DNA from: a virus
IMG/VR virus record: IMGVR_UViG_3300032116_000925
Span: 1-30,501 of that record
Reading direction: 5' to 3' (one strand)
DNA length: 30,501 bases
Shown here in pieces: positions 1-30,501 of the stretch (positions are counted from its first letter, which is position 1; every line of letters begins with the position of its first letter). The position numbers and the translations under genes were made by a program. Under the pieces are notes generated by a model. That model ran no database searches. It was not told the origin of the DNA and was given only the letters and a program-made list of their open reading frames with translations.

Positions 1-199
1 AGTCCCGGTAATGGTCAGCGCACAGCGCCACGGTCACGCCCGGCCTGCGCGGCGCTCCGCACTGCTTGCAGACCGTCGAAGGCTGGCGCGGCTGGCGCGG
101 GCGGCCTTTGCGGCGGCGCTGGTTGTAGTGGTTGCGGCAGAGCGGAGTGTTCGAATACGACACCGCTGGTTCATCGCAGTGGCGGCAGGTGCGGGTCAC
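1..199 (-). CDS. Cys-rich zinc-ribbon-like protein, 3' end beyond the window
   Basis: A GTG start at 199-197 overlaps the stop of the upstream gene as GTGA, and the frame stays open for 66 codons to the left edge, so the C-terminus is missing. The visible part has two similar Cys/His modules: CRHC followed by CRNHY about 17 residues later, then CKQC followed by CADHY. A basic linker rich in Arg, Pro and Gln lies between them. Such CxxC...CxxHY pairs are typical of small zinc-binding phage proteins and of the zinc knuckles flanking HNH endonucleases. No HNH catalytic motif is visible in this part, so the function is open. It continues the overlapping early operon. Confidence 0.6.
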   Translation of the reverse strand, partial: MTRTCRHCDEPAVSYSNTPLCRNHYNQRRRKGRPRQPRQPSTVCKQCGAPRRPGVTVALCADHYRD

Positions 200-363
200 G
201 GTTTCCCCTCCCGCAACTCATCCATCACTCTCTGCGCCCCCTCGTACTGCTCCGCGTCGATCAGCGCCTGCGCGTACCCCGCGAAGAACAGCGACCGGCC
301 CACGGTCCGGTCCTCGGGCCAGACCGCAACGGCGAAACGCTCCCACTGTTCCTGGACTGTCAT
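196..363 (-). CDS. hypothetical protein, 55 aa
   Basis: Small soluble acidic protein beginning MTVQEQWERFAVAVW. The ATG at 363 overlaps the upstream stop as ATGA, and GGAGGAAAG just upstream is a good ribosome-binding site, so this start is preferred over in-frame starts further upstream, which would overlap the neighbour far more. The C-terminal half (AGYAQALIDAEQYEGAQRV) looks like a short helical pair. No family recognised. It is coupled to neighbours on both sides by 4-bp overlaps, which argues that it is a real gene. Confidence 0.6.
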   Translation of the reverse strand: MTVQEQWERFAVAVWPEDRTVGRSLFFAGYAQALIDAEQYEGAQRVMDELREGKP

Positions 364-566
364 GCTTTCCTCCTTGCCGTCACGATAACCTCCTCCGCCC
401 CCGCCGCCGCGTGTAATTCCCACCCATGCTCGGCCCAATCGGGCACCTGAGCCTGGAACGCATGGTAGACCATGTCGTGGAGCGAATCCGGGTAATTGAT
501 GGCGTCGCGGATCACTTCCAAAGCCCGCCGGTCGTGCATCGGCACTGCAATCGTGTACTCACTCAT
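360..566 (-). CDS. hypothetical protein, 68 aa
   Basis: ATG at 566 overlaps the upstream 24-codon frame by 8 bp, and the stop overlaps the next gene as ATGA. The protein starts MSEYTIAVPMHDRRALEVI and ends in a basic tail (VTARRKA). Its predicted pattern is strand-helix-helix-strand without Cys or membrane segments. I do not recognise the family. Its place in a chain of small overlapping genes suggests an accessory early phage protein. Confidence 0.6.
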   Translation of the reverse strand: MSEYTIAVPMHDRRALEVIRDAINYPDSLHDMVYHAFQAQVPDWAEHGWELHAAAGAEEVIVTARRKA

Positions 567-633
567 ACGCCATCCCTCCCCGGCGGTTCCAGGCGGCGAT
601 GGCGCACTTGTCGAGCACCGCGCCGGCCGTCAT
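559..633 (-). CDS. 24-codon frame resembling the C-terminal end of Lar-type proteins
   Basis: ATG at 633 overlaps the stop of the upstream Lar-like gene as ATGA, and the stop (559-561) overlaps the next start. The peptide contains CAIAAWNRRGG. Lar-type restriction-alleviation Zn-ribbon proteins commonly end in a helix of the form eAixaWNrR, so this looks like the detached tail of a second Lar-like gene. It is either a translated micropeptide or a remnant kept because it couples translation between its neighbours. It is short, so coding status is uncertain. Confidence 0.35.
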   Translation of the reverse strand: MTAGAVLDKCAIAAWNRRGGMAYE

Positions 634-827
634 CCCCTCACCGCCTTCCACGCGGCGAGAGCCTCGCTGGCTGAAGAAAAAAAGTCGGTAGCCCAGCATT
701 CGCACTGCGCCCAGAGCCAAAAAGGCGCATTATATTTTTCGCAAATTTCGACAACCAAGCCACAGTCTAAGCAGGTCAAATTCCCCTCCTCATCCTGCGT
801 CCATTTACGCTGCGTCTGTTCCGTCAC
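630..827 (-). CDS. Lar-like zinc-ribbon protein (possible restriction alleviation)
   Basis: The GTG at 827 overlaps the upstream stop as GTGA and gives a 65-aa product; the longer in-frame extension runs through two other genes and is rejected. It has a CLDC knuckle at about residues 18-21, further cysteines in QCEC about 30 residues later, and a C-terminal helix ASEALAAWKAVRG. CxxC, then C, then a final eAixaW helix is the layout of the Lar restriction-alleviation family. Lar of the Rac prophage modulates type I restriction-modification. Here the gene lies next to a phage methyltransferase, which fits evasion of host restriction. The assignment rests on pattern only; a generic phage Zn ribbon is the alternative. 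Confidence 0.45.
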   Translation of the reverse strand: MTEQTQRKWTQDEEGNLTCLDCGLVVEICEKYNAPFWLWAQCECWATDFFSSASEALAAWKAVRG

Positions 828-985
828 CCCCTCACCGCCTTCCGCCACTCCTCGACCGTTGCAATTTTCGTATACGCCGCCGGCCACGCCCAGTCCGCCA
901 CGTTCCGGTAGACCAAGTCGATGATGTCGGCCTTCACTGTGGGCGAGGCGAGGGCGGCTTGGATGTGGAGTTGGGCGATGGTCAT
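824..985 (-). CDS. hypothetical protein, 53 aa
   Basis: ATG at 985 overlaps the stop of the helicase-methyltransferase gene as ATGA, and its own stop overlaps the Lar-like start as GTGA. The product begins MTIAQLHIQAALASPTVKAD and ends EEWRKAVRG. That end resembles the last residues of the next gene (AAWKAVRG), hinting at local duplication. Mostly helical, no Cys and no membrane span. Function unknown. Confidence 0.55.
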   Translation of the reverse strand: MTIAQLHIQAALASPTVKADIIDLVYRNVADWAWPAAYTKIATVEEWRKAVRG

Positions 986-3336
986 ACCGCCGCCTCCAGC
1001 AGCGAAAGCTGCCTGTTTGAATCTCCGCACGCATCGGCAAGGTTTCGCGCCGCGATCTCAAAGTAGCCCCGCTTGAGTTCAGTTCCGACAAACCGCCTCC
1101 CGCACTTCAGCGCAACGTATCCCTCGCTGCCGATGCCGGTAAATGGCGAAAAAATCAAGTCCCCCGGATTCGACCAAAGATGAATACACCGCTCGATAAC
1201 GTCGAGTTGCAGCGGGCAAATGTGCCGCTCGTCGTCACTGTCACGCGCCAGATCTTTATTCAGGACGTCGGTCTGGTTAATGTCCATCCACACCGGCGAG
1301 GCGTACCGCTGCCATACTGAGATCGACCAAAGCCTGTACGCTTCGCTGCCGACCGGAAACGGGTTAAAACGCGGCCACTTGCCGTTGCTGTGCGCTGGAA
1401 CCGGAACGCCTGCGTCGTAGGCTACAACGGAAGCGTCGGGCGGCTCCAGGCCAACGTACCGCTCGAACCGCTCCCCGCCTGAGGTCACCGGATCCGCAAA
1501 CTCGGCCTCGGCGTTCCACTTGCGAAATGTGATGATGTAGTCAGCCATACCTTGCCGCGATGCAGCCGAGTCGGCGCATAGCTGCTTATACAGCAGTCCG
1601 TGATTCTTGGTCCGCTGCATTTCGATCACTGGATCTTTCCAGATCGTGACGCGAGAGTGAAACGTCCAGCCCTCAGCCTCAAACTCACGGATGATGCGGC
1701 CGGGAAAGTCGCGCAGGCCAGCCGCGCCGTCGCGGCCACGATACAGCGGCAGGTCTTTGCAGTGCACCGCGCAGTTGCGGCCCGGAATAGTGATCCGGTG
1801 CAGTTCTCGAATCAGAAAGCGAAACTGCGCCATGAACTCCTCGTCGTCCTCGGTGTTGCCCATATCGGCGATTGAATCGCTGTAGATGTACAGGTTTGAG
1901 AACGGCGGACTAAACACGGACAGACCAACGGAATCGCTCGGCAGTTGCCGCGCCTTTGTTACGCAGTCGGCGTTGTACAGTGTCCATCCGCTTCCCTCGC
2001 GCTTTTCGTCTGGTAGCGTTATCACCAGCGCGTCGTCGCGAAGCTGCCTGACGCTCTCTTCCGCCATAGCGGCTGTCATTTCCTTTCTCATGGATCTAAA
2101 CTCCCTCTCCTTGCTCTCAATCGTTGCAATTAATGCGCCCTCGGTCTCGGCCTGCACGATGTGGCAAACAACCGGGCGCTGCTGGCCGAATCGCCACACG
2201 CGACGGATGGCTTGATAGTAGGACTCAAACGAATAAGACAGCCCGACAAAGGCCACCTGATTACAGTGCTGCCAGTTCATCCCAAATCCAGATAGCTGCG
2301 GTTTGCTGATAAACACCCGCAGTCTGCCGTCGGTGAAGTCGTTCAGCGTTGCCTCGCGCGCGGCCTCAGCCTGCGACCCGCGAATGTCGCGTGCCTCAGG
2401 AATCGCCTTAAGTAACGCATCGGCCTCGTAGTCCGAATAGCACCACACCAGCCACTGCCCAGGCGCTGCAACGATCTCGGCGACCTTCGCGGCTCGGTCC
2501 GCTGTCGTCCGCTTCAATTCGCGGTGAATCGCCGTCGAGGACATATCGGGAACGCGAATCAGCCGCCCGTCCGTGTCGCTGGTGATGTCGACCGCGACCG
2601 TATGCGACTCGATGCTCAGCTTCGGAAGGATGTAGCCGTCGTCGCTATAGCCTAGATCAGACGGCATCGTGACCGATACAGCCCAAGACGCCACCCACCG
2701 CCAGAAGTCCTTGGCTGCGTGCTTCTTCAGCCGATAACCGCCTGCCTTCATTGTGTCGTTCAGGAACCAGCGGGATATCATTTCATTCGAAGGCATGACA
2801 TCAAGAAACTCGGCGTGGTTGCCCAACTCAAGATGGTCATTAGGCGCTGGCGTTGCAGTGCACGCCAGCTTAAAGCGATGGCCAGTAAAAGCGTCGATGA
2901 TGGCCCGCTTTGTCTTGCCCATGTAGCTCTTGAGGATGCTGGACTCGTCGAGCACGACGCCAGCGTAATCGGAAGGGTTGAACTTGTGCAGCTTCTCGTA
3001 ATTCGTCACCTGTATTGAGTCACCGCTCGGCGCGTGCACGTGCGCCACGCCTTCAATGCCGAACTTCTGCGCCTCGCGGACCGTCTGCGCTGCTACTGCC
3101 AGCGGAGCGAGGATCAGCACCGGCCCGACGTTCTCGGCAACGTGCCGCGCCCACTCCAGTTGCATGAAGGTCTTGCCCAAGCCAGTATCGGCAAAGATGG
3201 CTGCTCGGCCACGCTTCAGCGCCCACCGGATAATGTCGGACTGAAAAGGCTTCGCCGATTGGTGGATCTGGCCGGCGTCAAATCCGGTCCTCGGCGCGTC
3301 AACGGCTTTCGTCTTCAGAAACTCCTCATATGTCAT
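982..3336 (-). CDS. SF2 (SNF2-like) helicase fused to DNA methyltransferase
   Basis: 784-aa two-domain protein. Residues about 25-430 form an SF2 helicase/ATPase: Walker A ADTGLGKT (49-56), DESS box (130-133), TATP motif III (160-163), and motif VI around YYQAIRRVWRFGQQRP (373-388), which is SNF2-like. Residues about 450-775 form an S-adenosylmethionine-dependent amino-methyltransferase in the order with the catalytic motif first: SPPF (476-479), CPLQ region (707-710), then the cofactor loop SPFTGIGSEG (730-739) and GTELK (751-755). SPP-type catalytic motifs are commonest in N4-cytosine enzymes, though N6-adenine is possible. Similar fusions occur in phages and presumably modify phage DNA during replication or recombination. 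ATGA overlaps on both sides place it in the early operon. No cognate restriction enzyme is visible. Confidence 0.9.
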   Translation of the reverse strand: MTYEEFLKTKAVDAPRTGFDAGQIHQSAKPFQSDIIRWALKRGRAAIFADTGLGKTFMQLEWARHVAENVGPVLILAPLAVAAQTVREAQKFGIEGVAHVHAPSGDSIQVTNYEKLHKFNPSDYAGVVLDESSILKSYMGKTKRAIIDAFTGHRFKLACTATPAPNDHLELGNHAEFLDVMPSNEMISRWFLNDTMKAGGYRLKKHAAKDFWRWVASWAVSVTMPSDLGYSDDGYILPKLSIESHTVAVDITSDTDGRLIRVPDMSSTAIHRELKRTTADRAAKVAEIVAAPGQWLVWCYSDYEADALLKAIPEARDIRGSQAEAAREATLNDFTDGRLRVFISKPQLSGFGMNWQHCNQVAFVGLSYSFESYYQAIRRVWRFGQQRPVVCHIVQAETEGALIATIESKEREFRSMRKEMTAAMAEESVRQLRDDALVITLPDEKREGSGWTLYNADCVTKARQLPSDSVGLSVFSPPFSNLYIYSDSIADMGNTEDDEEFMAQFRFLIRELHRITIPGRNCAVHCKDLPLYRGRDGAAGLRDFPGRIIREFEAEGWTFHSRVTIWKDPVIEMQRTKNHGLLYKQLCADSAASRQGMADYIITFRKWNAEAEFADPVTSGGERFERYVGLEPPDASVVAYDAGVPVPAHSNGKWPRFNPFPVGSEAYRLWSISVWQRYASPVWMDINQTDVLNKDLARDSDDERHICPLQLDVIERCIHLWSNPGDLIFSPFTGIGSEGYVALKCGRRFVGTELKRGYFEIAARNLADACGDSNRQLSLLEAAV

Positions 3337-3692
3337 CCCGCCACCTCCCCTCGCCGCGCCACGGGGTTAGGCGCGCTGGCCTCCATCCGCCGCAGCCTCT
3401 CCACCGCATCGACCCACAGGCCGCACTCCAGCTCCGCCGCCCGAATCCGCTCGTGCAAATCCTGCGGCGTTGACCCGACGCGAATCAGTGACAGCGCCGC
3501 CAGTGTGGCCGTGCGCCGCTTGTTTAGCAATGCCCGCTGCTCGTCCAGCGTCAGCGGCGGTTTCGCTTTCCTCATCTCTTCCTCCATCAGAAATTCCTCT
3601 GCAAACCAGTCATGCAGTCCCAGGCGCGCGCCGGGGTCCGCGTATTGTGCCGCGCAGCGCAGTTGCTCGGCGCGGGCGTAAGCGATGGTCAT
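3333..3692 (-). CDS. hypothetical protein, 119 aa
   Basis: ATG at 3692 (MTIAYARAEQ) overlaps the upstream stop as ATGA; a longer frame reaching 3788 would cover most of the upstream gene and is rejected. The product is soluble and helical, with KPPLTLDEQRALLNKRR near the middle and a predicted long helix ERIRAAELECGLWVDAVERL towards the C-terminus. No recognised domain. The stop overlaps the helicase-methyltransferase start, so the two are translationally coupled. Confidence 0.6.
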   Translation of the reverse strand: MTIAYARAEQLRCAAQYADPGARLGLHDWFAEEFLMEEEMRKAKPPLTLDEQRALLNKRRTATLAALSLIRVGSTPQDLHERIRAAELECGLWVDAVERLRRMEASAPNPVARRGEVAG

Positions 3693-3844
3693 GGGCGGGC
3701 CTCTGGCGTGGTCAGCGCCCGCAGTTGCCGCAACTCGGCGATGAGAGCCGGCAGTGCGCTGTAAACCGGGTCCATCGACGAGTCCCACAGCGGCGCATTG
3801 TTGTAGTGTTCTTCCAACTCGTCCAAATCAATCCTGTTTTCCAT
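3689..3844 (-). CDS. small acidic protein, 51 aa
   Basis: ATG at 3844, preceded by GAGGAG at 8 nt spacing and overlapping the upstream gene by 17 bp; the stop overlaps the next start as ATGA. The product begins MENRIDLDELEEHYNNAPLW and ends in LRQLRALTTPEARP. It matches the pattern of small acidic phage proteins with a leucine-rich amphipathic helix (ALIAELRQLRAL). Function unknown. Confidence 0.6.
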   Translation of the reverse strand: MENRIDLDELEEHYNNAPLWDSSMDPVYSALPALIAELRQLRALTTPEARP

Positions 3845-3950
3845 AGGTGTTCTCCTCGTCTTCCAGATACTCCTCTTTCTCTCGTCTTTCTCTCCGCTGC
3901 TCCCGCGCCAACTCGTCGCGGTCGGCGGCGGTGTGGCGCTCGTCAGACAT
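3828..3950 (-). CDS. highly charged 40-aa protein
   Basis: ATG at 3950 overlaps the upstream stop by 8 bp. The product is almost all Glu, Arg, Asp and Lys (for example LAREQRRERREKEEYLEDEE) and would form one long charged helix. A longer in-frame version exists but would overlap the upstream gene throughout. Its end carries the ribosome-binding site of the following gene, so part of its role may be translational coupling. Function unknown. Confidence 0.45.
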   Translation of the reverse strand: MSDERHTAADRDELAREQRRERREKEEYLEDEENTYGKQD

Positions 3951-4305
3951 CGCGTCCCTCCTGCTCATCCACCCACGCCACGGCGGCAGCCTGGGCGGCT
4001 TCAAGCGTAAGCGCGATTTCCGCCTCATAATCAGCGGACCCGTCAACATACCAGTACCAGCCAACCGGCCCGGCCTCGACAACCGCGAGCGTTTTGCCTT
4101 TGTACTCACGTTCAAACTGCGCCGTCCAGCCCGACTCTCCCCGCTCCCGCATCATCGCCGCAGCCTCGCGGAGGAGGGCGGCGTCAATTAAGAGTTCAGC
4201 AGATCGCTCTTTGCCGTTGCCATCATCTTGCGCGGCAGTGTGCGCTATCCTTTCTTTCCATACAGCCTGCCTCTCCAAGCGCTGCGCCTTCTGGGCGTTA
4301 GTCAT
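3943..4305 (-). CDS. hypothetical protein, 120 aa
   Basis: ATG at 4305 (MTNAQKAQRLERQAVW) overlaps the upstream gene by 8 bp. Two parts can be seen: a charged helical N-terminal half with LLIDAALLREAAAMMRERGE, and a C-terminal half VVEAGPVGWYWYVDG followed by a helix rich in Ala. The second half resembles small phage proteins that compare a predicted strand-rich patch with a terminal helix. No family assigned. Member of the overlapping early gene chain. Confidence 0.6.
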   Translation of the reverse strand: MTNAQKAQRLERQAVWKERIAHTAAQDDGNGKERSAELLIDAALLREAAAMMRERGESGWTAQFEREYKGKTLAVVEAGPVGWYWYVDGSADYEAEIALTLEAAQAAAVAWVDEQEGRDV

Positions 4306-4687
4306 TCGGCACCTCCCCCGCCCGAAGCGCGGCGGCGCGATTCGCAATGTACCGCCAAATCTCAGGAACTCCCGGCCTGTAATCGTTGTCGCTCAGCCAA
4401 CCGATACGGACGTTCTCCAGCGCCTCCGCCGCCGCCTCCCGGCGTTGCTGGGCGATCCACGCAAGGGAAGACGCACCGCCCTCGATAACCTCCATGCGGC
4501 GCTGGGTAACGTACTCGTCCTCAAGCACGCTATCGGCCCCGCCGTCGTACTCGTCGATCTCCTTAAGGCACTCGACCGCCCGCGCCTTGCAAGCCCGCGC
4601 CGCGTCCCGCTCAGCCTCGACGGCGGCGAGGCTGGCTTTGAAGTCCTCAATCTGGAACAGCGCCTTGCTCAGTAACTCGTACATCAT
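4298..4687 (-). CDS. coiled-coil protein, 129 aa
   Basis: Starts at ATG 4687 (a second ATG follows directly); the start overlaps the upstream stop as ATGA. An N-terminal coiled coil (FKASLAAVEAERDAARACKA) runs over roughly residues 14-45, followed by an acidic linker and a helical C-terminal half with WRYIANRAAALRAGE. It resembles 'ead/Ea22-like' small phage early proteins in general architecture, but I cannot assign a family. Function unknown. Confidence 0.6.
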   Translation of the reverse strand: MMYELLSKALFQIEDFKASLAAVEAERDAARACKARAVECLKEIDEYDGGADSVLEDEYVTQRRMEVIEGGASSLAWIAQQRREAAAEALENVRIGWLSDNDYRPGVPEIWRYIANRAAALRAGEVPND

Positions 4688-4998
4688 ACCTTCCCCCGTG
4701 CCGCGTAAATGGCGGCGTTGCGGTTGCGACTAATCTTATGGGCGAATCGCGTGTAAGACACTTCCCACTCGACCGTCCACTCTCCACACGCACCCGAATA
4801 GCGAACATCCGCCATCGCCTCCTCACACCACCTGTTCCGCGCCGAATCCTCCCGCAGTCGGTCGGCCTCATCAAGTGCTTGCACGTAAAGGTCCCTCCAT
4901 TTGTCGGCATCCTCCCGCAGCCGCGCGACCTGGGCCCTCAGCCGGTCGGTCTCGGCGTTCAGGTCGCCGTACCTCGCTCTCCAATAGTCAATGGTCAC
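4684..4998 (-). CDS. coiled-coil protein, 104 aa
   Basis: GTG at 4998 overlaps the stop of the membrane-protein gene as GTGA. An earlier in-frame start would run through that gene and is rejected. Residues about 10-50 form a coiled coil (LNAETDRLRAQVARLREDAD and following heptads). The C-terminal part, EWTVEWEVSYTRFAHKISRN, is strand-rich. No recognised family. Its neighbour on the left is also a coiled-coil protein, so a pair or complex is possible but not shown. Confidence 0.6.
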   Translation of the reverse strand: MTIDYWRARYGDLNAETDRLRAQVARLREDADKWRDLYVQALDEADRLREDSARNRWCEEAMADVRYSGACGEWTVEWEVSYTRFAHKISRNRNAAIYAARGKV

Positions 4999-5177
4999 CG
5001 CACCACCTCCCACTCCGCTTTCAGTTCTGCCGTGCGCCGCTCCCGCAGCAGCGCGGCCTCGTAGTTCGCCTTCGCGCGTGTGGCGATGACAAGCCATACG
5101 CCAGCACGCCCGTGCTGATGCAGAGCCAAGCCGAGGGCGCAGGCGGCGAGGACTAAGATTGCTCCGATGATTTCCAT
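4995..5177 (-). CDS. small membrane protein, 60 aa
   Basis: ATG at 5177 shares one base with the upstream stop (TAATG). The N-terminus MEIIGAILVLAACALGLAL is a single transmembrane segment with almost no charged residue in front, followed by a second moderately hydrophobic stretch and a charged cytoplasmic-type tail (RERRTAELKAEWEVVR). Small inner-membrane proteins are common in phage early regions and may act in superinfection exclusion or host takeover; no specific role can be read here. Confidence 0.6.
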   Translation of the reverse strand: MEIIGAILVLAACALGLALHQHGRAGVWLVIATRAKANYEAALLRERRTAELKAEWEVVR

Positions 5178-5629
5178 TAGGCTATCTCCTCCACCCCAAG
5201 CTGCTGAGACCGACGCGGCAGATCGTTGCCCGGCACAGCCACTATCCGCCGCCTGCTCTCAGCAACGCCAGCCGCCAGCGCCGATGACACCAAAACGCGC
5301 CGGTCATGGGCGATTGACTGGTCCGCATCCAACTGCCCCCGATCCACCGACAGCAGGCGCTCATTGCGGCTCATAATCAGCCGAGCGCCCCGCGCCACGA
5401 GCTGCGCATTGTGTTCGCTGGCCTCCGCATCAGTCAGCACGCGCAGACGGTCGCGGTCAATGGTTACCGTAATGTCCGACCGATGCGCGTGAATCAAGCC
5501 CTGCAGTTTCATCAACTGCAAATCCCAGTCGTTGCTGGTTTCGTAACGCTGCGCGAATACGGCCTCCAGCGTCTCAATCTCTAGTAGCTGGCCCTTGTCC
5601 AGCGCCGAAAAATCTAATGGATATTGCAT
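5177..5629 (-). CDS. hypothetical protein, 150 aa, downstream of RNA element copy A
   Basis: ATG at 5629 with AAGGAG at good spacing. The start lies about 20 nt downstream of the end of the GGC-repeat RNA element at 5648-5886, so this is the gene that copy A would control in cis. The product is soluble and mixed alpha/beta: an N-terminal helical part (KGQLLEIETLEAVFAQRYE), a central strand region DITVTIDRDRLRVL, and an Arg-rich C-terminus. No recognised family and no catalytic motif seen. It heads the chain of small overlapping genes running to the left edge. Confidence 0.65.
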   Translation of the reverse strand: MQYPLDFSALDKGQLLEIETLEAVFAQRYETSNDWDLQLMKLQGLIHAHRSDITVTIDRDRLRVLTDAEASEHNAQLVARGARLIMSRNERLLSVDRGQLDADQSIAHDRRVLVSSALAAGVAESRRRIVAVPGNDLPRRSQQLGVEEIA

Positions 5630-5647
5630 TTTGCTCCTTTGTTGTTC

Positions 5648-5886
5648 ACTGCGATACTACCCTTGCCCATGCCTCGCCACGCCGTACCAGGCCAAGCCCC
5701 GCCTTGCCATGCCTTGCCATGCCGGACCAAACCAAGCCCGCTCGTGCCCCTCGCCGAAGGTCACCAGCGGGACTGGCGTCCCGTACTGCGATACTACCCT
5801 TGCCTAGCCTCGTCATGCCTATCCTAGCCTCGCCCTGCCGCGCCACACCACGCCACGCGGAGCCCTGGCACGCCGCGCCTTGCCAT
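5648..5886 (-). repeat. GGC-pentamer RNA element, copy A
   Basis: Non-coding interval between the RAMP-like gene and the 150-aa gene, read on the minus strand. Two tracts are written in exact 5-nt steps. Tract A1 (5886 to 5792) has 19 pentamers, 12 of the form NNGGC. Tract A2 (5740 to 5655) has 17 units, one of them 6 nt, 12 containing the GGC core. Both end in AAGGG TAGTA TCGCAGT. A spacer of about 45 nt with alternative hairpins separates them. The first pentamer overlaps the stop codon of the upstream gene, and the end abuts AACAAC and the ribosome-binding site of the next gene. Open frames across it encode low-complexity Gly-Lys-Ala-Arg peptides and are not believed. Confidence 0.85.
5737..5783 (-). 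ncRNA. bistable hairpin spacer of copy A
   Basis: Minus-strand RNA can form a large hairpin from arms 5762-5771 and 5737-5746 (CCCGCTGGTG with CACGAGCGGG, one mismatch, extendable by CCT/AGG inside the loop). It can instead form a small hairpin CGGGAC-GCCA-GTCCCG at 5783-5768. The two share bases 5768-5771 and cannot coexist. Copy B has the same pair of alternatives. Confidence 0.6.
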
Positions 5887-6503
5887 CATTTAACGACCGA
5901 GCTAAACCGCCCAAAGCGCGGCCGCCAGTCGCCAATCCCTTTGATACTGCCAGCCCGCGCTAGCGCGTCTTCAACGTCGCGCCGCGTCACAATCTCTGGC
6001 AGGTACTGAATCTCAATCTCAACCGACCACGCGTCAAACCGTGGCCGCGTCCGCATAATCTTGCTCGTGCCAATCTTTGCGGGGCGCGTGTACTGATAGC
6101 GCCCGTCAAGAAAACAGCGCTTGGTTGTAGCTGGCTTGCCGTCCACGCGCAACTGGAACATTCCGTCGCAAAACACGCCAGCCTTGAATGCCGCCACCTC
6201 TTTCCGGCCAGCGCTCTGAACTAAGCACCGCGTCAGCATCTCACCATCAATGCAGATCGGCGAATCGTTCTCAAGCACGACCTTGTTTCCGTCGCGCCGA
6301 AAAATAATTGGCTCGGTCGTATAAAGACCGCCAAGCCATTCAATCGCTGCCAGCGCGTCAAATGCCGCGTCGCTCTTGGCTTTCTTGTATGCCTTCTGCG
6401 CCGAGTCAATTTCGCGCGTGAAGACGTTTCGCGGGTCGACTAAATGCCCATTGTGCAGAAGAATGGGCGCTTTGCCTGTCAGTGTCGCCTTAATTGTTTC
6501 CAT
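5886..6503 (-). CDS. phage RAMP-like protein of unknown function, 205 aa
   Basis: ATG at 6503 follows GAGGAC and the end of RNA element copy B; the stop runs into copy A. The protein belongs by pattern to a phage family of unknown function: N-terminal PILLHNGHLVDP (about 13-24), EWLGGLY (54-60), a central IMRTRPRFDAWSVEIEI (about 148-164), and C-terminal KGIGDWRPRFGRF (187-199). The last motif resembles the glycine-rich G-x-G-x-x-R-x-x-x-G-x-x loop that closes RAMP folds (Cas5, Cas6 and Cas7 proteins). The similarity is by eye only. Its position, bracketed by the two RNA elements inside the recombination operon, suggests nucleic-acid binding. An ssDNA-related recombination accessory role is the alternative. 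Confidence 0.7.
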   Translation of the reverse strand: METIKATLTGKAPILLHNGHLVDPRNVFTREIDSAQKAYKKAKSDAAFDALAAIEWLGGLYTTEPIIFRRDGNKVVLENDSPICIDGEMLTRCLVQSAGRKEVAAFKAGVFCDGMFQLRVDGKPATTKRCFLDGRYQYTRPAKIGTSKIMRTRPRFDAWSVEIEIQYLPEIVTRRDVEDALARAGSIKGIGDWRPRFGRFSSVVK

Positions 6504-6518
6504 GATGTCCTCGTTGTT

Positions 6519-6680
6519 AAATCGGTACTACCCTTGCCATGCCCCGCCTAGCCCGGCCCTGCCCCGCCGATCCCTGCCCGCAAATGCCTCTCGCGTGAAA
6601 ACCATTTGCGGGCACGGCCCGCACTGCGCTACTACCCCTGCCCTGCCTGGCCACGCCGAGCATTGCTCAGCGATGCCACG
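6519..6680 (-). repeat. GGC-pentamer RNA element, copy B
   Basis: Non-coding interval between the SSB-like gene and the RAMP-like gene, minus strand. Tract B1 (6679 to 6630) has 10 pentamers, 5 of them NNGGC, and ends AGGGG TAGTA GCGCAGT. Tract B2 (6580 to 6526) has 11 pentamers, 8 of them NNGGC, and ends AAGGG TAGTA CCG. A hairpin spacer lies between. The element ends against AACAACGAGGA and the ATG of the RAMP-like gene, the same arrangement as in copy A. Confidence 0.85.
6575..6623 (-). ncRNA. bistable hairpin spacer of copy B
   Basis: A perfect 12-bp inverted repeat (TGCCCGCAAATG at 6575-6586 and its complement at 6603-6614, 16-nt loop) overlaps a second perfect 7-bp hairpin (TGCGGGC-ACG-GCCCGCA, 6607-6623). 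Only one can form at a time. Compared with copy A, stem positions differ in a compensating way and the large loop keeps TTC followed by GCGAG-purine-GG on the minus strand. No T tract follows either hairpin. Confidence 0.65.
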
Positions 6681-6686
6681 CAATTT

Positions 6687-7097
6687 TTAGAACGGCACGT
6701 CTTGATCGCCAATCGCCGCGAACGGCGACGGCCCCGCTTCCACTTCCCGCGCCGCCGATCCACCGCCACGCGGGAACAGGCCGTTCAGCCGCACGCCGTA
6801 CTTCTCCTGCTCCTCGGCCACGACCGACGCCTGCGCGTCAGCCAGTCGCGCATTCAGCTTCCGCAGCCAGTCGCCGCCGGTGAGGTCGGCCTCGGTTGCG
6901 CCCAATGCTTCGAGACGCTTGCGCGTGTTTCCGAGCGACTTAGGCGTGAGGAACAGATTCGTGCTGCCCTGCGAGTCGTCGGCGAATCGCACTACGACCT
7001 CAAGCGCCTGCGTGCCGTTCTGCCCGAGTTCGACCTTTCGCAGTCCGACGATGCGAACGTCGTACCAGGTTTTGTCCTGTAGGCTTTGCGCGATCAT
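6687..7097 (-). CDS. SSB-like single-stranded DNA-binding protein
   Basis: 136 aa. The start overlaps the recT stop as ATGA. The N-terminal about 60 residues are strand-rich with aromatic and basic positions (DKTWYDVRIVGLRKVEL, EVVVRFADD), compatible with an OB-like fold. The C-terminus is IGDQDVPF, matching the acidic D-x-PF tip with which SSB proteins recruit partner enzymes. Together with the RecT and nuclease genes upstream this fits a phage ssDNA-binding protein. The OB fold itself is inferred; the sequence is not close to E. coli SSB. Confidence 0.6.
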   Translation of the reverse strand: MIAQSLQDKTWYDVRIVGLRKVELGQNGTQALEVVVRFADDSQGSTNLFLTPKSLGNTRKRLEALGATEADLTGGDWLRKLNARLADAQASVVAEEQEKYGVRLNGLFPRGGGSAAREVEAGPSPFAAIGDQDVPF

Positions 7098-7798
7098 TCA
7101 GCGGCCCCCTTGATCTCTGCCAGCTTGTCGGCCAATACGGTGGCGGCTCCCATGCGGGATTCGGTCTCCTCAACCACCGACTGAATCAGCGAGTCGCTGG
7201 TATCCACTGCCGCCCCGCCCGCGACCTCGGATGCGTGGAACGCGTGGAATCGTGACAGCATGCGCGCGAACAGCATCTCGTGGCCGAACTGGTCATAGGT
7301 ACCGGGCTTGTTGTCCTTCCCCCGCGAACGCGCCACCAGACCGCTCCGCGTCGCGTCGTCGAGCGTGTACCGCATCCGCAGCGGTTTGCCAGCTTCGTCG
7401 GTCATGGGCTCGCTCATGAAATAGAAGGCATATTCGCTTGCCTTCTCCGTGTGCTCGACGACCTTCCAGTTGTACCCGCCGCGCCGCAGCAAAACCGCGC
7501 GGCCCTTGTAATGGAGCGCCGGAATCAGCATCCCGCCCTGCGGGATCAAGTGAATGAACTGAAGCGACTGCGCCTCGTTGAATCCGTAGTCGCGACCATA
7601 CATATACTTCAGCTCGATCTGCGGCGCCGGGATGCCCAGCGCCTGCGCCCGCCTCCCCGCCTCGAAGGCGTCGATCCGCAATTGATCGGCGCGGCTCTTG
7701 AGGGTCGCGTCGGTGATGTCATCCAGTAGCGACCGCTTCGGCTGCTCCGGCGCGGCAGCAGGTTGCGCCGCCTGGATCTGTTCTGTGAGTGTGCTCAT
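7094..7798 (-). CDS. recT: RecT-family single-strand annealing protein
   Basis: 234 aa with AAGGAG ahead of the ATG. Features of the RecT core include FIHLIPQGGMLIPALHYKG (about residues 81-99), GGYNWKVVEH, and ARSRGKDNKPGTYDQFGHEM before a conserved FARMLSRF. The family pairs complementary ssDNA and works with a 5'-3' exonuclease, here the gene directly upstream. The C-terminus is Ala/Glu-rich and variable as usual. The downstream SSB-like gene completes a Red-like recombination set acting on replicating phage DNA in the cytoplasm. Confidence 0.85.
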   Translation of the reverse strand: MSTLTEQIQAAQPAAAPEQPKRSLLDDITDATLKSRADQLRIDAFEAGRRAQALGIPAPQIELKYMYGRDYGFNEAQSLQFIHLIPQGGMLIPALHYKGRAVLLRRGGYNWKVVEHTEKASEYAFYFMSEPMTDEAGKPLRMRYTLDDATRSGLVARSRGKDNKPGTYDQFGHEMLFARMLSRFHAFHASEVAGGAAVDTSDSLIQSVVEETESRMGAATVLADKLAEIKGAAE

Positions 7799-7817
7799 TT
7801 ATTACTCCTTTTCCCCG

Positions 7818-8738
7818 TCACGCCGGGAACACGCGGAACGGACGGCTCACGCTCGGCTTCACGACCTTCGCGTAGATGTCCGGGTAAAATTTCTTCAACG
7901 CAACGGTATCCACCCGCTGCGAAACCTGCGGCTTGAACGAAATCCGGTACCCCGGCGCCACCCCGCCTGGTGCGTCCCCGATCATGGCCGCCGCGTCGGC
8001 CTTCAGCGCCTCCATGGCCTCCTCGGCCTCGTCGCGAACGTCGCGCAGGGCGAGATACTCGGCGGCGATACTGCCAAGGCCCGCGATGGTCTCGGCGTCC
8101 TCGTCCACGTCGACACGCTCGAGTAAGGCCGCGCCTTGACACGAGTGACGGTACTCGCACTTCCCACACCGCTTGTCGGTCGCCGGCAGACGATCTGGCT
8201 CCCCGCAGCCGCCGACCATGGCCCAAAATTGAACCGCCATCTCGCGCACCAATTCGTAGGCCGCCGGATCAAACGCGACCTCAAACGTCTCGAACCGCCA
8301 GTTGCTCGGTTCCAGCACCGCGAACGCGCCCCACCGATACCCGCTGAGACCCATATACCACTGGATCTGCAACTGGTAGCTGATCGGTAATCCGTCGCGC
8401 ATGAACGCCCGGAACGCCCGTTCGTTGGCGGTTTTGCACTCGAGCACGCCGGGCCCGCGCTCGTCGCCAACGATCATCCTATCCATGGCCCCAGCTTGCC
8501 AGTCCTCCTCACCAAAGCGTGAACCAGTGCGGCGAACTTTCCGGCCCGTGCGCTCCTGGTACTCCTCGACGATCAATGGCTCAAGCTTGGTGCCGCGGAT
8601 CAGGTGGCCGCGGAACTCAACCTCGTAGTCGGGCTGGATGCCGCGCTTCTGATACCACAACTTGCGGGCGCAGCCGTAGGGCGGGGCGTTGACGATGTGG
8701 CCTAGGTCGCTGCCGCCGATGAATCTAGTCCTGTCCAT
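7818..8738 (-). CDS. YqaJ/Cas4-like PD-(D/E)XK exonuclease with four cysteines
   Basis: 306 aa from the ATG at 8738, which has a strong AGGAGG; a GTG about 22 codons upstream is possible but lacks a site as good. N-terminal GGSDLGHIV is the usual start of the phage YqaJ exonuclease fold. Catalytic residues seen: D86 (GAMDRM), E100 and K102 (LECK), then YQLQIQWYM (121-129). C23 plus C191-x2-C194-x5-C200 match the four-cysteine iron-sulphur signature of Cas4- and AddB-type nucleases. It would resect dsDNA ends to feed RecT. The C-terminal quarter is a helical DEAEEAMEALKADAA segment followed by FKPQVSQRVD. Confidence 0.85.
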   Translation of the reverse strand: MDRTRFIGGSDLGHIVNAPPYGCARKLWYQKRGIQPDYEVEFRGHLIRGTKLEPLIVEEYQERTGRKVRRTGSRFGEEDWQAGAMDRMIVGDERGPGVLECKTANERAFRAFMRDGLPISYQLQIQWYMGLSGYRWGAFAVLEPSNWRFETFEVAFDPAAYELVREMAVQFWAMVGGCGEPDRLPATDKRCGKCEYRHSCQGAALLERVDVDEDAETIAGLGSIAAEYLALRDVRDEAEEAMEALKADAAAMIGDAPGGVAPGYRISFKPQVSQRVDTVALKKFYPDIYAKVVKPSVSRPFRVFPA

Positions 8739-8757
8739 ATTCCTCCTCGTTTCATTT

Positions 8758-8781
8758 GCCCCCGGCTGCTCAACCGGGGGC
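8758..8781 (-). other. GC-rich hairpin upstream of the exonuclease gene
   Basis: Perfect 8-bp inverted repeat GCCCCCGG / CCGGGGGC with an 8-nt loop, about 20 nt before the AGGAGG of the exonuclease gene. No T tract follows on either strand, so it is not a typical intrinsic terminator. It could set mRNA stability or separate expression of the two genes. Confidence 0.55.
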
Positions 8782-8797
8782 TCAGTAGTCGGGTCGT

Positions 8798-9034
8798 TTA
8801 CCACTTGGTGTTTTTCTTTGTGGGGTTCCTCCTGATTAAAATACCGTCCATGGGACGGCTGGCAGTGACGCCAAGGGACCGGCCAGCGGAATCCACGCCG
8901 CCTCTCGTCCGGGTATAATCCGACTTTGAGATCTGGCCGGCCACCTCGCGCCACTGTTTTTCTTGCGCCACCTTGGCCGCGCCGATGGCGATGTAGTGGT
9001 CAATCATCGCCCGTGCTGTTTCGAATGAATCCAT
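8798..9034 (-). CDS. hypothetical protein, 78 aa
   Basis: ATG at 9034 with GGAGGG six bases upstream is preferred over ATG 9085 in the same frame, which has no comparable site and lies inside a hairpin. The product starts MDSFETARAMIDHYIAIGAA and has a basic C-terminus (RRNPTKKNTKW). The first half is a helix with a W; the second is polar and probably flexible. No family recognised. It lies just upstream of the exonuclease and downstream of a structured leader. Confidence 0.55.
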   Translation of the reverse strand: MDSFETARAMIDHYIAIGAAKVAQEKQWREVAGQISKSDYTRTRGGVDSAGRSLGVTASRPMDGILIRRNPTKKNTKW

Positions 9035-9055
9035 GTTGCCCTCCAAACACAAATC

Positions 9056-9158
9056 GGCCGCCCACCCGTGAAGACAGGCGGCCATGCTCAACCCAAGGAG
9101 TGCGCCCTTGCGGGCCTCGTAGGCCTGTCGGCCTCACCGAACGCCGCACGCGGCGTTC
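9056..9158 (-). other. cluster of GC hairpins, candidate structured leader
   Basis: About 100 nt without a convincing gene holding several perfect inverted repeats: GGCCGCC/GGCGGCC (9056-9062 with 9077-9083), a small GCCC-TTGC-GGGC, GGCCT/AGGCC, and a 9-bp repeat GAACGCCGC/GCGGCGTTC (9139-9158) that overlaps the stop codon of the 45-aa gene. Three GGCCT copies occur at short spacing. There is no T tract and no tRNA-like arrangement. It lies directly before the 78-aa gene. Confidence 0.45.
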
Positions 9159-9294
9159 AGCGCGACAGACAGGTGTAGATGTAAACCGCAAGTGCCCAAT
9201 TGAGCACCACCGATAAACTCAGGCCGACAATCAGCGCATCTTTGCCGCGCCGTTCGCGCCGTATCAAACGCTGGTGGACCTCCGGGCGAATCAC
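9157..9294 (-). CDS. small membrane protein, 45 aa
   Basis: GTG at 9294 overlaps the upstream stop as GTGA. A basic N-terminal part (HQRLIRRERRGKD) is followed by one transmembrane helix LIVGLSLSVVLNWALAVYIY. This gives an N-in orientation by the positive-inside rule. Together with the preceding 51-aa membrane protein it forms a pair of tiny membrane proteins behind the regulator gene. Function unknown. The stop codon lies in a perfect hairpin. Confidence 0.55.
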   Translation of the reverse strand: MIRPEVHQRLIRRERRGKDALIVGLSLSVVLNWALAVYIYTCLSR

Positions 9295-9446
9295 TGGCCT
9301 GCCTCCGAGTGCGCGTCGTGCCAAGCGCGGAACATCAGGTAGCCAACCGCCGCCAATCGCACATACAGATGGCCGATGTCGGCCGCCAGCATCACGCCGG
9401 TGGCCACCATTACGGCCACGTGCAACGCGTTCAGCGCGGCAGTCAC
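9291..9446 (-). CDS. small membrane protein, 51 aa
   Basis: GTG at 9446 overlaps the stop of the RHH gene as GTGA, and its own stop overlaps the next start as GTGA. Two hydrophobic stretches can be seen: LHVAVMVATGVMLAADIGHL and VRLAAVGYLMF, separated by few residues, so it may be a helical hairpin in the membrane. The C-terminus is short and polar. No family recognised. The tight overlap on both sides supports it being a real gene. Confidence 0.55.
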   Translation of the reverse strand: MTAALNALHVAVMVATGVMLAADIGHLYVRLAAVGYLMFRAWHDAHSEAGQ

Positions 9447-9604
9447 GCCCGCACCTCATCCAGCGCCGGGACCGACGCGCCCAGCCACTTCAGAACAATC
9501 AGCCGCGCCATGGCGGTCGGCGTAAGCCCGAGGGCGCGGCCAGCAGCAATTAGCTCGCCGTGCGCCTCGGGACTCAGCTTGATGAGTACGTTTCTCTTCT
9601 GCAT
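9443..9604 (-). CDS. ribbon-helix-helix transcription regulator, 53 aa
   Basis: ATG at 9604. The sequence MQKRNVLIKLSPEAHGEL, then GLTPTAMARLIVLKWL, fits the ribbon-helix-helix (Arc/MetJ/CopG) fold: a basic beta strand (residues about 3-9, VLIKL) followed by helix A (11-22), a glycine turn, and helix B (about 29-41). Such proteins are dimers that bind operators through paired strands. It is the first gene of the left operon, and a 9-bp inverted repeat overlaps its start codon, which fits autoregulation. RHH proteins of this size can also be antitoxins, but no toxin partner is visible next to it. Confidence 0.7.
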   Translation of the reverse strand: MQKRNVLIKLSPEAHGELIAAGRALGLTPTAMARLIVLKWLGASVPALDEVRA

Positions 9605-9675
9605 GGTTAGAATTTAGCACAAGCTTCTAACCACAGCGCAACTGTTTTAGTATTAAAATTTATTCAGGCGGAATG
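9604..9675 (-). promoter_or_regulatory. early-operon control region with inverted repeat
   Basis: AT-rich gap unlike its surroundings. A perfect inverted repeat TGGTTAGAA/TTCTAACCA (9604-9612 with 9625-9633) touches the RHH start codon and is a likely operator. Between the arms lies TTTAGCAC, giving GTGCTAA on the minus strand. A possible minus-strand promoter is TTGTTC (9684-9679) with TAAATT (9662-9657) at 16-bp spacing; this is weak. A second small repeat TTTTA/TAAAA lies at 9645-9658. No terminator hairpin is seen for the late genes ending at 9676. Confidence 0.5.
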
Positions 9676-10305
9676 CTAGAACAACGCCGTCCATGCGTAG
9701 GCGTCCGCGGCATCCTTGCGGCAAATCCGCAGCGTGTCCGCCACTCCTGCGCCGCCCTGAACCATCACCACGTATCCCCGCGTCGTGCTATTGCATGTCG
9801 CCTCTGTGCCGGCGCCCCAGATGTGCACCACCGCCTGCACGTTAACGGCGGCCTCCCACGCCGTACCGTTCCACCGAATGCCCTGGCCGACCGTGGCGCT
9901 GTTCTGGTTCAACTGCGCCAGATTAAATTTCACGGTCGGCGTCGGCACGGTCGTGCTGCGGATCGCGCGGATGGTCGTCGCGCCTGTCGGCACCACCCAG
10001 GTCTCCTTCCACCCCGTGCCGCTTGACGGCGCAAAGGTGGCAGTGTACGAGGTGCCGCCCGGCGTGATCTGGTCGTTGGCGTACAGTGTCAGCGAGAAGG
10101 CGCCTGCGGTAACCGTCACGGTCTGCGTCCAACCGGAGAGGGTCACGTTGCCAGAATAAAGCGGCTGCGCCAGTGCGGGCGAGTTCAGCGATACCGTGAC
10201 CGTGCCGCCGAAGGTGCCGCCGAATGGCGTCGTGATCGTGTCGCTGATGGTGGCCGTCTGCGCGAAGGCGGATGCGGCGAAAAGAAATGGGAGTAGGTGT
10301 CTCAT
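9676..10305 (-). CDS. secreted or surface-displayed protein with Sec signal, 209 aa
   Basis: ATG at 10305 overlaps the upstream stop as ATGA; the longer frame extends back through the phosphoesterase gene. The N-terminus MRHLLPFLFAASAFAQTA is a signal peptide with probable cleavage after AFA. The body is Thr/Ser/Gly-rich and strand-forming (GGTVTVSLN, TVTVTAGAFSLTLYAND). The C-terminus has CNSTTRGYVVMV followed by LRICRKDAADAYAWTAL, a Cys-containing module that I associate with bacterial fibre-like proteins. It lies at the end of the late operon. A lysogen surface protein or a host gene captured by the phage are both possible; function is unknown. Confidence 0.65.
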   Translation of the reverse strand: MRHLLPFLFAASAFAQTATISDTITTPFGGTFGGTVTVSLNSPALAQPLYSGNVTLSGWTQTVTVTAGAFSLTLYANDQITPGGTSYTATFAPSSGTGWKETWVVPTGATTIRAIRSTTVPTPTVKFNLAQLNQNSATVGQGIRWNGTAWEAAVNVQAVVHIWGAGTEATCNSTTRGYVVMVQGGAGVADTLRICRKDAADAYAWTALF

Positions 10306-11159
10306 GTGGCTGGCCTGTAGCTGATGTCTAGCGTGACTGCGTTTCGTTCCCGGCGCGGCGTCATCTCGAGCCACCAGCCGCCCAACGGGCGTGCTGCGCG
10401 GCCCTTCTCTATATGGTATCCTTTGCCGCCGCGTTCCTCGGCCTTGTATGTCCCGCTGCGAAGGAACACCTGATTCCGCTGCACGACGCGCCCGAGGTTG
10501 TTCAGGCCGGTCATGACGTTTTCGTCCGCGTTGCGGCGGTGAATGTGTCCGCTGATGTAAATGTCGGCGTCATACTGCCCGCGCGTCCGCGACTGGTCGA
10601 TCATGCCGCGAGTAACCTCGCCGCCGCCGCCGTAGCCGTGGTGATAGTGAAGGACCGTGCTGGTCTGGTGCTTGTTGCCGAGGTCGAACCGGAAGCGGAC
10701 GAAACCCGTAAAAGGCATATGCAGCGCGGGCGAGCCAACCATGCGGAGGTTGTGGACGAGGCGCTCGGCTAGGTCGGTCTGGTGGTGCTGCAGGATCGAG
10801 GCCTCGTGGTTGCCGTCGCTCACCACGGCGATCTGCTTGGCGTAGGGCATATACAGGCCCGTGTGCCAAGAGACCAGCTTGTCGAAGTAATTTCCACCGC
10901 GCATCTCGGGCCTCAGCGCGGCCTCTGACTTGCGCCGATCCCACTTGCCTTCCATGGCGCAGAACGTGTCCCCGAACTTCAGGATGGGCGCGTTCAGTTC
11001 GCGGGCCTCGTCATGGTGCCGCTTGAGTAGCGCCAGGTCGGAATGCGCGTTGTCGGCGTGTTCGTCGGCCATAAGCAGGACCGTAACCTTTTCCGAGGGC
11101 GAGACCTCGAAAAGTATCTCGGCCGCTTGCGAATCCAGCCTCGACACGTTCCAGTTCAT
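10302..11159 (-). CDS. calcineurin-like metallophosphoesterase
   Basis: 285 aa with the metal-ligand motifs in order: DEH (D32, H34), GD (D64), GNH (N117, H118), a histidine-rich HYHH (171-174) and GHIH (H205, H207). This is the dimetal phosphoesterase core, acting on phosphomonoesters, phosphodiesters or nucleotides; the substrate cannot be read from sequence. A polar C-terminal extension follows (WWLEMTPRRERNAV). It sits between a holin and a secreted protein in the late operon, an uncommon place for a nucleic-acid processing enzyme. Start overlaps the holin stop by one base. Confidence 0.85.
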   Translation of the reverse strand: MNWNVSRLDSQAAEILFEVSPSEKVTVLLMADEHADNAHSDLALLKRHHDEARELNAPILKFGDTFCAMEGKWDRRKSEAALRPEMRGGNYFDKLVSWHTGLYMPYAKQIAVVSDGNHEASILQHHQTDLAERLVHNLRMVGSPALHMPFTGFVRFRFDLGNKHQTSTVLHYHHGYGGGGEVTRGMIDQSRTRGQYDADIYISGHIHRRNADENVMTGLNNLGRVVQRNQVFLRSGTYKAEERGGKGYHIEKGRAARPLGGWWLEMTPRRERNAVTLDISYRPAT

Positions 11160-11533
11160 TATTCTTTCTCTTGTAACTGCGCCAATACTTTAGTCAACTT
11201 GGCGGGGATCGGCAGGCCCGCTTTGCCGGCGTTTTCGGCGATCGAGATAAGTTCCGTTAAACAGAACCACCCGGCCACGTACGCGGACAGCTCGACCGGC
11301 ATCGGCTGCACGCTCTCGGCGATCTTTAATGCCACCACCAAAAGCAGCGCGATCGCCTTTTTAACGAATCCTTTTCGGGATGCGTCGGACGACACCGCGC
11401 CATCGCTCCAGGCCAGCAGGAAACCCGTCGCGAAATCCGCCACCTGCAGACCAATCAGTCCCCAGAAAAGCACAGGCATCGATGCCACCACCCCCAGCAG
11501 CGCGCCCGGCAGCGCCACGATCAGCTTTTTCAC
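11159..11533 (-). CDS. phage holin
   Basis: 124 aa with three hydrophobic segments: the N-terminal ALLGVVASMPVLFWGLIGLQ, a middle KAIALLLVVALKIAE, and ELSAYVAGWFCLTELI. Between the first two is the motif DFATGFLLAW...SSDASRKGFVKKA, typical of the holin_4/TcdE-type family (D-x-x-x-G ... S...GxxKK). Holins form inner-membrane lesions that time lysis. The gene overlaps its upstream neighbour as ATGA. No recognisable endolysin lies next to it in this window. Confidence 0.8.
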   Translation of the reverse strand: MKKLIVALPGALLGVVASMPVLFWGLIGLQVADFATGFLLAWSDGAVSSDASRKGFVKKAIALLLVVALKIAESVQPMPVELSAYVAGWFCLTELISIAENAGKAGLPIPAKLTKVLAQLQEKE

Positions 11534-11847
11534 GACGGCTTCACTCCGACGGACTTTTCAATCGACACGAAAAACTGCATCAGGTGCGCCAGCGCTTCAG
11601 TTAGCGCCTCTTCATCCACCACTTTTCTTCCGCAGATCTTTTCAACTTCGGCCGCGATCTGCGGCAGCATCATCGTGGAATAGTGCATCGCCATGCCCAG
11701 CTTCGCGGCGCCGCTTCCGCCGGCCAGCTCAGCGTTGCGAACGCCAGCGTAGATTGTCTGCGCGACCGACTGGAACGGCCCAGGCACGAAAAGCAGCGCA
11801 ATTGGCACGCCGACCTTGCCTATTTTTTTGAGCCACCCCCAAGACAT
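11530..11847 (-). CDS. hypothetical late protein, 105 aa
   Basis: ATG at 11847 shares one base with the upstream stop (TAATG). The N-terminus has a basic amphipathic start (MSWGWLKKIGKVG) followed by a hydrophobic segment VPIALLFVPGPF, so membrane association is likely. The remainder is helical (EKICGRKVVDEEALTEALAHL) and ends near SVGVKPS. It lies immediately before the holin, so an accessory lysis role is plausible, but no family was recognised. Confidence 0.6.
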   Translation of the reverse strand: MSWGWLKKIGKVGVPIALLFVPGPFQSVAQTIYAGVRNAELAGGSGAAKLGMAMHYSTMMLPQIAAEVEKICGRKVVDEEALTEALAHLMQFFVSIEKSVGVKPS

Positions 11848-12278
11848 TAGATTTCCTCCCACGCTCGATTGAACGGCGTGATGGCGGTAAACACGTAGGT
11901 CTTGCCTTTGGCTCGGTACACCTGCCCAAGATACGGCGTGGAGTCGCTGGCTGCGTAGTAGCGCCCCGGCTGGCCGGGCATTGGACCACCTACCGGGCCG
12001 CCAATGGCGTCCTTGTCGGTGCCGTAGGCCTGCAGAAAGCTCTTCGGGTCGATGCTCGACACCAGCCGATCGGTCTGCACGATCCGCATCTCCCACGTAG
12101 GATCGAACGCAAATTGCGCCTCTACCGCAGCCGCCGCCTTCGGCTCGCCGTCTTTCCCGCCATTGGCGGCCCAGTTCCTGCACGCCTGCAGATAATCGTG
12201 CTCCGCCTGCAAATTGATCTTCGCGGCGATTGCCGCGCCCTGTGCCATAAACGATTGCTTTACTTCGTTGAGAAACAT
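11847..12278 (-). CDS. hypothetical late protein, 143 aa
   Basis: ATG at 12278 with GAGGTGG just upstream is preferred; a GTG two codons further up is also in frame. An N-terminal helical half (MFLNEVKQSFMAQGAAIAAK) is followed by a Gly/Pro-rich linker (GGPVGGPMPGQPGRYYA) and a C-terminal strand-rich part YRAKGKTYVFTAITPFNRAW. No catalytic motif was recognised. Position before the lysis genes would allow a lysis or virion role. Function unknown. Confidence 0.6.
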   Translation of the reverse strand: MFLNEVKQSFMAQGAAIAAKINLQAEHDYLQACRNWAANGGKDGEPKAAAAVEAQFAFDPTWEMRIVQTDRLVSSIDPKSFLQAYGTDKDAIGGPVGGPMPGQPGRYYAASDSTPYLGQVYRAKGKTYVFTAITPFNRAWEEI

Positions 12279-12290
12279 ATCCACCTCACC

Positions 12291-12377
12291 TCACCAAGCA
12301 CTAATTACCAGCCAAGCCACGGCCAGGCACATCCCGATGATGCCGAACGCGCACAAATCAATCAAAAACGCGCGCAT
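12291..12377 (-). CDS. single-span membrane peptide, 28 aa
   Basis: ATG at 12377 preceded by GGGAGA. The peptide is essentially one transmembrane helix (LIDLCAFGIIGMCLAVAWLV) with a single N-terminal Arg. It sits in the 90-nt gap between two late genes, starts 3 nt after the upstream stop, and has a good ribosome-binding site. Tiny hydrophobic peptides at this place can be holin partners or antiholins, but this is inference. Confidence 0.45.
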   Translation of the reverse strand: MRAFLIDLCAFGIIGMCLAVAWLVISAW

Positions 12378-12379
12378 AA

Positions 12380-12709
12380 TTAATTCTCCCATGGCGGCGG
12401 AAGCTGAATCACTGGAGGGTTTTGTTGGCGGTCGATGTCCGCCGCAAGCGACGCGTCGTACTGCGCGACCGCCGCGGGCGTTAGCGCTGCTTCCACCCAG
12501 CCCTGTACCTGCGCTTTCGTCAGGTCGTTGAAGGGCGTGAATGTGCTTGGGTCGGCTGGCCCAATGGCCACCTGCCCGTAGCAGCTCGCCGCGTATGTTT
12601 GATCGGTCGCAGTTCGCCGCCAGTCGATCATAATGACGATGTCGGTCAGGCTGCCGTCGGCGGGCTTGACGGTGAGCGGGTTGAAAATCCAATCATAACT
12701 AATTGCCAT
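12380..12709 (-). CDS. conserved phage protein near the tail fibre, 109 aa
   Basis: Begins MAISYDWIFNPLTVKPADG and ends with a Pro/Trp-rich tail (VIQLPPPWEN). A strand-rich first half (DIVIMIDWRRTATD, SCYGQVAIGP) precedes a helical second half (FNDLTKAQVQGWVEAAL). Proteins with this opening motif and an F-pf-dlt-x-x-q-V-x-x-W-v-e segment are common beside tail-fibre genes in marine and soil phages, and their function is not established. Probably a virion or fibre-assembly protein. Confidence 0.6.
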   Translation of the reverse strand: MAISYDWIFNPLTVKPADGSLTDIVIMIDWRRTATDQTYAASCYGQVAIGPADPSTFTPFNDLTKAQVQGWVEAALTPAAVAQYDASLAADIDRQQNPPVIQLPPPWEN

Positions 12710-12719
12710 ATGTGTCCTT

Positions 12720-13742
12720 TTACATCGCTACCCAGGCACCGTTGATTCGGCCCTGCATCTGGTTGTCGGTCGTGTTGTAAATGATCATGCCGTTCACCGC
12801 AGTGAGCGCGTTTCGTTCCGTTGTCGTAAGGCGCGGCACAAGTAATGCGCCAGTAGTGCCTGCAATTTCCAGTTTGGCAGAGGTCGCCGGACTCGTCGTT
12901 CCAATACCGACGTTGCCGCTGGAGTCGATCCGCATCTTCTCGATAGCGCCAATCGCAAACACTAATCTTGTTGCATTATTCAGAATCGTCTCAGAAGTAT
13001 TACCAGCAAATAAATAATTCGCGGAACCTGGAGTTGTCCCAAAATTATAGATCGCACTATATCCAGAACCACCTGTATAAGGACCCAGGATCAATCCCTG
13101 CGTACCATCACTGAACGCACTCAATCCTCTTACATCAAGTAATCTACCAGGACTCGCCGTTCCTATACCGACGTTGCCTGTTGATTGAAAGGTGGCTACC
13201 GCAGAGCCTGGGTCGTAGGCATTGTTCCACGAACCCGCGAACACATCGAGAGCGTAACCCGAGTTCGCAATCCAGCGCGGCCTCAGGCGGGCCATGACCG
13301 ATGCATTGCCGGCCAATGTCTGCACATCCCACGTAAGCGCAGCGCCGTCAGAGGACGTACCGAAAACAGCGAGGTCGCCGCGCGAAAGAGCAACGTTTCC
13401 GGTGGCTTGCGCTCCGGATGTCCAGATCTTCCCGAAGTTCGCACTACCACTGCTGCTCAGTCGCAGCGCCTCATTGGCCCCGGCGTTTCCGGTCACGAAA
13501 ACAATCGCGTCGCTCGTGCCCACGCCGGAGGTCGAGCGCAGCGTCAGGGTCGAGGCCGCGCCCGTGCCGCCGGTCACCGTCGCCATAGTGCCGCTACTGG
13601 CGGAGATGACCACGTTCGAGAGCGTGTACCCGCCCCCATTGACGTTGTCACCCCACGCGCGGATGTCGTTCCCGAGGTTGTTGATGTCCGTGAATGACAG
13701 CGTGTCGCTGCTGACGAAGTTGACTCGCGAAAGCCATGCCAT
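12720..13742 (-). CDS. tail fibre / receptor-binding protein
   Basis: 340 aa. The N-terminus (MAWLSRVNFVSSDTLSFTDINN) is an attachment region. Two copies of the fibre repeat GNVGIGT-x-SP lie at about residues 194-203 and 276-285. The C-terminal tip GALLVPRLTTTERNAL followed by MIIYNTTDNQMQGR is the usual end of such fibres. It is Gly/Ser/Thr-rich throughout, as expected for a trimeric beta-structured shaft. The codons for roughly residues 200-260 (13140-12960) are visibly more AT-rich than the rest, which suggests a mosaic shaft or tip. Host adsorption role is inferred from the family. Confidence 0.8.
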   Translation of the reverse strand: MAWLSRVNFVSSDTLSFTDINNLGNDIRAWGDNVNGGGYTLSNVVISASSGTMATVTGGTGAASTLTLRSTSGVGTSDAIVFVTGNAGANEALRLSSSGSANFGKIWTSGAQATGNVALSRGDLAVFGTSSDGAALTWDVQTLAGNASVMARLRPRWIANSGYALDVFAGSWNNAYDPGSAVATFQSTGNVGIGTASPGRLLDVRGLSAFSDGTQGLILGPYTGGSGYSAIYNFGTTPGSANYLFAGNTSETILNNATRLVFAIGAIEKMRIDSSGNVGIGTTSPATSAKLEIAGTTGALLVPRLTTTERNALTAVNGMIIYNTTDNQMQGRINGAWVAM

Positions 13743-13745
13743 CTG

Positions 13746-13985
13746 CTATTCCTCCTGTGCCGGAACCAGCCGCTTCAAATCGGCTGACAGCGTGTACTGT
13801 TTTTCCTGCGGCACGTCCGCGGCTTCAAGAATCGTTGCCATCATGGCCTGGATGGCCATCTGGAAGGCGCGGCGCGTGTCTTCGAGCGGCTTGATCTTGC
13901 CGTCGATGACTTCTAGTTCTTTGGCGAGTTGCGCAATTCGCGCGTGTTGGCGCTCGGTGAGGTCGATGTGAGTTTGAGGATTCAT
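13746..13985 (-). CDS. coiled-coil protein between tail hub and fibre, 79 aa
   Basis: Begins MNPQTHIDLTERQHARIAQL. Residues about 10-55 form a helical coil with the heptad-like ERQHARIAQLAKELEVIDGK, and the C-terminus LSADLKRLVPAQEE is charged. It starts 7 nt after the tail hub stop and ends 3 nt before the fibre start, so it is in the tail transcript. A fibre chaperone or connector is possible; there is no direct evidence. Confidence 0.6.
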   Translation of the reverse strand: MNPQTHIDLTERQHARIAQLAKELEVIDGKIKPLEDTRRAFQMAIQAMMATILEAADVPQEKQYTLSADLKRLVPAQEE

Positions 13986-13992
13986 GGAACTA

Positions 13993-16900
13993 TTAAATCA
14001 ATCCGTGATTTTGCAGTCTATCAATCACTTGGTTTATGGCCAATTTGCAGTCATTGATGAGAAGCTGCTCAGTGGCGGTGTAGGTGGCGCCAGCCGTACC
14101 AGTCACGAGCGAAATTGCAGTGCCGCGAGCGCCGACCACTTTGACGCCGTTTACGTAGTACCCAGGAGTTGATGCAGCCAAATTGAGCCTGCCAAGCTGG
14201 CCGTTAATTTCAACGGTCGTCGACCCCAAGGCAATCATGTTTATCGCAGGCGCGCCGTTCACGACGCATCGACTACTGCTACTGTCCTCGACCCACACGC
14301 CGCCAGCCGGGAAAACTCTTATCTGCTGCGTCGGGCTTGAGTTATTGGAAACCACAAGTCCAGCGTAATAGCTGCCGCTAAATGCGTTGGTCACTGCTGT
14401 AGTGATGCCATTGAGATTCAGCGTAAAGGTTGCGTCGCTGATTGTCACATTCCCGCTCGAATCCGCCTTGATCTTCCCGTTTGTGTAGCTCGTCCCGCCT
14501 ACCGACAGCGTCTTAAACCACGCCCCCTCGTTGCCCGACTCGACGCCGATGAAGCCGATCTGACTTCCCGATGCGTTGTAGACGCCGAACTTGCCCGGCT
14601 TGCTGCCGCCGCCGCCAACGCTGATTTCGGTCGTATCTAACTTGGCCGTGGTAACTGCCCCGGCCAGGATAGTTGTGGCCGTCACGGCGTTTGTTGCGAT
14701 CTTCCCGGCGATCACCGCGCTGGCCGCGATTTCGTTCGCGGTGACGGCGTTGGCCTGCAATTTCGGCGTGCTGATAGCGCCGCTGGCAATCGCCGTTTCG
14801 GTGATCTGTGACGCGGCGACGATGATCTTTCCGCCGCTGATGGTGAACAGGTCGCTCGACGCGGGGAGATACTTCCGCAGGTCCAGCGTCCCCGCTGCGC
14901 TACCGATGCTCAAGGTGTTCTGCGGGGTGCCAGCCACTTCGGTATTCGTGCGGCCGTTCACGTCGAACGACACCAGCTTGGCCGTAACCGTCGTCGCGCT
15001 GTCCGGATTCGGAATCACCACCGCGATAGGTGATGGTGTGGCAGAGGTCGATGCGAGCAGCGTTGCGCCGCTGTATACGCGAAGCTCGACGCCTCCCCAT
15101 GTGACATCTGAAGGCGCGGTAAACGTCGCCGTGATGCGCTGCTGCGTTGTGCCGTCGCTGGCGGTGACCGTGGCCGCTGCGAACGACGCGCCCGTAACGT
15201 GCGAGGTCCACTCGGTGCCGGCCGCGCCTGCCGTAGGCGGCGGCACGGAGATGGTCGCAACGGGCGTTCCGACGGCGGGGCTGCGTCCGTCCGTGTTTGG
15301 GTTGGCGTTGTTATCAATTGACACCGCGTAAAACGTCCAGGTTGCTGTCGTTTGCGGGAACGCGCTCGATTCGATGGTGACTGCGCTGCCCGTCTCCGCG
15401 CCGGTCATCTGCACTTTGTCCCCGCTCGGCAGGTGCAGCCAAATGACGGCACCGCCCCACCGAGCGAGCGCCGCCGCGCCTGATGGCCGCGTCCAGGCAA
15501 GGTCGATCAGCAGCGCCTTCTGCCCCTGCGCGTTTGTGACGTATCGGGCGTTGGTCGCCGTGAATCCAGTCACGTTGTCGGCGTACGGCGTGAGCGATGG
15601 CCTAGACGCCAGCGGCCAGGTCACCGTCGCTACAGCCGACGGCGTCAGGCCCGTGACGATGGTGTTCAGCCGTGGCTCTTCACTCGCGTCCATCGAGACG
15701 AACCAGACGCGAATCGGATTCGTGCCAACGAAGAGGTCGAACCAGTCGCTTCGCGCCGCCGTCTCATTGACGTTCAGCGCCGGGCCGTTGGCCCGTTGCC
15801 CGTTCGAGTACTCGTAGACAATCTGGACGCCGCCGAACGGCCTCTGCCACGCCGCAGGAGCGTCTGCCGGCAGGCTCCAGCCGAACAGTATGCGGTACTT
15901 GGGCGACGCCACCTGTGAGTCGTCGTACTCGACCGTTGCTGAAACGCTGCGGACGAGGCGGGCGTACTCTTCGCCCGACTGGTAGGTAAGCGCGGCAATC
16001 GATAGCGTGACGTTGGGCGTTGCGCCGGTTTGATTCGCCCGCACCAGTTCTGCCTCGGCCTGCTCCGAGTAGCTCGCCAAGTAGAACCGGCGGGTAGCCG
16101 TTTCGGTCGGTCGCGGCAGGTACAACGTGACCGGCGAGGCGAGATGGTAGCCCCGGTCAATCGGCGCGAAGGTCCCGCCAAGGTTGCGGGTGCCGCCGAG
16201 GGTCGCCGTGCTGTTCAGCGGCACACCAGCGGACGCGGACTGGTCCACCGGCTCTTCCCAACAGTGGACGCCAACGAAGTCGCCGAGGGGCGACGGCGCG
16301 GTGAATGCGATCTTCACGCGCACTCGCTCGTCGTCGGCGTACTCGTAGCTGGCGGAAAGACCCGTTACGTTGTCGGGCGCTCCGGGAACTGACGGCGCTG
16401 TCGTGGAGGCGCCAGGTGCTGCGCCTCTGCCGCCTCCAGTCTGCCCTGCGAGTGCTTTCCAGAACTCCTGCACGCCCGTCAGAGACGTGCCCGTGATGGC
16501 CCGCACGCGGAATCGCAGATACTGGCCGGCAACATCGGACAGCGTCACATCGTGGATCAGGTACGAGTCGCTCGAAACGCCGCGCGGCGTGTTGGCGATG
16601 GTCTGGAGTTGGCCAGGCCGCAACGTGACGCAAGACGGCTCGACTTCCTCGTCGGTCTCGTACTCGATTTCTGAGACCGCTGCCTTCTTGGCGGAAATTA
16701 TGGCCAGGGCTTCGTTATAGGCCTGGACCTGCCCCACCTCGCGCTCCAGATACGACACATAGCGCCCACTGCCGCCGCCCTCTTGTGTAATGGTCGCGGT
16801 GATGTCGGCGGAATCCTCGACGCGCACAATGTCGGCCCCGAGGCGCTGGTAGCGGACGGTAAGCGTATCGCCGCTGGTCAGCACGTCCACGTCGGCGTCC

Positions 16901-17991
16901 TGCCGGATGCGGGTGGAAGCGTACTCCCAATAGTAGGCCTTGTCCGACTCGCTCAGCCACTGGCCGAACTCCACATCTTGCCCGTTCACAGTCATGCCGA
17001 CGATCTGGCCGAGGCGGTTCGCCAAGGTGAAGGCGCGGGTTGTGCCGTCGCCCGTGAACGACTCTTCAGTCACGGTGATCTGCGTCCACGGCACGCGGAA
17101 CGCGGCGGCGTTCGTCTTGTCCTCGCGCGTGCGGCGGACCGTCAGCGAGCGATAGTTGGCGCTGCTAGTCGAGATACTGAACGGCGCGGCGGCGAACGTG
17201 CGCGGCTTGAAGTACAGTTCCCTGTCCTCGTCGATCCACCAGACGAAGTTCGACAGCGTCGCCAATTGCCCTATAGCATCTGAGACGGTCGCGTCTGCGT
17301 CGAAGGTCACCGCGTCGAGGACCGCGCCGAGGTCGACGTTGCTCGTGCCGATGCCTTCGTTGTCGGCGAAGTTGGCGATCAGGTCCGCGACGATGGTCCC
17401 GGCCCGATTGGTCAGCAACACCTGCTCCAGCGTCCCGGCGTTGGTAATGTCAACCGCTGCGCCGCCGCTGGTTAGTGACAGCTGCAGCGTGGTGCTGGCC
17501 GCGCTGACAACGAAGTACTCTATAGCACCGTCCAGCCCGCCCGCGAGCGCTCCTTGCGCGTGGGCCTTGATGCGGACGCGCGCGCCGTTGCTCAGACCGT
17601 GCGCGGATGCGCTGGTAAGCGTGTTGGTGCTGGCGTCGGCGGTGACGATGATGGTGCCGTCGTAATGCGCCGGAAGCGCGGTGCTGAAGTTGTAGCATCT
17701 CCGCCGGTCGAGACGCTGCTCCCAGGTAATGCCGCGCACGTCGTAGAACGCGCCAGCCGCCGCTCCGGCCTCGGTGATCGAGACTTCGGCCACCTCATCG
17801 ACGCTGCCAGCCCATAGCTTCGTTGCGCCGCTGTATAACTCGATCACGTGGCCCTGCTGCGGTCGATACGAGCCGCTGGTCGAGACGATCCGGCAGTTAA
17901 ACGTGGCCCGCTGGCCCAGGCTGGCCTGAATGCTCAGTGAATACGGAACGGCCTCGCGGATGGCCCCGGCGATGTAGACGTCGATGCTCAC
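13993..17991 (-). CDS. tail hub / tip attachment protein, 1332 aa
   Basis: The N-terminal ~480 residues carry the tail-hub style part: LSIQASLGQRATFNCRIV, VIELYSGATKLWAGSVDEVA and a middle LTVRYQRLGADIVRVEDSAD region. Residues about 530-1000 are tandem Ig/fibronectin-III-like repeats (PSVPGAPDNVTGLSASYEY, and later FTATNARY and TWTFYAVSID). The C-terminal third has a helical ISTPKLQANAVTANEIAASA segment of the type in DUF1983/J-like proteins, then a strand-rich tip (GGGGSKPGKFGVYN). Placed directly after the tape measure, it corresponds to the hub and host-contact protein of siphoviruses. Start overlaps the tape-measure stop as ATGA. A J-like function is inferred from position and layout. Confidence 0.8.
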   Translation of the reverse strand: MSIDVYIAGAIREAVPYSLSIQASLGQRATFNCRIVSTSGSYRPQQGHVIELYSGATKLWAGSVDEVAEVSITEAGAAAGAFYDVRGITWEQRLDRRRCYNFSTALPAHYDGTIIVTADASTNTLTSASAHGLSNGARVRIKAHAQGALAGGLDGAIEYFVVSAASTTLQLSLTSGGAAVDITNAGTLEQVLLTNRAGTIVADLIANFADNEGIGTSNVDLGAVLDAVTFDADATVSDAIGQLATLSNFVWWIDEDRELYFKPRTFAAAPFSISTSSANYRSLTVRRTREDKTNAAAFRVPWTQITVTEESFTGDGTTRAFTLANRLGQIVGMTVNGQDVEFGQWLSESDKAYYWEYASTRIRQDADVDVLTSGDTLTVRYQRLGADIVRVEDSADITATITQEGGGSGRYVSYLEREVGQVQAYNEALAIISAKKAAVSEIEYETDEEVEPSCVTLRPGQLQTIANTPRGVSSDSYLIHDVTLSDVAGQYLRFRVRAITGTSLTGVQEFWKALAGQTGGGRGAAPGASTTAPSVPGAPDNVTGLSASYEYADDERVRVKIAFTAPSPLGDFVGVHCWEEPVDQSASAGVPLNSTATLGGTRNLGGTFAPIDRGYHLASPVTLYLPRPTETATRRFYLASYSEQAEAELVRANQTGATPNVTLSIAALTYQSGEEYARLVRSVSATVEYDDSQVASPKYRILFGWSLPADAPAAWQRPFGGVQIVYEYSNGQRANGPALNVNETAARSDWFDLFVGTNPIRVWFVSMDASEEPRLNTIVTGLTPSAVATVTWPLASRPSLTPYADNVTGFTATNARYVTNAQGQKALLIDLAWTRPSGAAALARWGGAVIWLHLPSGDKVQMTGAETGSAVTIESSAFPQTTATWTFYAVSIDNNANPNTDGRSPAVGTPVATISVPPPTAGAAGTEWTSHVTGASFAAATVTASDGTTQQRITATFTAPSDVTWGGVELRVYSGATLLASTSATPSPIAVVIPNPDSATTVTAKLVSFDVNGRTNTEVAGTPQNTLSIGSAAGTLDLRKYLPASSDLFTISGGKIIVAASQITETAIASGAISTPKLQANAVTANEIAASAVIAGKIATNAVTATTILAGAVTTAKLDTTEISVGGGGSKPGKFGVYNASGSQIGFIGVESGNEGAWFKTLSVGGTSYTNGKIKADSSGNVTISDATFTLNLNGITTAVTNAFSGSYYAGLVVSNNSSPTQQIRVFPAGGVWVEDSSSSRCVVNGAPAINMIALGSTTVEINGQLGRLNLAASTPGYYVNGVKVVGARGTAISLVTGTAGATYTATEQLLINDCKLAINQVIDRLQNHGLI

Positions 17992-20642
17992 GCGGGTATC
18001 ACCCCCAATTGTTTCAACTCGCGCGTGATGGCGTCGAGTAGCGTCCTCGTGTCGCCGGTCGCACTGATGTTGATGGTGACGTTGTTACCGCCCGCCATCG
18101 CCATCTGGCGGCCTTCGGTGCGGATCATGCTGTCGTGGATGTCCTTCAGCTTGGGCAGGTATTCGTTGTTCTTTTCGAGGAGGTGCAGAAGGTGGATCTG
18201 CGAGTAGCGGACTTCCTTCTCGATTAGGTCAAGGGTCTTGTTCATGGCGGCGAACTGAAAGTTCGATATGACCGACGAGACCGCAGAAACCACGCCTGCA
18301 ACGGCGTTCACCACCGCTGTTACCGGGTTCGCGGCAGCCATCGCCGATCCGATCCCGCTCGACGCCGAACCGGCCGCACCGGCGACGCCCGGTATGGTGC
18401 CCATCGTCGCCATTGCTACGCCGCTCACTGCCGGTACTGCGCTTGATGCTGCGCCCGCAGCGCCGCCGCCAAAGACGCCGCCTAGAACCTTGCCCACTGA
18501 GCCGAGAGCGCCTGTCAGCCCGCCTCGGCCCGTCAGCGCTTCGATTACTCGGTTGATGCCGTTCTCAATCACCGTGCGGATTAGCGACGATGCGATCTGC
18601 TTGCCCACGCGCTCGAACACCTCGCCGATCTTTCCGCCGCCAATGATAATGTCAGCAATGCCGCGCGAAAGGTCCGTGACGATGGTCGAGACTTGGCGGC
18701 TGATGGCCTCCTGCGTCTTCTTCCAGTCCTTGCCCACGTTCCCCGCCATGATGCGGATCATGTCCGCGTTGCGCTTGGCGGCGCGGGCGGTGTCGGCCCC
18801 AGCTAGCACGCGATCATTTTTGTCGCTCGGAACCGTCATGCGGCCCAGTTCGATGTTTCGCGCCGCCGATGCGGCCATCTGAATGTCGCCGATTGCGGCC
18901 AAGGCGCGTTCGCGGGCGAAGTCGAAGGAGATGGCTACCTCTTCGATCTTCGGGCGCACCGCGCCGAGTCCGTCGTACAGCTTCAAGTATTCCGCGCCGA
19001 GAGCCTCTTGCGCGCGCTGGACATCGACCGTGGACGCCTTGCCTTGCTGGTAGGCTTTAGTGATCCGCTCCAGCGCCGTCCGCGCCAGCACAAAGCTACC
19101 GATGGCGTCGGTGGTGTTGGTGACGCCGAGGCGCTGAAAGGCGTTGGCAAGTTGGTCGATCACCTGGACGGCCTTTTTCTTCTTGTCGGTAACATCGACC
19201 ACCACGCCGCCGACTTCCTCGTATACCGCGCGGATGCGCTTCAGTTGCGCTTCCAGTTCTTTCTTCTTAAGGATTGCTTGCGTCTCGTTCGCTGTTGCCT
19301 CAGCGGTCCTGCTAATGTTGGCCTTGATGGCCGCTTCCATTTCAACGTTGCGACCAGTTGCAAATCGGATTGCCGCAGCCAAGCCGCTAAATGCTTCTCC
19401 GACTGCGGCAATCGGCGCAAAAACCATCCGCATCGACTTGTCGATGGCAACGCCAACAGCTTCAACGAGCGGCTTCAAAAGCACAAGGATAGGCTTCAGT
19501 AGCTCCAACTTCTGCCGCAGAAAGTCGATCACAGCGAGAGCCTTTGCGCTGATACCCGTGACGTTATCGACCTCAGTGGCAAAGTCCGTGATGCCCTTGA
19601 CTAGCGTTTGAACGTTCTCAAACAGCTTAAACGCCAAATATGCGCCGGCCACCATTTGCCCCATGACAGCCGCCGCGCTGCCCGTCACGCCGAACGCGCC
19701 AGCCAAGCGCAGGAACGCTTGGCTAATAGTTGCGCTTTTTTCAATCAGCGTCCCTAGGACAAACGCAACGGGCGGAAGCGCAACGGCCAAGGCGCTAAAT
19801 TTCAGCGCTGTGTCTTGCGTTTCGGGCGATAGCTTTGAAAACTGCTCGGCCAGTTTTTGCGCTTGCGCGATGGCCGGGTTAAAGAACTCATCAACCAACC
19901 GCTTGCCGATGGGAAGCAGCGACTTTCCAAACGCTGCCGCCGTCTGCTCTGCGCTCTCCCGCAGATTCTCCATGCTGGTCTTCAGATCCCCGCCAGCCCG
20001 CCCGCCTTTCTCCAGTTCGCTCACCACGACGCCGATGAACTGCTGCGCCGAAATGCCCATCTTCTCAAACGTCTTTGCGGGGTCGCCAAGCGCCGCCGCG
20101 CCGAATTTGTCTTTGATAATGGCCGAAATTTGCGGGATGCGTTCAGTAATGGGGTCAAGGTTTTCTTTGGTAACCTTGCCGGCCGCCGCCATCTGCGAAA
20201 GCTGCCGAGTGACTTCCGAAAAGTCCTCTTTGCCGCCGCCCACGACCGCCAGAGCGTTTCCCAGTTCGCGCATGATGCGCCTGGATTCGTCGGCGGTGCT
20301 TCCGAGGGTCTGCAGGCGGATCGAGCCCTGTACGGCCTCTTTGAGTCCCAGCCCCGGCAGCTTCGAGACTTCTTTCAGCTTCTCGAGTTCAGTCGCTGCC
20401 GCCGTCGTCGATTTCATGGTGGCCGCGAGCCCTTTCTCCAGCGACTCCATCTGCACCGCTGCGTTCAGTGCCGCAGCGCCAGCGGCTACGACGGGCGCGG
20501 AAAAGCCGATGGAAAGCGCTTGACCTGCTTCGCTGATCGTCGCGCCGAAGCGCTTGATCTTACCCAACGAGGCGTTGACTTTCTTGTCGAAGTCGTCGGT
20601 GCTGGCTCCGATTCGAACAATTAGATTGCTTAGGACAGGCAC
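17988..20642 (-). CDS. tape measure protein
   Basis: 884 aa from a GTG at 20642 that begins one base before the TAG of the frameshift product. The N-terminus (LIVRIGASTDDFDKKVNASL) and the segment around RQLSQMAAAGKVTKENLDPI are the 'tape measure domain' seen in many Gram-negative siphoviruses. Hydrophobic stretches (AALNAAVQMESL region; FVLGTLIEKSATI; Gly/Ala-rich 700-790) and long helical runs follow. The length sets tail length; at roughly 0.15 nm per residue it implies a tail of about 130 nm, a rule-of-thumb estimate. It lies downstream of the G/GT chaperones as expected. Confidence 0.9.
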   Translation of the reverse strand: MPVLSNLIVRIGASTDDFDKKVNASLGKIKRFGATISEAGQALSIGFSAPVVAAGAAALNAAVQMESLEKGLAATMKSTTAAATELEKLKEVSKLPGLGLKEAVQGSIRLQTLGSTADESRRIMRELGNALAVVGGGKEDFSEVTRQLSQMAAAGKVTKENLDPITERIPQISAIIKDKFGAAALGDPAKTFEKMGISAQQFIGVVVSELEKGGRAGGDLKTSMENLRESAEQTAAAFGKSLLPIGKRLVDEFFNPAIAQAQKLAEQFSKLSPETQDTALKFSALAVALPPVAFVLGTLIEKSATISQAFLRLAGAFGVTGSAAAVMGQMVAGAYLAFKLFENVQTLVKGITDFATEVDNVTGISAKALAVIDFLRQKLELLKPILVLLKPLVEAVGVAIDKSMRMVFAPIAAVGEAFSGLAAAIRFATGRNVEMEAAIKANISRTAEATANETQAILKKKELEAQLKRIRAVYEEVGGVVVDVTDKKKKAVQVIDQLANAFQRLGVTNTTDAIGSFVLARTALERITKAYQQGKASTVDVQRAQEALGAEYLKLYDGLGAVRPKIEEVAISFDFARERALAAIGDIQMAASAARNIELGRMTVPSDKNDRVLAGADTARAAKRNADMIRIMAGNVGKDWKKTQEAISRQVSTIVTDLSRGIADIIIGGGKIGEVFERVGKQIASSLIRTVIENGINRVIEALTGRGGLTGALGSVGKVLGGVFGGGAAGAASSAVPAVSGVAMATMGTIPGVAGAAGSASSGIGSAMAAANPVTAVVNAVAGVVSAVSSVISNFQFAAMNKTLDLIEKEVRYSQIHLLHLLEKNNEYLPKLKDIHDSMIRTEGRQMAMAGGNNVTINISATGDTRTLLDAITRELKQLGVIPA

Positions 20643-21136
20643 CTATCGTCTCCCGTTTTTCTTCGCTGCTTTCTCAGACTCTCGGTGCTTCAACTCCAGG
20701 TAGGCGGCCCACTCGGTGAACTCGCTGCTGCTCATCTCCCGCAGCAGCCGCCCAACTGTCATGTGTAGTATCTCGGCGAGGGCGAAGGCGAATCGCCGCT
20801 CGCCCGTCAGTTTTTTTCCGCTGCTTCTGCCGGTTCCGCGCCAAGGCCCGAGATGCGGCAGATTTCAGTTACAACGCGGTCGATCACGGCGCCAGGCATA
20901 TTGACAATGGCGTCGTGATGCGCTGCTTCAAAGATCGGCTTGCCGGTTGCCGGGTCAAACGTCGAGGCAATCACCAGCCGCGCCATGGCGACCGCTGGCC
21001 ACTTCTTCGCGTCTTCGCCGAACTTCAGGCGCTGCTCCACTGTCATCTCGCGGATGCCGATTTTTGCATCCCACTCGGGCACGTCCAGCGTTTCTTGCTT
21101 CAGTGAGACGGCCAGGATTTTATCTGCTAATTTCAT
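20643..21136 (-). CDS. tail assembly chaperone GT, -1 frameshift product
   Basis: Translation starts at 21136 in the same frame as the G-type protein, then slips -1 at AAAAAAC (20816-20810) and continues to TAG at 20643-20645, giving about 164 residues. The added 55 residues, beginning LTGERRFAFALAEILHM and including LLREMSSSEFTEWAAYLEL, match the typical T part of lambda-like gpGT, which contacts the tape measure and tail tube during assembly. No independent start with a good ribosome-binding site is seen for the second frame. This arrangement is established in lambda and many siphoviruses; here it is read from sequence only. Confidence 0.8.
20807..21136 (-). CDS. tail assembly chaperone G
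   Basis: 109-aa in-frame product, starting MKLADKILAVSLKQE and ending EPAEAAEKN. The ATG overlaps the tail-protein stop as ATGA. The body has IGIREMTVEQRLKFGEDAKK, common in G-type chaperones that bind the tape measure. The stop codon lies directly after the slippery heptamer, so G and GT are made from the same start in a ratio set by the frameshift. Confidence 0.8.
   Translation of the reverse strand: MKLADKILAVSLKQETLDVPEWDAKIGIREMTVEQRLKFGEDAKKWPAVAMARLVIASTFDPATGKPIFEAAHHDAIVNMPGAVIDRVVTEICRISGLGAEPAEAAEKN
20810..20816 (-). other. -1 frameshift slippery heptamer
   Basis: Minus-strand A AAA AAC in the correct register (GAA AAA AAC TGA). This is one of the strongest known bacterial -1 slippery sites and lies immediately before the stop of the G chaperone. 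A following GC-rich stretch could form a stimulatory structure, which I did not fold. Confidence 0.8.
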
Positions 21137-21735
21137 GTGTTTACGTAATCCAAAACGCCATGGACAGAAAAGCTGACGTTCTCTTTGATCGTCTCATTTT
21201 CGCCAGTGTTTACGCTCATGCTATTTTGCACCGCGCCAAACATCCACCGCACGCCGCCCGCGTAATCGGCGTAGCAGTTGATGACGTAGTAGCTCGTGGC
21301 GCTGGTGTGGAAGTAATTGTCGTTGTAGAAGCGCGCGAACGTGCAGGTCGCATCGCCGCCAACGCGAGCCCTAGACTTCCAGGAGTCGCCGAACACCTGC
21401 ACTTCTTCGAGTACCGGCTGCACGTCGAGCGTCCAGTCCGTCGCCTGCGCGACCTTGGATAGCGTCAAGAACTCGCCGGTGACCGTCACCGTGCCCGCCG
21501 GCGCAGCCTGCAAATAGATCTTGCCGCTGCCGTAGGCTACTTGGTATCGGCTCGACGGAATCGGCGTGGATCCGTCGAGAACCGTCAGCGATGCGTTGGG
21601 GTTGATCGCCCTGCGGGCGGCGTCCGTGATCTGGTACACGTTGCCGCCCAGGCTGGTCGTGGCTTCGCCGGTCATGGCCGTGCCGCTGCCGGTGGCGAGG
21701 TAGATATCTGCGTTGCGGCCTGCGAGAACTGCCAT
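21133..21735 (-). CDS. tail-tube protein paralogue with insertion, 200 aa
   Basis: Starts MAVLAG with AAGGAG upstream. The shared core is WTLDV...LEEVQVFGDSWKSR at about residues 98-118, followed by a strand-rich half and the end GVLDYVNT. An extra segment of about 70 residues lies between the N-terminus and this core (for example YQITDAARRAINPNASLTVL). The upstream gene has the same N-terminus and core without the insert. In this position it is either the main tail-tube protein or a minor variant placed at one end of the tail. The family fold (tail tube/Hcp-like) is inferred from position and strand pattern. Confidence 0.7.
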   Translation of the reverse strand: MAVLAGRNADIYLATGSGTAMTGEATTSLGGNVYQITDAARRAINPNASLTVLDGSTPIPSSRYQVAYGSGKIYLQAAPAGTVTVTGEFLTLSKVAQATDWTLDVQPVLEEVQVFGDSWKSRARVGGDATCTFARFYNDNYFHTSATSYYVINCYADYAGGVRWMFGAVQNSMSVNTGENETIKENVSFSVHGVLDYVNT

Positions 21736-21744
21736 GGTCGCTCC

Positions 21745-22125
21745 TTAGGTGTAGCTGAGTGCGCCGCTGCCGGTGAAGGTGTAGCTGACCGTGACTAGGC
21801 CGTTTTCACTGGCATTCAGCGCGGCCTGCACGAAAGCCGTGCCGCTGTAGTAGTTCGTGCCGTCAATGTAGAATCGCGCCGCAACGGTCGTTCCGCCCAA
21901 GAAGGCCGTGTTCAAAGCAACGTGGCCATTCGTGTCGGTGTCGTCGAAGCGGCCCGACGCGGTCCCGCTCCATTCCTTGATGGTAGCGGTCCGCTCCTTC
22001 CAAGTGTCGCCGAAGGACTGGGTCTCTTCGAGGCCCGTCGATACGTCGAGTGTCCAGGTATCCAGCTCGGCCACCGTGTTAGTGCTGATTTTGAAACTGC
22101 CAGCGTTTCCTGCGAGAACTGCCAT
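21745..22125 (-). CDS. major tail-tube protein, 126 aa
   Basis: Begins MAVLAGNAGSF behind a strong AGGAGG. The core WTLDV..GLEETQSFGDTWKER (about residues 24-44) and ASGRFDD are typical of short phage tail-tube proteins, and it ends SYTFTGSGALSYT. It lies between the tail terminator and the G/GT chaperones, the usual place. It shares MAVLAG and the WTLDV...FGD-x-WK-x-R core with its neighbour, which indicates tandem duplication. The strong ribosome-binding site fits high expression. Confidence 0.75.
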   Translation of the reverse strand: MAVLAGNAGSFKISTNTVAELDTWTLDVSTGLEETQSFGDTWKERTATIKEWSGTASGRFDDTDTNGHVALNTAFLGGTTVAARFYIDGTNYYSGTAFVQAALNASENGLVTVSYTFTGSGALSYT

Positions 22126-22134
22126 TGTATCCTC

Positions 22135-22557
22135 CTAGTCGTAATCGTGAATGAAGTCGAACTCTAAAATCACCGCATAGAGTTTTTCGTTGGTCTCGAG
22201 CGTTTCCTCGTACTCAATCCGCCGCCCGTTGAGATGCGTGCTTCTCACCGTCAGCCCGCTCGCCGCAGTGATCGCGGCCTGCTGATTAATCACGGCATCA
22301 TAGACCGTGTCGCCAAGATCCTCGGCGGCTTTGCTGTTGCCGGTCGCCATGCAGTAGATATTCACCGGGCGCCGCGTGGCCGTCGGCGCTGCGCCGATGG
22401 AGTGGAATGGGATATCGTCAATGGCCTCAATCACCAGTGCCGGATACTTGGTTGCGCGGGCCTGCTCGGCGTGGATGTCGTAGACTCGATTCCCGACAAG
22501 CGACGAGATAGTCGGCTCGGCCTGCGTGTAGCGGTAGAGGGCTTGGTAAATTCTCAC
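22135..22557 (-). CDS. tail terminator / DUF3168-type protein, 140 aa
   Basis: GTG at 22557 overlaps the gp10-like stop as GTGA. Begins with RIYQALYRYTQAEPTISSLV, followed by NRVYDIHAEQARATKYPALV, a pattern typical of gp17-like/DUF3168 tail completion proteins, and ends YAVILEFDFIHDYD. Such proteins cap the tail tube and join it to the head. It sits directly before the tail-tube genes, as expected. Assignment by pattern and position. Confidence 0.75.
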   Translation of the reverse strand: MRIYQALYRYTQAEPTISSLVGNRVYDIHAEQARATKYPALVIEAIDDIPFHSIGAAPTATRRPVNIYCMATGNSKAAEDLGDTVYDAVINQQAAITAASGLTVRSTHLNGRRIEYEETLETNEKLYAVILEFDFIHDYD

Positions 22558-23111
22558 GCGGCACGCCCCAGTGCGTCGAAGGCGGCTTTTACGCGAGTTT
22601 CCAGCAGCTTTTTAATGGAGCGCCGCTTGGCCTTCACGGCGTCGGCAAGAAACGGATTCGGGCGGCTGCCTGGGTGAAAGACTTTCGTGCGGACTTGGTC
22701 GCCGACGCGGGAGAGCCAGGCGAAGGCGCGGCCTGCGATCTTGAGCAGCCGCTTGTTGCTACTTTTGCCGCGGATCCAGTGCGGCTTCGTGCCGTCGTGG
22801 ACCATGTGCGCGTGCGGGGCGTCCTTCTGGAAGGTAAAGGTGAACGCCTGCATGAAGGTCTTGTATTTGCGGCCCTTCGCGGCCTTGATCGCTTTCTTGA
22901 GGTCGCCGGGCGGCCTGTCCGCTCCGAACCGCTTGGTGGTGTAGGGCGCAATCGGCGCACGCCGCGCGGCCTCGCCCCGGATCTCGCGGGCGGCTTCAAG
23001 CAAGGCCTCTTCGATGTCTTGGCCCGCTGCGGTCTCCATGACACGCTTCATTTGGCCGACAAGCTCGTCCATGCCCTTCACGCTGATTCCAAGGCTGCGC
23101 CGGGACGGCAT
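22554..23111 (-). CDS. HK97 gp10-like head-tail protein, 185 aa
   Basis: ATG at 23111 shares one base with the upstream stop (TAATG); a much longer frame (to 23876) overlaps two good genes and is rejected. The protein has VKGMDELVGQMKRVMETAAG near the start, a central APIAPYTTKRFGADRPPGDL, and PGSRPNPFLADAV towards the end; the PxPFlxPA-like motif is the hallmark of HK97-gp10-family proteins. It is highly basic. In HK97-like phages these proteins act in head-tail joining or tail completion. Overlaps with both neighbours fit the compact late operon. Confidence 0.8.
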   Translation of the reverse strand: MPSRRSLGISVKGMDELVGQMKRVMETAAGQDIEEALLEAAREIRGEAARRAPIAPYTTKRFGADRPPGDLKKAIKAAKGRKYKTFMQAFTFTFQKDAPHAHMVHDGTKPHWIRGKSSNKRLLKIAGRAFAWLSRVGDQVRTKVFHPGSRPNPFLADAVKAKRRSIKKLLETRVKAAFDALGRAA

Positions 23112-23449
23112 TAGATCAGCACCTCGACCGCTTGCATCGTCAGCATCTCGTCGCGTTCGTCCGGGTTCAGGATCGACTTGATGTCGAAGTAGCGCGTGGC
23201 TTTTGTCTTCTGGTCCACGTACTTGACTCGCATGGCTGGCGTCAACCCGATCACAAACCGGAGCCGGATCGTGTGGGTCAAGTCCGCCACGACCTGCCGC
23301 GCGGCGAAGAACTCGCGCCCGTTTCCGGTCTCGATGGAGGCCCAGCACTGGTGAACGCTCGTCCACGTCTCCGTGCGGTCGCCGTTGGCGTCGACGGCGA
23401 TCGTGTTGGCCTCGATGTCGATTAGGTGCCGCAGTGCCCCGGCTCTCAT
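23111..23449 (-). CDS. head closure (head-tail adaptor) protein, 112 aa
   Basis: ATG at 23449 overlaps the upstream stop as ATGA. Begins MRAGALRHLIDIEA, the usual opening of SPP1 gp16/HK97-type head closure proteins (M-x-AG-x-LRHRI-x-I). The middle part TETWTSVHQCWASIETGNGREFF and the later MRVKYVDQKTKATRYFDIKS are also family-typical. It seals the portal after packaging and connects to the tail. Good match by pattern and by position after the connector. Confidence 0.85.
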   Translation of the reverse strand: MRAGALRHLIDIEANTIAVDANGDRTETWTSVHQCWASIETGNGREFFAARQVVADLTHTIRLRFVIGLTPAMRVKYVDQKTKATRYFDIKSILNPDERDEMLTMQAVEVLI

Positions 23450-24039
23450 ATGAACACTCTCCACGGGGCGATGAGTGCAGACGCGGCCAGCGGTAGCTCG
23501 GCCTCGTCCACAGCGGCCGCAGTGCCAACGACAACGGCCTCGCGGTGCTCGTAGAAGTGCGACGCGAGCATTCGGATGGCCTGCCGAATCGGCGTCGGCA
23601 CGCTGGCTTGGTTGGCCCAGCCGCAGGTAAATTCGATCTCGATGGGGTCGGTGTTCCGAAGCGTCTCCGTGGGCCAGTCTTTCTGGTATTCCAGGACGAT
23701 CTGGCCCGGTGTTCTTGCAGTGGAGACTCCGTAGTTACTGCTGGCAAATGTGTGCTGAACGCCGCTGGAGTCGGTGTACTTGACGTAAGCCACCGACACC
23801 AGCGGCGAGTAGGGTATGGTGATGACGCCGGTATCCGGGAAGTAGTCCAGATACATACGCCAGGTCTGTTGCGCAAATCGACGATTGCTCACCACCTCCA
23901 GATGGTTGGTCGCCGCCTGGACGTACGGGGACAACTGCTCGACCGGCTGACCTATGGCGCGGGAGTGCGCTTCAAAGTCAGAGTCGGACAGCGCCCAGAA
24001 CGTCGGCGGCGTCACCAACTGGAGGCGGTGCTCAATCAT
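23446..24039 (-). CDS. head-tail connector protein (phiE125 gp8-like)
   Basis: 197 aa, begins MIEHRLQLVTPPTFWALSDS. The segment FPDTGVITIPYSPLVSVAYV and a later IRQAIRMLASHFYEHREAV are typical of the phiE125 gp8 family of phage head-tail adaptors. A longer than usual C-terminal tail is Ala-rich. The gene lies between the capsid-side gene and the head-closure gene. Start shares one base with the upstream stop (TAATG). Confidence 0.8.
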   Translation of the reverse strand: MIEHRLQLVTPPTFWALSDSDFEAHSRAIGQPVEQLSPYVQAATNHLEVVSNRRFAQQTWRMYLDYFPDTGVITIPYSPLVSVAYVKYTDSSGVQHTFASSNYGVSTARTPGQIVLEYQKDWPTETLRNTDPIEIEFTCGWANQASVPTPIRQAIRMLASHFYEHREAVVVGTAAAVDEAELPLAASALIAPWRVFI

Positions 24040-24515
24040 TAGTCGATCTCAGTAGCAGTAGCCGAGCCGCCGAACCGCGGGCCGGCAAGGGCGATGGCAA
24101 TACCGCCCAGAACCGGCGAGTCGACGACCTCGACAGCTTTCAGCCGCACGTACGAATAGCCAGCGTTGGCCAGCTCCTCGGCGTGCACCTGGATGGCGTA
24201 CATCTGCGAGGCGCCGGCGGTGGTCGTAAAACCAGCCGCAGTGCGGGCCGTCATCGCGCCCTGCACGTCGGTCGACGTGATGGACTTCGAATAGAACGGC
24301 ACGGCGGTCGTGTTGGTCGGGACGATGTCGTCACAGGCCTCGACCGTAATGGTCGAGGTTCCGGTGGCACCAGCGCCCTTGTGGACCAAGAACAGGGCAC
24401 TGTCGAAGTTGCCGAGCGAAACGATGTCGCTCGCTACCGTTCCGCTGAACGCATCGGCCACTGGATCGAGGCCTTTGACGAAGTGGAGGTTGTTTAAAAG
24501 TTCGTACGGGATCAT
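24039..24515 (-). CDS. putative head decoration protein, 158 aa
   Basis: ATG at 24515 with a strong AAGGAGG at good spacing, as for the capsid gene. Begins MIPYELLNNLHFVKGLDPVA. The body is strand-rich and Ala/Thr/Gly-rich (GATGTSTITVEACDDIVPT, TTTAGASQMYAIQVHAEE), and ends GPRFGGSATATEID. It lies directly after the major capsid gene, where decoration or capsid-stabilising proteins are common. No close family was recognised, so this is position-based. Confidence 0.55.
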   Translation of the reverse strand: MIPYELLNNLHFVKGLDPVADAFSGTVASDIVSLGNFDSALFLVHKGAGATGTSTITVEACDDIVPTNTTAVPFYSKSITSTDVQGAMTARTAAGFTTTAGASQMYAIQVHAEELANAGYSYVRLKAVEVVDSPVLGGIAIALAGPRFGGSATATEID

Positions 24516-24530
24516 ATTGGTTCCTCCTTG

Positions 24531-25838
24531 TTAGGCGCGAGCGTCGACCGTGACAAACGGCGACAAAGTGTTAGAGCCCTTGAACGGCGTGATCGGCTGC
24601 TTCACGCTGCTCTGACCGTTGACGTCGATGGACCATTTGAAGGTCATCTCGTCGTAAATGAACCGGACGTGCATAGACTGCGCAGCGCGTAGACCGCCCT
24701 GCGTGATGACGACGTACTTGCTAAGATTGGCCAGCACCACGTCGCCCTTGTCGCCGAGGGTTTCGGCCTGTTCGACGGGAATGACGGGGAAGCCGAGGAA
24801 CGTGCCGTACTGGATCGAGCCAGCCACGCTGTTGTTGGGCAGAAACACCGGCTGTTGGCCCACGGTGAGCAGCGGGAACTGGCCGATGGTGTCGGGGTTG
24901 CAGAGCCACACGATGCGGTCGCCCGGCTCGCGGTAGAGGCGGGACAGCATCGAGGTAGCGTTCTCGATGACGAAGGTGTCGGCGGCCTGGCCGGTCTTTT
25001 TGGCGACCGACACCATCAGGGCGCCGCCGTAGTTTTGGACGCTGAAGCCAAGGGGCTTGCCCACGCCGTCGCCGCGCCAAATGGCGTCGTCGAGTTTGAA
25101 CGCGATTTCGGACGCAAAGGCATTCTCAAACACCGTCGCCATGGCGGGAGCGTTGCGCAGCAGTCGCTCGGTCGCATAGGCCAAGCACTTCAGGCTTTCG
25201 AGCCGAATCTCGTGGCGAGACAGCTTCGGTTTGGTGGCGGTCGGCGCGTCAGCTTCGCCCGTCCAGTAGGCCTGCACGCCACCCCAGCGAGATCCGTTGG
25301 CGCGGCTCGTCTCGTCGATGTACGGCAGCTCAAGCGAGTCGCTGCCTTCGCCGATCGGGATATTGGTGCAGAGCGGGAAGATCCGCGCCGTTTCGCGGGC
25401 TTTAAGCAGGAGCGCCGTCGAGAACTCGGTGCCGATGGCGAAGCCACCGTCAGCGGGGACCGCAGCCGACGCGCCCGAGGCCGTCAGGTTCTGCCCAAAC
25501 AGTCGCTTATCGATCTGACCGCCGAGCCCCTGGAAGGCTCCGCGCGGGCTCTGCGCGTACGCAATAGCCGCCAGCTGCTCGCCAACGGACTCGAACGGGC
25601 GGGCCGCTTCGTTGTCGCTCGTCACGCGGGCCGGTTCCCGAGTCACATTTGCTTTGGCGCGGGCTTCAAGAGCCTCGACCGCAGCCAACTGCTCGCGCAC
25701 GGCCTTTAGTTCGGATTCTTTGCTGTCGACCGCCTGCAGATGCGCCACCGGATCGGCGGCACCGCTGGAAGCGGCGAGAACCGCGCTGTACTCGGTTTCG
25801 AGCGCGGACACTTGAGCAAGTAGCTCTCGTTTCGTCAT
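24531..25838 (-). CDS. major capsid protein, HK97 fold
   Basis: 435 aa behind AGGGGGA. The first ~70 residues form a coiled coil (LLAQVSALETEYSAVLAASS and following) like the delta scaffold that is removed by the prohead protease. The mature part starts near residue 85-110 (SVGEQLAAIAYAQSPRG). Family features include ASAAVPADGGFAIGTEFS, IPIGEGSDSLELPYID and WRGDGVGKPLGFSV. The C-terminus FIYDEMTFKWSIDVNGQSSV is also typical. It follows the protease gene in the standard head gene order. No separate scaffold gene is seen, as in HK97. Confidence 0.9.
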   Translation of the reverse strand: MTKRELLAQVSALETEYSAVLAASSGAADPVAHLQAVDSKESELKAVREQLAAVEALEARAKANVTREPARVTSDNEAARPFESVGEQLAAIAYAQSPRGAFQGLGGQIDKRLFGQNLTASGASAAVPADGGFAIGTEFSTALLLKARETARIFPLCTNIPIGEGSDSLELPYIDETSRANGSRWGGVQAYWTGEADAPTATKPKLSRHEIRLESLKCLAYATERLLRNAPAMATVFENAFASEIAFKLDDAIWRGDGVGKPLGFSVQNYGGALMVSVAKKTGQAADTFVIENATSMLSRLYREPGDRIVWLCNPDTIGQFPLLTVGQQPVFLPNNSVAGSIQYGTFLGFPVIPVEQAETLGDKGDVVLANLSKYVVITQGGLRAAQSMHVRFIYDEMTFKWSIDVNGQSSVKQPITPFKGSNTLSPFVTVDARA

Positions 25839-25847
25839 TCGTTCCCC

Positions 25848-26468
25848 CTATTTGCCCAGCACCCGCCAGCGCCGCATCCGCAGCGCCAGTTCGTACTCGG
25901 CTCTTTGCTGGTCCGCGCTCGGCGCGGCCGTCAAACTCGTCGATAAGATCTTGGCATTCGGGTCCGCGCCGATGGGCACGACCGAGATTTCGTAAGGCTT
26001 CCACTTCTTGGCCAGGTACTGCTTCACATCGGCGCCGGGCCGGGACTCCACCACCAACTCGCCGATCTGGACGCCCATGCTTACGTTGCGAAGGATGCCG
26101 TCCTGGATGTCCTGCCACAGACCGTTCACGTCTTCCCGATTTGAAAACCTCAGCACGGCTCGAAACCCATCGTCTGCGCGGCGGGCGGACTCGACCACGC
26201 CGATCACGTACTCGGTTTCGTCGATCTGGTGGCCGTCAAGAACCGGCGCACCAGCAGACAGCGCGGACAGGTCGGCGCCGTCCATGTCGAAGCGCAGCTT
26301 CCAGCTTTCGCCCGTGAAGAAGTCGAACCGCTCGACCGTGGCCCCTGAATAAAACAACACCTCGCGGCGCCGCGGGCCTTCGGCCTTCGGCTCTTCGTCG
26401 TCGTCCTCCGGCGTCGGCATCGGCGCGAGTAGCTGGCCGGCCAGTTGAAATTTCAGGTCTTCGATCAC
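25848..26468 (-). CDS. prohead protease, HK97/S78 family
   Basis: 206 aa. Catalytic candidates are H80 (PVLDGHQ) and S130 (RNVSMGV), with the core GILRNVSMGVQIGELVV and YEISVVPIGADPNAK typical of caudovirus prohead peptidases. It removes the coiled-coil domain of the capsid protein and itself during maturation. An acidic run EDDDEE lies at residues 21-26. Start overlaps the portal stop as ATGA, and the gene is followed by the capsid gene, as expected. Confidence 0.9.
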   Translation of the reverse strand: MIEDLKFQLAGQLLAPMPTPEDDDEEPKAEGPRRREVLFYSGATVERFDFFTGESWKLRFDMDGADLSALSAGAPVLDGHQIDETEYVIGVVESARRADDGFRAVLRFSNREDVNGLWQDIQDGILRNVSMGVQIGELVVESRPGADVKQYLAKKWKPYEISVVPIGADPNAKILSTSLTAAPSADQQRAEYELALRMRRWRVLGK

Positions 26469-27652
26469 TGCCTCACCCCCGCTTGGTCAACCGGTATCAT
26501 CGCGCCCTGCACCAGATACTTTTCGCCGCCGTCGTACGGATTCAGGTTTTCCTTCGCGCGGATCTCGTTCGCGTTCAGGACGCCGATGTTCCGCATCGCG
26601 CTGTAGAACGTCGCGCGGCTCGCCGCGTCTCCGCGTAGCAGCGCGTCCATGTTGAACTCGGCGTAGTAGGTCTCGGCCTCGCGCGGACCGAACAACTGCA
26701 TATTGATGCGCTTCTCGATACGTGCCAGCCATGGCCGGATCGTGTGGGTCGCGAAGTCGATGCCTTGATGCTCGATGTTGTTGTTCGTCGAGCGCGTCAG
26801 ATCCTGAATCATGTGCGGCGGCACGCGGAAGATGGAGCAGATATCGGCCTTCTGGTACTGCCTCAGCTCCAAGAACTGCATATCCCGGTGATTGATCGAG
26901 ACCGATCGTATTTCCGCGCCCTGCTCCAGAACGCCAATTTTGCCTGCGTTGCGAACGCCGCCGAAATTGGACATGAGCCACGTCTGCAGGTTGTTGCGGG
27001 CTTCGTTCGATAGCGCCTGCGGGACCGTGAGATACGAAGGTGGCGTGGCGTTGTTGCGGAAGAAGTTCGCCCCGTAGCCTTCGGCGTCCTGCGTCATGCC
27101 CAGCGCCTGCGCCATGTACGAAACAGGCGAATGGCCGGTGAGGTTGTCTTCGCCGTCATAGCCGAGGCCGGGGATGTGCAGGATGTCAGACGCGGTGTAC
27201 ATCTGGTTGCTGTAGGTGTACACGAGAACGCCCGTCTCCGGGTCGCGCGCCACGCGCATTCCGGTTGGCGAGAGCGGCACCAGGCGCACGACGTCGCCGC
27301 GCATGTTGGTGACGATGCGGGCGTAGAAGTTGCCGTGGAGGCAGAGGCACTTCGCGGCAAGCTCCCAGAACTCGAAGGCGCTCATGTCGTCATTCGGTGC
27401 GTCGTGCAGCAGGTAGTACAGCGGGTGATTCCGGTCAAGTTGCCGCCCGTCAGCCGTGCGCCGGAACACGCCACAGGGCAAAGAGCCGATGCTCTCAGCG
27501 ATCACGCGCACGCAGGCCCACACAGCGGTGATACGCATGGCCGAGTCCGTGGAGACAAACCACTTCGACCCGTTGATCGGCTTAAACCAGAAGTCGCTAT
27601 CTGGCGGCGGGGTGGCTCCGAGTTTTACCATCAGTCGGCCGAAGGCATTCAT
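26465..27652 (-). CDS. portal protein, HK97 family
   Basis: 395 aa. The stretches SAMRITAVWACVRVIAESIG, PLYYLLHDAPNDDMSAFEFW, VRLVPLSPTGMRV and ILHIPGLGYDG followed by IFRVPPHMIQDLTRSTNNN are classical for HK97-type portals, which form the dodecameric DNA channel and the packaging docking site. The usual portal-terminase gene order is interrupted by the plus-strand cassette between 27795 and 28394. The start has no strong Shine-Dalgarno but lies just downstream of a TTGACA promoter and a palindromic region, so it may head a separate transcript. Confidence 0.9.
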   Translation of the reverse strand: MNAFGRLMVKLGATPPPDSDFWFKPINGSKWFVSTDSAMRITAVWACVRVIAESIGSLPCGVFRRTADGRQLDRNHPLYYLLHDAPNDDMSAFEFWELAAKCLCLHGNFYARIVTNMRGDVVRLVPLSPTGMRVARDPETGVLVYTYSNQMYTASDILHIPGLGYDGEDNLTGHSPVSYMAQALGMTQDAEGYGANFFRNNATPPSYLTVPQALSNEARNNLQTWLMSNFGGVRNAGKIGVLEQGAEIRSVSINHRDMQFLELRQYQKADICSIFRVPPHMIQDLTRSTNNNIEHQGIDFATHTIRPWLARIEKRINMQLFGPREAETYYAEFNMDALLRGDAASRATFYSAMRNIGVLNANEIRAKENLNPYDGGEKYLVQGAMIPVDQAGVRQ

Positions 27653-27655
27653 GCG

Positions 27656-27715
27656 GTATCACGAAACTTTCGAGTCGTGCTAACAGCGTAGCACGAATTT
27701 TGTCAACGGTGATAC
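27656..27715 (-). promoter_or_regulatory. two inverted repeats sharing one dyad axis
   Basis: An inner perfect 8-bp inverted repeat TCGTGCTA/TAGCACGA (27675-27682 with 27689-27696) and an outer perfect 7-bp repeat GTATCAC/GTGATAC (27656-27662 with 27709-27715) have exactly the same centre, at 27685.5. The region holds the promoter for the portal gene and is a likely repressor or activator site. Confidence 0.65.
27678..27706 (-). promoter_or_regulatory. probable minus-strand promoter for portal and head genes
   Basis: Perfect -35 TTGACA (27706-27701); at 17-18 bp spacing the -10 would be TTAGCA or TAGCAC, which is poor. The inner palindrome covers the spacer and -10. The expected start is about 15-20 nt before the portal ATG. 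A poor -10 under a strong -35 would fit a regulated promoter. Confidence 0.45.
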
Positions 27716-27762
27716 GGGTGTTTTTTTGGGGCGTTCGCGAAAAAAAGTGAAAATTGGTATTG

Positions 27763-27786
27763 CATGCCATAAGCGATTGTGGCATG
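27763..27786 (+). promoter_or_regulatory. 24-bp imperfect palindrome before the plus-strand gene
   Basis: CATGCCA/TGGCATG arms with 10-nt centre TAAGCGATTG; 10 of 12 base pairs are symmetric. It ends 8 nt before the start codon at 27795. The half-site C(A)TGCCA resembles CGTGCTA of the neighbouring operator, though the spacing differs. It could be an operator or a hairpin that hides the start region. A possible promoter, TTGCAT with CATGAT at 17-bp spacing, overlaps it. Confidence 0.5.
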
Positions 27787-27794
27787 ATGGTTGT

Positions 27795-28196
27795 ATGAAC
27801 GATACACAAATCATCAACATCGTGATCGCTGGACAACAGGCAATCATTTCTGGCGTGCGTAAAGAAAACACGCTTTTCACCTTCGGTAGCGTCGAGTCGC
27901 AAGTGGCGAAAAATAATGCCGATCTCGCCAAATGGAATTCGCCGATTCCGCAAACAAGCGTTGAATCCGCGCTGAATCGTGCAATCAAGCTGGGCCATGA
28001 GATCGCTTGGGCTATCCCGGAAGCTTGCTGCCTTGTGGACACTGCAACATATCCGACCTATTACGCTGATCGGCAGGCAAAAATTGACGCGGCGTTAAGG
28101 CTCTCTGTTGGCGATGTCGTTCTGCTTGAAGGCAGACTGTATCGCTTGGCCAGCGCTTCAAATTGCAATGTCGCACTGATCCCAGTGGCCGCGTAA
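27795..28196 (+). CDS. moron-like plus-strand protein, 133 aa
   Basis: Only plus-strand genes in the window are this and the next. The ATG at 27795 is preferred; the frame stays open upstream, so a GTG at 27747 is possible, and no good Shine-Dalgarno is seen. The product starts MNDTQIINIVIAGQQAIISG and ends LSVGDVVLLEGRLYRLASAS followed by NVALIPVAA. The final part is strand-rich, like an SH3-type barrel; no domain was recognised. Codon use is more AT-rich than in neighbouring virion genes. It is inserted between terminase and portal, with its own control region, which is typical of a recently acquired accessory gene. A regulator, anti-host or lysogenic function is possible, none is shown. 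Confidence 0.7.
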   Translation: MNDTQIINIVIAGQQAIISGVRKENTLFTFGSVESQVAKNNADLAKWNSPIPQTSVESALNRAIKLGHEIAWAIPEACCLVDTATYPTYYADRQAKIDAALRLSVGDVVLLEGRLYRLASASNCNVALIPVAA

Positions 28197-28211
28197 GCGG
28201 TTCACTGGGAT
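28179..28211 (+). other. strong inverted repeat across the stop codon of the 133-aa gene
   Basis: Perfect 9-bp arms ATCCCAGTG/CACTGGGAT with an inner CCGC-GTAA-GCGG hairpin; the stop TAA lies in the loop. No T tract follows on either strand. It separates the 133-aa and 53-aa genes and may act as an attenuator, a mRNA end stabiliser, or a weak terminator. Confidence 0.55.
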
Positions 28212-28232
28212 GTTCATAACAGGGAAACACCA

Positions 28233-28394
28233 ATGAGTGCAAAATTGATTTTCAGCGCCGCCGCAGCCCTAGGCAAAAAGGGCGGCAAAGCAAAAGTCGC
28301 CAAGGGGTTCAGTAAAATGGACCCCGAACGGCGTTCGGCAATCGCCAAGGCGGCGGCGGCGAAGCGGTGGGCGTCGGCCAAACCTACCAACTGA
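28233..28394 (+). CDS. small basic KGG-type protein, 53 aa
   Basis: ATG at 28233 behind AGGGAA. The product has ALGKKGGKAKVAKGFSKMD and a C-terminal DPERRSAIAKAAAAKRWA. The GxKGGxA...x-P-E-x-R-x-x-I-A-x-x-A-A-x-x-RW signature is shared by many small basic bacterial and phage proteins; their function is not established, although nucleic-acid binding is likely from the charge. It is the second gene of the plus-strand cassette, and its 3' end overlaps the terminase 3' end by 11 bp in convergent orientation, so the two transcripts would meet. Confidence 0.6.
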   Translation: MSAKLIFSAAAALGKKGGKAKVAKGFSKMDPERRSAIAKAAAAKRWASAKPTN

Positions 28395-29964
28395 TCGTCA
28401 GCGGCGTCATGTCCTCGTACACGCTGCGCTCCGCCCGCACGTCCTGGACGCAGATGCCGGTCGCCATGACAGCCGCGATGACGAGGTCGTTGCGGCTGCT
28501 TTCGCGCCGTCGGTCGGAGTGAATCGGCTTGATATTGCCCGCCGGGTCGGTCGCAACTTCGGTGCAGTCTACGCACCAGCGAAACAGTGGGTTGCCGTCG
28601 TGCACGAGGTTGCGCTCGTGGATCAAGGTTTCGAAGCGTTTGCTGGCCGGCGACATACTGCCGTAGCCCTGGCCGAACTCAACCACCTTGATCCCGGCGT
28701 CCATCAACTGCTGTGCGGTGTCGCGGGCTCCCCATCGGTCGTAGGCAATGGCCCTGATATTAAACACTCGCGCCAGGTCCGTGATATGCGCGACAACGTG
28801 CCGCCAATCGACCACGTTCCCCGGCGTCAGCCGCACGTGCCCGTCGTCGGCCCAGAGGTCGTAGCGCACGCCGTCAGACAGCGATTTATCCCGCGCGGCC
28901 TGCTCGGGGATGTAGCCCCATGCTCGATAATAGACCTTGCCCTGGTACGGCCAGCACAAGGCGAAGGCCGTGAGGTCGCGGACGCTGGCGAGGTCAAGGC
29001 CACCGAAACACGGCACGCCGGTCAGGTCCGGGAACTCGTCGCGGCAGGCGTCCCAGTCGCGAATCGGGATCCACTGCGAGTTGGCGCTGGTCCACTGGTT
29101 CAGGTACAGGCGCCGAAACGTGTTCTGGCGCTCCGGGCGGGCCAAGGCCTGCCGGAACTCCTCCTCGTAGTCACTCAGTTCGTGCAGGTGGCCCAGCGAC
29201 GGCAGCGCCAGCGGCCAGAGCGTTTGGTCGGTCCAATCGGCGTCGGCGGGCACTTCGTAGATCAACGGAAAGTAGCTGTCGTCCTTGACGTCGCCGCCCA
29301 AGACGCGCTTGGCGTAGCTGTACTCGCGATAGCAGATGGACTCCTGCGAGCAGCCAGCCGTGGTGATGGTCACCCAGAGCGGGTTGCGGCGCGACTTGCT
29401 GCCGGTCGTCAGGGCGTCGTACAGCTCCTCTTCGGCGCGGCCCCAGGCGTGCAACTCGTCGAATACCACCAGGCTCGGGTTGTACCCGTGCTTGCCCGCG
29501 CCGTCTGAGGACAGTGCGCGGATAATCGAGCCGGATTCCTTGTGGCGAATCAGTTTCCGGCTTTCGGTAACTTGGACAAGCTCTGATAGCTCGGCAGATC
29601 CGCGGATCATGGAGGCGACGGCGTCGAAGCAGATGCTGGCCTGGTCGCGGTCTTTCGCGGCCATGTAGATTTCCTGGTTTGGCTCCGGCGACAGGAAAAA
29701 CTCGGCGATCACCAGCGCGGCGACCGTCTGCGTTTTCGCTTGCTTGCGCCCCATACTGCAGTATGCCTTCCGGTACACGCGGCGGCCGTCGGCGCGTTTC
29801 CAGCCCAGCAGGTTGGCTATCAGCTTGCGGCTGTGCGGCAGGAGCACGAAGGGCTCGGGGCCGCCGCTCTTGGTTGACTTCGTGAGCGTTAGCGACTCGA
29901 TGACGGCCTCGGCCATGGTCACCGCGTCCTGGTCGAACCAGATATCAGGCTTTGCGCTTGGCAA
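28384..29964 (-). CDS. terL: terminase large subunit
   Basis: 526 aa. ATPase part: Walker A variant MGRKQAKT (71-78), Walker B LVVFDE (165-170). Nuclease part: D324 (GGLDLA), D409 (AYDRWG) and D493 (RNDLVIAAVM), the three acidic residues of the RNase-H-like headful/cos nuclease. It is of the HK97-type Terminase_1 class. Start overlaps the terS stop by 20 bp. It packages DNA through the portal. It ends convergently against the plus-strand cassette. Confidence 0.95.
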   Translation of the reverse strand: MPSAKPDIWFDQDAVTMAEAVIESLTLTKSTKSGGPEPFVLLPHSRKLIANLLGWKRADGRRVYRKAYCSMGRKQAKTQTVAALVIAEFFLSPEPNQEIYMAAKDRDQASICFDAVASMIRGSAELSELVQVTESRKLIRHKESGSIIRALSSDGAGKHGYNPSLVVFDELHAWGRAEEELYDALTTGSKSRRNPLWVTITTAGCSQESICYREYSYAKRVLGGDVKDDSYFPLIYEVPADADWTDQTLWPLALPSLGHLHELSDYEEEFRQALARPERQNTFRRLYLNQWTSANSQWIPIRDWDACRDEFPDLTGVPCFGGLDLASVRDLTAFALCWPYQGKVYYRAWGYIPEQAARDKSLSDGVRYDLWADDGHVRLTPGNVVDWRHVVAHITDLARVFNIRAIAYDRWGARDTAQQLMDAGIKVVEFGQGYGSMSPASKRFETLIHERNLVHDGNPLFRWCVDCTEVATDPAGNIKPIHSDRRRESSRNDLVIAAVMATGICVQDVRAERSVYEDMTPLTISW

Positions 29965-30328
29965 GTTCCAGTACCTGCGACAACTTCGACTTTACGGGGG
30001 CTTTCGCCACGTCGCGGAGGCCCGCCCGCGAACGTGCGCGTGGGCCCATGAGTAGATGGCCGCGCAGCTCGTCCATTTGCCGGGTAATCGCAAGCCAAAG
30101 CCGGTCGTCTGCCGCTGAGTCGCGGCGGACTGTCGCCGTGGCGAGGTCGGCGTACTGCGACGAGTCGATCTGGCGGATCGAAACGCCAGCAGCGCGGTTC
30201 TCGGCGACCAGTCGCTCAAATACTTTACGCTCTTTGGCGTTGAGGCCGGGCGGGGGCGTGATGTCTTCTTGGATAAATTCGACGGGCTTGGCGTTTTCGA
30301 TTCGCGGTTGCGGTCCTCGGAGTCCCAT
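29945..30328 (-). CDS. terS: terminase small subunit, P27 family
   Basis: 127 aa, starting MGLRGPQPRIENAKP, the typical opening of P27-type small terminases, followed by PPPGLNAKERKVFERLVAEN and a helical core. The C-terminus KSKLSQVLELAKRKA is basic. It recognises the packaging start site, which in many phages lies in or near this gene; the repeated boxes just upstream are candidates. No strong Shine-Dalgarno precedes the ATG at 30328. Confidence 0.85.
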   Translation of the reverse strand: MGLRGPQPRIENAKPVEFIQEDITPPPGLNAKERKVFERLVAENRAAGVSIRQIDSSQYADLATATVRRDSAADDRLWLAITRQMDELRGHLLMGPRARSRAGLRDVAKAPVKSKLSQVLELAKRKA

Positions 30329-30339
30329 AAGCTTAACTG

Positions 30340-30375
30340 ATAGTAGGCTACCACAACGCCGAAACGGCCTGTCAA
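30340..30375 (-). promoter_or_regulatory. possible minus-strand promoter for terminase genes
   Basis: A perfect TTGACA (30375-30370) lies upstream of terS, followed by GCCG-TTT-CGGC symmetry. At 17-18 bp the -10 is poor (GGTAGC or GTAGCC); TACTAT is a better box but at 23 bp. The poor -10 below a perfect -35 resembles the portal promoter. Confidence 0.35.
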
Positions 30376-30380
30376 TTTGC

Positions 30381-30455
30381 TGTGGAAAGCCTGTGGAAAA
30401 GTGCCTGTCGGTACTAATGGTTTCCCGAGGGTACCTGTGGAAAAGCTGTGGAAAA
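30381..30455 (+). repeat. four phased TGTGGAAA boxes
   Basis: TGTGGAAAG at 30381-30389, then TGTGGAAAA at 30392-30400, 30436-30444 and 30447-30455, all in the same orientation. Within each pair the starts are 11 bp apart and the pairs are exactly 55 bp apart. Read on the minus strand three are TTTTCCACA, which fits the relaxed DnaA-box consensus TTWTNCACA. The 173-nt stretch 30329-30501 has no gene. Confidence 0.75.
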
Positions 30456-30501
30456 CTGGCCGCGGCAAACTGGCAAAACCGCCTGTTTCGTGCGAACGGG
30501 A

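Follow-up and report, generated by a model that had tools for sequence, protein, structure and literature searches.

The locus described here, from a tailed phage that has not been cultivated, is almost certainly a VIPR system, a reading to which we assign a probability of about 0.95. VIPR is an RNA-guided DNA-recognition system that was first described in a 2026 preprint (PMC13142463). It combines a protein, Vipr, with vrRNAs of 9-16 GGY/NN repeats and a 3' tail; its NN letters base-pair with DNA, skipping 1 nt each time, and the skipped position is usually a wobble base (PMC13142463). The window, by which we mean the whole 30,501-nucleotide stretch of DNA that was analysed, fits this system on gene, fold, array and NN variability.

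A first-pass annotation of the sequence had proposed that two intervals on the minus strand, 6680-6519 and 5886-5648, share one plan, and this plan is borne out. Each interval holds two NNGGC-type pentamer tracts that end in AGGG(G)TAGTA. In all there are four GGY/NN tracts of 5-nt phase, which share a conserved terminal block, and a 205-aa gene separates the two intervals (Table 1). The GGGTAGTA blocks were located at 6637, 6533, 5799 and 5662, and TAGTANCGCAGT at 6634, 5796 and 5659. The annotated numbers of GGC cores (about 12, 12, 5 and 8) are upheld. Units without GGC often carry GGT instead, which agrees with the published GGY rule; tract B also contains one GGA unit. The NN letters of tract D read TT TT CC AT AA AT AA GG TT CT AC GT GA AT, with a 1-base slip (ATGGGCAA) ahead of the final unit, near the 3' end.

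Table 1. Tracts, tails and genes of the locus, in window coordinates
Feature	Position	Strand	Description
Tract A	6635..6680	-	about 9 pentamers, degenerate toward the 5' end; no difference from the sister phages checked
Tail A	6575..6634	-	TAGTAGCGCAGT, then a 12-bp hairpin (6614-6575)
Tract B	6536..6580	-	9-unit putative guide; NN = CG AG TC GG AG CG TA GG AT
Tract B terminal block	6526..6535	-	AAGGGTAGTA; no hairpin after it
vipr gene	5886..6503	-	205 aa; predicted RAMP fold; phrog_4652; C-terminal GIGDWRPRFGRF glycine-rich loop
Tract C	5797..5884	-	about 18 units immediately 3' of the vipr stop codon; near-invariant in sister phages
Tail C	5733..5796	-	TAGTATCGCAGT and hairpin; plan as tail A, stem sequence changed
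Tract D	5665..5740	-	about 14-15 units; NN letters replaced in sister phages
Tract D terminal block	5648..5664	-	AAGGGTAGTATCGCAGT; no hairpin; just 5' of the ribosome-binding site of the next gene
ORF	5177..5629	-	150 aa; directly after the second element; candidate vap gene by position only

The pentamer-tract pattern is far above chance expectation. GGY recurs every 5 nt without a break for up to 14 units, and the best stretch of 12 units scores 12/12, while dinucleotide shuffles of the region or the window reach runs of at most 4-5 and 12-unit scores of at most 6-7. In the remainder of the window the corresponding maxima are 3 and 5. Set against the published description, 9-16 GGY/NN pentamers do lie beside vipr, with tract C slightly longer and tract A partly degenerate. 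Where the published system has an invariable structured 3' tail, tracts A and C are followed by a shared tail with a hairpin, and tracts B and D by a short block alone, directly ahead of a ribosome-binding site. The two hairpin tails have TAGTANCGCAGT in common and differ in the sequence of their stems. An Rfam search of the window returned no match, and nothing was found when the region was compared with phages by blastn.

On the strength of its sequence similarity, the 205-aa protein is a Vipr homologue. It matches the structure entry 'SUSP1 Vipr protein' (PDB 36pp_D) with an E-value of 4.3e-22 over 199 residues (phmmer), in an alignment that takes in the GxGDWRPRFGRFS end, and it matches phrog_4652 with an E-value of 5.7e-35. 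Across 46 homologues the residues R153, W159, R194 and G198 are invariant. An AlphaFold model of the protein has a pLDDT of 96, and its Foldseek matches in the PDB are CRISPR RAMPs (Csm, Cas6, type VII and type IV), with probabilities of up to 1.00; the protein is thus predicted to have a RAMP fold with a glycine-rich loop. Given this homology and fold model, the tracts fit the vrRNAs of a VIPR system. The first-pass annotation had named a RAMP-like neighbour among the candidate binders of the tracts, and this proposal appears to have been right: the neighbour is the array-linked Vipr homologue itself.

The surrounding genes were also compared with those of known systems. No vap gene, the accessory gene of VIPR systems, was recognised among them. 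The ORF at 5177-5629 could be placed in no family, and no resemblance was detected between it and the gene that follows vipr in VSe11 or LESphi2. Neighbouring ORFs show no similarity to the genes that adjoin other vipr genes, and for the vipr neighbour of a related Felixounavirus no homologue was detected here. No CRISPR repeat/spacer array is present in the two intervals, and in place of a multi-gene cas operon the tested neighbours are recombination or helicase genes, or have no match. Upstream of vipr, at 7094-8954 (minus strand), lie a YqaJ/RecE-like exonuclease and a weak RecT-like match, and at 982-3336 (minus strand) the window encodes a 784-aa protein in which a helicase domain is fused to an N6/N4 DNA methylase domain.

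Independent support for the link between arrays and Vipr comes from a scan that was blind to proteins. We searched for eight GGCNN units, and at least 120 stretches matched. Among the matches listed, a vipr homologue was found in the fetched stretch of 84/120 contigs identified by the array alone, against 1/87 array-free contigs; the median distance from vipr to array was 40 nt, and the two were on the same strand in 82 of these 84. An independent PHROG profile, run on whole records, found vipr in 39/50, compared with 0/13 array-free records and 0/14 control genomes. Among the array matches that lack vipr are simple uniform repeats and short fragments. A search with the array alone therefore leads to vipr.

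These contigs also bear on what had been named as grounds for discarding the element, namely a lack of conserved phasing or of the terminal block in homologues. The phasing is conserved, the phased array being widespread. The AGGGTAGTA block is confined to this phage group and conserved in close relatives only, because tails are lineage-specific; matches to the AGGGTAGTANCGCAGT pattern beyond the sister phages proved unrelated. Other contigs show further variety. L021, L026 and L134 carry many arrays in succession, about twelve in a row in L134, and in L021 the successive arrays are separated by near-identical hairpin spacers. A hairpin resembling a tRNA T-arm (GGTTCGANTCC) lies just 3' of arrays in L023 (3804, plus strand), L038 (4458 and 4578, minus strand) and L126 (3089, minus strand), with positions counted on the strand named, and ARAGORN calls an odd tRNA in L126. 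Array tails may involve tRNA mimicry and processing by tRNA enzymes.

We decoded guide B as NNxNNx under the published 1-nt-skip rule and searched with its 8-unit core (16 bases), which has exact matches in 19 viral contigs and one bacterial genome. Of these 20 matches, 15 fall in one motif of primase-helicase proteins and represent nine independent lineages. In all 15 the longest open frame is antisense, the skip falls on the wobble base and the frame encodes IPYRLP[ED]L; most of the nine lineages have a TOPRIM-like EGE motif downstream. In one lineage (L195, L197, L199, L201, L204, L209 and L210) all nine units of guide B are matched, 18/18 bases, so that the match covers the full array from the first GGC. 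Representative genes at these sites are primase-helicases by PHROGs, on contigs that carry phage terminase or structural genes. Twelve homologues that were fetched by protein similarity and not by pattern point the same way: the best 1-skip match lies on the IPYRLPEL motif in about 7, reaches up to 16/18, and averages 12.5/18; with other skips the mean is 10.9-11.3, and with shuffled guides it is 11.5. We consider it likely, judging from these sequence matches, that guide B is directed at the IPYRLPEL codons in primase-helicase genes of rival phages. One contig with the guide B target, L198, has, at about 400-820 and 822-1724 (both minus strand), a distant Vipr-like ORF of its own and an apparent 5-nt-phased array with CGC cores instead of GGC.

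It is also conceivable, if rather unlikely, that the locus is a VIPR system and yet the primase-helicase match of guide B is coincidental, the true target being unsampled. The 19 matches in viral contigs equal the chance expectation for 16 bases, so it is their clustering in a single motif that carries the target claim, and of the guides tested guide B alone gives such a convergent motif. The phages have no established link through host or ecology. Set against this are nine independent lineages that share one conserved motif with every skip at the wobble base, and the 18/18 lineage. The matches of guides C and D and of guide B of the sister phages are, by contrast, scattered, with no shared motif and no preferred wobble phase. 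For guides C and D, target scans of viral and genome contigs gave only matches that failed on extension, including two 20-base genome matches of guide D with few further units matched, and translated motif searches gave no match. In 396 genomes of one phylum guide B has one match and a reversed-pattern control two, which is chance level. No guide B site lies in the window itself within three mismatches. Across the collected loci, guide-target searches failed to distinguish the 1-nt skip from the alternatives, in a test that had no power to do so.

The sister phages show how the tracts vary. They have an identical tract A and an almost unchanged tract C, while in tracts B and D the NN letters are different and the phase is kept. 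Between tract B and its counterpart in the sister phage L011, 12/18 NN bases differ compared with 1/27 GGY bases, and the flanks differ at 0/60 and 3/60 bases; across the sister phages the flanks of tract B are 57-60/60 identical. As in the published system, NN is hypervariable here and GGY is conserved. New NN letters in the same GGC phase, within near-identical flanks, are what is expected of exchanged guides.

This exchange also bears on an analogy drawn in the first-pass annotation. TRAP, the trp RNA-binding attenuation protein, binds as a multimer to triplets spaced 2 nt apart. The 2-nt spacers here resemble TRAP sites, and both vipr and the next gene have tracts immediately upstream, as might suit cis regulation of vipr and the recombination operon through a TRAP-like site or another site of RNA binding. 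We regard this as very improbable: sister phages differ by wholesale replacement of the NN letters with the phase kept, which cis regulation does not need, some contigs have many arrays in a row, and the predicted fold of the partner protein is that of a RAMP. The array belongs with a RAMP-family Vipr and its NN letters form a putative guide; a replication element was rejected along with the TRAP analogy. Least credible of all is an origin in low complexity or tandem slippage, or a role as a recombination hotspot to which a RecT-like protein binds, in spite of the exonuclease and weak RecT match in the operon: arrays track vipr in diverse contigs, and adjacent units are identical in 8.3% of cases against 7.3% expected from random pairs (287 arrays, other contigs), hardly more alike than random, so the phase is kept with free NN letters and slippage was rejected too. 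The first-pass interpretation is partly supported overall, since its preference for a non-coding, phased RNA over selection for protein appears correct for what is still a putative RNA, and so, by analogy, does its multimeric protein with one unit bound per subunit.

Under the VIPR reading, and by extension from the published system, vrRNAs would be transcribed from the tracts and Vipr would oligomerise on them, one subunit per GGY/NN pentamer. The NN dinucleotides would stay available for pairing with double-stranded DNA, in the gapped register NNxNNx, and binding would block transcription of the target. For guide B this would mean binding the antisense strand at the IPYRLPEL codons of the primase-helicase genes of competing phages, the skipped base being the wobble base. 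More tentatively, the paired layout might join a conserved tract with a hairpin tail to an exchangeable tract with a minimal tail, the exchangeable guides being aimed at highly conserved primase-helicase codons, where one guide could cover many unrelated phages. A predicted target in a conserved replication-gene motif, with the skip at the wobble base, does suggest broad-range guides. VIPR is so far known from one 2026 preprint, and arrays that lead to vipr without reference to the protein add independent sequence evidence. Furthermore, sister phages with exchanged guides in near-identical flanks offer a compact locus in which guide acquisition by VIPR can be tested.

The closest known counterparts are the VIPR systems of Escherichia phage SUSP1 and of a P. 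fulva prophage (PMC13142463; PDB 36pp). Like these, the locus has a Vipr homologue, intergenic GGY/NN arrays of 9 or more units beside vipr, a 3' tail with predicted structure (after tracts A and C), hypervariable NN letters and, for guide B, a decoded target, here predicted, in genes of rival phages with the skip at the wobble base. It differs in that Vipr sequence identity to relatives in isolated phages is only about 30%, the tail sequence AGGGTAGTANCGCAGT is specific to this group, and the tracts are paired with a hairpin tail only on the first. Compared with TRAP, the partner here is a RAMP by predicted fold, and the letters between triplets would carry specificity. The RAMP complexes of class 1 CRISPR (Cas7/Csm3, types III, IV and VII) share the predicted RAMP fold and glycine-rich loop, and a periodic RNA-binding filament is expected. 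Unlike class 1 CRISPR, the locus has no CRISPR repeats or spacers in the two intervals and no other cas genes among the tested neighbours, its period is 5 nt as opposed to 6 nt, and its code would be noncontiguous.
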